Assembly (NCBI GenBank): GCA_020250175.1
Contig: JADCEN010000063.1
Location: 1-64,000, forward strand
DNA from: Rhodobacter sp.
GTDB taxonomy: Bacteria > Pseudomonadota > Alphaproteobacteria > Rhodobacterales > Rhodobacteraceae
Direction: 5' to 3'
Length of the DNA stretch: 64,000 nt
Notes under the pieces: generated by a model
Told to the model about the DNA's origin: nothing
Databases searched by the model: none
The model's input: only the letters and a program-made list of their open reading frames with translations
Shown here: positions 1 to 64,000 of the stretch, piece after piece
Layout of the letters: each line of letters begins with the position of its first letter
Numbering within the stretch: position 1 is the first letter of the stretch
Program-made: the position numbers and the translations under genes

Positions 1-423
1 AACAGTGCTGACGCCGTTCCCGGCAGCTTCACGCGCCAGATAAAACGACTGCCCGCAGCCCTGCGCAAGAGCATGACCTGCGACCGCGGATCCGAGATGG
101 CCTGCCACCCGGAGCTGGCGCATCGCCTGAAGATCGACATCTGGTTCTGCGATCCGCACCAATCGGCGGGGAAACAGTCCCCCGGACCGTTTCCTGATCC
201 GCCTCATGCACGGCAGCGCGGCGCGAACGAGACCACCGGCGGATTGCTGCGCCAGTTCTTCCCCAAGGGCACCGGCCCGAGCGGCAGCAGTCAGACCGAA
301 CCAAACAATGTCGCGCGGCTGATAATCCGGCGTCGCCGCAAAACCCTCGGCTGGAAAACACCCGAAGACGCCATGGCCGAAGAGATCGCGGCCTTCAAAT
401 CAACCGGTGCACTTGAAACTTGA
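1..423 (+). pseudogene. IS30-family transposase, C-terminal remnant
   Basis: The frame is open from the window edge to the TGA at 421-423 and reads as the C-terminal third of an IS30-type DDE transposase. Recognisable pieces are MTCDRGSEMA, a CDPH motif, NETTGGLLRQFFPKGT and the ending KTLGWKTPEDAMAEEI. Known members read CDPH directly into a PWQRG-like stretch. Here about 14 extra residues lie between CDPH and RQRG, and several usually fixed residues differ, so the copy looks decayed. The 5' part is outside the window and I saw no right-end inverted repeat after the stop. The family call is from recognised motifs; that it is inactive is inferred. Confidence 0.75.
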
Positions 424-701
424 ATCCAAGCTCTGGAGACAGGTCGGCGCAGTCTGCGACCTGTTCCTGCCGCAGGACTGCCGAAACCGCTTCATCGCCG
501 CAGGCTATGGCTTGGGTTGAGGGTGACATGCCCCAGCCGGACGCGCCCGCAAAACCACCGCCCGACCTGGGCCCGGCGCCTTGTTGCCTGCGTGACTGGC
601 GCGTTTCGCCCTGGCCGGAGGGCCGCAGCATGCAAGGGCATTGCCTGCTGCGCCGGTCCGAAGATGCTGGCGGCACCAGCGACCCTGACCCATGCCTGCG
701 G

Positions 702-2261
<1,560 letters not shown>

Positions 2262-2367
2262 TTGATCACACCCCTTGCACGGCACCGTAAGGAAACGCAT
2301 CACCGGTCGGTCGCGGCCGATGCTGGTGCGCATACTGCACGTCAATGCCATGCTCTGGCAAGTCAGG

Positions 2368-3426
2368 TCAGCGTGGCAGTTTCGTTTCAACCGCTTCCCC
2401 CGGTGCCGGGCTCTGCACGATCAGATCATAGGTCAGCAGGCTGGCCTTGCCGCGGAACACCACATAGCTCAGCGCCGTGTAGCCCAGGATCATCGGCAGC
2501 ACGATGATGGTGCCGATCAGGATGATCCACAGGCTTTCAGGAGCACTTGCAGCCTGATAGATCGTCAGCTGTTCGGGAACCACATAGGGGTAGAAGGAAT
2601 AGGCAAGCCCCAGAAAAGCCAGCACGAACAGCGCCGTGGCGGCGACGAAGGGCACCCAGGACAGACGGTCACGCTCCATCGGCAGGCGGCGCAGCACGAC
2701 CCACAGCAGCCCGACCAGCAGCACCGACAGGATCGGCAGGGGCGCCAGCCAGGCCATGGCGGGCAGCGTGAACCATTTCTCCCAGATCCGGGCGCTGACC
2801 AGCGGCGAGGCCGCCGAAACGGCCGCCAAGCCCAGGATCAGGCCCCAGATGCCGCCGCGCGCCCAGGCCACCGCCTTGACCTGCAGGTCATCCTTCGCCT
2901 TCAGGATCAGCCAGGCCGCCCCGATGAAGCTGTAGCCGACCGTCAGGAACACCGCCGTGAGCAGGCCGAACCCCAGCGCCGCCCAGCTGTGGCCAAGGCC
3001 CAGCACATAAAGGCCCAGCATGAAGCCCTGCGCCAGCGATGCCATCAGCGAACCTGCAAAGAACGCCCAGTTCCAGCGCGCCTTCTGCCGGGACGGGGCC
3101 TTGGCGCGGAATTCAAAGGCCACACCGCGCAGGATCAGTCCCACCAGCATGATCGCAACCGGCAGGTAAAGTGCGGTCAGGATGGTGCCATGGGCCACCG
3201 GAAAGGCCACCAGCAGCAGCCCGATGGCCAGCACCAGCCAGGTTTCGTTGGCATCCCAGAACGGGCCGATCGAGGCGACCATCAGGTCTTTCTCGTGGTC
3301 ATCGGCAAAGGGGAACAGGACGCCCACGCCCAGATCAAAGCCGTCGAGGACGACATAGATGACGATCGACAGGCCCATCAGCGCGGCAAAGACGAAGGGC
3401 AGCCAGACGGCGGGATCCGCGAACAT
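2368..3426 (-). CDS. cydB: Cytochrome bd-type quinol oxidase subunit II
   Basis: A 352-residue polytopic membrane protein, subunit II of the bd-type terminal oxidase that passes electrons from quinol to oxygen without pumping protons. The family block GPFWDANETWLV is at about residues 54-65, and YVVLDGFDLGVG is at 24-35. It starts five bases after the cydA stop, so the two are clearly one operon. The partner CydA has the short Q-loop of the cyanide-insensitive (CIO) branch, so this is the CIO-type subunit II. No small CydX-like frame is evident in the roughly 100 bases after it. The sulfatase gene follows on the same strand. Confidence 0.95.
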   Translation of the reverse strand: MFADPAVWLPFVFAALMGLSIVIYVVLDGFDLGVGVLFPFADDHEKDLMVASIGPFWDANETWLVLAIGLLLVAFPVAHGTILTALYLPVAIMLVGLILRGVAFEFRAKAPSRQKARWNWAFFAGSLMASLAQGFMLGLYVLGLGHSWAALGFGLLTAVFLTVGYSFIGAAWLILKAKDDLQVKAVAWARGGIWGLILGLAAVSAASPLVSARIWEKWFTLPAMAWLAPLPILSVLLVGLLWVVLRRLPMERDRLSWVPFVAATALFVLAFLGLAYSFYPYVVPEQLTIYQAASAPESLWIILIGTIIVLPMILGYTALSYVVFRGKASLLTYDLIVQSPAPGEAVETKLPR

Positions 3427-3431
3427 CCCAG

Positions 3432-4817
3432 CTACTCCGCCGCCGTCACGGCGACCTGTGCCGCCGAAGAGGCGGGCATCAGGATGACAGGCTTGCCGTC
3501 CGCCGATTTGCAGGCCAGGTAGAACAGCACCCCGACATAGGCCAGGACAAGCGCCAGATAGACCGCCAGATAGGCCAGAAGCGTGCCCAGCACCATCGGT
3601 GCCGGTACAGTCGCCACCGCCTCTTTCGTGGTCAGCACCCCGGTCACCAGCCAGGGCTGACGCCCGATCTCGGTCGTATACCAGCCCGCCAGCGTGGCGA
3701 CCCAGCCGACAAAGGTCATGGCGACCGTGACCCGGAGGAAGAAGTTCGGCAGCCCGTCCACCCCGGCGCGGCGGCGGCGCATCAGCGCGACACCCGTCCA
3801 GGACAGCAGCAGCATCAGCACACCCACCCCGATCATGATGCGGAAGGCGTAAAAGACCGGTGCCACAGGCGGGTGCAGGGCCGTGCCATCGGCCGCGACG
3901 TAATCGTTCAGGCCCGGCACCGATCCGTCCATGCTGTGCGTCAGTATCAGCGACGCCCCGTGCGGAATGCCGATTTCCGCCAGGTTTTCGCGCTTGTCCT
4001 CATCCGGCCAGGCGAAAAGGATCAATGGTCGCGGCCCGCCGGTTTCCCAGTTGCCTTCCATCGCGGCAACCTTCGCGGGCTGGTATTTCAGCGTGTTCAG
4101 CCCGTGAAGATCCCCCAGGAAAATCTGGACCGGAATCAGCACCGCCGCCAGCCCCAGCGCAAAGCGCAGGGTCGCCGCGACCGACGCCGAACGGTCGCCC
4201 CGCAGGCGGCGGTAAGCCGAGAGCCCGGCGATCAGGAAGGCCACGGTCAGGCCAGAGGCGACAAGCATATGCGCCAGGCGGTAGGGCATGGACGGGTTGA
4301 AGATGATCTGCATCCAGTCGGTCGCATGCACGACACCATCGCGCAGCTCATATCCCTGCGGCGTATGCATCCAGCTGTTCAGCACCAGAATCCAGAAGGC
4401 CGAAAGGGTGGTGCCGAAGGCCACCAGAAAGGTGGACAGCGTGTGCAGCCAGCCGGGCACGCGGGTGGCCCCGAACAGCATGATGCCCAGGAACGCCGCC
4501 TCCAGAAAAAAGGCCGTCAGCACCTCATAGGCCAGAAGCGGACCGGCGACGTTGCCCACGGTTTCCATGAATCCCGGCCAGTTGGTGCCGAACTGAAAGC
4601 TCATGGTGATGCCGGACACGACCCCCAGGGCGAAGGACAGTGCAAAGACCTTCACCCAAAAGCCATAGGCCTCCATCCATTTGGGGTCGCGCGTGGCGTT
4701 GAAGCGCAGCTTGAAGAACAGCAGGACCCAGCCCAGCGCGATGGTGATGGTCGGAAACAGGATGTGGAACGAGATGTTCGCGCCGAACTGGATGCGCGAC
4801 AGCAGCAGGGTATCCAT
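3432..4817 (-). CDS. cydA: Cytochrome bd-type quinol oxidase subunit I (CIO type)
   Basis: A 461-residue subunit I that carries the haems and the quinol site. Visible residues that match known ligands and proton-path positions are H18 (FHILFPT), E98 and E106 (YEVLTAFFLEAAF), H183 (YRLAHM), M328 (FRIMIG) and the GRQPW block at 385-389. The KYQPAKVAAMEG stretch at about 244-255 opens the Q-loop. At 461 residues it is shorter than E. coli CydA (about 520), and the loop is short, as in cyanide-insensitive oxidases. The start ATG at 4817 is unambiguous. Upstream lies 1.4 kb of non-coding, repeat-filled DNA in which I saw no clear FNR-type box. Confidence 0.95.
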   Translation of the reverse strand: MDTLLLSRIQFGANISFHILFPTITIALGWVLLFFKLRFNATRDPKWMEAYGFWVKVFALSFALGVVSGITMSFQFGTNWPGFMETVGNVAGPLLAYEVLTAFFLEAAFLGIMLFGATRVPGWLHTLSTFLVAFGTTLSAFWILVLNSWMHTPQGYELRDGVVHATDWMQIIFNPSMPYRLAHMLVASGLTVAFLIAGLSAYRRLRGDRSASVAATLRFALGLAAVLIPVQIFLGDLHGLNTLKYQPAKVAAMEGNWETGGPRPLILFAWPDEDKRENLAEIGIPHGASLILTHSMDGSVPGLNDYVAADGTALHPPVAPVFYAFRIMIGVGVLMLLLSWTGVALMRRRRAGVDGLPNFFLRVTVAMTFVGWVATLAGWYTTEIGRQPWLVTGVLTTKEAVATVPAPMVLGTLLAYLAVYLALVLAYVGVLFYLACKSADGKPVILMPASSAAQVAVTAAE

Positions 4818-5284
4818 GGCTCACCTTCTTTTCATATCGCCCAGATAGTCCGCAGCGCTGCAAATGCAGCACAGGTGCGACCAGCCGCCACGCCCGCGCC
4901 GAAGTGCCCCGGCGACCGGGGGCCTGTCCGCTTCCCCCTGCGCGCAGCCGGTCACGGCGGTCTGTCAGCCCCCGGCAGGCAACCGGTGCCCGGCCCCGCC
5001 CTGGCGCTCTGCGGACAGGGTGCGGCTTTTGGATCGCAGGGGCATGGCGCCGGCCGGGAAGCTGACCGGGAGTATGCCCGTCCTCCCGGCTTTCATCCGA
5101 ATTGCGGGCAGCGCCTGTCGTCAAGGGCTGCCCGTCTGCCGAACAGGCATCATGGCCGCTTGCCGGACGGGGAGTTTTCCTGAACCGCCTGACATGGGCT
5201 GCCGTTCCGGGCGGATCAGGAACCGCGCCGCGTCGCTCCGCCCGGTCAGGGGCCACGGTTCCATATGGACCCGTCATGCCAGCG
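4818..5284. other. Non-coding stretch upstream of cydA
   Basis: This holds the leader of cydA, which is on the minus strand, and G+C-rich sequence. Open frames here run through on both strands but resemble no family and are explained by base composition. No promoter with good -35/-10 spacing stood out. Confidence 0.5.
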
Positions 5285-5935
5285 CACCGAAAGACCGGCA
5301 CCCGCCGTGGGCGGGGTGGGGGCTGTGGCCTCCGGCTGGCGGCGGGGCAGCGTGGCGTTGTGGCAGGGGCGATGGCCCCTGCCATGGCAGCGGTGAAAGT
5401 ACCTTCACCGTCTCCGGGCGGGAACAGGAAACGCACTGCGTTTCCCCCGCCCGCGCGGGACGGTGCCCTGCAGACCGGCAGGTCCGGGCACAGCAGAGGC
5501 CAGCGCCCGACCCGGCGGGCGAGAAGCGCCCGCCAGGGGCGGGTCGGGCGCTGGCCGGGGGCTTTGGCCCCCGGCTGGCCAAGGGGCAGCGTGGCGCTGT
5601 GGCAGGGGCGATGGCCCCTGCCATGGCAGCGGTGAAACTGCTTCCGCCACTCCGGGCGGGAACAGGAAACGCAGCGCGTTTCCCCCCGCCCGCGCGGGAC
5701 GGTGCCCTGCAGACCGGCAGGTCCGGGAGCAACGAAGGACAGCGCCCGCCGTGGGCGGGGCGGGCGCTGGCCTGGGGCTTTTGGCCCCCGGCAGGCCAAG
5801 GGACAGCGCGGCGCTGTGGCAGGGGCGATGGCCCCTGCCATTTCAGCGGATAGAGTGCTTTCGTCAGTGCGGGCGGGATCAGTAAACGTACCGCGTTTCC
5901 CCGTCCGCGCGACGGTGCCCCGCAGAGCGGGGCGT
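5285..5935 (-). repeat. Palindromic repeat array, copy A (three units)
   Basis: Three tandem units of about 217-239 bases. The marker hairpin GGCAGGGGC..GCCCCTGCC begins at 5362, 5601 and 5818, giving spacings of 239 and 217. Each full unit holds several nested stem-loops: GGAAACGC..GCGTTTCC inside a CCCGCC/GGGCGG frame, CCGGGGGC-caaa-GCCCCCGG (as read on the minus strand), and a long arm GGCCAGCGCCCG..CGGGCGCTGGCC. The same array lies at 50815-51500 on the other strand. Here it follows moaA, in the minus direction, and precedes cydA. Translated in any frame it gives repetitive AGAIAPAT-like peptides, which I regard as artefacts. Confidence 0.88.
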
Positions 5936-6196
5936 TGGCCCTGGCCAGACTGCGCGGGGAAAAGCTTCCGGTCTTCCAGCCAGCGGTCCATGCGGTTGGC
6001 ACGATTTCAGCAGCCTGTTGCAGCGCCCTGCCGGGACAAGTCGCCTGTTCCATCCCGGATGATCACACAGACCCCGGGCAGTCAGCGTTTTTCATGGCAG
6101 AACTGATCTTGTGGGACAGTCAGAACGCTGATCGGACAGGCTGCAAAGGCCCCAAACAGGGCGACAGATTACCTCAATCATCGACCATTCCCGGCC

Positions 6197-7201
6197 CTAC
6201 CCCCCCGTATGGCTCATGTGCCGGGTGACCTGGCCTGCAACCGTCTGGCGGGAATAGTCGAAATCATGCCCCTTTGGCTTGTGCCGGATGGCACTGCGGA
6301 TCGCCTGTTCCACAACGGCATTGTCAGCCGAGGCGCGCAGCGGGGCACGCAGGTCTGCCATGTCTTCCTGGCCAAGGCACATGTACAACTCGCCCGTGCA
6401 GGTCAGCCGAACCCGATTGCAGCTTTCGCAGAAGTTATGGGTCAAGGGCGTGATAAAGCCGATCTTCTGGCCGGTTTCCTCCAGCCGCACATAGCGGGCG
6501 GGGCCGCCGCTGCGCTCGGCCAGATCGGTCAGGGTAAAGCGGGCGGCAAGGCGCGCGCGCAGGTCTTTCAGCGACCAGTACTGATCCAGCCGGTCTTCAT
6601 TGCCCAGATCGCCCATCGGCATGACCTCGATAAAGGTCAGATCGTGGCCGCCCTGCGCGCACCAATCGGTCAGGGTGAACAGCTCATCCTCGTTCACGCC
6701 CTTCAGCGCGACCGCGTTGATCTTTACCCGCATCCCGGCGGCGCGGGCGGCGGCGATGCCGTCCAGCACCTGGGGCAGGCGGCCCCAGCGGGTGATCCTG
6801 GCAAACTTCGCAGGGTCCAGCGTGTCAAGCGAGACATTGATGCGCCTCACACCGCAGGCGGCAAGCTGGGGGGCATATCTTTCCAACTGCGAGCCATTGG
6901 TCGTGAGCGTCAATTCCTTCAGCGCGCCCGAGGCAAGGTGCCGCGACATCCGCTGGAAGAAGGTCAGGATACCCTTGCGCACCAGCGGCTCGCCCCCGGT
7001 GATGCGCAGCTTCTGCACGCCCAGCCCGATGAAGACCGAACAGAGCCTGTCAAGCTCTTCCAGCGATAGCAGGTCGGCCTTGGGCAGGAAGGTCATGTTT
7101 TCCGACATGCAATAGACGCAGCGGAAATCGCAGCGGTCGGTGACCGAAACGCGCAGGTACGTGATGGCGCGGGCAAAGGGATCAATCAGCGGGGTGTTCA
7201 T
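6197..7201 (-). CDS. moaA: GTP 3',8-cyclase (molybdenum cofactor biosynthesis)
   Basis: A 334-residue radical-SAM enzyme that, with MoaC, turns GTP into cyclic pyranopterin monophosphate, the first step of molybdopterin synthesis in the cytoplasm. The N-terminal cluster motif CDFRCVYC has cysteines at 24, 28 and 31, followed by [10 protein letters not shown]. The C-terminal cluster is CESC followed 13 residues later by another Cys ([20 protein letters not shown]). The protein ends in GG, the catalytically needed tail of MoaA. Length is normal for the family. No other moa gene is beside it. The palindromic array begins about 260 bases after its stop. Confidence 0.96.
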
Positions 7202-7269
7202 GCGCAGAAGGTAGGCACTGGGGCAGGCCGGGGCAAGCGGTTCCTTGCGGCGGGCCTGTGGCTTGCACC

Positions 7270-7335
7270 GGGGAAGGGGCCGTCTGCCCCTTCCCCGGAC
7301 CCCAACCCCGAGGATATCTTTGAACAGATAATGAA
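7270..7335. repeat. TTCATTATCTGTTCA + hairpin repeat, copy 1
   Basis: On the minus strand, straight after the alkD-like gene, the motif TTCATTATCTGTTCA (7321-7335) is followed by a G-rich stretch and a perfect 11-bp stem, 7270-7280 with 7286-7296, loop of five. A second copy of motif plus hairpin sits between dnaN and recF. The stem could end transcription of the alkD-like gene, but no U-tract follows. Confidence 0.65.
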
Positions 7336-7342
7336 CAGGCTG

Positions 7343-8062
7343 TCAGCCCGCTGGCAAATGGCGTGCGGCCTCCTTGCGGGCGAAGGATTTCAGCGATGCG
7401 CCATGCCGGTCCAGAAAGGTGCGGCTGCGGGCGGGGTCGTGTTTGGACAGATCGCGCAGCCACCAGGCAATAGCCTTCTGGATGAACCAGTCGCGGTCGG
7501 AGATGTAGCTTTCGGCCCAGCCGAGGGCGGTTTCGCGGATGGCAAGGTCGGCGGGTTTGGGGTGGTTCACCCTGGCGTAAGGCAGGGTGATGACAAGTGC
7601 CGCGCGGCGCGTCCACATGTTTGGATGGGTTGTCCAGCCTGCGACCGTGGCAAGGCGCGACGGGTCGGCGACCAGGCGTTTCTGCGCGGCGATGGTGGCG
7701 TGGTCGGCCAGGGCCCAGCCGTCAAACCCCGGCACCCAGGTGCAGAGCAGGTCCCAGACCGCCCCGTCGGGGCGGATGCGGGCCTGGGTCAGCAACTTGG
7801 CGGCGGCGACGCGCGCCTCGTGGATGTCGCTGTCCCAAAGCCCGGCGGCAAGGGCCAGGCGCTGATCAAGCGTGGCGGCCGCGCGCCAGCCCGCGACCAG
7901 CGCCTCGATTTGCGGGACCGGCACGCCCAGATAGCGGCGGCGGGCCTTGTGGTAGGCCGCCATTTCTTGCGCCTTCAGCGGGTCCGCGCGGGCCTCCAGC
8001 GCCGCAAGCGCCGCCGGCAGCAGCGGCGGCGACACCCCTTGCGTGGTGTCCGCATTGGTCAT
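7343..8062 (-). CDS. DNA alkylation repair protein, AlkD-like HEAT-repeat
   Basis: A 239-residue all-helical protein of the DNA alkylation repair family, whose characterised members are glycosylases that remove alkylated bases such as 3- and 7-methylpurines. The family pattern is visible in YHKARRRYLGVPVPQIEAL, in LWDSDIHEARVAAAKLL, in DGWALADHAT and in DWFIQKAIAWWLRDLSKHDP. The tryptophan and aspartate in these helices are typical of the DNA-binding groove. Its ATG overlaps the glmU stop by four bases, so it is translationally coupled to glmU, an odd pairing of cell-wall precursor and repair functions. Confidence 0.86.
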   Translation of the reverse strand: MTNADTTQGVSPPLLPAALAALEARADPLKAQEMAAYHKARRRYLGVPVPQIEALVAGWRAAATLDQRLALAAGLWDSDIHEARVAAAKLLTQARIRPDGAVWDLLCTWVPGFDGWALADHATIAAQKRLVADPSRLATVAGWTTHPNMWTRRAALVITLPYARVNHPKPADLAIRETALGWAESYISDRDWFIQKAIAWWLRDLSKHDPARSRTFLDRHGASLKSFARKEAARHLPAG

Positions 8063-9411
8063 CCGCTTTGGCCTTTCGCGGCCTTGATGGCGCGCAGCCG
8101 CTCCATCAGCCGGGCGGCAAGCCCCGGCTTGTTGACCTGGCGCGCGCGGGCCAGCGCCAGGGCCTGCGCCGGGACATCGGTGGTAATCACCGAGCCGGAG
8201 GCGGTCATGGCATCTGCGCCAATGCTGACCGGGGCGACCAGCATGGTGTCTGACCCGATGAAGGCACGGGCCCCGATTTCGGTGCGGTGTTTCATCACGC
8301 CGTCGTAATTGCAGGTCACGGTGCCCGCGCCGATGTTGCTGAATTCGCCGACATGGGCGTCGCCAAGATAGGTCAGGTGGCCGACCTTGACGCCTTCATC
8401 CAGTACCGCATTCTTGATCTCGACAAAATTGCCGACATGCACATCCTCGGCCAGTTCCGCGCCGGGGCGCAGGCGGGCGAAGGGGCCGACACTGGCCCCA
8501 CGCGACACATGGCAGCCTTCCAGATGGCAGAAGGCATGGATCACGGCACCCGATTCCACAGTGACGCCGGGGCCGAAGACCACATTCGGCGCGATGACGG
8601 CATCACGGCCGATATGGGTATCCAGCGCGAAGAACACGGTGTCGGGGGCGGTCAGGGTCACGCCATTCTCCAGCGCTTCGGCGCGCATGGCGGTCTGGAA
8701 CAGCGTTTCCGCCCGTGCCAGTTGCGCGCGGGTGTCGATGCCGAGGGTTTCGGCCTCATCCGCGATCACCACACCCGCCGAAAGGCCGCGCGCGCGCGCC
8801 AGGGCGACGATATCGGTCAGGTAGAATTCGCCCGCCGCGTTGGCACTGTCCAACTGCGCGACCAGATCAAACAGCAGCGGCGTTTCGGCGCAGACGACGC
8901 CAGAGTTGCACAGGGTCAGCCTGCGTTCCCCGGCCGTGGCATCCTTGAACTCGACGATCCGCAGCAATTCCTCGCCCTCGGTCACCATGCGGCCGTAGCG
9001 GGCGTGGTCCTGCGCGGTGAAACCCAGGAATACCACCGCATGGCGGGCACGGGCCTGCATCATGCGGCCCAGCGTTTCGGCGCGCAGGAAAGGCGTGTCA
9101 CCGTAAAGCACAAGCGTGTCTCCGGCAGCGCCGCCCAGAAGCGGGGCAGCCTGCTGCACCGCGTGGCCCGTGCCGCGCTGTTCGGTCTGCAGCACGATCT
9201 GTACCTCGGGATCAAAGGCTTTTGCGGCCTTGCTGACAAGATCGGCCCCGTGCCCGGCGACAACGATGGTCTGGTCGGGGTCAAGCGACTGTGCGGCCCG
9301 CATCGCATGGTGCAAAAGCGGGGCGGCCCCCAGGGGATGCAGGACCTTGGGCAGGTCGGAATTCATGCGCGTGCCCTGTCCGGCCGCAAGGATGATCACT
9401 GAGACGGGCAT
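8059..9411 (-). CDS. glmU: Bifunctional UDP-GlcNAc pyrophosphorylase / GlcN-1-P acetyltransferase
   Basis: A 450-residue cytoplasmic enzyme that acetylates glucosamine-1-phosphate and then joins it to UTP, making UDP-GlcNAc for peptidoglycan and LPS. The N-terminal nucleotidyltransferase half starts with the LAAGQGTRMNSDLPKVLHP signature at about residues 7-25. The C-terminal half (from about 250) has left-handed beta-helix hexapeptides, with the acetyltransferase stretch KNAVLDEGVKVGHLTYLGDA and NIGAGTVTCNYDG. Length is normal. It is divergent from gph, with about 100 bases between the starts. Confidence 0.96.
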   Translation of the reverse strand: MPVSVIILAAGQGTRMNSDLPKVLHPLGAAPLLHHAMRAAQSLDPDQTIVVAGHGADLVSKAAKAFDPEVQIVLQTEQRGTGHAVQQAAPLLGGAAGDTLVLYGDTPFLRAETLGRMMQARARHAVVFLGFTAQDHARYGRMVTEGEELLRIVEFKDATAGERRLTLCNSGVVCAETPLLFDLVAQLDSANAAGEFYLTDIVALARARGLSAGVVIADEAETLGIDTRAQLARAETLFQTAMRAEALENGVTLTAPDTVFFALDTHIGRDAVIAPNVVFGPGVTVESGAVIHAFCHLEGCHVSRGASVGPFARLRPGAELAEDVHVGNFVEIKNAVLDEGVKVGHLTYLGDAHVGEFSNIGAGTVTCNYDGVMKHRTEIGARAFIGSDTMLVAPVSIGADAMTASGSVITTDVPAQALALARARQVNKPGLAARLMERLRAIKAAKGQSG

Positions 9412-9512
9412 GGAACCCCTTTCCTTCTGTCGGTGCCCGTTTTATCCGGGCCGGGCGGGGCCGCAAGGCCCTGGCACCCGAATGAGCCTATGCCGGAACT
9501 AAGGGAATCCCC

Positions 9513-10172
9513 ATGCGCACCGTTGTCTTTGATCTTGACGGCACGCTGGCCGATACCAGCGCCGACCTGATCGCGGCGGCCAATGCCTGTTTCCGGGGGC
9601 TGGGGCATGGCGACCTGCTGGACCAGCGCGATGCGCTGACCGCCTTTCACGGCGGGCGGGCGATGCTGCGGCTGGGGTTCAGGCGGTTGGGCATTGTGTC
9701 GGAGGCGGCGGTTGACGCGCAGTATCCGGTCCTGCTGGCGGCCTATGGCGCGGCGATTGACCGGCAGACGCACATCTATCCAGGGGCGGTGGAAGCGGTT
9801 GAAGAGCTGCGCCGCGCGGGCTATGCCACCGCCGTCTGCACCAACAAGCCCGAAGGTCTGGCAGAGACGCTGTTGCAGCGGCTGGGTGTGCGCGACCTGT
9901 TCGGCGCGCTGGTGGGGGCGGGTACGCTGCCGGTGCGCAAGCCCGATCCCGCCCCGCTGTTCGAGGCGATCCGCCGCGCGGGCGGTGACGCGCGCCGCGC
10001 GCTGCTGGTGGGCGACACGGCCACGGACCGCGATACGGGACGCGCCGCCGGGGTGCCGGTGGCGCTGGTCACCTTCGGCCCGGAAGGTACCGGCGTGGCC
10101 CGGCTGAACCCCGAGGCGCTGCTGGACCGGTTCGCGGACCTGGGTGCTGTCGCCGCGCGCCTGATCCGCTGA
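9513..10172 (+). CDS. gph: Phosphoglycolate phosphatase-type HAD hydrolase
   Basis: A 219-residue HAD-superfamily phosphatase. Motif I is FDLDGTLADTS at residues 5-15 with the nucleophile and acid aspartates. A helical cap follows. Motif II/III shows as CTNKP and VGAGTLPVRKPDPAPL. Motif IV is LLVGDTATDRDTGRAAG. In alphaproteobacteria such genes are annotated gph and remove 2-phosphoglycolate formed by Rubisco oxygenation or DNA repair. Substrate within the family is inferred only. An AAGGGAA Shine-Dalgarno-like stretch precedes the ATG. It is divergent from glmU. Confidence 0.88.
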   Translation: MRTVVFDLDGTLADTSADLIAAANACFRGLGHGDLLDQRDALTAFHGGRAMLRLGFRRLGIVSEAAVDAQYPVLLAAYGAAIDRQTHIYPGAVEAVEELRRAGYATAVCTNKPEGLAETLLQRLGVRDLFGALVGAGTLPVRKPDPAPLFEAIRRAGGDARRALLVGDTATDRDTGRAAGVPVALVTFGPEGTGVARLNPEALLDRFADLGAVAARLIR

Positions 10173-10368
10173 TGGCGGTGCGCCAGGGGGCAAGGCGCGG
10201 CCTTTCGGCGCGCCACGTCATCCTGCAAAGCTTTGCAGCCGGATCATCATTTCTGTCACCGACGGGCACGGACGTCGGGGGGGGCGGCGCGGCACGTTCG
10301 GGTGTTGCCGCACTTTGCGACCGACATGGTCATTCTGAAACGCAAAAGCGCCGGCCTGCCGCCGTGGG

Positions 10369-11235
10369 TCAGTCCTGGTCCCGCCGCAGCGGCATGGTCA
10401 TGCAATGGGCGCTGCCCCCGCCATGGGCAAACAGGCGCAATTCGGGGTCCAGCACGGTCATCCCCTCGGCCCTCAGGGCGGCGTTGGCAGAGGTGGAATG
10501 GCGCGGCGAAAGCACACGGTCCTGGCCCAGGGCCAGCACGTTACAGGCCATATCCGCCATCGCCTCGCGGTAGCTGACGGGGATCAGGCGAATCTGGTGA
10601 TCGCGCAGCCAGTCCTGGAACGCGGGCGGCAAGGCATCGGGGCAGGCCAGGGCAAGGCCCGGCGCGCACATCGAGAAGATCACATCCAGATGCAGGAAAT
10701 GATCATCGAAGGGCACGACCATCACCTCCCACCCCTCGGCCCGCAGCCAGCCGGCATATTGCGCGGCCCCGGCCGGGTCGGTGCGCCCGCCGCTGGTGCC
10801 GATGGCCGCCAGACCGGGACGGATCAGGTGAATGTCGCCACCTTCGACCGTGCCTGCGGTAGCCATTTTCCACATCTTGTGATCGTAGAAATCAAGGATC
10901 GCCGCATATTCGCCGCGCCGCTGCGGCATGGCGAGCATCGTCAGCACCGGACCAAGGGGAGAGACCTGCGACGAATCGCGGGTGTAGACCTGATATTTCA
11001 GATGGGATTCCGGCGTGAGATAGTGGCGCGACACCCCGGCCTGGTCCAGCGCCGCCTCGAATTCCGCATACTCCGCATCCAGCCGGGCTCGGTCCAGCGG
11101 CGTGCCGGACGACAGGGTGGCCCGGGCGATGGCGTTGGTGGGAATCCAGTCGTAATTGTCCGGGCGGCACAACAGCACGTCCCGAAGGCGGCCGGTTTCA
11201 GATTGCAGGGTCCAGGTCACGGGGCGTCTCCACAT
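10369..11235 (-). CDS. DDAH/arginine-deiminase-family amidinohydrolase
   Basis: A 288-residue protein of the guanidino-modifying superfamily (dimethylarginine dimethylaminohydrolase, arginine deiminase, amidinotransferase). Diagnostic pieces are YTRDSSQV, the acidic EGGD after TAGTV, HLD (catalytic histidine) and the C-terminal GGGSAHCMTMPL with the nucleophilic cysteine. Its size and the YTRD/EGGD pattern favour DDAH, which turns methylarginines into citrulline and methylamines, but the substrate is not certain. I chose the ATG at 11235; an in-frame TTG four codons upstream is possible. It lies downstream of gyrB on the same strand. Confidence 0.8.
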   Translation of the reverse strand: MWRRPVTWTLQSETGRLRDVLLCRPDNYDWIPTNAIARATLSSGTPLDRARLDAEYAEFEAALDQAGVSRHYLTPESHLKYQVYTRDSSQVSPLGPVLTMLAMPQRRGEYAAILDFYDHKMWKMATAGTVEGGDIHLIRPGLAAIGTSGGRTDPAGAAQYAGWLRAEGWEVMVVPFDDHFLHLDVIFSMCAPGLALACPDALPPAFQDWLRDHQIRLIPVSYREAMADMACNVLALGQDRVLSPRHSTSANAALRAEGMTVLDPELRLFAHGGGSAHCMTMPLRRDQD

Positions 11236-11354
11236 CTTTGCTTGCAATGCCGGGAACAGGGATCAGGCGAACGGAAAGATGCACCGTGGGTCGATCCGGG
11301 CGAAACTGTCTGGCGTGCTGATCCGGCACGGCAGGCACCTGCGGGTTTGCGGCC

Positions 11355-14493
<3,139 letters not shown>

Positions 14494-14497
<4 letters not shown>

Positions 14498-15600
14498 GAC
14501 GGTACCTCTGCCACCGTGGACACACCGCCGGTTTCGGTGACCTCGAACTGCTGCGCCCGGTGCCCCGGCATCGCGAACAGGTCCTGCCCGGTGCCCGTCA
14601 TCAGGGCCTGCGCGCCAAGGCCCATGATCTCGTCATAAAGCGAGGCGCGGCGATCGGCATCAAGATGCGCCGCCACCTCGTCCAGCAAAAGGAGCGGCGG
14701 CGCACCAAAGTCGCCCGCAAGGGCGCGGGCATTGGCCAGGATCAGCGAAATCAGCAGGGCCTTCTGTTCGCCGGTGGAACATTGATCCGCAGCTATGCCT
14801 TTCACGGCATAAGCTGCCGCCAGATCGGCGCGATGCGGGCCGGTCAGGGTCCGCCCTGCCGCCAGGTCGCGCCGCCGCCCGTCGGCAAACGCCGCCGCGA
14901 GGCCGGCCGCATCATCCGGCATCGGCTCGGGATTGGTCAGGTGCAGCTCTGCGCGGGGAAAGGCGGTATCGGCCCCGTCCTGCGCCGCGGCCAGCCGGGA
15001 CAGGGCAAGGGCGCGGTTGGCGATGATGGTCGCCCCGGCTTCGGCCATCCGGCCTTCCAGCGCGCCGTACCACATCGCATCGGTGACGTCGTCGCGCAGC
15101 AGGCGGTTGCGCTCGCGCATGGCCTTTTCATAGGCGAGGCTCGCCTCGGCATGATCAGGGCAGAAAGACAGGGTCATCCGGTCCAGAAACCGTCTCCGCC
15201 CTTCGGCGGCTTCAATCCAAAGCCGGTCCATGGCGGGCACCAGCCAGAGGATACGGACGACGCGGGCCAGCGCCGTCTGCGCGGCAGCCTTGCCGTCGAT
15301 GCGGACCTGCCGCGCCTCGGTGCCTTCGGACCAGGTCGTGATCTCATGCAGCCGGTCAACACTGCGCAGCCGGGCCTCGACCTTCCAGCCCGGCGCACCG
15401 GGGCGGCGGGCCAGCTCGTCCGGCGCGGCGCGGCGCAGCCCGCGGCCGGGCGACAGCAGCGAAACCGCTTCCAGCACCCCGGTCTTGCCCGCCCCGTTCG
15501 CGCCGAACAGCACCACGGGACGGCCATCAAAGCGCAGCCGCGCCGTGCGGTAGCTGCGGAAATGCGAAAGGGTCAGCGCCGTGATCGCAAGCCCTGGCAC
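14494..15600 (-). CDS. recF: DNA replication and repair protein RecF
   Basis: A 368-residue SMC-like ATPase that helps load RecA at gaps, with RecO and RecR. The Walker A region is FGANGAGKTGVLEAVSLL at about residues 33-50. The signature and Walker B parts are STGEQKALLISLILANA and LLLLDEVAAHLDADRR. The frame begins with GTG at 15598-15600 (on the minus strand); no ATG gives a full family N-terminus, so I accept GTG. Its stop overlaps the exporter gene by four bases. The 77 bases between it and dnaN hold a repeat with a G-rich hairpin. Confidence 0.94.
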
Positions 15601-15612
15601 GACCCGTCCTTC

Positions 15613-15670
15613 TTCATTATCTGTTCAGAAATCTCCTGCGGGGGGTCCGGGGGGTGCAAAACCCCCCCGG
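15613..15670. repeat. TTCATTATCTGTTCA + hairpin repeat, copy 2
   Basis: On the plus strand TTCATTATCTGTTCA (15613-15627) is followed by a G-rich stretch including GGGGTCCGGGG-like sequence and a stem, CCGGGGGG at 15647-15654 with CCCCCCGG ending at 15670. The order motif, G-rich stretch, hairpin matches copy 1 at 7270-7335. It fills nearly all of the dnaN-recF gap and points against transcription of both genes. Confidence 0.65.
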
Positions 15671-15677
15671 CCTTTGG

Positions 15678-16796
15678 TCACACGCGCATCGGCATGACAA
15701 CATAGACCGCCGACAGGTCGTTGCCTTCGCGCATCAGGGTCGGGTCGCCCGACGAGTTGAACAGGAAGACGGCGTTCTCGCGGTCCACCTGGCTGGCGAT
15801 TTCCAGAAGGTACCTGGCATTGAAGCCGATCTCCAGACGATCATCGGCATAGGCGACGGCCAGTTCCTCTTCCGCAGCCCCGCTGTCGGGGGCGTTGACC
15901 GACAGGATCAGGCGGTCTTCGTCCAGCGAAAGCTTCACCGCGCGGCTGCGCTCGGACGAAACCGTGGCCACACGGTCGACCGCCCTGGCAAATTCGCTGG
16001 CATCCACTTCCATGCGGCGCGTGTTGCCGGTGGGGATGACGCGGGTGTAATCGGGGAAGGTGCCATCGATGACCTTCGAGGTCAGCGTGATCGCCGGTGT
16101 GGCAAAGCGCACCTTGGTCTCGGACACGGAAACGGCAATCTGCGCCTCGTCATCTTCCAGCAGCTTGCGCAGCTCGGCCACCGTCTTGCGTGGCACGATC
16201 ACGCCGGGCATGCCCTGCGCGCCGTCGGGCAGCGGGGCATCGATGCGGGCCAGGCGGTGGCCATCGGTGGCGACACAGCGCAGCACCGCGCCGCCTTCTC
16301 CTTGCGCGACATGCATGTAGACGCCGTTCAGGTAATAGCGTGTCTCTTCGGTCGAGATCGCAAACTTGGCCTTGTCGAACAGGCGGCGCAGCAGTGGGGC
16401 GGGGGCGGGGAAGTTCGTGGAATACTCGGACGAGGCCATGACCGGGAAATCTTCCCTGGGCAGGGTCGCCAGGCTGAAGGTGGACCGGCCGGCGGTCACG
16501 GTCAGCCGCCCGGTGGCCGCATCTTCCGACAGGCTGATCAGCGCCCCGTCGGGAAGTTTTCGCACAATCTCGTGCAGCATGACCGCCGAGACGGTGGCGG
16601 CACCGGGGCGTTCCACCATGGCGGGGGCCTTGTCGACAACCTCGATATCCAGATCGGTGGCCCGGAAGCTGACATGCCCGCCCTCTGCCTCGATCAGCAC
16701 ATTGGCAAGGATGGGGATCGTATTGCGCCGCTCCACCACCGACTGGGCCTGCCCGACGGCCTTCAGAAGCGCGCCGCGTTCGATGCTGATCTTCAT
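15678..16796 (-). CDS. dnaN: DNA polymerase III beta subunit (sliding clamp)
   Basis: A 372-residue clamp that forms a dimeric ring and tethers the replicative polymerase to DNA. It begins MKISIERGALLKAVGQAQSVVERRNTIPIL, the usual clamp start; the upstream in-frame start at 16826 would add ten residues that do not fit the family. Three repeated clamp domains follow, ending MREGNDLSAVYVVMPMRV. It sits between dnaA (133 bases upstream) and recF (77 bases downstream). Confidence 0.97.
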   Translation of the reverse strand: MKISIERGALLKAVGQAQSVVERRNTIPILANVLIEAEGGHVSFRATDLDIEVVDKAPAMVERPGAATVSAVMLHEIVRKLPDGALISLSEDAATGRLTVTAGRSTFSLATLPREDFPVMASSEYSTNFPAPAPLLRRLFDKAKFAISTEETRYYLNGVYMHVAQGEGGAVLRCVATDGHRLARIDAPLPDGAQGMPGVIVPRKTVAELRKLLEDDEAQIAVSVSETKVRFATPAITLTSKVIDGTFPDYTRVIPTGNTRRMEVDASEFARAVDRVATVSSERSRAVKLSLDEDRLILSVNAPDSGAAEEELAVAYADDRLEIGFNARYLLEIASQVDRENAVFLFNSSGDPTLMREGNDLSAVYVVMPMRV

Positions 16797-16929
16797 TCCA
16801 TCCGTTCCCTTTGACCACCGTCCCACACGGGGCGGGACGCGAAAACTACCCGTTTTTCGTCACATCTCAAGCGTTTTCGGGACTGTCGGTTGGTTTGGCA
16901 GGGCCGTCAAGGCCCAGTCCTGTCCTGCC

Positions 16930-18288
16930 TCAGCCTTCCAGCTGCCGGCGCAGAAGCTGCAGGTCGTCTGCCATCTGCGAATCCGTCGTCATCAACTCCT
17001 CGATGCGGCGGACGCCGTGCATGATGGTCGTGTGATCGCGCCCGCCAAAGCGCCGGCCGATCTCGGGCAGGCTGCGCGGCGTCAGCTGCTTGGCCAGATA
17101 CATGGCAATCTGGCGCGGGCGCGCGATGGTGCGCAGGCGCTTGGGGCCGATCAGATCGGAAAGGCGCACGCTGTAATGGTCGGCCACACGCCGCTGGATT
17201 TCCTCGATCGTGACCTTGCGGTCGCTGGCGCGCAGGATGTCGGCAAGGCAATCCTGCGCCAGTTCCAGCGTGATTTCGCGGCCCACCAGGCTGGCAAAGG
17301 CGAAGAGCCGGGTCAGCGCCCCTTCCAGCACCCGCACATTGGTGGTGATGCGATGCGCCAGAAACTCAAGCACGCCGTCGGAAATGACAAGGCCGGGATA
17401 CTGCTGGCGATAGAACTCTGCCTTCTGCTGCAGGATGCCAAGGCGCAGCTCGTAATCGGTCGGATGCAGATCCACCACCAGCCCGCATTGCAGGCGGCTT
17501 TTGATGCGGTCCTCCAGATCCTTGATCTCGCCCGGCGCGCGGTCCGCCGAAATGACGATCTGCTTGTTCTGGTCCACCAGCGCGTTGAAGGTATGAAAGA
17601 ATTCTTCCTGCGTGCTGTCCTTGCCGGCGATGAATTGCACGTCATCGACCATCAGCACATCGACCGAGCGGAACAGTTCCTTGAACCCCATGATCTGGCG
17701 TTCGCGCAGCGCCTGCACGAAGCGGTACATGAACTGCTCGGCCGACAGGTACAGCACGCGCAGCTCGGGGGTGCGGACCTGCAGCTCATGGGCGACGGCA
17801 TGCATCAGATGCGTCTTGCCCAGCCCCACGCCCCCGTACAGGAACAGCGGATTGAAACTGACAGGCCCGCCCTCGGCCACCCGGCGGGCGGCGGCATGGG
17901 CCAGTTCGTTGGGCTTGCCGACGACAAAGCGGTCAAAGGTGAAGCGCGCGTCAAGGGCGGCTCCCCGCAGGTCTTCCTCTGGCACTGCGCGCGGCCTGGC
18001 TTTTGCCGCGCCCGAAGAGGTCCGCGTTGCGATATTGCCCCGGCCTGCCGGACTGACGGTGAATTCGACGCGATCCACCGTTTCGCCCAGCCGGTTCAGG
18101 TCAGACCGGATCTGATCCGAATAGTTGCGCGATACCCAATCCCCGAAAAAGACCGTTGGCACTTCGAACCGGGCAACGCCTGCGTCGATGCCGCACAGGC
18201 GCATGGGTTCAATCCATGTCACGAAGTTGTTCCTGCCGATCCTCTTGAGCAGATCATTTCTGGCGTTCACCCAAGTCCCGTCGGTCAT
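16930..18288 (-). CDS. dnaA: Chromosomal replication initiator DnaA
   Basis: A 452-residue AAA+ initiator that binds DnaA boxes and opens the origin. Domain I begins TWVNARNDLLKRIGRNNFVTWIEPM. A short Ala/Arg-rich domain II spans about 85-110. Domain III has Walker A GGVGLGKTHLMHAV and Walker B LMVDDVQFIAGK. Domain IV carries the box-binding signature GGRDHTTIMHGVRRIEEL. Family length is normal. It heads the replication block. The 574 bases upstream, up to rpsT, hold one good and two poor DnaA-box-like sites. Confidence 0.97.
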   Translation of the reverse strand: MTDGTWVNARNDLLKRIGRNNFVTWIEPMRLCGIDAGVARFEVPTVFFGDWVSRNYSDQIRSDLNRLGETVDRVEFTVSPAGRGNIATRTSSGAAKARPRAVPEEDLRGAALDARFTFDRFVVGKPNELAHAAARRVAEGGPVSFNPLFLYGGVGLGKTHLMHAVAHELQVRTPELRVLYLSAEQFMYRFVQALRERQIMGFKELFRSVDVLMVDDVQFIAGKDSTQEEFFHTFNALVDQNKQIVISADRAPGEIKDLEDRIKSRLQCGLVVDLHPTDYELRLGILQQKAEFYRQQYPGLVISDGVLEFLAHRITTNVRVLEGALTRLFAFASLVGREITLELAQDCLADILRASDRKVTIEEIQRRVADHYSVRLSDLIGPKRLRTIARPRQIAMYLAKQLTPRSLPEIGRRFGGRDHTTIMHGVRRIEELMTTDSQMADDLQLLRRQLEG

Positions 18289-18804
18289 TCTTTGGCCCGT
18301 CCAAAAGCAGTTGCCCCTGTAGCGTCACCCGCCCGGTGCCAACCGCATACCCCCGCGACCCGACCGCCCTGATCCCACAGGGCAAAAGCGCCCCGAAAGA
18401 CGCCGTTGCCATGGCCCCCGGACAAGGCGCTGCAGACCCTGTCAGGGTCGCAGCCCCATGTTTCCAGGGCGGTTCTGTGGAAAAGACCTTCGTTGGCTGC
18501 ATGACAGGGTCATGCAGCGCACGTCAGCTTCCGGCCGATGAAGAAGCCCCCTTCTTCGAACAAGCCACACGGTTGATCACAGGCTTCTGCCACACGTATT
18601 CCTGCACCGGCAGCGATGCATCAGAACCCGGCGAAGGCAGCCCGCGATGGTCCCATGTCCCCCCAGGACGATGTGAATCGCCCAGCAAGGCTAGCAACTG
18701 CCGCTTGGCTTGCGCAACTGAACTTCTCTGTTGACTCGCGGATCGGGCCCGCGAATCCGGCAGGCGCTGAGGTGCGCATGCAACACTGTCCCGCCAATCG
18801 CCCG
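18289..18804. promoter_or_regulatory. dnaA upstream region with DnaA-box-like sites
   Basis: This 516-base gap has no gene I can support. TGTGGAAAA at 18476-18484 is, read on the minus strand, one mismatch from TTATNCACA. TTGATCACA at 18573-18581 and TGTGAATCG at 18672-18680 each have two mismatches. This fits dnaA autoregulation, or part of an origin, but I see no A+T-rich unwinding region, so an origin claim would be weak. Confidence 0.35.
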
Positions 18805-18836
18805 AAAAGAAAGAGGGTGCCCGTTTCAGGGCACCC
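18805..18836 (-). terminator. Rho-independent terminator of rpsT
   Basis: A perfect 8-bp stem (18815-18822 with 18829-18836, loop of six) is followed on the minus strand by the T-rich run TCTTTCTTTTC. It lies 27 bases after the rpsT stop. Confidence 0.85.
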
Positions 18837-18862
18837 GTCCAGACCTTCGGTCTTGCTGCACC

Positions 18863-19138
18863 TCAGGCGGTAGCGACCGCCAGCGCATTCACACGCGACG
18901 ACAGACGCGACATTTTGCGCGCCACGGTGTTCTTGTGCAGCACGCCCTTGGTGATTCCGCGTGCCAGTTCCGGCTGGGCGATGCGCAGCGCTTCGGCGGC
19001 TGCGGTCTGATCCCCGGTTGCAATGGCTTCTTCGACCTTGCGCAGGAATGTGCGGATACGCGACCGGCGTGCCTTGTTCACGGCATAGCGGGTTTCACCC
19101 TGGCGGGCGCGCTTCTTGGACTGGGGCGAGTTGGCCAT
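18863..19138 (-). CDS. rpsT: 30S ribosomal protein S20
   Basis: A 91-residue basic protein that binds 16S rRNA early in 30S assembly. It begins [31 protein letters not shown], the family signature, and ends VNALAVATA after the usual [16 protein letters not shown] helix. Length is typical. It has its own candidate promoter just upstream and its own terminator, so it is probably a separate unit from dnaA although on the same strand. rpsT beside dnaA is common in alphaproteobacteria. Confidence 0.97.
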
Positions 19139-19183
19139 AGGTCAGAGTTCCGCTTCTTCGGTTCGGATATACATCAGCCCGCG

Positions 19184-19212
19184 TCTTTAGGACCGAGTCG
19201 GGGGCAAGTCAA
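19184..19212 (-). promoter_or_regulatory. Candidate sigma-70 promoter of rpsT
   Basis: Read on the minus strand: TTGACT (19207-19212), a 17-base spacer, then TAAAGA (19184-19189). Transcription would begin near 19177, giving a leader of about 40 bases. The -35 is strong and the -10 weak. Confidence 0.5.
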
Positions 19213-20046
19213 CACGGAAACGGAAGGTATCCGGGCCATCGCCTGAACGCCTGTCGGGAGTCCCTTAGGGCGCATTGCGTGAGCCATGCGAGACCCCGAT
19301 CATGGAAGGTTCCGCAAGTCGCGCCCATCGCTTCCCGGCCATGTTTCGGCCCTTGATGATCCGCGCCAGCGGGGCAAGGTGGTATCCCCTGCCGGAGATC
19401 ATGCGTTTGGTCCTGCGCGCGGCACTGGCCGAGGCGGTGGAGTTTGTGGAAACCCGCCAGTGGGGGGGGGACAGACGCCGGACCGCCGCGCGCCGCCTCT
19501 GGCCCTTCGCGCAAAGCATTCCCTCGCATGGCAGGCTGAACGGTGTGAGGAATTCGCTTGGCGGTCCGTCCTGACATGGCTTCGATTAGCGGTGACCGCC
19601 GCGCCCCCGCAGGGCCGCGCTTCCCCGGCCCAAGGGCCATCGCCATGGCCGGGGTGGAAACGGGGCGGGACGACCATCGCGCGCCGCTTCGTCCTCTTCT
19701 CGCCCCCCCTCGATGCCCCCCGCCCGCGCTGTCCGCGCCCGCCGGGTCCGCGACGTGGTGCTCCACGATGACCCGGTGCGCCTGCGCAGCGGGAACGGCC
19801 CCTGGAAACATGGCCACACCCCGGCACATGACCATGAATCTGATCCTGACCGCAGGCGGAAAACACAGCCCCAGGGCCCGCCGGAAAGCCGCAGCCGGGG
19901 GATCACGACTGCCACACCCCCCATCGCAAGAACCGCTCAATGACCTTCAGGCGCTTCCCCTGGTGAGGGAGGTTGTCCGGTGCCCCGCACCGACCTTTCG
20001 GGCGCGACGTGCCGTGATCCTGTCGTTACCTTTTCCCGCCATCCGC
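19213..20046. other. Non-coding stretch between rpsT and the pilin region
   Basis: 834 bases in which several frames are open on both strands but none shows a family motif or a convincing start. In related genomes an enoyl-CoA hydratase, mutM and ubiE often lie beside rpsT; none is here. Nothing else recognised. Confidence 0.5.
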
Positions 20047-20318
20047 CCCGGGCGGCAGCAGCGCGTCACGGACGGCATCCAGCCGCCAGCGCGGCAGGAA
20101 GACCAGCGGGCGCGCGGCATCGACGCGCAGCCGGACAGTCGGGGCGCTGACCGCGTTCGAGGTGCCGATCGCCCCGTCGGGCGCAAGCGCGATGCCTGCT
20201 GATAAAACATCAGCCCCCCGACACCCGGCGCCAGAGCAATAGAGATGTACAGCACGGGTTCGATCAGGATCACGCCCCGCCGCCAGGCGGGACAGGGCAG
20301 CCCGGCATTTCCCGTCAT
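20047..20318 (-). pseudogene. Chimera: prepilin 5' end fused to thiamine diphosphokinase 3' end
   Basis: From the ATG at 20318 (minus) the frame reads a prepilin N-terminus (WRRGVILIEPVLYISIALA, GGLMFYQQAS) like the two genes upstream. At about 20199 it passes, out of frame, into a copy of the last third of the thiamine diphosphokinase gene. In the kinase frame this is IALAPDGAIGTSNAVSAPT and RWRLDAVRDALLPPG, nearly the same as the intact gene at 22487. The join lies in GGCATCGCG, where both parents share a few bases. The pilin part has T-to-I and A-to-P changes in the core helix. No functional product is expected. Confidence 0.82.
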
Positions 20319-20644
20319 CCCGTGACTTTCGACGTTCCAACCGGCACCCGCAGCCTCTGCGGATCGTGCCACAACCGAAGCATCCATCTTGGATGGAGAG
20401 GTCAACCTGCGTTCGCCCTGAAATCAAGGCCATGCCATCGGTCGAATTGCGGCCCCGGCGGGGCGGCAGGCTTGGTCCGACAGCCCGCACGACATGCCTC
20501 CGGGACCGCGAGCAGGTCACGGCGCGCCGCCGCGCGGCGGTCTATCGGGCACCAGCGGGGCGCATACACCCCGACCGCAGGACCGGGCTTGCCCGTCTAC
20601 CTGCAGGACGCGCCCGCGCCGGAGCTATCCCCTCCACACGAATG

Positions 20645-21295
20645 TCATTCAACGTAGTTGAACGTGAAATCGACGTTCACCCTGCCATCGCCGTCCAAAT
20701 CCGACGCTTTGCAGTTGGCCGAGGACGTGCTGATCGTCTGGCCTCTGCTGATAGTCTGGACGCTCCCCGCTGGGGGCGGTACTGCATCGTCGTAACTTTG
20801 TCCGCTTTGAAGATTGGTGCCGAAAGAAGTCTGTCCCGCCGTCGAATTGGCGGAAAGGCGCGCGCAGGCTTCAACCGGAAGGTCGGGCAAGATAACATAG
20901 ATCAACGAGCCGCCATCTGCAGGTGGTTGCACAAACATATTGAAGCTGGCTGAACCGCCAAATGGCGTCCTTATCCGCTGACCCGGATCCTTGGTCATGT
21001 CAACGTGAGCGGTTGGAACGGACTCTCTGGTTATGAGCATGTTTTCAAAAACTGATGTACCAATGAACTGGCCCACGGGTGGTATTGGCGTCTCGCGTGC
21101 GATGACGCGCACTTCCACCAAAATCGCCGACAGCAACCGGTTCATGGAATTCATATTGGAGGCAAAGGACGCCTGCCGGTAAAACACCAGCCCCCCGACG
21201 ATCAGCGCCAGGGCAATCGAGATGTAAAGCACGGCCTCGATCAGGGTCACACCCCGCCGCCCGGACCGACGGGACATATTTGGTTTTTTCGTCAT
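20645..21295 (-). CDS. PilS-like type IV prepilin, copy 2
   Basis: A 216-residue prepilin. A 15-residue basic leader ends in RRG, and cleavage before VTLIEAVLY leaves Glu at mature position 5, as type IV pilins need. The hydrophobic helix runs to about residue 41 (ISIALALIVGGLVFYRQAS). Two C-terminal cysteines (VEACARLS and ANCKASD) could form the disulfide loop of the D-region. The start ATG at 21295 gives the same leader length as copy 1. G+C is visibly lower than in flanking core genes. No secretion ATPase, platform or prepilin peptidase gene is nearby, so assembly genes must lie elsewhere. PilS-type (PF08805) assignment rests on the helix and the Cys pair. Confidence 0.82.
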   Translation of the reverse strand: MTKKPNMSRRSGRRGVTLIEAVLYISIALALIVGGLVFYRQASFASNMNSMNRLLSAILVEVRVIARETPIPPVGQFIGTSVFENMLITRESVPTAHVDMTKDPGQRIRTPFGGSASFNMFVQPPADGGSLIYVILPDLPVEACARLSANSTAGQTSFGTNLQSGQSYDDAVPPPAGSVQTISRGQTISTSSANCKASDLDGDGRVNVDFTFNYVE

Positions 21296-21398
21296 CTTGA
21301 GGCTTTCCTTACTGCACTTCCTACAGCATACGAAGCGCCTGCGGATCGCACCATAGGCCAGATATCGGCCACAATGCAAAAAATATAGCCATCTTCCG

Positions 21399-21556
21399 AC
21401 AAATGATCAAGGCCCCGCCAACGGTCGGATTCCGGCACCCGGCGGGGCGGCACCGATGCTGCGATGACCCGCGCGACGTTCCCACGGATTTGCCTGCCCT
21501 GAACCGCGAACGTGTCACTCACTGCCGCCACGCGGCGGCCCGGGCGGCAGCAGCGC
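21399..21556. repeat. Duplicated [kinase tail + upstream region], second copy
   Basis: Near-identical to 22370-22530. It contains the last 14 or so codons of the thiamine diphosphokinase gene including its stop (21515-21517 on the minus strand), then a GC stem (GCCCCGCC..GGCGGGGC) and the region before the prepilin start. The stretch around 21399-21466 matches 22370-22437 almost base for base. A third, worn copy is at about 20450-20530. Confidence 0.85.
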
Positions 21557-21637
21557 GCTGCCCACCCCGAACCGCAGGGCCGGGCCTGCCGTCATGCAGG
21601 ACGCGGCTGCGTCGGGGCGATTCGCGTCACACCGCAG

Positions 21638-22267
21638 TCAGTCCCAGGTTCTAAAGACCATATCTGCCGTCACAAGACCATTGTTGTTAACGTCTGCATC
21701 AGTGCAGGCGGTTCCGGCCGTTGAAAGGGTGGCACCCACGCTGATTGGTATCCATGTCCCCGGAGACAGATCGTCAGTAACAGAAGAACCGGCTCCACCG
21801 GCAAATCCGGAGGCGAAAAGAGTCTCTCCCTGCGGGGTGGAGCGAACCAGACGGGCGCACATCCTTTCATCGATATTCCTTAATGTCAGAAGAAATGTTG
21901 TCTGTCCCGTTGTATGAAATGTGGCGGATATGCTGGCACTCGCCGTTCCGAACGGGAACCGCAGACGTTGTCCCGATGGCTTTGTCGCGTCCCAAAGTTC
22001 ACCTGGAATTGAACCTCTGGCAAAGAGGAGGTTTTCCAGGTTCCCATAAGCAGCACCGTTCATCTCATCATTCAATGTGCGCGCATCTGCGAACACCGCT
22101 GCCAGCGACCTGGTAACATAGTTGACCCTCGACTGAAGGGTGGCCTGCTGGTAGAATACCAGCCCCCCGACGATCAGCGCCAATGCAATCGCGATGTAAA
22201 GCACGGCTTCGATAAGGGTCACGCCCCGCAGCCTGACCGTGCGGGGCGTTTTGGGTTTTTCCGTCAT
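21638..22267 (-). CDS. PilS-like type IV prepilin, copy 1
   Basis: A 209-residue prepilin paralogous to the gene at 20645. The leader (15 residues, ending RLRG) is cut before VTLIEAVLYIAIALALIVGG, again with Glu5. C-terminal cysteines are in ERMCARLV and GTACTDAD. The N-terminal 45 residues are nearly the same in both copies, while the globular parts differ strongly. This is the pattern of pilins under diversifying pressure or serving as different minor pilins. It lies 219 bases after the thiamine diphosphokinase stop on the same strand. The A+T-rich stretch at about 22330-22375 before it probably holds its promoter. Confidence 0.83.
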   Translation of the reverse strand: MTEKPKTPRTVRLRGVTLIEAVLYIAIALALIVGGLVFYQQATLQSRVNYVTRSLAAVFADARTLNDEMNGAAYGNLENLLFARGSIPGELWDATKPSGQRLRFPFGTASASISATFHTTGQTTFLLTLRNIDERMCARLVRSTPQGETLFASGFAGGAGSSVTDDLSPGTWIPISVGATLSTAGTACTDADVNNNGLVTADMVFRTWD

Positions 22268-22486
22268 CCTGAGACTTTCTTGAATGCACTTTCTACAGCA
22301 TAGGGCGCATCTGCAGATTGCGCCACAGGCCAAACATTTGCCACAATGCAGAATGTATAGCCATCTTTCGACAAATGATCAAGGCCCCGCCAACGGTCGG
22401 ATTCCGGCACCCGGCGGGGCGGCACCGATGCTGTGATGGCCCGCGGAATCTGCCATCAGCCTTGCCTGCCCTGAACCGCGAACAGG

Positions 22487-23176
22487 TCACTCACTGCCGC
22501 CGCGCGGTGATCCGGGCGGCAGCAGCGCGTCAAGGACGGCATCCAGCCGTCGGCGCGGCAGGATGACCAGCAGCCGCGCGGCGTCAACCTGCAGCCGGAC
22601 GGTCGGGGCGCTGACCGCGTTCGAGGTGCCGATCAGCCCGTCGGGCGCAAGCGCGATGCCGTCGATCGGCCAGCGCAGCCCGTCGCTGGTGCCCCGGACC
22701 GCCCCCATCGGAAACAGCGACAGCCGGTCACCGACCGGCAGGCGCAGCGTGAGGTCGGGCGGGCACAGGAACACCGCATCCTCGGCCCCGAGCACGATGC
22801 AGACGCGACCGGGATGGCGCAGCAGCGTGTTGAACACCGCCAGACTGTGGTCGATGCGCGCGCCCGCGAACCCCAGCGCCAGCACGAAAGGGGCCGCGAT
22901 GGACCGCAGGGCCTTGTCGAAATCGGTCGTCTCCTGCTCGGTGATCCTGTGCTGGCGGTCGGGCGGAATGCGGCGGCGCGCCTCGGCCGACAGCGAATCG
23001 AAATCCCCGATCACCGCAACCGGCACATGGCCCGCCGCCAGCGCCCGGTCTGCGCCGCCGTCGGCGGCCACCAGAACCGGTGCCCGTCGCAGCGCCAGCC
23101 CCAGCAACCTGGCCTGCACCGGACCGCCGCCGACCAAGGTTACACCATCAGGTGAATCGACAATACTCAAGTTCAT
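22487..23176 (-). CDS. Thiamine diphosphokinase
   Basis: A 229-residue cytoplasmic enzyme that makes thiamine diphosphate from thiamine and ATP. Family motifs are VLVAADGGADRALAAG, VAVIGDFDSLSAEAR, ETTDFDKALR and LGFAGARIDHSLAVFNTLL. The C-terminal half ends LDAVLDALLPPGSPRGGSE. It is divergent from the acidic hypothetical gene; the gap holds a TGTCCA/TGGACA inverted repeat. No TPP riboswitch was seen. Its 3' end has been copied downstream together with the prepilin gene, in a 14-codon tail at 21515 and a 153-base piece at 20047. Confidence 0.93.
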   Translation of the reverse strand: MNLSIVDSPDGVTLVGGGPVQARLLGLALRRAPVLVAADGGADRALAAGHVPVAVIGDFDSLSAEARRRIPPDRQHRITEQETTDFDKALRSIAAPFVLALGFAGARIDHSLAVFNTLLRHPGRVCIVLGAEDAVFLCPPDLTLRLPVGDRLSLFPMGAVRGTSDGLRWPIDGIALAPDGLIGTSNAVSAPTVRLQVDAARLLVILPRRRLDAVLDALLPPGSPRGGSE

Positions 23177-23248
23177 GCAGATACTGTCCCCGGTTCAGGC
23201 AGGTCCTTGCGCTCACGGCGGGGATTTGTCCTTCGTTCTACCCCCTTT

Positions 23249-23266
23249 TGTCCATTGAATTGGACA
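23249..23266. promoter_or_regulatory. Inverted repeat TGTCCA-N6-TGGACA, candidate operator
   Basis: A perfect 6-bp inverted repeat with an A+T-rich centre (TTGAAT) between the divergent thiamine diphosphokinase gene and the acidic hypothetical gene. Its place and shape fit a dimeric repressor site; no regulator gene is nearby. Confidence 0.35.
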
Positions 23267-23317
23267 GGCAAGGGCAAACAGGTGCATAAAGTGCTTGAAG
23301 AAGAAGGCGGGCGTCCG

Positions 23318-25354
23318 ATGACCGGTGCGAACAGGATCCTGACGGTAAGCTATGGCACGTTCTCGTGCACGTTGGAGGGCTTTGATGATCCGTTAAGCAC
23401 CTTGCAGGCGATTGCCGAGTATTTTCGAAGCGTTGCGGCGGAAGACCGGTACTTCGGCGCCGCGCCGCCGACGCCCGATGCGGCAATGTTGCACCGCATT
23501 GCCGAGCGGGCCGTCAACCGGCATGCCGAAGCGCCGATCGAAGACAGATCGATGATCCTGCGGGCGGACGGGGCGATGCAGACGGCGCTGTCCCCCGTGG
23601 CTCCCGCGCCTCTGGCCGTGTCGCAACCTGCACCCCTGCCTGCGGCAACGGGCCTTCTGGCGGAAGAAAGCGTGGCCGCCAAGCTTCAGCGCATCCGGGC
23701 CGCCGTGGCGCGCGGTGAGGAACCGGCTGTCGAGGCATTGGCCGGTAACGGGCAAGACGCTGCGCCGGTTTTCGTGGCCCCCCCGGCCTTTTTCGCCGGG
23801 ACCGAAGACCCTGAAGGAACAGACGAAGACGTCAGCGCACAGATCATGGCCCCGCATGACCACGGCCCGGCCCCTGCGCAGCATGATGCAGCAGACCCCG
23901 ATGGCCTTGCGGTGCCACCGCATCTGCCCGTCACCCTGGGCGGTGCCGACCGGGGCGATGACGAACCTGTGGCCCTTGCCCGCGAAAGGGCTGCCGGTGA
24001 TGTGCCGGAACCGGCCGAACCTGTGCCCGGTGCCGCTTTCTTTGAACACCTGCCGGGCGGTCAGGCCGATATGCCGGTGCTGTCGTTCACGCCTTTGCCG
24101 GACATCGCGGATACGCTGCCCGAATCCCTGCCGGAGGTGACGGTCGAAGACCTTCCCGAAGCCGCCGGGGCCGAAGAGGAGGCTCTGCCAACATCGCTTG
24201 ACCGGGCCTTGGCCGATGCGGACGCTGCCTTTGCCTGGGATGCCGCAGCGCCGTCTGGCCCCGCGCTGACACCCGCTGTGGCAGACAGCACGCCAGACGC
24301 CGGAAACAGCCCGGCGCCATCGGCGCTGCGGGACGCAGCAGGCGTTCCCGGCGACTGGAAGGATGTGCTATCGTCATTTGAAGACCGGTCCGAATGGACC
24401 GAACCCGCCTCTGCCTGGCCCCCGGCCCCCGATCTGCCTGAACCCCTGGGCGCGGGCGCAGAGCCGTCTGCGGTGCCCGACAGCCCGAGCGGGGAAAGAC
24501 CGCAGGTACTTCTGCTGCGCGCGATGGAACCCCCTGCCGATCCTGCAATCGCGGAACCGGACACGCGTCCGGCCGCGTCCTCCGCTTTCGGCAGCCGGGC
24601 CGAAGCCGGCCAGATGGCCCAAGGCCGGACCAGTCTGGAGGACAGTGCCAGGGATGCGCAAGACCTCACGCGCCTGCTGGACCAGGCCAATACCGAAATG
24701 GACGAGCCCGAGAACCGCCGCCGTCTGTTGACGATGGCCCATCTCAAGGCCGCCGTCGCGGCCACCGAGGCCGACCTGCATTCAGCCGGGCGTGAAGGCC
24801 AGGCTGGCGATTCAAGGCGTCTGGACCGTTATCATGCCGATCTGGCCCGTGCCGTGCAGCAGCACCGCCCGGACGGCCCCCTTCCCACAGCTCGGCCCGC
24901 GCCGCTTGTGCTTGTGTCCGGTCAGCGGATCGACGCCCCCCTGCCGGGTGGTGCCGTCATCAGCGGGCTGCAACCGCGCACCGGCATGACGGATCTGGCC
25001 GTCGCGCAAACACCCGATGACAGCAAAGACCCCGCCGGGGCCGAAGATACCTTCGCGCCGGCCTTGAATTTTTCCGAATTCGCAGGGCAGGTCGGCGCTG
25101 GCGAAATGCCTGAACTTCTCGAGGCGGCTGCGGCCTATACCGCCTGCATCGAAAAGCAGCCGCATTTCTCACGCCCGCATCTGATGCGCCATGTCGCCAT
25201 CGCCGCCGGGACCGGCGAGGCGAACCGCGAAGACAGCATGCGCAGCTTCGGGCTGCTGCTGCGCCAGGGCAAGATCGAAAAGGTCGATGGCGGCCTGTTC
25301 GCGATCACAGACAACTGCTCCTACCTTGCCCAGGCCCGCCGTATGACCCGCTGA
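23318..25354 (+). CDS. Large acidic Ala/Pro-rich protein of unknown function
   Basis: A 678-residue protein of the type annotated as hypothetical in many Rhodobacteraceae. The N-terminus is conserved-looking (ILTVSYGTFSCTLEGFDDP, then AIAEYFRSVAAEDRYFG). Residues from about 90 to 480 are a low-complexity, acidic, Ala/Pro/Glu-rich linker. A helical stretch around 450-510 follows (DLTRLLDQANTEMDEPENRRRLLTMAHLKAAVAATEADL). The C-terminus (FSEFAGQVGAGEMPELLEAAAAYT, then FGLLLRQGKIEKVDGGLFAI) looks folded, like a small winged-helix. No signal or membrane segment. The ATG at 23318 is my choice; a GTG 12 codons upstream is possible. Function not known. Confidence 0.8.
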   Translation: MTGANRILTVSYGTFSCTLEGFDDPLSTLQAIAEYFRSVAAEDRYFGAAPPTPDAAMLHRIAERAVNRHAEAPIEDRSMILRADGAMQTALSPVAPAPLAVSQPAPLPAATGLLAEESVAAKLQRIRAAVARGEEPAVEALAGNGQDAAPVFVAPPAFFAGTEDPEGTDEDVSAQIMAPHDHGPAPAQHDAADPDGLAVPPHLPVTLGGADRGDDEPVALARERAAGDVPEPAEPVPGAAFFEHLPGGQADMPVLSFTPLPDIADTLPESLPEVTVEDLPEAAGAEEEALPTSLDRALADADAAFAWDAAAPSGPALTPAVADSTPDAGNSPAPSALRDAAGVPGDWKDVLSSFEDRSEWTEPASAWPPAPDLPEPLGAGAEPSAVPDSPSGERPQVLLLRAMEPPADPAIAEPDTRPAASSAFGSRAEAGQMAQGRTSLEDSARDAQDLTRLLDQANTEMDEPENRRRLLTMAHLKAAVAATEADLHSAGREGQAGDSRRLDRYHADLARAVQQHRPDGPLPTARPAPLVLVSGQRIDAPLPGGAVISGLQPRTGMTDLAVAQTPDDSKDPAGAEDTFAPALNFSEFAGQVGAGEMPELLEAAAAYTACIEKQPHFSRPHLMRHVAIAAGTGEANREDSMRSFGLLLRQGKIEKVDGGLFAITDNCSYLAQARRMTR

Positions 25355-25395
25355 GCAGCCGGCGGCACGCCGCGGCTGATGCGGCTGCCCCCGGC

Positions 25396-25617
25396 TTAAG
25401 GTGCGTCGTCCGGGTTGGTCTGGCCGACGCCCCGGAAGACCGCGCGGAACGGCAGTATCCACAGGAACCCGAGCACCACGTAAACCACGATTTCCAGCCA
25501 GAACGGCGGGCGGTCGAACAGGTTCACGATCGTGACCGCCGCCACGACGTACAGCGGCATCCCGACCAGCAGGATCAGCAGCGACAGGCGGCGGCGGGCG
25601 CGGTAGCTCAGGGGCAT
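25396..25617 (-). CDS. DUF2842 small membrane protein
   Basis: A 73-residue protein with two hydrophobic segments (about 11-31, LLILLVGMPLYVVAAVTIVNL, and 40-60, LEIVVYVVLGFLWILPF), matching the alphaproteobacterial DUF2842 family of unknown function. A conserved PPFWLE lies between the segments. It starts seven bases after the purA stop and is probably co-transcribed with it. Confidence 0.85.
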   Translation of the reverse strand: MPLSYRARRRLSLLILLVGMPLYVVAAVTIVNLFDRPPFWLEIVVYVVLGFLWILPFRAVFRGVGQTNPDDAP

Positions 25618-25624
25618 GATTTCC

Positions 25625-26917
25625 TCAATCGGCGAAGGGATCGGTCACAAGGATTGTGTCGTCCCGCTCTGGCGAGGTGGAAACGAGCGCCACCGGGCAT
25701 TGGATCAATTCTTCGATCCGCCGCACATATTTGATCGCCGCCCCCGGCAGGTCGGCCCAGGACCGGGCACCGGCGGTGCTTTCGCGCCAGCCGTCCATCT
25801 CTTCATAGATCGGCGTGACGCGGGCCTGCAGGCTGGCGGCGGTGGGCAGGTAATCCAGGCGTTCGCCATCCAGGTCATAGCCGGTGCAGATGCGCAGCGT
25901 CGAAAATCCGTCCAGCACATCCAGCTTGGTCAGGGCGATGCCCGACACGCCGCTGGTGGCGCAGGTCTGGCGCACCAGAACGGCGTCGAACCACCCGCAG
26001 CGCCGCTTGCGCCCGGTGACCGTGCCAAATTCATGCCCGCGCTGGCCCAGCCGTTCGCCATCGGCATCGCAGAGCTCGGTCGGGAACGGTCCCTCGCCCA
26101 CGCGGGTGGTATAGGCCTTGACGATGCCCAGCACGAAATCGATCGAGTTCGGGCCAAGACCGGTTCCGGTCGCCGCCATGCCCGCCAGCGTGTTGGACGA
26201 GGTGACAAAGGGATAGGTGCCGAAATCCACATCCAGCAGCGCCCCCTGCGCACCTTCGAACAGGATGCGCTTTCCCGCCCTTCGCGCGTCGTTCAGCACC
26301 TTCCAGACCGGTTTGGCAAAGGGCAGGATTTTCGGCGCAACCCCGGCCAGGGCCGCCTTCAGCGCGGCACGGTCCACGGGTGCCAGACCCAGGCCGCGCC
26401 GCAGCGCATCGTGGTGGCCCAAAAGGCGGTCAAGCCGCAGATCAAGGGTTGCCTCATCTGCCAGGTCAGCCACGCGCACGGTGCGCCGCCCGACCTTGTC
26501 CTCATAGGCCGGGCCGATGCCGCGCCCGGTTGTGCCGATCTTTGCCACCCCCCCTTGCGCCTCGCGCGCGCGGTCCAGCTCGCCATGCAGAGGCAGGATC
26601 AGCGGCGTGTTTTCGGCGATCATCAGGGTGTCGGGCGATACGGCAACGCCCTGCCCGGACAGCTTTTCAATCTCGGCCAGCAGCGCCCAGGGGTCCAGCA
26701 CCACGCCATTGCCGATGACGCTCAGCTTGCCGCCGCGCACAATGCCGCTTGGCAGCAGCGACAGCTTGTAGATCACCCCGTCAATCACCAGCGTATGGCC
26801 CGCGTTGTGCCCCCCCTGGAACCGGGCGATCACATCGGCACGCTCGGACAGCCAATCGACGATCTTGCCCTTCCCCTCGTCGCCCCACTGGGCCCCCACG
26901 ACGACGACATTGGCCAT
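25625..26917 (-). CDS. purA: Adenylosuccinate synthetase
   Basis: A 430-residue GTP-dependent enzyme that joins IMP and aspartate to give adenylosuccinate, the first committed step to AMP. The N-terminal GTP loop is [19 protein letters not shown] and the IMP-binding block is [11 protein letters not shown]. Further family pieces are [36 protein letters not shown] and the ending [23 protein letters not shown]. Length is normal. It is divergent from secG. Confidence 0.97.
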
Positions 26918-27083
26918 TGGCAGTCTCTCCGCTTGTCGAAAACCGTTGCAGCTATAGCGGTCTGCCCGATCCGGCGAAACAGCTAATTGCCCGACTTGCC
27001 CGTCCCGTCAGGCGCGGGGAAGGGGTTGCGGGCAGGGCGGCTTGGCCCTAGATAGGCGCGTCAGCACCCGGGAAGCCCGCTTC

Positions 27084-27461
27084 ATGGAAAACGTCGTTCT
27101 TGTCATCCACCTGATCCTGGCGCTTTGCCTTGTCGGAGTCGTGCTTTTGCAGCGGTCGGAAGGCGGCGGGCTTGGCATGGGCGGCGGCGGGGGGGGCGTG
27201 ATGTCGGGCCGGTCGGCGGCAACGGCACTGGCGAAACTGACCTGGATTTTCGCAATCGCCTTCATCTGCACCTCGATCGGCCTGACCATGATCGCAGCGC
27301 GCGACGCGGCAGGAACCTCGGTGATCGACCAGATCGGCGGCACGGCCCCGGCCCCGGCACCGGTGGTGCCCCTGGCTCCGGAGGGAGAGCTTCTGCCCCC
27401 GGCCACGGCAGATTCGCCGGCAACGCCGCCCCGTGCCGATGCTCCGGCAGCCTCTGACTGA
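27084..27461 (+). CDS. secG: Preprotein translocase subunit SecG
   Basis: A 125-residue inner-membrane subunit of SecYEG. It has two membrane helices (about 4-23 and 54-74) with the family's Gly-rich cytoplasmic loop between them (LLQRSEGGGLGMGGGG and VMSGRSA). The C-terminus is a Pro/Ala-rich tail of about 45 residues, common in alphaproteobacteria. The start at 27084 (MENVVLVIHLILAL) fits the family; the frame stays open upstream. It lies 150 bases before pyrG, a common alphaproteobacterial pair. Confidence 0.93.
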   Translation: MENVVLVIHLILALCLVGVVLLQRSEGGGLGMGGGGGGVMSGRSAATALAKLTWIFAIAFICTSIGLTMIAARDAAGTSVIDQIGGTAPAPAPVVPLAPEGELLPPATADSPATPPRADAPAASD

Positions 27462-27613
27462 TCCCCACCATCCTTAGAGGTCCCGATTAGGCTGAAAACA
27501 GCATCTAGAGGTGCGGTTGCGGTCTGTGGGGATATAGGCTAACACTCAACTCCCGTGATCCTGCGATTCCCGCCGCGCGAATCGCCCCCTTTGAACAAGG
27601 CACGGAAGCGTCC

Positions 27614-29257
27614 ATGGCACGTTATGTTTTCATTACCGGCGGCGTCGTTTCTTCGCTTGGAAAAGGGCTGGCCTCGGCGGCGCTGGGGGCGCTTTTGCAG
27701 GCGCGCGGCTTTTCTGTCCGCCTGCGCAAGCTGGACCCCTACCTGAACGTCGACCCCGGAACCATGTCGCCCTTCGAGCATGGCGAGGTCTTCGTCACCG
27801 ATGACGGGGCCGAGACCGATCTTGATCTTGGCCATTACGAACGCTTCACCGGCGTCTCGGCGCGCAGGACCGACAGCGTGTCATCGGGGCGCATCTATTC
27901 CAACGTTCTGGAAAAGGAACGGCGCGGCGATTACCTCGGCAAGACGATACAGGTCATTCCGCATGTCACCAACGAGATCAAGGATTTCCTGCGCATCGGC
28001 GATGACGAGGTCGATTTCATGCTGTGCGAGATCGGCGGCACCGTGGGCGACATCGAAGGCCTTCCGTTCTTCGAGGCAATCCGGCAGTTCGCCCAGGACC
28101 GCCCGCGCGGCCAATGCATTTTCATGCACCTGACGCTGCTGCCCTATGTCACAGCCTCGGGCGAGTTGAAGACCAAACCCACACAGCATTCAGTCAAGGA
28201 ACTGCGGTCGATCGGCATTGCCCCCGATGTGCTGCTGTTGCGGTCTGAACACCCCATTCCTGACCGCGAGCGCGAAAAGATCGCCCTGTTCTGCAACGTG
28301 CGCAAAGAGGCCGTGATAGCTGCCCCCGACCTGAAGACAATCTATGACGCCCCCCTTGCCTATCACCGCGAAGGGCTGGATCAGGCGGTGCTCGACGCCT
28401 TTGGCATCTCGCCCGCGCCGCGCCCCAACCTCGCGCGCTGGGAAGATGTGATGGACCGGCTGACCCATGCCGAAGGCGAGGTGCGCGTCGGCATCGTCGG
28501 CAAATACACGCAATTGGAAGACGCCTACAAATCCATCGTCGAGGCGCTGACCCACGGCGGCATGGCCAACCGCACCCGTGTGAAAGCCGAATGGATCGAC
28601 GCCGAGATTTTCGAGCGCGAGGACCCTGCGCCGTATCTGGAAGACCTGCATGCCATCATCGTGCCCGGCGGTTTCGGCGAACGCGGGACCGAGGGCATGA
28701 TCAAGGCCGCACATTTCGCCCGCGAAAAGCGCATTCCCTATCTGGGCATCTGTCTTGGCATGCAAATGGCGGTGATCGAAAGCGCCCGCACCCTGGCCCA
28801 TGTGGACAATGCCGGGTCCGAGGAATTCGACATGGAGACCGGCGCGAAGCGGTTCACGCCGGTTGTCTACCACCTGAAGGAATGGGTGCAGGGCAACCAT
28901 GTGGTCGAACGAAAAGTAGGCGATGCCAAGGGCGGCACCATGCGCCTGGGGGCCTATACCGCGAACCTGCTGCCGGGATCGCGCGTGGCGCAGATTTACG
29001 GCACGTCCGTAATCGAGGAACGCCACCGCCACCGCTACGAGGTGGACATCACCTATCGGGACAAGCTGGAAGCCTGCGGGCTGACCTTTTCGGGCATGAG
29101 CCCTGATGGCCGCCTGCCCGAAATTGTCGAGATCAGGGACCATCCCTGGTTCATCGGGGTTCAATATCACCCGGAGCTGAAATCCAAGCCCTTCGCACCG
29201 CATCCGCTGTTTGCCGATTTCGTGCGTGCGGCGGTCGAGGTCAGCCGGCTGGTCTGA
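27614..29257 (+). CDS. pyrG: CTP synthase
   Basis: A 547-residue enzyme that aminates UTP to CTP with ammonia from glutamine. The N-terminal synthetase domain starts [19 protein letters not shown] and shows [19 protein letters not shown]. The C-terminal class I amidotransferase domain (from about 290) has the nucleophile in [12 protein letters not shown] and the His-Glu pair in [11 protein letters not shown]. Length is normal. The gap from secG is 150 bases and may carry its own promoter. Confidence 0.98.
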
Positions 29258-29350
29258 CCGGACCGGCCGACGGTCCGCCGGCCAGTACTGGCGCACCGGA
29301 AAACCGGGGGACGCAGGACGGTGCCGCCCGGCGGACCGGCGGCTGCGCCC

Positions 29351-29986
29351 TTACCGACCCGGCTGTTCCGCAGTGATCGATGCGGCGGCCCGCAGATGGC
29401 CAAGGCTGCCATCCATGATTTCGGCGCATTCCTCGACCAGGAACGCGAAATATTCGGTCTCGATCTGCTGGCCGTCCAGCATCAGCGAAACGACAAACTT
29501 GAGTTTGGCTGACACATCTTCCAGGCACTGCGGCAGGCTGTGCAGGATCTGGCTTTCCAGCCGACGCATTTCGGACTTCAGCCGGGTGATCTCGGCCTCG
29601 AGCAGTTCGATTTCGGACCCCTCCGGCCGGTCCAGATTTTCGATGAAGCGCCGTGTCGTCAGGGGCAGGGCATTGCGGATGCATTTCTGCGCAAGCTCGA
29701 CCGCGCCGCGGAATTCCCCGAAGGAACGCCCCGTCATCCTGCCGCTGTCCGGCTCATGTGGCCGTGCGCCGACCTGCACGTCAGCCATGCGCCGCAGGGT
29801 CATCCCGGCAAAGACAGCCCGGCCGAGCCTTTCCTGCCGCGTCATGGCGTCATCGCATTGTCTTTCCAGCGCCTCAAGGGCGCGGATCTGGTCCGAGATC
29901 GACTGCTTCGCACCGGTGCCACGCACTATTCCGGCAATCTGACGGCTGGACTGGGGTTCGTGACGGAACAGGGGGGCAGCATTCAT
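29351..29986 (-). CDS. Protein of unknown function with a coiled coil
   Basis: A 211-residue soluble protein I do not recognise. Residues of about 125-150 (SEIELLEAEITRLKSEMRRLESQ) form a clear heptad-like coiled coil, followed by a helical C-terminus with DVSAKLKFVVSLMLDGQQIETEYFAF. The N-terminal part is polar and includes an Arg/Gln-rich helix (DQIRALEALERQCDDAM). No signal peptide or membrane segment. Convergent with pyrG, with 93 bases between the stops. Codon use fits the neighbours, so it looks like a real gene. Confidence 0.72.
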   Translation of the reverse strand: MNAAPLFRHEPQSSRQIAGIVRGTGAKQSISDQIRALEALERQCDDAMTRQERLGRAVFAGMTLRRMADVQVGARPHEPDSGRMTGRSFGEFRGAVELAQKCIRNALPLTTRRFIENLDRPEGSEIELLEAEITRLKSEMRRLESQILHSLPQCLEDVSAKLKFVVSLMLDGQQIETEYFAFLVEECAEIMDGSLGHLRAAASITAEQPGR

Positions 29987-30204
29987 GTCTCGTGACCTTG
30001 TCGCTCGTATCGCATGTCTGGCGTCATCCGGCGCAGGATGACGTCACACACCCTATGCAATCGATATGGGGCAAGAATTGGGTCCAATCTTGGCAATCGC
30101 GCCCAATATGTGAAGAAAACCGTAATCCCGCCCGCGCGCGGCCCGGACGGGCACCCCCCGGCCCGCCTATTGAAATCCGGCCGATGCGGCGCTAGGCGAA
30201 GGCT

Positions 30205-30987
30205 ATGCTTGGATATCAGCATATCTACCACGCGGGCAACGCCGCCGATGTTCACAAGCATGTGCTGCTGTGCGCCATGCTTGATTACCTGGTCCGCAAG
30301 GACAAACCGCTGAGCTATATCGAAACCCATGCCGGGCGCGGGCTCTATGATCTTCGCGCCGAAGAGGCGCTGAAAACCGGCGAGGCCGATCAAGGCATCC
30401 TGCGGCTGGCCGGTCGCTTGCCGGGGGATCATCCCTACATGCGGCGTCTGTCCGAAACGCGGGCGCGTTTCGGGCCGAACGCCTATCCCGGCTCGCCCCT
30501 GCTGGCGGCGCTGACCCTGCGCGACCGGGACAGGATGCATCTGGCAGAATTGCACCCGCGCGAGAATGCCGCCCTTCATGCGGCCCTTGGCCCCTGGGGT
30601 GCCCATATCCATGCCGGGGATGGCTTTGCGATGGCCCGGGCAATCTGCCCGCCCACGCCCAGGCGCGGGATCATGCTGGTCGATCCGTCTTATGAGATGA
30701 AGGACGATTACGACCTGATCCCGGATGTTCTTGCGGCGATCAACAGAAAGTGGAATGTCGGCATCCTTGCCCTGTGGTATCCGATTCTTGCTTGCGCCGC
30801 GCATCGCCCCATGGTGCGGCGGCTGGAGCAGGCGTTTCCTGACGCCTTGCGCCACGAGGTGTCGTTCGATGCGGCCGGCCCGACGCATCGTCTGCGCGGC
30901 TCTGGCATGTTCATCGTGAACCCGCCCTATGGACTGGACGGGCAAGCAGCCCATCTGTCGTCCCTGTTCGCATCCCCGACATCCTGA
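30205..30987 (+). CDS. rlmJ: 23S rRNA (adenine-2030-N6)-methyltransferase
   Basis: A 260-residue SAM-dependent methyltransferase that modifies A2030 (E. coli numbering) of 23S rRNA. The family start MLGYQHIYHAGNAADVHKHVLL is intact, with YIETHAGRGLYDL as the SAM motif. The catalytic tetrapeptide region is LVDPSYEMKDDY (DPSY in place of the common DPPY), and the end has GSGMFIVNPPYGL. It stands first in a plus-strand run with the TerB-like and PhnD-like genes. Confidence 0.93.
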   Translation: MLGYQHIYHAGNAADVHKHVLLCAMLDYLVRKDKPLSYIETHAGRGLYDLRAEEALKTGEADQGILRLAGRLPGDHPYMRRLSETRARFGPNAYPGSPLLAALTLRDRDRMHLAELHPRENAALHAALGPWGAHIHAGDGFAMARAICPPTPRRGIMLVDPSYEMKDDYDLIPDVLAAINRKWNVGILALWYPILACAAHRPMVRRLEQAFPDALRHEVSFDAAGPTHRLRGSGMFIVNPPYGLDGQAAHLSSLFASPTS

Positions 30988-31028
30988 CGTTCCGCTGTCT
31001 TTCCGACCCCATCCAGACAAGAGCCATC

Positions 31029-31460
31029 ATGATCGATCATCTTCTTCGCCGGCTTCGCAGCCCTGTCGCCACGCCCGCCCCCGAGGCTTCGCTGGCCATG
31101 GCGGCCCTGCTTGTCCGCCTTGCGCGCACCGACGGCAGCTATGACGCGCAAGAGGTGGCCAGCATCGACCGCGCCCTTGTCGAGACCTTTGGCCTGTCCG
31201 CCAGTGCGGCGGGCACCCTGCGCCTGCAGGCCGAAGCGCTGGAGGCCCAAGCCCCCGACACCGTGCGCTTCACCCGGTCACTGAAAGACGCGGTGCCGCA
31301 TGATCACCGCATCGCCCTGGTCGAGGCGATGTGGCGCGTCGTCCTGTCGGACGGCATCCGGGATGATGACGAGGAAAGCATGATGCGCCTGGTGTCGAAC
31401 CTGCTGGGGATCAGCGATGTGGACAGCGCCCTTGCCCGCCAGCGGGCCGGTGCCCGATGA
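31029..31460 (+). CDS. TerB-family protein
   Basis: A 143-residue all-helical protein of the TerB/tellurite-resistance fold. Family features are ALLVRLARTDGSYDAQEVASIDRALVETFGL and its echo WRVVLSDGIRDDDEESMMRLVSNLLGI; both acidic loops resemble the metal-binding half-sites of TerB. Alphaproteobacterial copies occur alone, without a ter operon, and their function is unclear. Its stop overlaps the next start (ATGA), so it is coupled to the PhnD-like gene. Confidence 0.85.
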   Translation: MIDHLLRRLRSPVATPAPEASLAMAALLVRLARTDGSYDAQEVASIDRALVETFGLSASAAGTLRLQAEALEAQAPDTVRFTRSLKDAVPHDHRIALVEAMWRVVLSDGIRDDDEESMMRLVSNLLGISDVDSALARQRAGAR

Positions 31461-32242
31461 TCGCGTCGCTTCCCATGTATGACCGCCCCGAGACGGCGGC
31501 GGCAAATGACCGGCTTTGGGCCGGCATCCGCGACCGGCTGCACGCCGAAGGCCTGCCCGCCCCCGAGGCGCTGATCCATGGCGCACCCGATCTTTGGGCG
31601 CACTGGACCTCGGGCGATCTGGTGCTGTCCCAGACCTGCGGTTATCCCTACAGGGCAGTGCTGCACGGCCGGGTCGCACTTGTCGGAACGCCCGATTACG
31701 CGGTCGAAGGATGTGCGCCAGGGTATTACCGCAGCGTCTTCGTGGCCCGCGCCGATGATCCGCGCGACCGGATCGAACTGTTCGACGGCGCGCATATGGC
31801 TTATAACGAGGCGATGTCGCAGTCGGGCTGGGCCGCGCCGCAAACCCATGCGGCGCAGATCGGCATCCGCCTGTTGCCCGGCATCCGGACCGAAGCCCAT
31901 GATCAGTCTGCAAAAGCCGTTGCCGCAGGGCGCGCCGATCTTGCGTCACTGGATGCAGTGACCTGGCGGCTTCTGCAGCGGTTCGACGCCGTCACCTGCA
32001 CGCTTCGCGTTGTGGGGCTGACCGAACCGACGCCCGGCCTGCCGCTGATCACTGCACCGGGGCATGATGCGGATATCCTGTTTGATGTCGTGGCCGAAGC
32101 CATTGCCGACATGCCCGGCACCGACCGCGATCTGACCGGTCTGCGGCGGATCGTCCGCATTCCCGCCGCCGCCTATCTTGCGGTGCGCACACCGCCGCCC
32201 CCGGACCGGATCGTTCAGGAAACCTGCAGTTCTGTCCCGTGA
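31457..32242 (+). CDS. PhnD-like binding-protein fold, no signal peptide
   Basis: A 261-residue protein of the phosphate/phosphonate-binding PhnD-like group (PF12974). Pieces are TSGDLVLSQTCGYPYRA, VGTPDYAVEGCAPGYYRSVFVAR, GAHMAYNEAMSQSGWAA and AVAAGRADLASLDAVTW. Unlike transport partners it has no signal peptide, beginning MIASLPMYDRPETAAANDRLW, and it is the wrong distance from any phn transporter, so it is probably cytoplasmic. It is coupled to the TerB-like gene by a four-base overlap. Its ligand is unknown. Confidence 0.83.
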   Translation: MIASLPMYDRPETAAANDRLWAGIRDRLHAEGLPAPEALIHGAPDLWAHWTSGDLVLSQTCGYPYRAVLHGRVALVGTPDYAVEGCAPGYYRSVFVARADDPRDRIELFDGAHMAYNEAMSQSGWAAPQTHAAQIGIRLLPGIRTEAHDQSAKAVAAGRADLASLDAVTWRLLQRFDAVTCTLRVVGLTEPTPGLPLITAPGHDADILFDVVAEAIADMPGTDRDLTGLRRIVRIPAAAYLAVRTPPPPDRIVQETCSSVP

Positions 32243-32323
32243 CGGGGTGGCACCTGCAGAATGGGCGTTGCAATACGGCGCAAACTGCGTGTTCTTTGCC
32301 CCACCCCAAACGAACGAGCAGCC

Positions 32324-33112
32324 GTGCCCCCTGATTCCCGTCCTGCAGTTGACGCGCCCGTCATCGAAATCCGCAACCTGCACAAGTGCTATGGTGCGGT
32401 CGGGGTGCTCAAGGGTGTCGATCTGGTGGCACCGCGCGGTCATGTCATATCGCTGATCGGCTCGTCGGGGTCCGGCAAGACGACATTGCTGCGCTGCTGC
32501 AACCTGCTGGAAGACAGCCAGCAGGGCGACGTGATCTTTGAAGGCGAGCCCGTAACCTGGACCGGAAGCGGCATTGACCGGCGCCCGGCAGACCGTGCCC
32601 AGGTGACCCGCATCCGCACCAACCTGTCGATGGTCTTTCAGCAGTTCAACCTTTGGTCCCACATGACCATCTTGCAGAACGTGATGGAAGCCCCCGTCAC
32701 CGTGCTGCGCCAGGACCCGGCCGCAGTCGAGGCCCGGGCCCGCGCCCTGCTGGACAAGGTGGGGATCGCCGACAAGGCCGATGCCTGGCCCGCCATGCTG
32801 TCGGGCGGCCAGCAGCAGCGCGCCGCCATCGCCCGCGCCCTGTGCATGGAACCGCGCGCCCTGCTGTTTGACGAACCCACGTCGGCCCTTGATCCCGAGC
32901 TGGAGCAAGAGGTGGTCAAGGTGATCAAGGCCCTGGCCGAAGAAGGGCGCACGATGATCCTTGTCACCCATGACATGCGGCTGGCTGCCGATGTGTCGGA
33001 CCGTGTCATCTTTCTTCATCAGGGCAAGGTCGAAGAACAGGGGCCGCCCGAACGGATTTTCGGCGACCCACAAACCGAACGCCTGCGCGGATTTCTGCGG
33101 GCAACGACATGA
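32324..33112 (+). CDS. ABC transporter ATPase, polar amino acid type
   Basis: A 262-residue ATPase of the HisP/GlnQ group. Walker A is GSSGSGKTTLLRCCN, the Q-loop is MVFQQFNLW, the signature is LSGGQQQRAAIARAL and Walker B is ALLFDEPTSALDPEL, followed by the switch histidine in VTHDMRLA. I take the GTG at 32324 as the start because family similarity begins just after (APVIEIRNLHKCYG); an in-frame start at 32261 would add 21 unlikely residues. The Shine-Dalgarno is weak, so the start is uncertain. It is followed by its binding protein and two permeases. Confidence 0.92.
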   Translation: MPPDSRPAVDAPVIEIRNLHKCYGAVGVLKGVDLVAPRGHVISLIGSSGSGKTTLLRCCNLLEDSQQGDVIFEGEPVTWTGSGIDRRPADRAQVTRIRTNLSMVFQQFNLWSHMTILQNVMEAPVTVLRQDPAAVEARARALLDKVGIADKADAWPAMLSGGQQQRAAIARALCMEPRALLFDEPTSALDPELEQEVVKVIKALAEEGRTMILVTHDMRLAADVSDRVIFLHQGKVEEQGPPERIFGDPQTERLRGFLRATT

Positions 33113-33161
33113 CTGCCGCAAGACGCACCCACCCGACCGACCAACAACAAGGGAGACCATA

Positions 33162-33884
33162 ATGACCAGACTTGTGATCGCCGCCGCCCTGCTGGCGCTG
33201 TCCACCGGCCTTGCCGCCGCACAGACCGTGCGGATGGGAACCGAAGGGGCCTACCCGCCCTACAACTTCATCAACGATGCCGGGGAGGTCGACGGCTTTG
33301 AGCGCGAGCTGGGCGACGAGCTGTGCCTGCGCGCCGGCCTGACCTGCGAATGGGTCACGAACGACTGGGATTCGATCATCCCGAACCTGCAGTCCGGCAA
33401 CTTTGACACGATCATTGCCGGCATGAGCATCACCGAAGAACGCGACAAGGTGATCGACTTTACCCAGAACTACATCCCGCCGGCCGCCTCGGCCTATGTC
33501 GCCCTGTCGCCGGATGCCGATCTGAAGGGCGGCGTGATTGCCGCCCAGGCCGGCACTATCCAGGCTGGCCATGTCGCAGAAAGTGGCGCGACCCTGCTGG
33601 AATTCGCCACCCCCGACGAAACAGTTGCCGCCGTGCGCAATGGCGAAGCGGACGCGGTCTTTGCCGACAAGGATTACCTGGCACCGATCGTTGCGGAATC
33701 AGGTGGCGACCTGTCCTTTGCCGGAGAAAATGTGCAACTGGGCGGCGGCGTCGGCATGGGTCTGCGCGAAAGCGACACCGAGCTGAAGGCAAAGTTCGAT
33801 ACCGCCATTCAGTCGATGAAGGACGATGGCACGCTGAATGCAATGATCCTCAAGTGGTTTGGCGCCGAAGCGACGACCTTCTGA
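33162..33884 (+). CDS. ABC transporter periplasmic binding protein, amino acid type
   Basis: A 240-residue class 3 binding protein. The signal peptide MTRLVIAAALLALSTGLAAA is followed by MGTEGAYPPYNFINDAGEVDGFERELGDEL, the usual start of this family. Ligand-site markers are AGMSITEERDKVIDFTQNY and ADAVFADKDYL. GGGAGA precedes the ATG. It is at the short end of the family. The gene context (ATPase before, permeases after, gamma-glutamylation genes next) suggests a cationic amino acid or polyamine-related ligand; this is inference. Confidence 0.93.
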   Translation: MTRLVIAAALLALSTGLAAAQTVRMGTEGAYPPYNFINDAGEVDGFERELGDELCLRAGLTCEWVTNDWDSIIPNLQSGNFDTIIAGMSITEERDKVIDFTQNYIPPAASAYVALSPDADLKGGVIAAQAGTIQAGHVAESGATLLEFATPDETVAAVRNGEADAVFADKDYLAPIVAESGGDLSFAGENVQLGGGVGMGLRESDTELKAKFDTAIQSMKDDGTLNAMILKWFGAEATTF

Positions 33885-33909
33885 TCCAGGCGGCTGCAAC
33901 TGCACCGGT

Positions 33910-33930
33910 ACCCGGCCCCTGCGGCCGGGT
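33910..33930 (+). terminator. Intercistronic hairpin after the binding-protein gene
   Basis: A perfect 8-bp stem, ACCCGGCC (33910-33917) with GGCCGGGT (33923-33930), loop of five, no U-tract. Hairpins here commonly stabilise binding-protein mRNA or attenuate reading into the permease genes, so more binding protein than permease is made. Confidence 0.6.
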
Positions 33931-33948
33931 CCATCTTCGGGGTGATCG

Positions 33949-34827
33949 ATGTTTTCTGCCTGTGCGGACCCCTCCGGCCTTGACGGCCTTGCCTGGCTGG
34001 GGTGCTACCTGACCACAGGCAAGCACATTGATTTCTATTGGTCCTTTCTGACCGTGCTGATCCTGCTTGCCATAACGGCACCCGTCGCACTGGCCTTCGG
34101 CTTTTGCGGTGCCGTCGCGGCGCGGTCACCCGTGCTGCCGCTGCGGCTGGTGGGCAAGGGATATGCCGCGATGGTGCGCGGCATTCCCGATATCGTCTTC
34201 TTCCTGTTCTTCGTCATCGCCCTGGATCAGGGCCTGGAATGGATGCTGCATCAGGCCCGTTGCCCCGACTGGACGGACCCGATCCGCCAGGGGCTGGAAT
34301 TCCGTGTCTGCCCCGAGGCCAAGATCCCCTCGGGCGATGCTGCCCAGGTCTGGCACCGGCTGTACGGTTTCGGTCTGGCCGCCGTCACCTTCTCGATCGT
34401 TTTCGGGGCCTTTGCCGCCAATGTGCTGTACGGCGCGATGCAGGCCGTGCCCAGGGCGCAGCTTGAAACCGGCGAAAGCTTTGGCATGTCGCCGCGCCAG
34501 GTGTTCCACCGTATCCTGGTGCCGCAGATGTGGGTCTTTGCCCTGCCGGGCCTGTCCAACCTGTGGATGATCCTGATCAAGGCCACGCCGCTGCTGTTCC
34601 TGCTGGGCGTGCAGGACATTGTCTATTGGGCGCGGGAACTGGGCGGAAGCAAGACCAGCGCCTTTGCCTATCCGCATCCCGACTGGCGGCTGTACTACTT
34701 TCTTGGATTGCTTGTGTTCTACCTGTGCATGACACGCCTGTCAGAGGTGGTTCTGGGCCGCCTGACGCAGCGGCTGACACGCGGACAGGCAACGCTGGCG
34801 GGCGATGCCCGGCGAAAGGTGGTGTGA
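33949..34827 (+). CDS. ABC transporter permease, HisQ/ArtQ type
   Basis: A 292-residue inner-membrane permease of the polar amino acid group. Hydrophobic segments are visible at about 27-50, 62-85, 140-160, 195-215 and 245-265. The cytoplasmic EAA-type loop, which docks on the ATPase, is LYGAMQAVPRAQLETGESFGM. It is longer than typical members because of an insert around 100-135 with two cysteines (QARCPDWTDP and FRVCPEAK). Its stop overlaps the next gene in TGATG. Confidence 0.92.
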   Translation: MFSACADPSGLDGLAWLGCYLTTGKHIDFYWSFLTVLILLAITAPVALAFGFCGAVAARSPVLPLRLVGKGYAAMVRGIPDIVFFLFFVIALDQGLEWMLHQARCPDWTDPIRQGLEFRVCPEAKIPSGDAAQVWHRLYGFGLAAVTFSIVFGAFAANVLYGAMQAVPRAQLETGESFGMSPRQVFHRILVPQMWVFALPGLSNLWMILIKATPLLFLLGVQDIVYWARELGGSKTSAFAYPHPDWRLYYFLGLLVFYLCMTRLSEVVLGRLTQRLTRGQATLAGDARRKVV

Positions 34828-35666
34828 TGAGCTGCCTGCAGATCATCGGCGATTATGCCTTCCGGTCGATTGGCTATGGCGAACGCCTGTTGCCGCGCAG
34901 CGATTTCACGCTGTGCCACCAGGCCACGCTGATCGGGTCGGGGCTGATCTGGAACATCTATTTCGGCGTTCTGGCGCTGACTGCGGGCTTCTTTCTTGCC
35001 AATGCGGTGGCGCTGGCCAAGGCCAGCCGGTCGCGCTGGCTGCGCAAGCCGGCCGAATGGTTCATCTTTCTGTTCCGCGGCTCGCCCCTGTTCATCCAGT
35101 TCTTCCTGTTCTACGAAGCCTTCGCGCTGCTGCCGAAGGCGGGCCTCGACATCCCGCTGGGGCTGGTCACGTTGACGGTCGACACCGGCTGGCTGACCAG
35201 GGCCTGGGCCGGGGCGCTGATCGTGCTGTTCCTCAACACTGCCGCCTATTCGGCCGAGATCTTCTATGGCGCGCTGCAATCGGTCCCGCGCGGCGATATC
35301 GATGCCGCCGATGCCTTTGGGCTGACGGGCTGGGCCCGGTTTCGCCGCGTTCTGTGGCCCACCATGATGCGCCTTGCCTGGCCCGCCTATACCAATGAGG
35401 CAATCTTTCTGTTTCATGCAACGACGCTGGTGTTCTTTTCCGGCTTTCCGGCCTTCCAGCAGCGGGGCGACGCGCTCTACTATGCCAATTACCTTGCCGA
35501 CAAGACGTTCAATCCCTTCATCCCCTATCCGATCGTCGCCGTCTATTTCATCCTGCTGACGCTGCTGCTGACCTGGGCCTTTGGACGGGTGAACACCCGC
35601 CTCAACCGCCACCTGCCGTCCAACATCCGGTCCAGAATTCGCTTGCGCCCGCAGCTGATCCGGTAG
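34827..35666 (+). CDS. ABC transporter permease, HisM/ArtM type
   Basis: A 279-residue partner permease. The EAA-type loop is FYGALQSVPRGDIDAADAFGL. Hydrophobic segments flank the family stretch EWFIFLFRGSPLFIQFFLFY. The ATG lies inside the end of the upstream permease gene, so the pair is translated together. The C-terminus is basic (RSRIRLRPQLIR). After it come 165 bases with an ATTTGATCAAAT palindrome before the first ligase gene. Confidence 0.92.
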   Translation: MSCLQIIGDYAFRSIGYGERLLPRSDFTLCHQATLIGSGLIWNIYFGVLALTAGFFLANAVALAKASRSRWLRKPAEWFIFLFRGSPLFIQFFLFYEAFALLPKAGLDIPLGLVTLTVDTGWLTRAWAGALIVLFLNTAAYSAEIFYGALQSVPRGDIDAADAFGLTGWARFRRVLWPTMMRLAWPAYTNEAIFLFHATTLVFFSGFPAFQQRGDALYYANYLADKTFNPFIPYPIVAVYFILLTLLLTWAFGRVNTRLNRHLPSNIRSRIRLRPQLIR

Positions 35667-35674
35667 TATCCGTT

Positions 35675-35686
35675 ATTTGATCAAAT
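35675..35686. promoter_or_regulatory. ATTTGATCAAAT palindrome, candidate operator
   Basis: A perfect 12-base palindrome, A+T-rich against a G+C-rich background, just after the second permease gene and 146 bases before the first ligase start. A similar ATATGATCAAAT occurs at 37181-37192 before the amidotransferase gene. A local regulator site is plausible; none is encoded beside it. Confidence 0.35.
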
Positions 35687-35831
35687 TATTCGGGCACCCG
35701 TCCGGACCCGCTGATCATGCGCCATGCAACAGGCGACCGGCGGGAGGGGATCGAAAATGGGGACAGGACCAAGGGCATGGTCCGTGCGGTGTCTGTGCTG
35801 CGCAGGCCGTGCCCTGATCTGATGTGACATC

Positions 35832-37166
35832 ATGAAGAACTGGCTACGGAAACACCCCGAGGTGCGGACCATTCGCGTGGCTGCGGCCGACCTGAACGGA
35901 CAGGCGCGCGGCAAACGCATTCCGGCACGATTTGCCGACAAGGTGGTGGACGACGGAACGCGGTTTCCGTTTTCGGTCCTGAACCTGGATATCTGGGGCG
36001 AAGACATCGACGACAGCCCGCTGGTCTTTGAACAGGGCGATGCGGATGGCATTCTGAAACCCACCGAGCGCGGCTTCATGCCGATGCCCTGGCTTGAGGC
36101 ACCGACGGCCCTGCTGCCGATCTGGATGTTCCGCGAAGATGGCCGCCCCTACGACGGCGACCCCCGCCATGCGCTGCGTGCCGTGGTCGAGCGGTTCAGG
36201 GCCAGAAACCTGACCCCCGTTGTCGCCGTGGAGCTGGAATTCTTCCTGATCGACGACAGCGGCAAGACGCTGCAGGTTCCGCCTTCGCCCCGCTCGGGCA
36301 AGCGCCGCAAGGCGTCTGAAACACTGTCGATCCGGGCGCTGGACGCCTTCGATACCTTCTTCACCGATCTTTATGATGCCTGCGAGGCGATGGATATTCC
36401 GGCCGATACCTCCACCTCGGAAACCGGTCTGGGGCAGTTCGAAGTGAACATGATGCATTGCGACGACGCGCTGCGTGCCGCCGACGACGCCTGGCTGTTC
36501 AAGATGCTGGTCAAGGGTCTGGCGCGCCGCCACGGCTTTGCCGCCAGCTTCATGGCAAAACCCTATCTGGAATACTCCGGGTCGGGGCTGCACACACATT
36601 TTTCGCTGATCGACAGCGACGGCAAGAACGCATTCGACAATGGCGGACCGGAAGGCTCCCGGCTGATGCGCCATGCCGTGGCGGGCTGCCTGAAGGCGAT
36701 GCACGATTCCACCCTGATCTTCGCGCCCCATGCCAACAGCTTTGACCGGCTGGTGCCAGACGCCCATGCGCCGACCTCGGTCGCCTGGGGGTACGAAAAC
36801 CGCACCACGGCCATCCGCATTCCCGCAGGCAAAACGTCATCCCGCCGGATCGAGCATCGCGTGGCGGGGGGCGATGTGAACCCCTATCTGATGCTGGCGG
36901 GCATTCTGGGCGCGGCCCTGATGGGGATCGAGGAAGGGCAGGAACCGGCCAAACCGGTGACTGGCAACGCCTATGCGCTGGATTTGCCGCAGATCCCCAC
37001 CACCTGGGGCGAGGCGATTGACGCCTTTGAGAACAGCATGGTGCTGGAACGCTTCCTGCCGCGCGAGTTGATCCGCAACTATGTGCTGACCAAGCGGCAG
37101 GAGCTGCATTACATGGCCGATCTGAACCGCGAAGAGCAGGTCGAGATTTATCTTGATACGGTCTGA
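35832..37166 (+). CDS. Glutamine-synthetase-family ligase (PuuA-like), copy 1
   Basis: A 444-residue member of the GS fold of the type that gamma-glutamylates amines such as putrescine instead of ammonia. Conserved GS blocks are AVELEFFLID (metal-binding Glu), STSETGLGQFEVN, SGSGLHTHFSL, WGYENRTTAIRIPAG and RIEHRVAGGDVNPYLMLAG. The C-terminal adenylylation loop of true glutamine synthetases is not evident. With the next three genes it forms a gamma-glutamyl-polyamine-like set. The substrate is inferred from neighbours. It shares the fold but clearly differs from the second copy at 37963. Confidence 0.88.
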   Translation: MKNWLRKHPEVRTIRVAAADLNGQARGKRIPARFADKVVDDGTRFPFSVLNLDIWGEDIDDSPLVFEQGDADGILKPTERGFMPMPWLEAPTALLPIWMFREDGRPYDGDPRHALRAVVERFRARNLTPVVAVELEFFLIDDSGKTLQVPPSPRSGKRRKASETLSIRALDAFDTFFTDLYDACEAMDIPADTSTSETGLGQFEVNMMHCDDALRAADDAWLFKMLVKGLARRHGFAASFMAKPYLEYSGSGLHTHFSLIDSDGKNAFDNGGPEGSRLMRHAVAGCLKAMHDSTLIFAPHANSFDRLVPDAHAPTSVAWGYENRTTAIRIPAGKTSSRRIEHRVAGGDVNPYLMLAGILGAALMGIEEGQEPAKPVTGNAYALDLPQIPTTWGEAIDAFENSMVLERFLPRELIRNYVLTKRQELHYMADLNREEQVEIYLDTV

Positions 37167-37173
37167 GGCGGTG

Positions 37174-37199
37174 CCGGGGGATATGATCAAATCCCCGGG
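37174..37199 (+). terminator. Hairpin between ligase copy 1 and the amidotransferase
   Basis: CCGGGGGAT (37174-37182) pairs with ATCCCCGG (37191-37198) with one bulged G; the loop holds ATGATCAA. It follows the ligase stop by seven bases. No U-run follows, so it may attenuate or protect the mRNA instead of ending it. Confidence 0.5.
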
Positions 37200-37264
37200 T
37201 CGCGCCCCTTGCGGCAGGACCGATGCGCCTTTAGTCTTTCGCTTGCAAGCAAAATGGAACACCC

Positions 37265-37945
37265 ATGCAGATCGGAATCCTGCAAACCGGCCACGCGCCT
37301 GACGCCCTGATTGACGCGTCCGGCGACTACCCCGCCATGTTCGCCCGCCTGCTGGACGGGCGCGGTCTGACCTTTCGCACCTGGGCGGTTGTCGATGGCG
37401 AATTTCCCGAAAGCATCCATGATGCCGAAGGCTGGCTGATCACCGGCTCGCGCCACGGTGCCTATGAGGATCATCCGTGGATTCCCCCGCTGGAGGATTT
37501 CATCCGCGCGGCCTATGCCGCCGCCGTGCCGATGGTCGGGATCTGCTTTGGCCACCAGATCATTGCACAGGCGATGGGTGGGCGGGTGGAAAAGTACCGG
37601 GGCGGCTGGTCGGTGGGGCCGACGCCTTACGACTTTGACGGCGAAACGCTGACGCTGAATGCCTGGCATCAGGATCAGGTGGTGGAAAAGCCGACACAGG
37701 CCAAGGTCATTGCCAGCAATCACTTTTGTCAGAATGCGGCCCTGCTGTACGGGGACCGCGCCTTTACAGTGCAGGCACACCCTGAATTCAGGGGCGACTT
37801 CATCGATGGCCTGATCCGCACCCGAGGCCGGGGGCTGGTGCCCGACCCCGTGCTTGATGACGCGGTGGCGCGGCTTGATACCCCGCTACAGGACCGCATG
37901 ATCGCCGACCGGATTGCCAGCTTCTTCAAACACCCGCGCGGGTGA
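37265..37945 (+). CDS. Class I glutamine amidotransferase-fold hydrolase
   Basis: A 226-residue class I GATase-like protein. The nucleophile elbow is MVGICFGHQIIAQAMGG (Cys at about 98) and the His-Glu pair is in VQAHPEFRGDF. The fold matches GuaA-type amidotransferase domains, not the peptidase C26 group of E. coli PuuD. Between two gamma-glutamyl ligases it most likely hydrolyses a gamma-glutamyl amide, filling the PuuD step by a different enzyme family; that role is inferred. The next gene starts 17 bases after its stop. Confidence 0.86.
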   Translation: MQIGILQTGHAPDALIDASGDYPAMFARLLDGRGLTFRTWAVVDGEFPESIHDAEGWLITGSRHGAYEDHPWIPPLEDFIRAAYAAAVPMVGICFGHQIIAQAMGGRVEKYRGGWSVGPTPYDFDGETLTLNAWHQDQVVEKPTQAKVIASNHFCQNAALLYGDRAFTVQAHPEFRGDFIDGLIRTRGRGLVPDPVLDDAVARLDTPLQDRMIADRIASFFKHPRG

Positions 37946-37962
37946 ACCCAAGAGTGTGAGTC

Positions 37963-39318
37963 ATGGCCAAATGGACCGAACAACTGCCCGAGGCCGCCCG
38001 GGACTATATCGCGGGGCGGCGCGTTGACGAGGTGGAGTGCATCATCGGTGACATTGCCGGCGTGGCGCGCGGCAAGGCGATGCCGGCGTCGAAATTCGCC
38101 AAACAGGCCAGTTTCTTCCTGCCGAACTCGATCTTCCTGCAGACGATCACCGGCGAATGGGCTGACAACCCGTCGGGCCAGTTCACCGAGCCGGACATGA
38201 TCCTGATCCCCGACTTCTCAACGGCCACCGCCGCCCCCTGGACGGCGGACGTCACCCTGCAGGTCATCCACGACGCGCAAGACCAGGCCGGCAATCCCGT
38301 GCCCACCGCCCCGCGCAACGTGCTGCGCCGCGTGGTGGAACTTTACAATGCCGAAGGCTGGCAACCGGTCGTCGCCCCGGAAATGGAGTTCTTCCTGACC
38401 GCACGCAACCTGGATCCCAACATGCCGGTGATGCCCCCGATGGGCCGCTCGGGCCGCCGTGCCGCCGGCAAGCAGGCCTATTCGATGAGTGCGGTCGACG
38501 AATACGGCAAGGTCATCGACGACATCTACGATTTCGCCGAAGCCCAGGGGTTCGAGATTGACGGCATCCTGCAGGAAGGCGGCGCAGGCCAGGTGGAAAT
38601 CAACCTGGCCCATGGCGATCCGGTGCGGCTGGCCGACGAGATCTTCTTCTTCAAGCGTCTGATCCGCGAAGCCGCCCTGCGCCACGACTGTTTCGCCACC
38701 TTCATGGCCAAACCGATTGAAGGCGAGCCGGGATCGGCCATGCATATCCACCATTCGGTGGTGGACCTGAAGACCGGCAAGAACATCTTCTCGGACCGCA
38801 AGGGGGCCGAGACCCAGCACTTCCTGCATTTCATCGCCGGGATGCAGAACCACCTGCCGGGGGCCGTTGCCTTGCTGGCCCCTTACGTCAACAGCTATCG
38901 CCGCTATGTCCCCGATTTTGCAGCCCCCATCAATCTGGAATGGGGCCGCGACAACCGCACCACCGGGCTGCGCATCCCGATCTCCGGCCCCGAGGAGCGC
39001 CGTCTGGAAAACCGCCTGGCGGGCATGGATTGCAACCCATACCTTGGCCTTGCCGCCTCGCTTGCCTGCGGCTATCTCGGGCTGAAGGAAGGCAGGATGC
39101 CGCGCGACGAATGCACGGGCGATGCCTATAACATCGAGACCGACCTGCCCTACAACCTGGGCGATGCGCTTGATCTGCTGGACGAGGACAAGGCCCTGCA
39201 AGAGGTGCTGGGGGCCGGGTTCTGTTCGGTCTACGATTCCGTCAAGCGCAACGAATACAAGGAATTCCTGCAGGTCATCAGCCCGTGGGAACGCGAACAT
39301 CTGCTTTTGAACGTATGA
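37963..39318 (+). CDS. Glutamine-synthetase-family ligase (PuuA-like), copy 2
   Basis: A 451-residue GS-fold ligase, the second in this cluster. Blocks are APEMEFFLTARNLDPNMPV, GGAGQVEINLAHGDP, GEPGSAMHIHHSVVD, WGRDNRTTGLRIPISG and RRLENRLAGMDCNPYLGLAAS. It resembles gamma-glutamylputrescine synthetases more than ammonia-using GS. Having two diverged ligases suggests two amine substrates or a mixed oligomer. Its last codons overlap the start of the oxidase gene (ATGA). Confidence 0.9.
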   Translation: MAKWTEQLPEAARDYIAGRRVDEVECIIGDIAGVARGKAMPASKFAKQASFFLPNSIFLQTITGEWADNPSGQFTEPDMILIPDFSTATAAPWTADVTLQVIHDAQDQAGNPVPTAPRNVLRRVVELYNAEGWQPVVAPEMEFFLTARNLDPNMPVMPPMGRSGRRAAGKQAYSMSAVDEYGKVIDDIYDFAEAQGFEIDGILQEGGAGQVEINLAHGDPVRLADEIFFFKRLIREAALRHDCFATFMAKPIEGEPGSAMHIHHSVVDLKTGKNIFSDRKGAETQHFLHFIAGMQNHLPGAVALLAPYVNSYRRYVPDFAAPINLEWGRDNRTTGLRIPISGPEERRLENRLAGMDCNPYLGLAASLACGYLGLKEGRMPRDECTGDAYNIETDLPYNLGDALDLLDEDKALQEVLGAGFCSVYDSVKRNEYKEFLQVISPWEREHLLLNV

Positions 39319-40616
39319 ATCTGCTGTTCGCCAATGACCGGGCCGGGCAGTACCCGGCCTCGTACTACGCGGCTACGGCCACTCCGCTGGCACCGTTCCC
39401 CGCGCTGCAGGGCGAGGTGCGGGCGGATGTCTGCGTGGTTGGGGGCGGCTATACCGGGCTGTCGGCGGCGCTGCATCTGGCGCAGCGCGGCTTTTCAGTG
39501 GTTCTGCTGGAAGCGCATCGGGTGGGTTTCGGCGCATCCGGGCGGAATGGCGGGCAGGTCGGGTCCGGGCAAAGGCTGGATCAGGACGATCTGGAAAAGA
39601 TGGTGGGCCTGCCGCAGGCCCGCCGGTTGTGGGACATGGCGGAAGAGGCGAAGGCGCTGGTGCGCAGCCTTGTTACCAGTCATGCCATGCCGGTCACTTT
39701 CTACCCCGGCGTTGCCCATGCCTGCACCAGCGACCGAGAGGTCAGCGCCGCGCATGCCTATGCCGACCGGCTGCGGCGCGATTACAGATACGGGCAGCTG
39801 GAACCGCTGGACCGCGCCGGCATCCGCGCCCTGATCGGATCGGATGCCTTCCGCGGCGGCGAGATCGACCGGGGTGCCGGCCATCTGCACCCTCTCAACT
39901 ACGCGCTCGGTCTGGCACGGGCCGCAGCCGGGGCGGGTGTCCGGATCTGCGAGAATACGCTGGTGCATGCGGTTGAAGACGGCGCGAGGCCCGTGGTGCG
40001 CGCCGCGCAGGGCCATGTGTTGGCGGACCATGTCATCCTTGCCGCCAACGGCTATCTGGGCGGGCTGAACCGCAAGGTCGCCGCACGGGTGATGCCGATC
40101 AACAATTTCATCGTGGCGACAGAACCCCTGGGCGCACGGGCGCGGGAGATTCTGGCAGAGCCGGTGGCCGTGGCGGATTCGCGCTTTGTCGTGAATTACT
40201 GGCGCCTCAGCGAGGACGGTCGCCTGCTGTTCGGCGGTGGCGAAAGCTATGGCTACCGCTTTCCGGACATCATCCGCACCGTTCGCAAGCCGATGCTGGC
40301 GATCTACCCGCAGCTTGCCGATGCCCGCATCGATTATGCCTGGGGCGGCACGCTGGCCATCACGATGAACCGCATGCCCTGCTTCACCCGTCCCAGCGCC
40401 CATGTGCTGTCGGCTTCCGGCTATTCCGGGCACGGCGTGGCCATGGCCACGCTGGCGGGCAAGGTTCTGGCCGAGGCGGTGGCGGGGCAGGCGGAACGCT
40501 TTGACGTGATGGCATCGGTGCCGCAGGCCAGCTTCCCCGGCGGGGCGGCGCTGCGCTGGCCGTTCCTGGTGCTTGCGATGGTCTGGTATTCCATGCGCGA
40601 CCGGCTTGGGGTCTGA
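39315..40616 (+). CDS. FAD-dependent oxidoreductase, gamma-glutamylputrescine oxidase-like
   Basis: A 433-residue DAO-fold flavoprotein. The dinucleotide-binding site is VCVVGGGYTGLSAALHLAQRGFSVVLLEA at about 37-65, followed by GFGASGRNGGQVGSGQ, typical of the PuuB group. The C-terminal FAD contact is SASGYSGHGVAMATLAGKV. Such enzymes oxidise gamma-glutamylated amines to aldehydes with H2O2. The aldehyde dehydrogenase (PuuC step) is not in this window. Its start overlaps the upstream stop, so the set is one operon. Confidence 0.9.
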   Translation: MNLLFANDRAGQYPASYYAATATPLAPFPALQGEVRADVCVVGGGYTGLSAALHLAQRGFSVVLLEAHRVGFGASGRNGGQVGSGQRLDQDDLEKMVGLPQARRLWDMAEEAKALVRSLVTSHAMPVTFYPGVAHACTSDREVSAAHAYADRLRRDYRYGQLEPLDRAGIRALIGSDAFRGGEIDRGAGHLHPLNYALGLARAAAGAGVRICENTLVHAVEDGARPVVRAAQGHVLADHVILAANGYLGGLNRKVAARVMPINNFIVATEPLGARAREILAEPVAVADSRFVVNYWRLSEDGRLLFGGGESYGYRFPDIIRTVRKPMLAIYPQLADARIDYAWGGTLAITMNRMPCFTRPSAHVLSASGYSGHGVAMATLAGKVLAEAVAGQAERFDVMASVPQASFPGGAALRWPFLVLAMVWYSMRDRLGV

Positions 40617-40710
40617 TTTGGACGGGACGTAACGTCACGCCCCTTATCGGCAGGGAATGACCGGTTTTGGAAACTTGACCCTCGCCAAATCACCCATAAC
40701 ACCTTACAGC

Positions 40711-40735
40711 TTTCCTGAAGATCAGTTTCAGGAAA
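40711..40735 (+). promoter_or_regulatory. Hairpin enclosing the DegT-gene ribosome-binding site
   Basis: A perfect 9-bp stem, TTTCCTGAA (40711-40719) with TTCAGGAAA (40727-40735). The 3' arm contains AGGAAAGG, the Shine-Dalgarno site eight bases before the ATG at 40746. In the folded mRNA the site is paired, so translation could be controlled by whatever opens the stem. Confidence 0.6.
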
Positions 40736-40745
40736 GGCGCATATC

Positions 40746-41933
40746 ATGTCTCTGGACGGACAGACCCTTGCCCCGAACGTCTATGAGTCCGAACCGATCC
40801 CGGAAGCAGCGCGGTCGGAGATCGACCGCCTGCTGCGATCGGGCGATCTGTTTCGCTACACCGCGCCGAAAGACGCGCCCGTCGCCCTGCTGGAAGCCGA
40901 ATTCGCCGAGCTTTTGGGCAGCCGTTATGCACTGGCCGTGTCCTCCTGTTCTGCCGCGCTGTTCATTTCGATCAAGGCACTTGATCTGCCGAAGGGTGCC
41001 AAGATCCTGATCCCCGCCTTCACCTTCGCCGCCGTCCCCTCGGCCGTGGTCCACGCAGACTGCGTTCCCGTGCTGGTCGAGGTGGGCAGCAATTACCGGG
41101 TTGATATCGCCGATCTGGAAGCGAAGCTGGGCGATGCGCAGGCGGTGCTGATCAGCCATATGCGCGGCCATACCAGCGACATGGATGCGATCATGGCTTT
41201 GTGCGATGCGCGCGGCATCCCGGTCATCGAAGACGCCGCGCATTCGCTGGGCACCACCTGGGCGGGGCGCAACATCGGCACCATCGGCAGGATCGGCTGC
41301 TTCAGCTTCCAATCCTACAAGCTGGTGAATGCCGGCGAAGGCGGTATCCTGATCACCGACGATCCGGAACTGGCCGCCCGGGCCGTGATCATGTCGGGTG
41401 CCTATGAGGAAAACTGGAAAAAGCACCCCGGCCTGCAGAACAGCTTCGGCCACTGGCAGAACAAGCTGCCGCTGTACAACATGCGCATGCAAAACCTTTC
41501 CGCCGCCGTGATCCGCCCGCAACTGCCAGAGGTTGCCCGCCGTGTGGAGCAGGGCCGGGCCAACCATGATTACGTGGCCGACCGGCTGAACAGGTCCCCC
41601 TGGCTGACCGTTCCGCCCGCCCTGGGCCCCGAAAACCGCGCCCCGGATTCCATCCAGTTCAATCTGACCGGGTTCGAAACCGATGCCCAGGCGCTTGCCT
41701 TTCAGCAGGCCGCCAAGGCGCGCGGCGTATCGGTTCAGATCTTCGGGTTGAGCGAAGGCAACGCACGCGCCTTCTGGAACTGGCAGTTTCTGGGTGACCC
41801 GCCGGACCTGCCGCTGACCCGTGCCATGCTGATGCGGGCCTGTGACACCCGGCTTCCCGCCCGCCTGACCCGGCCCGACCTTGAGTTCATCGCTGATGCA
41901 CTGATCTCTGCGGCGGCAGAGATCAAGTCCTGA
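40746..41933 (+). CDS. DegT/DnrJ/EryC1/StrS-family aminotransferase
   Basis: A 395-residue PLP enzyme of the sugar-aminotransferase family. Landmarks are YALAVSSCSAALFISIKAL, ILIPAFTFAAVPSAVVHADCVPVLVEV, VIEDAAHSLGTTWAGRNIG and the PLP lysine in SFQSYKLVNAGEGGILIT. Members transaminate nucleotide-linked keto-sugars or related ketones. No other surface-polysaccharide gene is nearby, so the substrate is open. It stands alone on the plus strand with its own leader and hairpin, and is convergent with a LysR gene four bases away. Confidence 0.88.
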   Translation: MSLDGQTLAPNVYESEPIPEAARSEIDRLLRSGDLFRYTAPKDAPVALLEAEFAELLGSRYALAVSSCSAALFISIKALDLPKGAKILIPAFTFAAVPSAVVHADCVPVLVEVGSNYRVDIADLEAKLGDAQAVLISHMRGHTSDMDAIMALCDARGIPVIEDAAHSLGTTWAGRNIGTIGRIGCFSFQSYKLVNAGEGGILITDDPELAARAVIMSGAYEENWKKHPGLQNSFGHWQNKLPLYNMRMQNLSAAVIRPQLPEVARRVEQGRANHDYVADRLNRSPWLTVPPALGPENRAPDSIQFNLTGFETDAQALAFQQAAKARGVSVQIFGLSEGNARAFWNWQFLGDPPDLPLTRAMLMRACDTRLPARLTRPDLEFIADALISAAAEIKS

Positions 41934-41936
41934 TCC

Positions 41937-42911
41937 TTACAGCACCCTGAGCTGAGCCGACAGCCAGGGAAGTTGTGCAACTGCAGGGTCAACGACCTGG
42001 GTTTGCAGCAAGGGGCGCAACAGCCCCGCCATGCGCTGCGGCATGTCTTTCAGCACGTCGACGCGCGCATGAAGCGAGATCGTCCGCGACAGCGGGGCAA
42101 AGGGCAGCGGCAGAACATCGGTTGCATGTCGGAACCTTTGCGCGTGGGTCACCCCCAGCGGCGTCAGGATGGTCCATCCCGCACCGCCCGAGACCATCGC
42201 CATGATCGCATGATAGCTGTCCAGTTCAAAGCGATGCGCAAGGCGCAGGTTCTGCTGCATCAGATGTGCGGCAATCTGCCGGCCCATCAGGTGGCGCGAA
42301 GTATACTGGATCATCGGCAGCGTCATCAGCTGTGCCCGCACATCACCCGCCGCATCGATCACGCCGCGCGCGGCGGCAATGACAAAGGGTTCGGTCAGCA
42401 GCGGATGCACCTCGGCCCAGTCACCCGGCCCCAGTTCCGCGCCCAGATCGGCCGCAACGACGACATCCAGCGCCCGCCCGTCAAGCTGTTCCATCAGCCG
42501 GTGGCTTGCACCGGTTTCCAGCAGGAATTGGCACCCCCGCAGCTCTGCCGCCATGACAGACAGAAGGCGGGGCGTCACCTCGGCATCCAGATCCTCGATC
42601 ATGCCAAGGCGCAGGGTCGTCAGGGCCGACATGTCGGACATGGCCAATTCTGCCCGCGCTTCCAGTGCCGCATTCAGAATGGTCTGGGCGTGGCGGCGGA
42701 ACATCCCCCCTGCCGGAGTAAGCCGCATCGGACGGGCCGCCCGGTCAAGCAGAACTGCGCCCAGGGCCGCCTCCAGCCCCGACAATTGCTGGCTGACGGC
42801 CGAAGGACTGGCCGCAAGACGCCGCGCAGCGCCCGAGATGGACCCCTCCTCGGCGGTGGCCAGGAACACTTCGATGCCCCACAGGGTGACGCGACCGGGC
42901 GGTTCCGTCAT
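41937..42911 (-). CDS. LysR-family transcriptional regulator
   Basis: A 324-residue regulator. The N-terminal winged helix is WGIEVFLATAEEGSISGAARRL followed by SPSAVSQQLSGLEAALG; the effector-binding domain begins around residue 90 (LRLGMIEDLDAEVTPRLLSVM). I use the ATG at 42911. A GTG five codons upstream overlaps the phaR stop (GTGA), which would couple it to phaR. Targets are unknown; the convergent DegT gene and pha genes are the nearest candidates. Confidence 0.88.
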   Translation of the reverse strand: MTEPPGRVTLWGIEVFLATAEEGSISGAARRLAASPSAVSQQLSGLEAALGAVLLDRAARPMRLTPAGGMFRRHAQTILNAALEARAELAMSDMSALTTLRLGMIEDLDAEVTPRLLSVMAAELRGCQFLLETGASHRLMEQLDGRALDVVVAADLGAELGPGDWAEVHPLLTEPFVIAAARGVIDAAGDVRAQLMTLPMIQYTSRHLMGRQIAAHLMQQNLRLAHRFELDSYHAIMAMVSGGAGWTILTPLGVTHAQRFRHATDVLPLPFAPLSRTISLHARVDVLKDMPQRMAGLLRPLLQTQVVDPAVAQLPWLSAQLRVL

Positions 42912-42922
42912 GGCCCGCAGAC

Positions 42923-43495
42923 TCACAGCTTGGAAAGTTTGGTCTGCAATTCGGCCAATTGCTTTTTGATCTGCGCCAACTCATCGGCACCGATGGCGTC
43001 CGACGCATCCGTCTGGTCACGCGCAGGACCGGTGCCGCTCCAGCCGGGGATGGATTGCATGCCCGAAAGCAGCGTCTTCATGAAAGCGTCCTGCTGCTTC
43101 ATCAGGTCGTCAAACCCCGGCACCTTTGCCATGGGGTTTGGCAGCACGGTAAGGTTTTCCATCATCCTGGACTGCCCGTTGCGGAACATCTCGAACGACA
43201 GTGCGAGGAACTGCGGCACAACGCTTTGAACTTCGGTTGTGTAGCTGCGCACCAGATCGGTCAGAACGTTGATCGGCAGAACATTCTCGCCCTTGCTTTC
43301 ATGCTCGGCCACGATCTGCAGAAGATACTGGCGCGTCAGGTCATCGCCCGATTTCAGATCGACGATCTGCACGTCGCGTCCGGCGCGGATAAAGCCTGCG
43401 ATATCTTCCAGCGTGACGTAATCGCTGGTTTCGGTGTTGTACAGTCGGCGGCTGGCATAGCGCTTGATCAGCAGCGGTTTTGCGGTATCGGCCAT
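42923..43495 (-). CDS. phaR: Polyhydroxyalkanoate synthesis repressor
   Basis: A 190-residue DNA-binding repressor that also binds PHB granules and releases phasin and pha genes when polymer is present. The N-terminal domain is IKRYASRRLYNTETSDYVTLEDIAGFIRAG at about 10-39, followed by the PHB-accumulation domain with QIVAEHESKGENVLPINVLTDLVRSY. A helical tail ends the protein. The ATG at 43495 gives the normal length. A CTGC-N3-GCAA site lies 23 bases upstream, fitting autoregulation. Confidence 0.95.
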   Translation of the reverse strand: MADTAKPLLIKRYASRRLYNTETSDYVTLEDIAGFIRAGRDVQIVDLKSGDDLTRQYLLQIVAEHESKGENVLPINVLTDLVRSYTTEVQSVVPQFLALSFEMFRNGQSRMMENLTVLPNPMAKVPGFDDLMKQQDAFMKTLLSGMQSIPGWSGTGPARDQTDASDAIGADELAQIKKQLAELQTKLSKL

Positions 43496-43517
43496 GGCCG
43501 GCCCCCTCCCAGGGTTT

Positions 43518-43528
43518 CTGCGGTGCAA
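43518..43528. promoter_or_regulatory. PhaR-type operator upstream of phaR
   Basis: CTGCGGTGCAA, one mismatch from the CTGC-N3-GCAG sequence reported for Rhodobacter PhaR. It lies 23 bases before the phaR start. Confidence 0.55.
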
Positions 43529-43551
43529 AGGAGCTTAAGGCAGCGCAGCGC

Positions 43552-43583
43552 CAAAAGAAAGGGCGGGCTTTCAAGGCCCGCCC
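43552..43583 (-). terminator. Rho-independent terminator of phaP
   Basis: An 8-bp GC stem (43561-43568 with 43576-43583, loop of seven) followed on the minus strand by TTTCTTTTGG. It lies about 60 bases after the phaP stop and separates phaP from phaR. Confidence 0.85.
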
Positions 43584-43645
43584 CACGCGTCAGTCCGACA
43601 GGGAGGATGCAGAGGTGACGCGGATCGTCTCAGGTCACCGGTCGC

Positions 43646-44095
43646 TTACTTCGCTGCGGCGGCGACTTTCTTGGCAGCGGACGTAACCTCGGCGGTGGCT
43701 TTCTTCACCGCGGCGGTCGCGTCTTCCGACAGGTCCTTGCCAGCGGCCAGCATCAGCTCGACCGTTTCCATCTGCACTTTCTTTGCGACTTCGGCAAAGG
43801 CGGCCATATGCTCGGACGCCAGCTCTGCGGAGGCCGAGGCGAAATCGGTCACGGCCTTGGTGTAGTCGGTCGGCTCGGATTTGGCTTTTGCAACCGTGTT
43901 CAGGCGGGCAATAGTTTCTTTCGCCCATTTCGAGCTGATCTCGGTCGATTTTTCAGCAGCTTCCAGGGCGACTTTCGAGATTTTCTCGGCCAGCGCTGCC
44001 TGGGTCTTGAACGCATCCTGGAACGCCTTGGCGTCAACCGGGAAGGACGCCATGGCATCCTGCATGTATTTGGTCAGATCGGGTGTCTTCGTCAT
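43646..44095 (-). CDS. phaP: Phasin (granule-coating protein)
   Basis: A 149-residue, almost wholly helical, Ala/Lys-rich phasin that coats PHB granules. The family core is FKTQAALAEKISKVALEAAEKSTEISSKWAKETI at about 29-62; the tail is a Lys/Ala repeat (KKATAEVTSAAKKVAAAAK) like those that stick to granules or nucleoid. The ATG at 44095 is preceded by AGGAGCAGAG. Two exact CTGC-N3-GCAG operators lie 57-95 bases upstream. Confidence 0.93.
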   Translation of the reverse strand: MTKTPDLTKYMQDAMASFPVDAKAFQDAFKTQAALAEKISKVALEAAEKSTEISSKWAKETIARLNTVAKAKSEPTDYTKAVTDFASASAELASEHMAAFAEVAKKVQMETVELMLAAGKDLSEDATAAVKKATAEVTSAAKKVAAAAK

Positions 44096-44148
44096 GATCT
44101 CTGCTCCTGCACTTGGCCGCATCCTGCGTCCGGATGCAGAAGACATAT

Positions 44149-44193
44149 ATGCTGCGGTGCAGAAATGCAAGGCCTTTTTCTGCACCGCAGCAT
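44149..44193. promoter_or_regulatory. Double PhaR operator in a 17-bp inverted repeat, phaP promoter
   Basis: Arms 44149-44165 and 44177-44193 are perfect inverted copies. Each holds an exact CTGC-N3-GCAG site (44152-44162 and 44180-44190), with centres 28 bases apart. This matches the known Rhodobacter PhaR site and phasin control. As RNA it could also form a strong hairpin just after phaC. Confidence 0.8.
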
Positions 44194-44235
44194 AATTCTT
44201 GCCAGCCCCTTGGCAGCCCCTATTGTCATTTGAAC

Positions 44236-46029
44236 TCAGGCAGCGGGTTCAGCCGTTACATAGGTACCTGGGGCCGGTGCCAGCACCGGATGCCCCGGAT
44301 CGCCCGGGGTTCTTGCCGCCACCTTTGCCCCCGAGCGCTGCGAAAGCCATGCGCCCCAGCGCGGCCACCACGACCCGGCATGGAAGGTTGACGCATTCTT
44401 CCAGTCTTCGGGCAAGGTCATCGGCGCGTCGCTGACATAATGCCCGTACTTGCCTTTCGCGGGCGGATTGACGATGCCGGCGATGTGGCCGGACTGCGAC
44501 AGGACAAAGGTCTTGTCCCTTGAACCGAACTGCCGCACCCCGTTGAACGATCCCTTCCAGGCGGCAATGTGATCGGTCTCGCAGGCGACGGCAAAGACGG
44601 GAAGGGTGATGTCATGCAGCGAGACCGGCGTGCCAAGAACCGGGAACCGGCCTTTTGCAAAGTCGTCGCGCTGGCACAGGCCGCGCAGATATTCCATCGC
44701 CATCTTCGCCGGAAGGTTGGTGCCGTCGCCGTTCCAGAACAGCAGGTCAAACGCCGGAGGCGCCTCGCCCAGCATGTAGCTTCTGATCGCCGGCTGATAG
44801 ATCAGGTCATTGGACCGCAGAAAGCTGAAAGTCCGGCTCATGAAGACCTTTGACAGAATGCCGTCTTCCGCCGTCTGCCGTTCGATCCCGTCGACGAAAT
44901 CATCGTTCAGGAAGACGCCCACTTCGCCCTGATCGGAAAAATCCGTCAATGTGGTGAAGAATGTGGCAGAGTTTACCGAAGTGTCCCCCGCCTTCTTCAG
45001 ATATGCCAGCGTCAGCGCAAGCGTGGTGCCGGCAATACAGTAGCCGACCGCATTCACCTTCTTTTGCCCGGTGATGCGGCGCACCTCGGCCAGGGCGCGG
45101 ATGTATCCGTCGCGGATGTAATCATCCATGCCCACATCGCGGTAGCTGGCATCGGGGTTGACCCAGCTGACCACGAACAACGTGTGCCCCTGATCGACGA
45201 TCCACTTGATCAGGCTGTTCTGCGGCTTGAGATCAAGGATATAGAACTTGTTGATCCAGGGCGGAAAGATCACCAGCGGTGTCCTGAACACCTTTTCGGT
45301 CGTGGGCGCGTACTGGATCAGTTCCAGCATCTTGTTGCGGTAGACCACCGCCCCGGGCGTGGTGGCGATGTTCGCGCCCACATGAAAGGCTTGCGGATCG
45401 GCCAGGGTCACCAGCAGGTCGCCATTGCTGGCCTCGATGTCCCGCACCAGGTTTTCCAGCCCCTGCACAAGGCTTTTGCCGTCCGTTTCCACCGCGCGGC
45501 TCAGGGCATCGGGGTTCGTGCCCAGAAAATTGGTGGGCGCGAACATGTCGACGATCTGCCTTGAGAAATACTCGACCCGTTTGCGATCTGCCGGGTCCAG
45601 ATGTTCCAGACTGCCCACGGCATTCGCCACGGCTTCAGAATTCAGCAGATACTGCTGCTTGAGATAGTTGAAAAAGGGGTGCGTTTCCCACAGCGGGTTC
45701 GAAAACCGCCGGTCCTTCGGCGTCGAATCGGGCGGGGCCTCCAGCTTGCCCCGGGCCAGTGCCTGCTGGGCTTCGACATAGTGCTTAAGGCTTTTGCCCC
45801 AGTAGGTGATCTGATGCTCCAGAATTTTTGCCGGGTTCTGCATCATTTCGGCCACATAGGCCGCCGCCGCCTTCAGATAGACATCCTGACCGGGCCCGTT
45901 CAGCGCCGGATCGGCCTGTTTGCGCCGTGACAGTGCAACCATAAGCCGCTGCGACAACTCTTCGACTTTCGCAAGATTGGCGTTCAGCCTGTCCAGCCGC
46001 ACCACCGCGTCGTCATCGTCGGTTGTCAT
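44236..46029 (-). CDS. phaC: Class I polyhydroxyalkanoate synthase
   Basis: A 597-residue PHB polymerase that joins hydroxyacyl-CoA units at the granule surface. The lipase-like box VNAVGYCIAGTTLA has the nucleophile Cys at 331. The catalytic His is in SQSGHIAGIVNPP. Family blocks FPPWINKFYILDLKPQNSLIKWIV and FLLWNGD-like LLFWNGDGTNLPA are present. Class I size. Divergent from phaZ, with one near-match PhaR site between them. phaP follows 140 bases downstream on the same strand. Confidence 0.96.
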   Translation of the reverse strand: MTTDDDDAVVRLDRLNANLAKVEELSQRLMVALSRRKQADPALNGPGQDVYLKAAAAYVAEMMQNPAKILEHQITYWGKSLKHYVEAQQALARGKLEAPPDSTPKDRRFSNPLWETHPFFNYLKQQYLLNSEAVANAVGSLEHLDPADRKRVEYFSRQIVDMFAPTNFLGTNPDALSRAVETDGKSLVQGLENLVRDIEASNGDLLVTLADPQAFHVGANIATTPGAVVYRNKMLELIQYAPTTEKVFRTPLVIFPPWINKFYILDLKPQNSLIKWIVDQGHTLFVVSWVNPDASYRDVGMDDYIRDGYIRALAEVRRITGQKKVNAVGYCIAGTTLALTLAYLKKAGDTSVNSATFFTTLTDFSDQGEVGVFLNDDFVDGIERQTAEDGILSKVFMSRTFSFLRSNDLIYQPAIRSYMLGEAPPAFDLLFWNGDGTNLPAKMAMEYLRGLCQRDDFAKGRFPVLGTPVSLHDITLPVFAVACETDHIAAWKGSFNGVRQFGSRDKTFVLSQSGHIAGIVNPPAKGKYGHYVSDAPMTLPEDWKNASTFHAGSWWPRWGAWLSQRSGAKVAARTPGDPGHPVLAPAPGTYVTAEPAA

Positions 46030-46052
46030 AAGACTGTTTCCTCAATAACGTG

Positions 46053-46063
46053 CTGCGACGCAA
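46053..46063. promoter_or_regulatory. PhaR-type operator between phaC and phaZ
   Basis: CTGCGACGCAA, one mismatch from CTGC-N3-GCAG, in the 101-base gap between the divergent phaC and phaZ starts, where one site could affect both. Confidence 0.5.
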
Positions 46064-46130
46064 CATACCGTCGCCCGACCGGGGGGGAAAGCGACGAATT
46101 ATTCCCGGACACCTCCGGGCAGGAGACGAC

Positions 46131-47405
46131 ATGCGATACATGGCCACATACGACCTGATGGAAACCCTGCGCAACACCAGCGAGTGGATGGGCGCAACCG
46201 CCAGGGCCATGGCCTCCTATCCTGCCTTCGCGCTTTCGGTGAACCCGGTGCTGACGCTGACCGCCGCCTGGGGCGAGGTGACAGAACGCACATTCTCGCG
46301 CATGATCACCAAGCCGGACTGGGGCATCCGTTCCATCGTCGGGCCCGACGGCCAGGATCACCTTGTGGACGTGAAGACCATCGTCGACAAGCCGTTCGGC
46401 AATCTGATCCAGTTCTTCGTGCGCCGAAGGCAGCCGATGGCCCGCCGGGTGCTGCTGGTGGCACCGATGTCAGGCCATTACGCCACGCTGCTGCGATCCA
46501 CCGTGATGAGCCTTTTGCCCGACTGCGATGTGTTCGTGACCGACTGGCACAATGCCCGCGACATTCCGGTCAGTGCCGGCAAGTTCGACGTGGAAGATTA
46601 TACGCTGTACCTTGTCGACTTCATGCGCGCGCTTGGGCCTGATGCGCATATCATCGCCATCTGCCAGCCCGCCCCGCTGGCGCTGGCCGCGACAGCCTAT
46701 CTGGCCGCCGAAGACCCGGCGGCCCAGCCCCGGTCGCTGACCCTGATCGGCGGGCCGATCGACCCTGACGCCGCCGCCACCGAAGTGACCGATTTCGGTC
46801 GTCGCGTGATGATGGGCCAGCTTGAGGAAATCGCGGTCCAGCGTGTCGGCTTCAAGTACAAAGGTGCGGGCCGGATGGTCTATCCTGGCCTGTTGCAGCT
46901 GCAAAGCTTCATCTCGATGAACGCGGAACGCCACGGGCAGGCCTTCTTCGACCAGATCCTGCGGGTTGCGCGTGGCGAAGCATCGGACCATGATGCCCAT
47001 AACCGCTTTTATGATGAATATCTGGCCGTCATGGACATGACTGCGGAATTCTACCTGTCCACCGTGGACCGCATCTTCAAGAAACGCGAGATTGCGCGGA
47101 ACATCTTTGTCGTTGCGGGAACCAGGGTTGACCTTGGCAAGATCACCGATGTTGCCGTGAAGACGGTCGAAGGCACCAATGACGATATTTCGGCACCGGG
47201 CCAGTGCGTTGCGGCGCTAAGGCTTCTGACGGGCCTGCCGGACATCAAGAAGGCCAGCCATCTAGAAGAAGGCGCGGGCCATTACGGCATTTTTGCCGGC
47301 AAGTCCTGGCGGCTGAACATCCGTCCCCTGGTGCTGAACTTCATTGATGCCAACGCCGCAGCCCCCCGCACCAGGGACAAACCCCGGATCGTCGCCGCCA
47401 GCTGA
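46131..47405 (+). CDS. phaZ: Intracellular polyhydroxyalkanoate depolymerase
   Basis: A 424-residue depolymerase that breaks down stored PHB inside the cell. The family core is MARRVLLVAPMSGHYATLLRSTV and FVTDWHNARDIPV. The nucleophile elbow IAICQPAPLALA has Cys at 178, as in Ralstonia-type intracellular PhaZ, not the Ser of secreted depolymerases. The C-terminal His lies in GAGHYGIFAGKSWR. AGGAG precedes the ATG at 46131. It is divergent from phaC. Confidence 0.95.
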   Translation: MRYMATYDLMETLRNTSEWMGATARAMASYPAFALSVNPVLTLTAAWGEVTERTFSRMITKPDWGIRSIVGPDGQDHLVDVKTIVDKPFGNLIQFFVRRRQPMARRVLLVAPMSGHYATLLRSTVMSLLPDCDVFVTDWHNARDIPVSAGKFDVEDYTLYLVDFMRALGPDAHIIAICQPAPLALAATAYLAAEDPAAQPRSLTLIGGPIDPDAAATEVTDFGRRVMMGQLEEIAVQRVGFKYKGAGRMVYPGLLQLQSFISMNAERHGQAFFDQILRVARGEASDHDAHNRFYDEYLAVMDMTAEFYLSTVDRIFKKREIARNIFVVAGTRVDLGKITDVAVKTVEGTNDDISAPGQCVAALRLLTGLPDIKKASHLEEGAGHYGIFAGKSWRLNIRPLVLNFIDANAAAPRTRDKPRIVAAS

Positions 47406-47560
47406 TCAGCGCAGCATCAGGGGCGTATCAGGTGACACAGGCGTGACCCGTGGCCCGACCGGCCCGAAACCGACCGGACGAATCCGCGCCGGGCCGACAA
47501 TCCGGTGAAAACAGATGCGCACGGCGCAGGCCCGGCCCGGCGGCAGCAGAACGGGTTCGG

Positions 47561-48304
47561 TCAAGACACCTCGCTGATTGCGGTTTCAATCAGCGCAAGG
47601 CAGGCCGGCGAGGAAAAGCGATGGTCCGCATCCTTGACCAGTGTCAGGCGGATGTCCGGGCCGGTGGCATGGTCCAGAAGGCGCAGCGCAACGGCGGGCG
47701 GCACGTCGCTGTCCGCTGTGCCATGCAGAAGCCGCACCGGAAAGGGCAAGGGCAAGGGGCTGCGCAGCACCAGATGCGCCCTGCCCTCTTCGATCAGCCG
47801 CCGGGTGACGACATAGGGAGCGTCGCTGTAGTCACTGGGCAGCTGGATGAACCCGTCGCGCAGCAGGGCCGTCCGCTGCGCCTCTGTGGTCTGCGCCCAC
47901 ATACTGTCTTCGGTAAAGTCGGGGGCGGCGGCAATGCCGACCAGCCCCTTGACCCGCCCCGGTATGGCCCGCGCCAGCAGCAGCGCAAGCCACCCGCCCA
48001 TCGAAGAGCCCACCAGCACCTGCGGCCCCTCAGTCAGCCGATCCAGGGCCATCAGCGCATCTTCGAACCAATCGCCTATGGCCCCATCCTCGAACCGTTC
48101 GGATGACCGGCCATGGCCGGAGCAGTCAAAGCGCAGCAAGGCCCGCCCTGTGCGGCGCGCCCAATCGGCCAGGGCCAGGGCTTTCGTTCCGGTCATGTCG
48201 GACCGCAGTCCGTGCAGGAATACGACGCCCGGCCCGCGACCCTCGATCCGGTCATAGGCGATGCGGCGGCCTTGGGGCGTAGTCAGGAAGCGGGGGTCTG
48301 TCAT
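47561..48304 (-). CDS. Alpha/beta hydrolase
   Basis: A 247-residue serine hydrolase. The oxyanion strand is [16 protein letters not shown]. The nucleophile elbow is [14 protein letters not shown] (Ser at about 100). An acidic residue lies in [10 protein letters not shown] and the His in KDADHRFSS. The shape matches small esterases or thioesterases and the palmitoyl-thioesterase-like ABHD10 group; I cannot assign a substrate. The ATG at 48304 is preferred to the in-frame start 17 codons upstream. Divergent from thrS. Confidence 0.87.
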
Positions 48305-48462
48305 TCTGGCTCCGGGGTTTTGCAGTGTATAGCCTGCCCGCCGGGCACGGACCACCCGCCACCCAAGCCCGGTTGACTTTGCGGGGCGGGACGCGCATCA
48401 CACCGCCCGATAAACCCGCAACCGGGCGTTTCGTGGGCGCCAAACTGACGAGGAAGGCCGAC

Positions 48463-50409
48463 ATGACCCAGATCTCGCTTACTTTCCCTGATGGCAACCA
48501 GCGTGCCTTTGCGGCGGGCGTGACACCTGCCGAGGTGGCCGCCGCGATCTCGCCGGGCCTGGCGAAGAAAGCCGTGTCGGCTTCGGTCGACGGCGCGCCT
48601 TTCGATCTGCAATGGCCGATCGGGGCGGATGCCCGCATCGCCATTCACACACTGCAGGACGAGGCGGTGGTGCTGGAGCTGATCCGGCACGATCTGGCCC
48701 ATATCATGGCACGCGCCGTGCAAGAGCTGTGGCCGGAGGTGAAGGTGACCATCGGCCCGGTGATCAGGGATGGCTGGTACTACGACTTTGACCGCGCCGA
48801 ACCCTTCAGCGCCGAAGACCTTGGTGCCATCGAAACCCGGATGAAGCAGATCATCAACGCCCGCGACCCGGTCAGGACCGAGGTCTGGGACCGTGACGCG
48901 GCCATCGCCTTTTACAGGGCCAAGGACGAACCCTTCAAGGTGGAACTGGTCGAGGCGATTCCGGCCGACCAGAAGATCCGCATGTACTGGCACGGACCCT
49001 GGCAGGACCTGTGCCGGGGCCCGCATCTGCAACATACCGGGCAGGTGCCCGCCGACGGCTTCAAGCTGATGTCGGTGGCCGGGGCCTATTGGCGCGGCGA
49101 CAGCCGCAACAAGCAGCTGCAGCGCATCTATGGCGTGGCCTTCCGCAACCGCGAAGACCTGAAAGCCCACCTGACCATGCTGGAAGAGGCCGCAAAGCGC
49201 GACCATCGCCGCCTGGGCAAGGAGATGGAACTGTTCCACCTGCAGGAAGAAGCACCGGGCATGGTGTTCTGGCACCCCAACGGCTGGCTGATCTACCGCA
49301 CGCTGGAAGATTACATCCGCCGCCGCCAGCGGGGGGCGGGTTACCAGGAAATCCGCACGCCGCAGGTGGTGGACCGGGTGCTGTGGGAACGGTCAGGCCA
49401 CTGGGAAGCCTACCGCGAGAACATGTTCATCGTCGAAGTGGACGAGGAAGGTGCAAGGGAAAAGCGTATCAACGCGCTGAAGCCGATGAACTGCCCCTGC
49501 CATGTGCAGGTCTATAACCAAGGCCTGAAAAGCTACCGCAACCTGCCGCTGCGGCTGGCCGAATTCGGGTCATGCCACCGGTATGAAAGCTCGGGGTCCA
49601 TGCACGGGCTGATGCGGGTGCGCGGGTTTACCCAGGATGACGCGCATATCTTCTGCACCGAAGAGCAGATCGAATCCGAATGTGCGAATTTCATCACGTT
49701 GCTGGCCTCGGTCTACAGGGACCTTGGTTTTGACGGCTTCGAGATCAAGCTGTCCACCCGTCCCGAGGTGCGAATCGGATTGGATGAAACCTGGGACAAG
49801 GTCGAATCGGCGCTGGAAAATGCCATCAGGAAAACCGGCAACGCCTATGAGATCGATCCGGGCGAAGGCGCGTTCTACGGGCCGAAGCTTGACTTCAAGC
49901 TGACCGATGCCATCGGGCGCAAGTGGCAGTGCGGCACCTTTCAGGTGGACCCGAACCTGCCGGCGCGGCTGGATGCCGAATATGTCGGCGAAGACGGCAG
50001 CAAGCACCGCCCCTATATGCTGCACCGCGCCATTCTGGGGTCGTTCGAGCGCTTCATCGGCATCATGATCGAAAACTACGCGGGCCGCCTGCCGTTCTGG
50101 CTGGCCCCGAGGCAGGTCGTCGTCGCCTCGATCGTCTCGGACGCGGATGCTTATGTGCACGAGGTTGTCGCGGCCCTGAAGGCGCGCGGCGTGCGGGCCG
50201 AGGCGGATGTGCGCAACGAAAAGATCAACTACAAGGTCCGCGAACATTCGGTGGGCAAGGTTCCGGTGATCCTGGCCATCGGCATGAAGGAAGTGCAAGA
50301 GCGTACGGTTTCCCTGCGCCGACTGGGCGATACGCAGACCGAAACGCTGTCTTTCGATGCCATGATCACCGCGCTGTCAACAGCCGCACTGCCCCCCGAT
50401 CTGGTCTGA
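48463..50409 (+). CDS. thrS: Threonyl-tRNA synthetase
   Basis: A 648-residue class II synthetase that charges tRNA-Thr. It begins with a TGS domain ([23 protein letters not shown]), followed by the editing domain (about 65-225, with [15 protein letters not shown] and the [14 protein letters not shown] zinc-like site). The catalytic core has [12 protein letters not shown] (zinc Cys), [31 protein letters not shown] and the anticodon domain at the end. AGGAAGG precedes the ATG at 48463. Length is normal. Confidence 0.98.
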
Positions 50410-50550
50410 CCCCGGCCTGCGCGCGCATGCGCTTCCCAGCGACGAAGCAAGCCTTTCCGGGCGTGCATGGCCCCTGGCCCGGAGCCGGACCAGGGCCACC
50501 CGCAGCGCGCGGCACCTGCGCCGCGTATGGGCTGTAAAGGGAAAGGTGGC

Positions 50551-50659
50551 CTGCCGACGCGCACCGTAAAGAGGTTCAACAGCACGAAGGGTTTTGGCGT
50601 CATCGCACCGGAGGGCGGGGGCAAGGGGATTTTCGTGCATCTGTCTGCTGTGGACCCAA
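50551..50659 (+). pseudogene. Truncated cold-shock-domain gene
   Basis: Codons from 50551 read PTRTVKRFNSTKGFGVIAPE and KGIFVHLSAVD, the first half of a CspA-type protein (about 69 residues when whole), including RNP1 (KGFGVI for KGFGFI) and RNP2 (IFVHLS). The usual TVKWFN has Arg for Trp, and the expected start codon position is CTG, with an in-frame ATG eight codons before. Similarity stops exactly where a 139-base repeat begins. The gene looks cut by that repeat. Confidence 0.72.
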
Positions 50660-50798
50660 GGGACTCCCCTTTGAATGTGTCAGGCCGCCCCCGGCTTCTT
50701 CCGGAGGAAATCTTGGTAACGATATCGCCCGGAGCCTGTGGTCTGTTTACCGGAAGGTCCGGTGACCGCCGGAAAAAGATCCAGATGCGATAGCCCTG
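50660..50798. repeat. 139-base repeat E, copy 1
   Basis: Begins GGGACTCCCCTTTGAATG and ends GATAGCCCTG. The second copy, same length and direction, is at 51524. The two match at most positions, with a cluster of differences near the middle. No terminal inverted repeats seen. Confidence 0.85.
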
Positions 50799-50814
50799 GG
50801 CGGCGGTAGGTGGT

Positions 50815-51500
50815 GCCTTGCGTTCCCGCCTGCCCCCCGCCCCCATGGCAAAGGCCATCGCCTTTGCCACAGCATTTCGGCGACACCCCTTGCAGCCGGG
50901 GGCCAAAGCCCCCGGCCATCGCCCGCCCCGCCGCCGGCGGGCGCTGGCCAGCGTTGTTCCCGGATCAGCCGGTCTGCAGGGCACCGTCGCGCGCGGGCGG
51001 GGAAACGCAGAGCGTTTCCTGTTCCCGCCCGGAGTGGAGGTGGCACTTCGTCGCTGTCATGGCAGGGGCCATCGCCCCTGCCACAGCGCTACGCTGCCCA
51101 TTGGCCAGCCGGGGGCCAAAGCCCCCGGCCAGCGCCCGCCCCGCCCACGGCGGGCGCTTCTCGCCCGCCGGGTCGGGCGCTGGCCTGCTTTGTTACCGGA
51201 CCTGCCGGTCTACGGGTCACTGTCCCGCGCGGGCGGGGAAACGCAGTGCGTTTCCTGTTCCCGCCCGCACTGAAAAAAGCAGTTCCACCGCTTCAAAGGC
51301 AGGGGCCATCGCCCCTGCCACGGCGCTACGCTGCCCCTTTGGCCAGCCGGGGGCCAAAGCCCCCGGCCAGCCCGCCCCCCGCCACCGGCGGGCGCTTCGC
51401 CCCTGCCGGGTCGGGCGCTGGCCTTCGTTGCGCGGGGTGCGATGGTCTTTGCCGCAACGTCCCGCAAGGGCGGGGGAAACGCGGTGCGTTTCCTTTGCCC
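50815..51500 (+). repeat. Palindromic repeat array, copy B (three units)
   Basis: The inverted counterpart of the array at 5285-5935. Marker hairpins begin at 50847, 51061 and 51298 (spacings 214 and 237), the mirror of copy A. In the first unit the stem is GGCAAAGGC/GCCTTTGCC where all others are GGCAGGGGC/GCCCCTGCC, so two base pairs changed on both sides. It lies after thrS in the direction of transcription, as copy A lies after moaA, and between the two copies of repeat E. Confidence 0.88.
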
Positions 51501-51523
51501 CGCCCGGAGAGGGGGCGAAATTG

Positions 51524-51662
51524 GGGACTCCCCTTTGAATGGGACAGGCCGCCCCCGGCTTCTTACGGAGGAAATCCTGGTGACGATATCGCCCGGAGCC
51601 TGTGTTTTGTTCTCAGCATGGTCCTGTGACCGCCGGAAAGAGATCCAATCGCGATAGCCCTG
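51524..51662. repeat. 139-base repeat E, copy 2
   Basis: Direct repeat of 50660-50798. Together the copies bracket the palindromic array, 864 bases start to start. The conserved part includes GGAGGAAATC and ACGATATCGCCCGGAGCC. It ends about 105 bases before the stop of the convergent ArsC-like gene. Confidence 0.85.
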
Positions 51663-51766
51663 CGTGGACCGGGCAGGGCCGAAACGCCGGGCCTGCATCC
51701 GCAAGGTTGCGTTCGAACGGCAGTCGGGACGGGCGCGGGTTGGCAGGCGGGCGGGTTGCGCCTGCT

Positions 51767-52099
51767 TCAGTCGGCTGCCAGAACGGCGGCCTGAACGCGC
51801 GTGTCCCAGCCCAGATACAGCGCCTCTCCCTTGCGGATCACGGGGCGCTTCATCAGGGTCGGTTGGGCTGCAAGCTGTTCTTCCGCATCCGACGCTTTCA
51901 GCCAGTCGCTCAGCCCGCGCCAGGTGGTCGAGGCGCGGTTGACCACGGCATCGCCAAAGGCTGACACAAGCTCGCCGATCTCGTCGGCGCTCATCGGGTC
52001 TGCGCGCACGTCGCGGAACTCTACCTCATGACCTGCAGCCTTTATGGCTTTCAGGGCCGTCTTGCAGGTGTCGCAGGTGGATATGCCGTACAGGATCAT
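51767..52099 (-). CDS. ArsC/Spx-family thioredoxin-fold protein (YffB-like)
   Basis: A 110-residue protein of the ArsC/Spx superfamily, which uses thiols. It begins MILYGISTCDTCKTALKAI, with a C9-x-x-C12 pair, and has the family block LVSAFGDAVVNRASTTWRGL and QPTLMKRPVIRKGEALYLGW. The Arg triad of true arsenate reductases is not fully evident, so it is more likely the YffB-type glutathione-dependent branch than an arsenate reductase. No ars genes nearby. Confidence 0.85.
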   Translation of the reverse strand: MILYGISTCDTCKTALKAIKAAGHEVEFRDVRADPMSADEIGELVSAFGDAVVNRASTTWRGLSDWLKASDAEEQLAAQPTLMKRPVIRKGEALYLGWDTRVQAAVLAAD

Positions 52100-52188
52100 G
52101 GATCAGGTCACCGGTCTGGAACAATCGCACATCCCCTATGGCAAAAAACAGGTGGTTTTGCCAGTCCGCTTTGCGGTTGCGGCAGGCA

Positions 52189-52587
52189 TCACGCCAGGGC
52201 GCGGGTGATCATCACCCCGCCCCAGGCCGCAACGGCCGTCAGGACCGTTCCCCAGATCAGGTCCACCATCACCATTGACGGATGCCAGCCCTTGAGGATT
52301 GCATAGCTGGTGAACTCATAGGTGCCGTAAGCCATGGCACCCACGACCGCCCCGGCCACGGCCGCGCGCAGCGGATCGCCGTCGCGCAGCGCGGGCAGGC
52401 TGACCAGCCAGACCAGCCCCGCGATATAGGCAAGATAGAACAGCACAACCGGACCCATCCGGACGCTGTCCAAAAGCAGGTGGCCGATATGCCTTTCGAA
52501 CAGCGGGCGCAGGACAAAGGTCAGCATCAAAGCATCCAGCGCCAGAAAGATCACGGCGGTCGACACATACAGGATCGGGACAGACAC
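52189..52587 (-). CDS. DUF2177 membrane protein
   Basis: A 132-residue protein with four hydrophobic segments and the DUF2177 pattern (VIFLALDALMLTFVLRPLFE, GAMAYGTYEFTSYAILKGW, VMVDLIWGTVLTAVAAW). Function unknown; some relatives sit in photosynthesis or cyclopropane-lipid neighbourhoods. The frame begins with GTG at 52585-52587. It lies 89 bases after the ArsC-like gene start, on the same strand. Confidence 0.85.
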   Translation of the reverse strand: MSVPILYVSTAVIFLALDALMLTFVLRPLFERHIGHLLLDSVRMGPVVLFYLAYIAGLVWLVSLPALRDGDPLRAAVAGAVVGAMAYGTYEFTSYAILKGWHPSMVMVDLIWGTVLTAVAAWGGVMITRALA

Positions 52588-53049
52588 GGGACCTCACAGC
52601 CTTGGAACATTGTAGAGCTAGCACGCGCCGTCCCGGCGCACAGGGGCAAACCGAAAGGCGGCAGAGTATTGCCAGCCCCTGCATGTCGGGGCTGATCCTT
52701 ATCCTTGAAGGGCGGGCGCGGTCAGATTTGCCCTGGGCAAATCCGAACATGTACCGGCGCGCTGCCCGCCATCGGATCCCGCGTGATGGCAGATGTTCTT
52801 GCGGAACGGTTCCGGCGCTTGCCATTGCCAGCCTGTGAGTACACCGACGCGGGCCATGTCCCGCCGGATTTCGCGGCAATGGCCGGATTCCTGGGGTCTG
52901 CACAGGTCAACGCCCAAGGCCTGACGGACCCGGCCCGCCCGGCCCTGTCGGCATCAATTGAAACCCGGCACACAGCGCCACCTTTGCCACACCCTGGCAT
53001 CAGGGGTTCCGATGACGGTCCGTTTGGTCAGGACTTCGCAGAAGCCGCC
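52588..53049. other. 462-base gap without a recognised gene
   Basis: Frames are open on both strands but show no family motif. The part near 52610-52640 presumably holds the DUF2177 promoter. Nothing else seen. Confidence 0.45.
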
Positions 53050-53856
53050 TCAGGGCGACGGACATCCGGCGATTTCCACCGCCCTTTGCTGTCCCAGCAC
53101 CGTCACCACCATCGCGCCCCGGTTCAGCAGCACCGGGCCGCCGTCGCTGGAGACAAGATCGGCGGTGGCGACCAGATGTGCCCCCTCGCGGCTGACCACG
53201 GCTTCCGACACCCAGATCGATGCAGGACCGGGTTCAAAGACCACGGTTTCGACCCCGCCCGTGGGCGGCAGGGCCAGCCGGGCCGTCAGGCGCAGCCCGT
53301 CGGCGATCGGCTCTACCGTGCAGCCGATGCCGCCAAGCCCGGCCTCGGCGGCTGTTGACGGGCGGTCATCCAGGGCGGCCCGGATAGCGGCATCGGGCGC
53401 GCCGGGGCCGCTGATCTCGGTCCGGACGGTCAGTGCGGCGGGCATGCAGATGTCGCGGCAGATGCCCAGATCGATCTCGGCCTGCAGCAGGATCGGCTGC
53501 GACGGATCGGTTGCGGTCAGTTCCAGCGGCAGGACGACCTCGTGCCTGTAGCCGATCGAGCGGTAGCCGTTCATTTCGAACACGGTGGGGCGGGGCCAAT
53601 GCACGCGCACGCCGGACAGGTTCTGCGAGCCTGACCAGTTGAACAGCGGCGGAATGCCCGCATCGCCAGGGCTGCGCCAGTAGGTCTTCCAGCCGGGGGC
53701 GAGCGTCAGGCGCAGGGCGGCCATATGGGTGCCCTGTTCGGTCCGCCAGCCGGGCAGAACCTCGGCCGCAAGAAGGTCGTCCTGCGTCATCGCGCGGGCG
53801 GGGGGTGACAGGCAGGCGATGGCCAGCACAAGGGCAAGACAATGTTTCAGGGTCAT
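53050..53856 (-). CDS. DsbD N-terminal-domain protein, periplasmic
   Basis: A 268-residue secreted protein: signal peptide LKHCLALVLAIACLSPPARA, then a domain like the N-terminal (alpha) part of DsbD, which accepts electrons for periplasmic thiol exchange. Markers are APGWKTYWRSPGDAGIPP, the GICRDICMP pair of cysteines (C-x3-C) and a C-terminal immunoglobulin-like part. No membrane or thioredoxin domain is attached, so it must work with a separate CcdA/DsbD-type partner. It is divergent from yqgE, a common Rhodobacterales pair. Confidence 0.86.
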   Translation of the reverse strand: MTLKHCLALVLAIACLSPPARAMTQDDLLAAEVLPGWRTEQGTHMAALRLTLAPGWKTYWRSPGDAGIPPLFNWSGSQNLSGVRVHWPRPTVFEMNGYRSIGYRHEVVLPLELTATDPSQPILLQAEIDLGICRDICMPAALTVRTEISGPGAPDAAIRAALDDRPSTAAEAGLGGIGCTVEPIADGLRLTARLALPPTGGVETVVFEPGPASIWVSEAVVSREGAHLVATADLVSSDGGPVLLNRGAMVVTVLGQQRAVEIAGCPSP

Positions 53857-53985
53857 GCGCGCTATATCGGCGCATTGGCCTCGCATGGAAAATCACATTC
53901 GGGCGACGAACCGCCGACTGTGGCATCACTGCCCCTTGAGCCTGCGCGCGGGTGGCCCCATTCTGTTCCAAGGGAGAACGCAGCG

Positions 53986-54540
53986 ATGGACCTTGCCGGC
54001 AAACTTCTGATCGCCATGCCCGGGCTGGGGGACGCGCGATTCGAAAAAAGTGTCATCCTGATCTGCGCCCATTCCCCGGAAGGTGCCATGGGGCTGGTCA
54101 TCAACAAGCCCGCGCCGGACCTGAGCTTTGCCAGCCTGCTGGATCAGCTGAACATCCCCCGCGTGCCGACGGGCCGCGACATTCGCGTGCATCTGGGCGG
54201 GCCGGTAGAGCGGGGGCGGGGCTTTGTGCTGCATTCGCCCGACTATCATTCCGGCGGTGCGACAATGGACGTGCCGGGCGGATTCGGCATGACCGCGACG
54301 CTGGATGTGCTGTCCGCCCTGGCGCAGGGGCAGGGCCCCCGGGCGGCGCTGCTGGCGCTGGGCTATTCCGGCTGGGGGCCGGGCCAACTGGAGGCGGAAA
54401 TGGGCCGCAACAGCTGGCTGACGGCGGATGCACCGCCCGATCTTGTGTTCTCGGCCCAGGACAAGGGCAAATGGGCTGCGGCACTGAAGCGGCTGGGGAT
54501 TGATCCGCTGACCCTGTCAGGGTCGGCCGGGCGGGCATAG
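53986..54540 (+). CDS. YqgE/AlgH-family protein
   Basis: A 184-residue cytoplasmic protein of the UPF0301 (YqgE/AlgH) family, function not settled; AlgH affects alginate genes in Pseudomonas. Family blocks are LIAMPGLGDARFEKSVILICAHSPEGAMGLVINKP, LGGPVERGRGFVLHS and LGYSGWGPGQLEAEMGRNSWL. AGGGAGA precedes the ATG at 53986. Length is normal. Confidence 0.93.
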   Translation: MDLAGKLLIAMPGLGDARFEKSVILICAHSPEGAMGLVINKPAPDLSFASLLDQLNIPRVPTGRDIRVHLGGPVERGRGFVLHSPDYHSGGATMDVPGGFGMTATLDVLSALAQGQGPRAALLALGYSGWGPGQLEAEMGRNSWLTADAPPDLVFSAQDKGKWAAALKRLGIDPLTLSGSAGRA

Positions 54541-55029
54541 ACGTTCCCGTTCTTTCCAAAAGCCGCAGATGACGCAAGGCCGCACCGCACAAGCGACCGT
54601 CCGGCAAGCCTGAATTCCTTCATGCATCATCTTTCGCGGCATCTCACTTGTGGCGCCGCCACCATGAATTGGGTCCGGGCGCAGATGGCGCAGGCGGCGA
54701 TGGACACCCATTCAGTGACCGCAATGCAGATCGCATCGGCACCCTGACGGTGTTCATATGGCGTCGTGGCGGGGAACCCGGAGTCCACCACCTCAGATCA
54801 ACGCCCCCCGGACCGAAAGACAACGCTCTGGCAGAGCGTTTTCCGGGACGGTTGCCCAAAGGCGCAAGCCGCAGGGCAAGGGGCGTGATGTTGGCGCAGA
54901 CGCCGGGCGCAGGCCGCGCCAGACCGCCGGGAGGGCGCATCGCGCCCGCCCGTGGGGGCGGACGGGCGCGGCCGTCGGGGCAGCGCCCCGACTTGACTGG
55001 GGTCAAATCAGGCGGGGTAGATCGAGCGA
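54541..55029. other. 489-base gap without a recognised gene
   Basis: A hairpin AACGCTC (54822-54828) with GAGCGTT (54834-54840) followed by TT is the only structure noted. Long G+C-rich frames here show no family signal. Confidence 0.45.
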
Positions 55030-55155
55030 CTACCCGATTGCACCGTCAAGTTCCCGCCGGGCACCCTTGCTCACTACCGAAATCTCTTGCGTCACCGGCA
55101 CGCCTTTCAGCATCTGCCGCACACAATCCACGGCCTTCGCAGACGGCTTGAGACC
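55030..55155 (-). pseudogene. Second 3' end of thyX (remnant)
   Basis: On the minus strand, from about 55155 to the TAG at 55030-55032, 41 codons read [17 protein letters not shown], then VTQEIS and ARRELDGAIG. They align without gaps to the C-terminus of the intact ThyX ([31 protein letters not shown]). Upstream of 55156 the similarity ends abruptly. It is in the same orientation as thyX, 1.4 kb away, with the HNH-like gene between. Confidence 0.85.
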
Positions 55156-55614
55156 CCCAAGGCGATGGGCCGTTCAGGGCGCACGGTCTGCTCTATCCAG
55201 ACCAGACCACACGCCAGACGATCGGCACGACCACGAACGCAGGATAGGCCGTGACCACCAGCCACACCCAGTCGCCAGAATGCCCATCCCAACGGGCAAC
55301 CCGATAAACTGCGTCACCAGCAGAGTCGGCAAGTTATGCTCAAGGATAAGCGCGATAGACAGGCCATTGGCGCGGGTCATCCGACCAAGAACCCCGTCAC
55401 TCTTGCGAAGGATTGCAATTATCTTTGCCCCTTTCCGCAGCCCGCACGGCGGGCAGCCCGGCGAAGGGCTGTGGCAACATGGGCGCGGAAATGGGGAGGC
55501 GTTGGGCAACGTCGCATGAAGGGGCGCGGCAACTGCATTTTGCCTGTCAGTCACCCGTTCTGCATTAAAACTGGCGCAAATGCGCATCTCACTCTTAACT
55601 GCCATTTGGGCATA
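55156..55614. other. Region between the thyX remnant and the HNH-like gene
   Basis: On the minus strand short pieces look like a broken membrane protein: LEHNLPTLLVTQFIGLPVG in one frame and VWLVVTAYPAFVVVPIVWRV in another, at about 55200-55360. No intact gene. The join to A+T-rich DNA is near 55560. Confidence 0.35.
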
Positions 55615-56391
55615 TCAGACAACAAGCGTTCGGTGTATTCCTTGCGCGGCGGATGTTTGGAATAGATTTCCAAAACCTAGTTTTGAGTGCCGGACAGCGT
55701 CCTCATACGCCAGTACGGCACCAAAGAACGATACTGCGTTATGGTATATCGAAAAGAATGCTCCAAACGTACAATCTACATCTATAGCAAACTTGTAGAA
55801 AAACTGGTCGTGAAATGACAGTTTTCCTTGCGTTAGCGAGAAATGTGATGGCAATGCATTCTCAATAAGGTCAAAAAATTGCAAGTCAGCATCTAAGGCA
55901 CTGGAAACCCAATTTACAGTTATCACTTGGTCCTCTTGGACAACTTTTCCAGTTTGCCGGAACCACATACCTGCAATCTGCTTCGCTGCCCAAGGATTAA
56001 GCCAATGCGTAAACAACCTCTTTTGGACCGGAACAGCCACGACATCTAGTGAACTTGAATTATCAATTTCGGTTAATTCTCTTGGATTTTCAAAATCAAG
56101 GTATTGAAGTACTTCGGGCACATTATTCGCAACTCCAAGAGCGGCTTTGTTGATCTGAGCAACAAAATGCCCAGGGTGAATTGCTTCAGCAGTAATAAAT
56201 ATCATAAGTGCTGCAACCTGATCTTGTTGCGAGCTACCATTGTTACAACGCGCACACGACGCAAATTCGTGTCCTTTCGGTCGATATCTATTAATAAACA
56301 ATGTAGTTGGCGGCGCATGCTCAATGGTAGTAGCCAGTACAGACCCACCACAAAAGACACAATTGCCTTGAAGCCTTCTCCTTTTTCGCAT
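55615..56391 (-). CDS. HNH-like zinc-finger protein, A+T-rich, probably acquired
   Basis: A 258-residue protein. The N-terminus has an HNH-nuclease-like pattern: C11-x2-C14, the E24-H25-x-P-P block in TTIEHAPPTTLF, and C46-x2-C49-N50-N51. Such C-x2-C / EH-x-P-P / C-x2-C-N folds occur in nucleases of defence and mobile elements. The rest of the protein is unfamiliar. Base composition is far lower in G+C than all neighbours, and codons differ (AAT, AAA, TTT common). It lies between the intact thyX 3' end and the thyX remnant. Nuclease activity is inferred only. Confidence 0.75.
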   Translation of the reverse strand: MRKRRRLQGNCVFCGGSVLATTIEHAPPTTLFINRYRPKGHEFASCARCNNGSSQQDQVAALMIFITAEAIHPGHFVAQINKAALGVANNVPEVLQYLDFENPRELTEIDNSSSLDVVAVPVQKRLFTHWLNPWAAKQIAGMWFRQTGKVVQEDQVITVNWVSSALDADLQFFDLIENALPSHFSLTQGKLSFHDQFFYKFAIDVDCTFGAFFSIYHNAVSFFGAVLAYEDAVRHSKLGFGNLFQTSAAQGIHRTLVV

Positions 56392-56430
56392 CTCAGTTTG
56401 ACGACAAACAGGTGGTCAACGTATGGCTTC

Positions 56431-57336
56431 TCACCCAATCACCCCCTCAAACTCCCGCCACTCGCCCTTCGACATGCCCGACGTCTCCTGCGTCACCGCC
56501 TCACCCCTCAGCATCCGCCGCACACAATCAACCGCCTTCGCCGACAGCGTCACGCCGCCCATGCGGTAATCCTCAAACGCGCTCCAGGCGATGGGGACCC
56601 AGTCGGCGACTACCCGGCAGATCGCTTCGGCATAGACGCGGATTTCGTATTGCGCATGGGCGTCGGCGCGCAGGCGCAGGAAGTGGAACAGGTTGTGCAG
56701 GTCCACCTTCCAGTACCATTGCGTATAGATATTGGCGGGCAGGTTCATCCGCGCCAGTTCCCGCGCCAGGCCCTGCTGGCCGTCCTGGCTCAGCATCTCC
56801 TGATAATGGTCATAGGCGCGGCCGGCATCGGATTTCAGCATCTCCAGCACACGGGCCGCCTCTTCGCCCGTCAGCACCGCGCCCCGGCCCTGATTGTTGA
56901 CCGTGCTTTGCGCGGCAAGGTGTTCGGGGGCGGGAATGTAGAACTCGCGGTCCAGGATCGAATAGCGGGCCGAGTATTCGTTGACGTTGGCGGTGCGGTG
57001 GCGAATCCACTGGCGGGCGACAAAGACCGGCAGCTTCACATGCAGCTTGATCTCGCACATCTCGAAGGGCGTCGAATGCCAGTGCCGCATCAGATAGCGG
57101 ATCAGCCCCTCGTCATTGCTGACATGTTTGGTGCCCGCGCCGTAAGACACGCGCGCGGCCTGCACGATGGCGGCGTCATCGCCCATATAGTCGATCACCC
57201 GGATGAATCCGTGGTCCAGCACCTCATGCGCGCGGTAAAGATGCGCCTCCATCCCCTGGGACACGGCGCGCAGCGTGGGGCGCGGGGTGGCGCGGGCCGC
57301 CGCGATTTCGGCAAGCTGGTCGGGGGTAAGCGGCAT
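56431..57336 (-). CDS. thyX: FAD-dependent thymidylate synthase
   Basis: A 301-residue flavoenzyme that methylates dUMP to dTMP using methylene-tetrahydrofolate and NADPH. The ThyX signature is [18 protein letters not shown] at about 109-126. [20 protein letters not shown] and the C-terminal [25 protein letters not shown] are typical. It replaces ThyA. Its last 41 codons are duplicated as a remnant at 55030, so the present 3' end may have been supplied by the inserted DNA. Confidence 0.97.
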
Positions 57337-57519
57337 CAGAGCCTCCGCTGGGTCAAGATATGGGGTTCACCGGATGGCAGCCTACAACGAATGGGGGTGC
57401 GCCGACAACGGCCAGAGGCGGAGTTATCCCCAGGTTTGATCACCCATTGCCCGGCCCGCCTTTCCCTTTGCCCGTCGGGGCGCTAGGGTCAGCACCGGAT
57501 GCGCCACAGGGAGACTGCC

Positions 57520-57948
57520 ATGAGAATCCGTTATCTGCACACGATGGTCCGCGTGAAGGACCTTGAGGCGTCGCTTGCCTTCTTCAGGCTGCTGGGGCTG
57601 GAGGAAACGCGGCGCAACGACTATCCGCAGGGTCGCTTCACCCTGGTCTTTCTGGCCCCGCCCGGCCAGCCGGACTGCCCGGTGGAGCTGACCTTCAACT
57701 GGGATGGCGACGATGGCCTGCCCAGCGACGGGCGCCACTTCGGCCACCTCGCCTATGAGGTGGAGAATATCTATGACATGTGCGCGCATCTGCAGGCCCA
57801 TGGCGTCATCATCAACCGCCCGCCGCGCGACGGGCGCATGGCCTTTGTCCGGTCGCCCGACAACATCTCGGTCGAGCTTCTGCAGATGGGCGGGGCGCTG
57901 GCACCGGCGGAACCCTGGGCCAGCATGGCCAACACCGGCCATTGGTAA
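57520..57948 (+). CDS. Glyoxalase I-fold protein (lactoylglutathione lyase-like)
   Basis: A 142-residue VOC-fold protein. It begins MRIRYLHTMVRVKDLEASLAFFRLLGLEE (metal-binding His at 7), with VELTFNWD (metal-binding Glu), GHLAYEV (His) and SVELLQMG (Glu), the four metal ligands of glyoxalase I. The enzyme would convert the methylglyoxal-glutathione adduct to lactoylglutathione. AGGGAGA precedes the ATG at 57520. Length is normal for GloA. Confidence 0.88.
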   Translation: MRIRYLHTMVRVKDLEASLAFFRLLGLEETRRNDYPQGRFTLVFLAPPGQPDCPVELTFNWDGDDGLPSDGRHFGHLAYEVENIYDMCAHLQAHGVIINRPPRDGRMAFVRSPDNISVELLQMGGALAPAEPWASMANTGHW

Positions 57949-57994
57949 GCCGGCACTGGCCGGGGCGCGTGGAGGTGCGCGCCCCGGCCCGCCG

Positions 57995-58504
57995 TCAGTA
58001 GATGTAGCGGATCTGGTCTGCCCAGAACCTTTCCATCTGCCGCAGCTGCCCGTTGAACCCGCCAAGGGTATCAATCCCCATGGTTCCGCGCTTTTCCAGC
58101 GCCTCGGCATGGCGGGCAAACAGCTCATGCAGCATCTGCCGCACGCGGCGGCCCTTTTCCGTCAGCCGGACGCGGACAGACCGGCGGTCCACCTCGGACC
58201 GCTGATGGTGCATGTAGCCAAGCTCGACCAGCTTCTTCAGATTGTAGCTGACGTTTGATCCCTGATAGTAGCCGCGCGATTTCAGCTCGCCCGCCGTCAC
58301 CTCATGCCCGGCGATGTTGAACAGCAACAGCGCCTGGACGGCGTTGATCTCCAGCACGCCCAGACGCTCGAATTCATCCTTGATGACATCCAGAAGCAGG
58401 CGATGCAGCCGCTCCACCAATGTCATGCTGTCCAGATAGCCGGTCAGAAGCGCGGTCTGCGGTTCGTCCTGCCCGATGCCGGAACTCATGCCTTGAACGC
58501 TCAT
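57995..58504 (-). CDS. MarR-type winged-helix regulator (LdtR-like)
   Basis: A 169-residue regulator. The winged helix covers about 50-110 (EINAVQALLLFNIAG, GELKSRGYYQGSNVSYNLKKLVELGYMHHQRSEVDRRSVRVRLT). The same arrangement occurs in the LdtR group of alphaproteobacteria, which in Liberibacter controls an L,D-transpeptidase; that role is not tested here. It is convergent with the glyoxalase gene. The targets are unknown. Confidence 0.88.
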   Translation of the reverse strand: MSVQGMSSGIGQDEPQTALLTGYLDSMTLVERLHRLLLDVIKDEFERLGVLEINAVQALLLFNIAGHEVTAGELKSRGYYQGSNVSYNLKKLVELGYMHHQRSEVDRRSVRVRLTEKGRRVRQMLHELFARHAEALEKRGTMGIDTLGGFNGQLRQMERFWADQIRYIY

Positions 58505-58584
58505 CCCCGTCTCCGTTCTTCACTTCATCAGGTGCAGGGTCGGGGCAAAGGAAAAATATTCGGTAAACGTGATCCGTGTTTCGA

Positions 58585-58860
58585 TCAAAGGCCCCTAAGC
58601 GGGCGTTGCCGGGCATGGGCCGCGATCCGGGCGATCAGCGGCGCAAAGCGGTCGGGCGGGGCGGACCGGCCCAGCACCCACTGCATCAGATCCTGATCGT
58701 TCTCGGCCAGAAGCGCATCGTACGCAGCCAGCATGCTGGCGGACAGGTCTGCCAGCCGGGCATCGGCGAAGGGACCAAGGACCAGGTCCATCTCCTTCGT
58801 GCCGCGCCGCCAGGAGCGCATCCGCATCCGCTTCAGAGCATCCTCTGCCGTCTCGCCCAT
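58585..58860 (-). CDS. sdhE: FAD assembly factor SdhE
   Basis: A 91-residue protein that helps attach FAD to succinate dehydrogenase. The family core is KRMRMRSWRRGTKEMDLVLGPFAD with the RRGxKEMD motif, followed by YDALLAENDQDLMQWVLG. I chose the ATG at 58860 (MGETAEDALKRMRMR), which gives the normal length; the frame stays open upstream. Divergent from the aminotransferase gene. Confidence 0.9.
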   Translation of the reverse strand: MGETAEDALKRMRMRSWRRGTKEMDLVLGPFADARLADLSASMLAAYDALLAENDQDLMQWVLGRSAPPDRFAPLIARIAAHARQRPLRGL

Positions 58861-58906
58861 GTGCTGCCCCGATATCCCTTGAACGCCCGGGACCTGCACC
58901 CTATGA

Positions 58907-60151
<1,245 letters not shown>

Positions 60152-60210
60152 GCCGCAGCGGGGCCTGTCTGGCCCCGAAATCTGCGCGAAAAAGTCAAGC
60201 CGGGGCGGGA

Positions 60211-61578
60211 TCAGGCGGTCAGGGGCCGGGGCGCGCGCCGCCAGAACCGCACCATCAGCAGCACGGCGGCGACAGTCAGCCCGATGACAAGGCCCAGCCA
60301 GATGCCCGCCGCGCCATAACCGGCGCGGAAGGCCAGCAGATAGCCCGCCGGAATACCGATGACCCAGTAACTCAGAATGGCCAGCCACATCGGCACCCGC
60401 GTATCCTTGATGCCACGCAGCAGGCCAAGGGCAATGACCTGCATCGCGTCGGCCATCTGGAACAGCGCGCCCAGCGCCAGCAGCATGACGCCGATGGCCA
60501 CGATTTCGACCGCGCCCGGTTTCGACAGGTCGAGAAAAACCGAAATGATCGGCTGCGGCACCGCAAGAAAGACAGTGACCACCAGCAGACCGAAGCCCGC
60601 CGACAGGGCAATGGCCACGCGCGCGCCATCGCGCAGGCCACGCGCATTGCCGGCACCATCGGCCCAGCTGGTGCGCACGGTCGCGGCATTGGCCAGCCCC
60701 AGATGCACCATGAAGGCCAGGGCGCAGGCCTCGAGCGCGATGCCATGCGCCGCCAGTTCCTTTGCGCCGATCCAGCCCATCATCAGGGCCGAGGCATGGA
60801 ACAGCCCAGCTTCCGCAAGGCTGGTCAGTCCGATGGGCAGCCCCAGCCGGAACACCTGGCGCAGGGCGACCGGATCGGCCCGCCAGAAGCGCTGGAACAG
60901 GTGAAACCTGCGCAGCTGCGGCAGCAACCCCGCATAGATCACCAGCACCAGAATTGTCAGCGTCTGCGCCGCAATCGAGGCCCAGGCAGCCCCCCGCACG
61001 CCCAGTTCGGGAAAGCCCCAGTTGCCAAAGATCAGCGCCCAGTTGACGGCGATGTTCACGAAGACCGCCGCGATCGTCGCCCACAGCACGACCTGCGTGC
61101 GCCCAAGGGCCGCAAGGTAGCTTTTCAGCACCATGACCAGCAGCGCGGGGATCATGCCCAGCCCGGCAATCTGCAGGAAATCCTGCCCCAGGGCCGCCAC
61201 TTCTGGCTGCTGGCCTGCGGCCAGCAGGATGGGGCCCGACCACCAGAACAGCGGGTAGCACAGCACCCCAAAGGCGATGGACAGCCACATGCCCATGCGC
61301 GTGTCGCGCCGCACCTGCGCCTCGTCGCCGCGCGCCAGCGCGCTTGCGACCATCGGCATGACCGCCTGGGCAAACCCGGACCCCAGAATGAAGATCACAA
61401 AGAAGCTGGATGCGCCCAGCACACCGGCAGCCAGCGCCGGCACTGAATACCAGCCCAGCATGATCGTATCGACGACATGCAGCGACATCTGCGCCAGATG
61501 GCTGCCGATCAGCGGCAGGCCAAGCGTCAGCGTCGCCCGCGCATGGGCGGCGTAGGTGATGGGATGATGCGTGGACAT
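60211..61578 (-). CDS. MATE-family multidrug exporter
   Basis: A 455-residue inner-membrane exporter with about twelve hydrophobic segments in two related halves (LTLGLPLIGSHLAQMSLHVVDTIMLGW and VFRLGLPIGLTSLAEAGLFHASALMMGW). NorM-type members use Na+ or H+ gradients to expel cationic drugs. I take the ATG at 61578; an in-frame GTG three codons earlier is possible. It is convergent with the aminotransferase gene. Confidence 0.93.
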   Translation of the reverse strand: MSTHHPITYAAHARATLTLGLPLIGSHLAQMSLHVVDTIMLGWYSVPALAAGVLGASSFFVIFILGSGFAQAVMPMVASALARGDEAQVRRDTRMGMWLSIAFGVLCYPLFWWSGPILLAAGQQPEVAALGQDFLQIAGLGMIPALLVMVLKSYLAALGRTQVVLWATIAAVFVNIAVNWALIFGNWGFPELGVRGAAWASIAAQTLTILVLVIYAGLLPQLRRFHLFQRFWRADPVALRQVFRLGLPIGLTSLAEAGLFHASALMMGWIGAKELAAHGIALEACALAFMVHLGLANAATVRTSWADGAGNARGLRDGARVAIALSAGFGLLVVTVFLAVPQPIISVFLDLSKPGAVEIVAIGVMLLALGALFQMADAMQVIALGLLRGIKDTRVPMWLAILSYWVIGIPAGYLLAFRAGYGAAGIWLGLVIGLTVAAVLLMVRFWRRAPRPLTA

Positions 61579-61619
61579 GCGCCGCACTTAGCCTGTGGCG
61601 CGTAAGGCGGCAAGCGGAC

Positions 61620-62558
61620 TCAGACCGCCGCAAGAAGAAGACGGGCCGCAACCAGGGCGATGACGGCCCCGACCATGATTTCCAACATGGGCGCGGCGCG
61701 CGCAATTGCCCCGGCGGGCAGCGATGCGAAGGTGCCCTCGCGCGCCCAGACCGCCATTGCCGCGACCCCGACGGTGACAAGGGCGGTTCCAAGCCCCATG
61801 GCATAGGCGGCCAGAATGCCCCCGGCCCCGATCCCCATCTGCCAGGTCAGGATCAGCACGAACAGCGCCCCCGTGCAGGGGCGCACCGCCACCCCGGCGA
61901 TCAGGGCTGCGGCATCGCGCCACCCGGTCAGGCGGGCAACCTGCGCCGGAGTGGGGGCATGGGCATGCCCGCAGTGTTCGTCATGCACATGGGTGTGGTC
62001 ATGGGCGGGATGGTCACGGGTACCCACCGCATCCGGGCCGGGTGCCGCAGCCAGTCCGTCCCCCTGCCCGCTGTGGATGCCGCGCCAACCCCGGACCATA
62101 AGCCAGACACCGATCAGCGCCACGATCACGTAGCTTATCGGCGCGGTGACCTGATCGGCCCCGTCAACCAGCCGGTCGCGTGTCCAGCCAAAGAGGGCGA
62201 TGCCCGCATAGACCAGCGCCACAGCCACCGTCGCCTGGGCCAGGCTGGACAGGATGGCAATGGCCGCAAGCGGCACAAGGCGGACCCGCGTTGCCATGCC
62301 GTAGCCACCGATCAGCATCTTGCCATGGCCGGGTCCCACGGCATGGAACACCCCATAGGCAAAGGACAGGCCCAGCAATGCCGCCAGCGCCCCGCCGTGA
62401 CCGGCGCGCAGCTGCCGGATGGCACCCGCCAGCGCCGACTGGGCCCATCGCTGTGCTTCGATGGCCTGCCGTTCCAAAAGGTCCAGCCCGCCGGACAGCC
62501 ACAGCAGCGCCAGCAACCCCGCAAGCACCGCCCCCAGGATCAGGAACGGGCGGGACAT
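61620..62558 (-). CDS. NicO/RcnA-type nickel-cobalt transporter
   Basis: A 312-residue membrane protein. Six or so hydrophobic segments flank a histidine-rich loop at about 185-210 (HPAHDHTHVHDEHCGHAHA), a likely metal-binding loop. The family block FAYGVFHAVGPGHGKMLIGGYGM is intact. Such proteins move Ni or Co; whether inward or outward cannot be told. It overlaps the DUF1007 gene upstream by 19 bases. Confidence 0.9.
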   Translation of the reverse strand: MSRPFLILGAVLAGLLALLWLSGGLDLLERQAIEAQRWAQSALAGAIRQLRAGHGGALAALLGLSFAYGVFHAVGPGHGKMLIGGYGMATRVRLVPLAAIAILSSLAQATVAVALVYAGIALFGWTRDRLVDGADQVTAPISYVIVALIGVWLMVRGWRGIHSGQGDGLAAAPGPDAVGTRDHPAHDHTHVHDEHCGHAHAPTPAQVARLTGWRDAAALIAGVAVRPCTGALFVLILTWQMGIGAGGILAAYAMGLGTALVTVGVAAMAVWAREGTFASLPAGAIARAAPMLEIMVGAVIALVAARLLLAAV

Positions 62559-63199
62559 GTCAGGCGAACCTCATCGGCATAGGCCGCACCAACAGCCGGA
62601 AAATCACCCTCAAGGTCAGAGCCGTAGTATTCTTCCAGCGCCGCCTCCAATGCCCTGTCGGCTGCGGCAAGGTCCGGCTCGAAGATCATAGCGGCACAGT
62701 CCGTTCCGCCCGTCACCTTCGGGGTTCCCACAATACGGTAGGAAACGTAGTAGCTGGGGTCATAGGATTGCACGACAAAGGGCAGATCGCGGGGATCGAC
62801 CGGCGTCTCGACCCGGCGCAGATGGGTCGAGACCAGCCGTCCGTCCACATAATCGGCCGTCCAGTCCGAAGGGCCGCCCAGACCCAGCGGCGTTTCCCCT
62901 GCCAGAACATAGGTATCACCGGGATAGCCTTCGTCCCAGACCATGTCGAAGCCCGACAGGGCCGCCTTTTCGGCACTGTCCAGGACCCCGTCGAAATCGG
63001 GATCAAAGCCGCGGTCTTCGATGATCGACAGCGTATAGAGTTCGTCATAGACCCAGGTGACGCGGACGGCATCTACCATGCCCCCGGCGTTCAGGATGAT
63101 CTCGACCTCGGTATCGATGAACACATGGGGATGCGCCAGGGCCGGCAGGGCGGTGCAGGCCGCTATCATCGCCAAGAATGCAGGGCCAGCAGCTTTCAT
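62540..63199 (-). CDS. DUF1007 periplasmic protein
   Basis: A 219-residue secreted protein with signal MKAAGPAFLAMIAACTALPALA, then HPHVFIDTEVEIILN, the DUF1007 start with two His. EF-hand-like acidic DPDFDGVLDSAEKAAL follows, and a Cys pair in the C-terminal half. DUF1007 genes commonly precede NicO-type transporters and are thought to act with them on metals; the 19-base overlap supports this. The start is the ATG at 63199. Confidence 0.9.
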   Translation of the reverse strand: MKAAGPAFLAMIAACTALPALAHPHVFIDTEVEIILNAGGMVDAVRVTWVYDELYTLSIIEDRGFDPDFDGVLDSAEKAALSGFDMVWDEGYPGDTYVLAGETPLGLGGPSDWTADYVDGRLVSTHLRRVETPVDPRDLPFVVQSYDPSYYVSYRIVGTPKVTGGTDCAAMIFEPDLAAADRALEAALEEYYGSDLEGDFPAVGAAYADEVRLTCPARS

Positions 63200-63336
63200 C
63201 GGTCCTCGGTCATCCCCTGTGGTTGGGCCGCAGGTTAATGGACCTTGCAACAGCAGGCCATAGCAAAGCGTGCGCCGGGCTTGCGAAGATTTGCCGAAGG
63301 GCCAGGGGAAGCGCGCAATCCGGACGGAGTCCTTTC

Positions 63337-63480
63337 ATGCTGACCCTTTACCTGTCTGCTGCGGTGTCTGCCGCTTCTGCGCGTCGCGCGCGCTTTGGCT
63401 TCTGGCGGAAACCGGCACGCCTTTTGAACATGTGCCGGTCATCCAGGCCTGCCGCCCGGCAGATCCGGCTGCGGTGGGGG
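63337..63480 (+). pseudogene. Broken glutathione S-transferase N-terminus
   Basis: ATG at 63337 reads LTLYLSAAVSAASARRA, then similarity continues in the next frame as LWLLAETGTPFEHVPVIQAC and RPADPAAVGAP, together the first 50 or so residues of a GST thioredoxin fold. A frameshift near 63388 and the loss of everything after about 63480 mark it as a remnant. The rest of the 63200-63614 gap has no other gene. Confidence 0.5.
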
Positions 63481-63614
63481 CCCCGCGCGCCGGAACCCGC
63501 ATGATGCTGCGCCACCGCATTGGGCAAGGCGGGGGCACCGGCCCCCATATCTTGCGGACGGGGGGCCACAAATGATCTACTGCTTCGCTGAAGCAGATCA
63601 GGAATCGAGCATAC

Positions 63615-64000
63615 ATGGCCAACGACCTTCTCTCGGGCACGTCAGACACCTACGATGCCTCGTCCATCGAAGTGCTGGAAGGGCTGGAACCGGTGCGCAA
63701 GCGCCCGGGCATGTATATCGGCGGCACCGATGAGCGTGCGCTGCACCATCTTGTGGCCGAAGTGCTGGACAATTCGATGGACGAGGCCGTGGCGGGGCAC
63801 GCCACCCGCATCGATGTGGAACTGCATGCGGACCATTCCGTTACCATCCGCGACAATGGCCGCGGCATTCCGATTGATCCGCACCCGAAGTTTCCCGGCA
63901 AGTCGGCGCTGGAGGTGATCCTGTGTACCCTGCACGCGGGCGGCAAATTCTCGGGCAAGGCCTATGAAACCTCGGGCGGGCTGCACGGTGTGGGGGCTTC
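63615..64000 (+). CDS. parE: DNA topoisomerase IV subunit B (cut by window end)
   Basis: The first 128 codons of parE; the gene runs past the window. The GHKL ATP-binding part is present: [48 protein letters not shown] and GGLHGVG. The start [20 protein letters not shown] is typical of ParE, and [15 protein letters not shown] (in place of gyrase's [14 protein letters not shown]) also points to ParE. The partner ParC is not in view. Confidence 0.93.

Follow-up and report, generated by a model that had tools for sequence, protein, structure and literature searches.

Two places in a 64,000-nucleotide stretch of DNA (the window) carry arrays of palindromic units that mirror each other, and the question raised by this locus is what such arrays are and what they might do at the ends of genes. 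A sequence-only reading of the window had described them as a pair of three-unit arrays, had suggested a role at gene 3' ends or in RNA, and had noted that repeats of this length might invert the segment between them. The genome (G000) belongs to the Rhodobacteraceae, as judged by its nearest named relatives; its best MoaA match, among the matches listed, is 86%.

Two inverted arrays of hairpin units

Each unit contains a constant landmark, a 22-bp hairpin, GGCAGGGGCGATGGCCCCTGCC, which in one copy shows two changed pairs. A pattern search places this hairpin on the plus strand at 5362, 5601 and 5818 (spacings 239 and 217) and on the minus strand at 51298, 51061 and 50847 (spacings 237 and 214). 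Both arrays are present, they are mutually inverted and about 45 kb apart, and the spacings reported earlier are reproduced exactly. Searched with an nhmmer profile, the arrays extend over 5201-5930 (plus) and 50837-51515 (minus), array 1 being slightly longer at its left end than first reported. A BLAST search with the unit at 5521-5740 returned four other array stretches at 85-91% identity over 172-217 columns, and further matches of 81% over 111 columns and 84% over 63 columns. A chance origin of these matches is excluded because the best E value is 4e-78. The features are as follows.

5201 to 5930, plus strand: array 1, three head-to-tail units, of which the first has diverged most, followed by the beginning of a fourth; flanked by cydA and moaA
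5201-5409, 5411-5648, 5638-5870 and 5855-5930, plus strand: profile hits of array 1 (nhmmer, with BLAST support)
5416 to 5445, and another at 5654-5683, plus strand: hairpin E, the 5' hairpin of the unit (pattern; helices 1 and 2)
5505 to 5569, plus strand: most of hairpin A, which is long and central, and the start of hairpin B (pattern; helices 3-6)
5601 to 5622, also 5362-5383 and 5818-5839, plus strand: hairpin C, the 3' hairpin at the unit end (pattern; helix 7)
50837 to 51515, minus strand: array 2, three head-to-tail units; between thrS and an ArsC/Spx-like gene
50837-51045, 51046-51282 and 51267-51515, minus strand: profile hits of array 2 (nhmmer)
51298 to 51319, also 51061-51082 and 50847-50868, minus strand: hairpin C of array 2 (pattern)
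3432 to 4817, minus strand: cydA-like gene, cytochrome bd oxidase subunit I (Pfam PF01654); 5' end toward array 1
6197 to 7201, minus strand: moaA-like gene (Pfam PF06463, PF04055); 3' end toward array 1
48463 to 50409, plus strand: thrS-like gene (Pfam PF00587, PF03129, PF07973); 3' end toward array 2
51767 to 52099, minus strand: ArsC/Spx-like gene (Pfam PF03960); 3' end toward array 2 from the opposite side

The gap that holds array 2 is convergent. For array 1, placed upstream of cydA but downstream of moaA, both neighbouring genes are on the minus strand. Long open frames cross the arrays, yet a codon model calls no gene in them. A third array is found on the same contig (C60) at 65835-66171, just past the window.

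The arrays sample a genome-wide pattern

The sequence-only reading predicted further copies, and these exist both in this genome and in its relatives. A single-unit query gave 111 matches in the genome (3.89 Mb, 86 contigs) at 40 sites, of which five had one match each, and a profile search of the fetched loci gave at least 42 sites. The latter figure is a minimum because three copies of a second repeat, R2 (described below), located elsewhere in the genome, are followed by the beginning of another unit (L149, L152, L153). Several other sites match the query unit at 91%, which equals or slightly exceeds the match of array 2 (90%). The window arrays are not a special pair; they are a sample of a genome-wide pattern. 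None of the 42 sites lies within a called gene, and four overlap the end of one by 2-20 bp. Many array sites reach contig ends, and where these permit reading the longest arrays attain 1.3 kb. Units are arranged head to tail; mixed sign occurs in 2 of the 40 BLAST-defined arrays, in each case from a match shorter than 60 bp, and 2 of the 42 profile-defined sites were marked as mixed in orientation. When six relatives of the same genus were searched, three (G001, G004, G005) were found to carry many copies and the other three (G002, G003, G006) gave no match to the unit.

The repeat is a cassette of about 215 bp with the hairpin order E-A-B-C, sharp ends and no called gene inside. The arrays mostly start or stop near one part of the profile, which suggests that the unit spans hairpin E to hairpin C, and 25 aligned single cassettes from other genera have common sharp ends with E first and C last. 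The cassette is single in other Rhodobacteraceae, including all the copies fetched from Paracoccus shandongensis (G073, via L171), and forms tandem arrays in this genome and its close kin. At a threshold of E<=1e-4, a covariance model built from 46 units finds a match in 89 of 198 genomes of the family (each from a different genus), with the full cassette established only for this genus, Paracoccus and a few others (among them G018, G032, G243, G255 and G091), because many of the weak matches barely exceed hairpins A and B and the E values are rough. No report of this cassette family was found in open-licence PubMed Central. Phage records contained no match to the cassette. Among plasmid records, 24 of Phaeobacter and Leisingera match over about 65-70 bp only, corresponding to hairpin A; this plasmid stretch is 80-83% identical in the 20 records listed, and no feature is annotated there. 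The hairpin A/B core adjoins the CysRS gene in three genera (L331, L340, L345; Pfam), lying in L345 in the gap between CysRS and a citramalate-synthase-like gene, and the neighbouring start region in L323 reads like the CysRS cases.

The cassette prefers gene ends and has no preferred orientation

To place the cassettes among genes we used a codon model trained on this genome, which was also applied to Paracoccus, a genus outside its training; in the window, 10 of the 10 gene calls tested had a Pfam match. In this genome, 13 of 28 arrays are in convergent gaps, compared with 23 of the 137 other gaps between 20 and 3000 bp in length (p=0.001), after 14 of the 42 arrays had been dropped for lying at a contig or locus edge. 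The remaining arrays are in divergent (6/28) and co-directional (9/28) gaps. For the sister species, as far as it was fetched, the proportions are 6 of 17 arrays against 7 of 79 other gaps (p=0.01), with 35 of 52 arrays dropped on the same ground. The preference is strongest for the single cassettes of P. shandongensis and four congeners, where 22 of 29 fetched cassettes are in convergent gaps, compared with 10 of 103 other gaps (p=8e-12), a background that omits gaps shorter than 20 bp and thereby 5 of the 15 convergent gaps without an element at the Paracoccus loci. When the single cassettes are pooled, 28 of 41 are in convergent gaps, 2 of 43 having been lost to edges. For P. shandongensis itself the count is 14 of 16, and all 14 are within 38 nt of both stop codons; this supersedes a count of 10 of 15 from self-trained gene models. 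The sister-species arrays and the Paracoccus cassettes are samples drawn from among the matches listed, and cassette matches of 60 bits or less, including fragments in L267, L270, L305 and L310, are outside the context counts. A gene caller retrained on a pooled set had returned mostly divergent contexts, an outcome contradicted by the conserved stop codons at the L262 site (see below). The flank alignments made alongside it are independent of gene calling and are retained, whereas the gene calls for L317-L345, likewise from a pooled model, do not enter the counts.

The enrichment in convergent gaps bears out the link to 3' ends that had been drawn from the window. The accompanying claim, that arrays keep one orientation relative to the incoming gene, is not general. 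In co-directional gaps the cassette points with the genes 11 times and against them 16 times (p=0.44). Among six orthologous gaps that contain a cassette in two Paracoccus species, two show opposite orientations (one of the copies, in L310, is a fragment), and in the thrS gap the array of G000 is opposite to that of G001 and G005. The cassette prefers gene ends, in either orientation.

One reading of this preference is that the hairpins would form a barrier at the ends of converging transcripts. The preference alone is also expected of a repeat that is harmful elsewhere, and this counts against the barrier reading, as do the arrays in divergent and co-directional gaps, where a terminator is not obviously wanted. 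We must also consider, with the arrays in divergent gaps in its favour, that the cassette is a selfish or neutral repeat with no function at 3' ends, which survives between convergent genes as the least harmful place, and that any hairpins it has replaced were lost by chance or were redundant. Repeats of Pseudomonas fluorescens with the same tail-tail bias are read as occupying a "least worst" location by Silby et al. 2009 (PMC2718517). Tolerance at the least harmful site remains a serious rival, to which we would give clearly less than even odds; the close approach of the convergent P. shandongensis cassettes to both stop codons argues against it, and further evidence on each side is given in the following sections.

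Paired changes in the hairpins and a test of strand

The hairpins that had been noted in every unit of the window covary across copies. The consensus of 46 sequences contains 43 pairs, and 96.5% of the 1973 cells are paired. Changes on both sides are found in 16 of the 43 pairs, values that none of 500 shuffles reached, and controls in which the partner was slid lose the signal. The clearest case is hairpin C (helix 7), which has the most both-side changes among the helices and whose two arms change together across genera. Of the two observations that the sequence-only reading had named as speaking jointly against itself, random orientation relative to flanking genes is what we find, and absence of covariation is not, since in this alignment the covariation is strong.

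Covariation of this strength would be expected if the cassette were a structured RNA, a 3'-UTR element or a small RNA, read from one strand. A functional RNA of this kind would tolerate G-U over A-C mismatches, and thus the two classes of mismatch can be used to ask whether one strand is preferred. In 166 of 174 units (those longer than 170 bases) and 44 pairs, stem mismatches comprise 110 G-T and 117 A-C (p=0.69), and the pair columns with a mismatch number 39 and 42 of 44, respectively. There is no preference for a strand, so that a one-strand RNA is unlikely. The smaller alignment of 46 sequences does lean toward G-U (41 against 22 A-C), about half of this coming from three pairs, and copies outside this genus show 23 G-T and 15 A-C, with 18 against 2 in hairpin A alone. 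The random orientation of the cassette relative to genes also tells against an RNA read from one strand, and Rfam gave no match at the gathering score within the window and nothing on the elements of four loci at E<=1. We consider such an RNA very improbable. On balance, the larger set favours a strand-symmetric form, which may consist of DNA hairpins or of RNA hairpins that are needed from both sides.

Strand symmetry is equally predicted if the arms of the palindromes are matched to one another by intramolecular template switching or gene conversion, in which case covariation would arise without selection and the structure would say little about function. The likeness of copies inside one genome fits such arm correction. 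What does not fit it is that across genera the four hairpins keep their order and hairpin C keeps its loop, and we regard arm correction as an unlikely source of the paired changes. The widespread compensatory changes also speak against a repeat that is merely tolerated.

Two sites with either a terminator-like hairpin or the cassette

Comparison of sites with and without a cassette bears on what occupied the gap otherwise. At the site represented by L262, at least 8 of 60 Paracoccus relatives have both flanks in place with 35-58 bp between them. Each of the eight that were read has a hairpin at this position: AAAGGCCGGGC...GCCCGGCCTT in five, AATGGCCGGGC...GCCCGGCCATT in one and GGGTGGGGTTTCACCCCACCC in two. 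P. shandongensis carries the cassette in its stead, 4 nt past one stop codon and 3 nt short of the other. At a second site, L301, the roles are swapped, P. shandongensis possessing the hairpin and G494 the cassette, with the proviso that, as called, the opposing reading frame of P. shandongensis continues across the hairpin. These are the two replacement sites seen in all, and at neither of them, both having an empty counterpart, was a native hairpin seen beside the cassette. If the cassette were a neutral insertion, a remnant-free replacement would not be expected by chance in a gap that is otherwise shorter than 60 bp, and this, together with the missing native hairpins, weighs against survival by mere tolerance. 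One route considered, entry of the cassette into the loop of the former terminator, was rejected, as there was no excess over shuffled flanks.

An intrinsic terminator is a G+C-rich hairpin with a U-run behind it. The cassette contains hairpins; against the terminator reading, the L262 cassette has no U-tract, and no intrinsic terminator was called in it by a scanner that also missed a terminator-like hairpin in L281, for which reason the scanner is a weak test. In the gaps of the window its terminator-like matches stay within the range of shuffles, which likewise counts against that reading. The alternation of hairpin and cassette is observed directly; an activity of the cassette in termination or in protection of 3' ends is putative.

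Mobility of the cassette and the R2 repeat

REP elements are associated with a RAYT, a Y1 transposase, and we searched for the corresponding family (PF01797). It was found in none of the 7 genomes of the genus and in 5 of 14 control genomes. In the family as a whole it occurs in 18 of 198 genomes, 9 of the 89 that match the cassette model and 9 of the 109 others, and hence shows no association with the cassette, on the understanding that the two draws of 198 genomes are the same genomes, as their handles suggest.

A different vehicle is suggested by R2, a second dispersed repeat of 145-150 bp with inverted ends, found at 15 places in G000. Two copies and a short direct repeat surround array 2.

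50657 to 50801, minus strand: R2 copy directly downstream of array 2, with MITE-like ends; a direct copy of 51524-51662
51524 to 51662, minus strand: second direct R2 copy, directly upstream of array 2
50650 to 50656 and 51664-51670, no strand assigned: GTGGACC, a 7-bp direct repeat that brackets the R2-array-R2 composite

Three lone copies (L155, L156, L157) are flanked, by reading, by 10-bp duplications that are exact or have one mismatch. R2 also abuts units at junctions that are shared among loci, on the downstream side in L143, L145, L147 and L148 and on the upstream side in L149, L152 and L153; in the table of these junctions 2 of 16 rows are duplicates (L146 and L150 repeat L143 and L145). 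R2 looks like a MITE, and it may have carried a few of the arrays. It could then be supposed that the cassette itself is a non-autonomous transposon of this type, moved by a conventional transposase, and that composites such as the one that splits a cold-shock gene between the GTGGACC repeats are traces of its movement. The inverted ends, the 10-bp duplications and the shared junctions agree with this proposal. Its reach is limited, however, as R2 occupies 15 places compared with at least 42 array sites, is beside 4 of the 42, and is nearly confined to G000 (one weak copy in G004, none in the five other genomes of the genus), whereas the cassette is family-wide. Furthermore, the target-site duplications that mark a MITE were not found in the 38 single cassettes examined, whose flanking duplications were not above those of shuffled flanks (the ends were set by pattern and are misplaced in a few rows), and the one transposase family searched, Y1, gave no match in the seven genomes of the genus. 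We judge transposition as a MITE to be an improbable explanation for the cassette.

Turnover of arrays and changes in gene order

The gap after thrS illustrates how readily arrays change. In G002, G003 and G006 it contains, by reading, an apparently whole cold-shock gene, and in G000 the R2-array-R2 composite interrupts that gene, the remains of which are read at about 50550-50656 and 51690-51760. In G001 and G005 the array after thrS is in the opposite orientation and is located at the end of the cold-shock gene. In G004 the gap has no array and is about 120 bp shorter than the length of a unit would need. Such high turnover, with an array lacking in one relative and flipped in two, is what a selfish repeat would display.

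Comparison of the flanks of 52 arrays of the sister species with array flanks in other genomes gave six that matched on both sides. Three of the six combine an upstream flank from one array with a downstream flank from a different one; two represent the thrS site, and one, a short reversed match, is ambiguous. For many arrays of the sister species no matching array flank turned up elsewhere, which, in this sampled part of its arrays, points to turnover of sites. The cydA and moaA genes are neighbours in G000 and are not neighbours in G001, G002, G004 and G005; in G005 the sequence that precedes moaA is the upstream flank of another array of G000.

These observations bear on the suggestion that the 45-kb segment of the window might invert. 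For this segment no inversion is seen, as the pairing of thrS with the ArsC/Spx-like gene is kept, around an array in G001 and G005 and as neighbours with no array in G004. A weaker form of it stands, in that some arrays are at junctions consistent with recombination between arrays. A junction in contig C4 of G005 was examined as the product of simply inverting the 20-kb segment that lies between two inverted arrays of contig C47. The flanks fit, but the remainder of the segment could not be located next to the junction in G005 C4, and this cause was rejected. That arrays lie at some gene-order junctions is an observation, and we infer homologous recombination as its cause.

Relation to known repeats

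The cassette may be compared with several known systems. Intergenic families of P. fluorescens, R0, R2 and others, are biased to convergent gaps according to Silby et al. 2009 (PMC2718517), and as described there they resemble the cassette in being palindromic, tens to hundreds of bp long and strain-variable. The excess between convergent genes that defines such tail-tail repeats is present in the cassette. The resemblance is one of description, and the cassette differs in having four hairpins, in spanning an alphaproteobacterial family, in forming tandem arrays in one clade and in being present, at two sites, where relatives have a hairpin that resembles a terminator.

REP and BIME elements are likewise palindromic and extragenic, often lie between convergent genes and are linked to recombination (PMC1525189). 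A REP is a palindrome of 20-40 bp, one end of which bears a GTAG or CGTC tag (PMC3733652), and a BIME consists of REPs in alternating orientation (PMC2817692). The unit of the cassette is about 215 bp, not 20-40 bp, and its copies are arranged head to tail, not alternating. Inspection of the alignment revealed no tag common to all cassettes; GTAG is present in many copies of this genus and is lacking from the corresponding position in those of P. shandongensis. REP elements with a RAYT (TnpA-REP) share with the cassette the features just listed, and the cassette departs from them in the lack of a RAYT match in the genus and of an association in the family. Convergent gaps are also where bidirectional intrinsic terminators lie, and at two sites terminator and cassette alternate with each other across species. 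The cassette exceeds them several-fold in length, and no U-tract is present in the one that was examined. Finally, the RIME elements of rhizobia are mosaic intergenic palindromes of Alphaproteobacteria, with a different host group, and are likened to the cassette by their general description, not by sequence. Our verdict is that the cassette is a new family within a known class, that of intergenic palindromic repeats biased to convergent gene ends.

A proposed explanation and its implications

We propose that the cassette is a REP/BIME-like family without a RAYT that settles at gene ends, serves there as an orientation-neutral substitute for the terminator, and recombines where it forms arrays, and we assign this reading a probability of roughly 0.5. 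In outline, a dispersed palindromic cassette would settle in the gaps between gene ends, above all convergent ones, and would replace the native terminator hairpin, working in either orientation. For each of the two converging transcripts, its cluster of hairpins would halt transcription or block 3' decay. Within the clade to which this genome belongs, the cassette has also multiplied in tandem, and the tandem arrays would be substrates for recombination, with gene order breaking at some of them. A more specific version is that a mobile terminator cassette without a RAYT lands in terminator hairpins between convergent genes, displaces them and assumes their function in either orientation, that it is probably copied by a mechanism templated on the palindrome, and that its tandem growth in one lineage has turned convergent gaps into points of chromosome rearrangement; taken as a whole, we hold this version to be doubtful and offer it tentatively.

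If the proposed explanation is correct, native terminators have been swapped at identifiable sites in Paracoccus while relatives kept the hairpin, and the replacement would be directly measurable. The coincidence of the cassette with contig ends and with changed gene order in the clade of the window would link an element of 3' ends to rearrangement. Lastly, the spread of this family in genomes with no recognised RAYT gene would raise the question of what moves REP-like elements.
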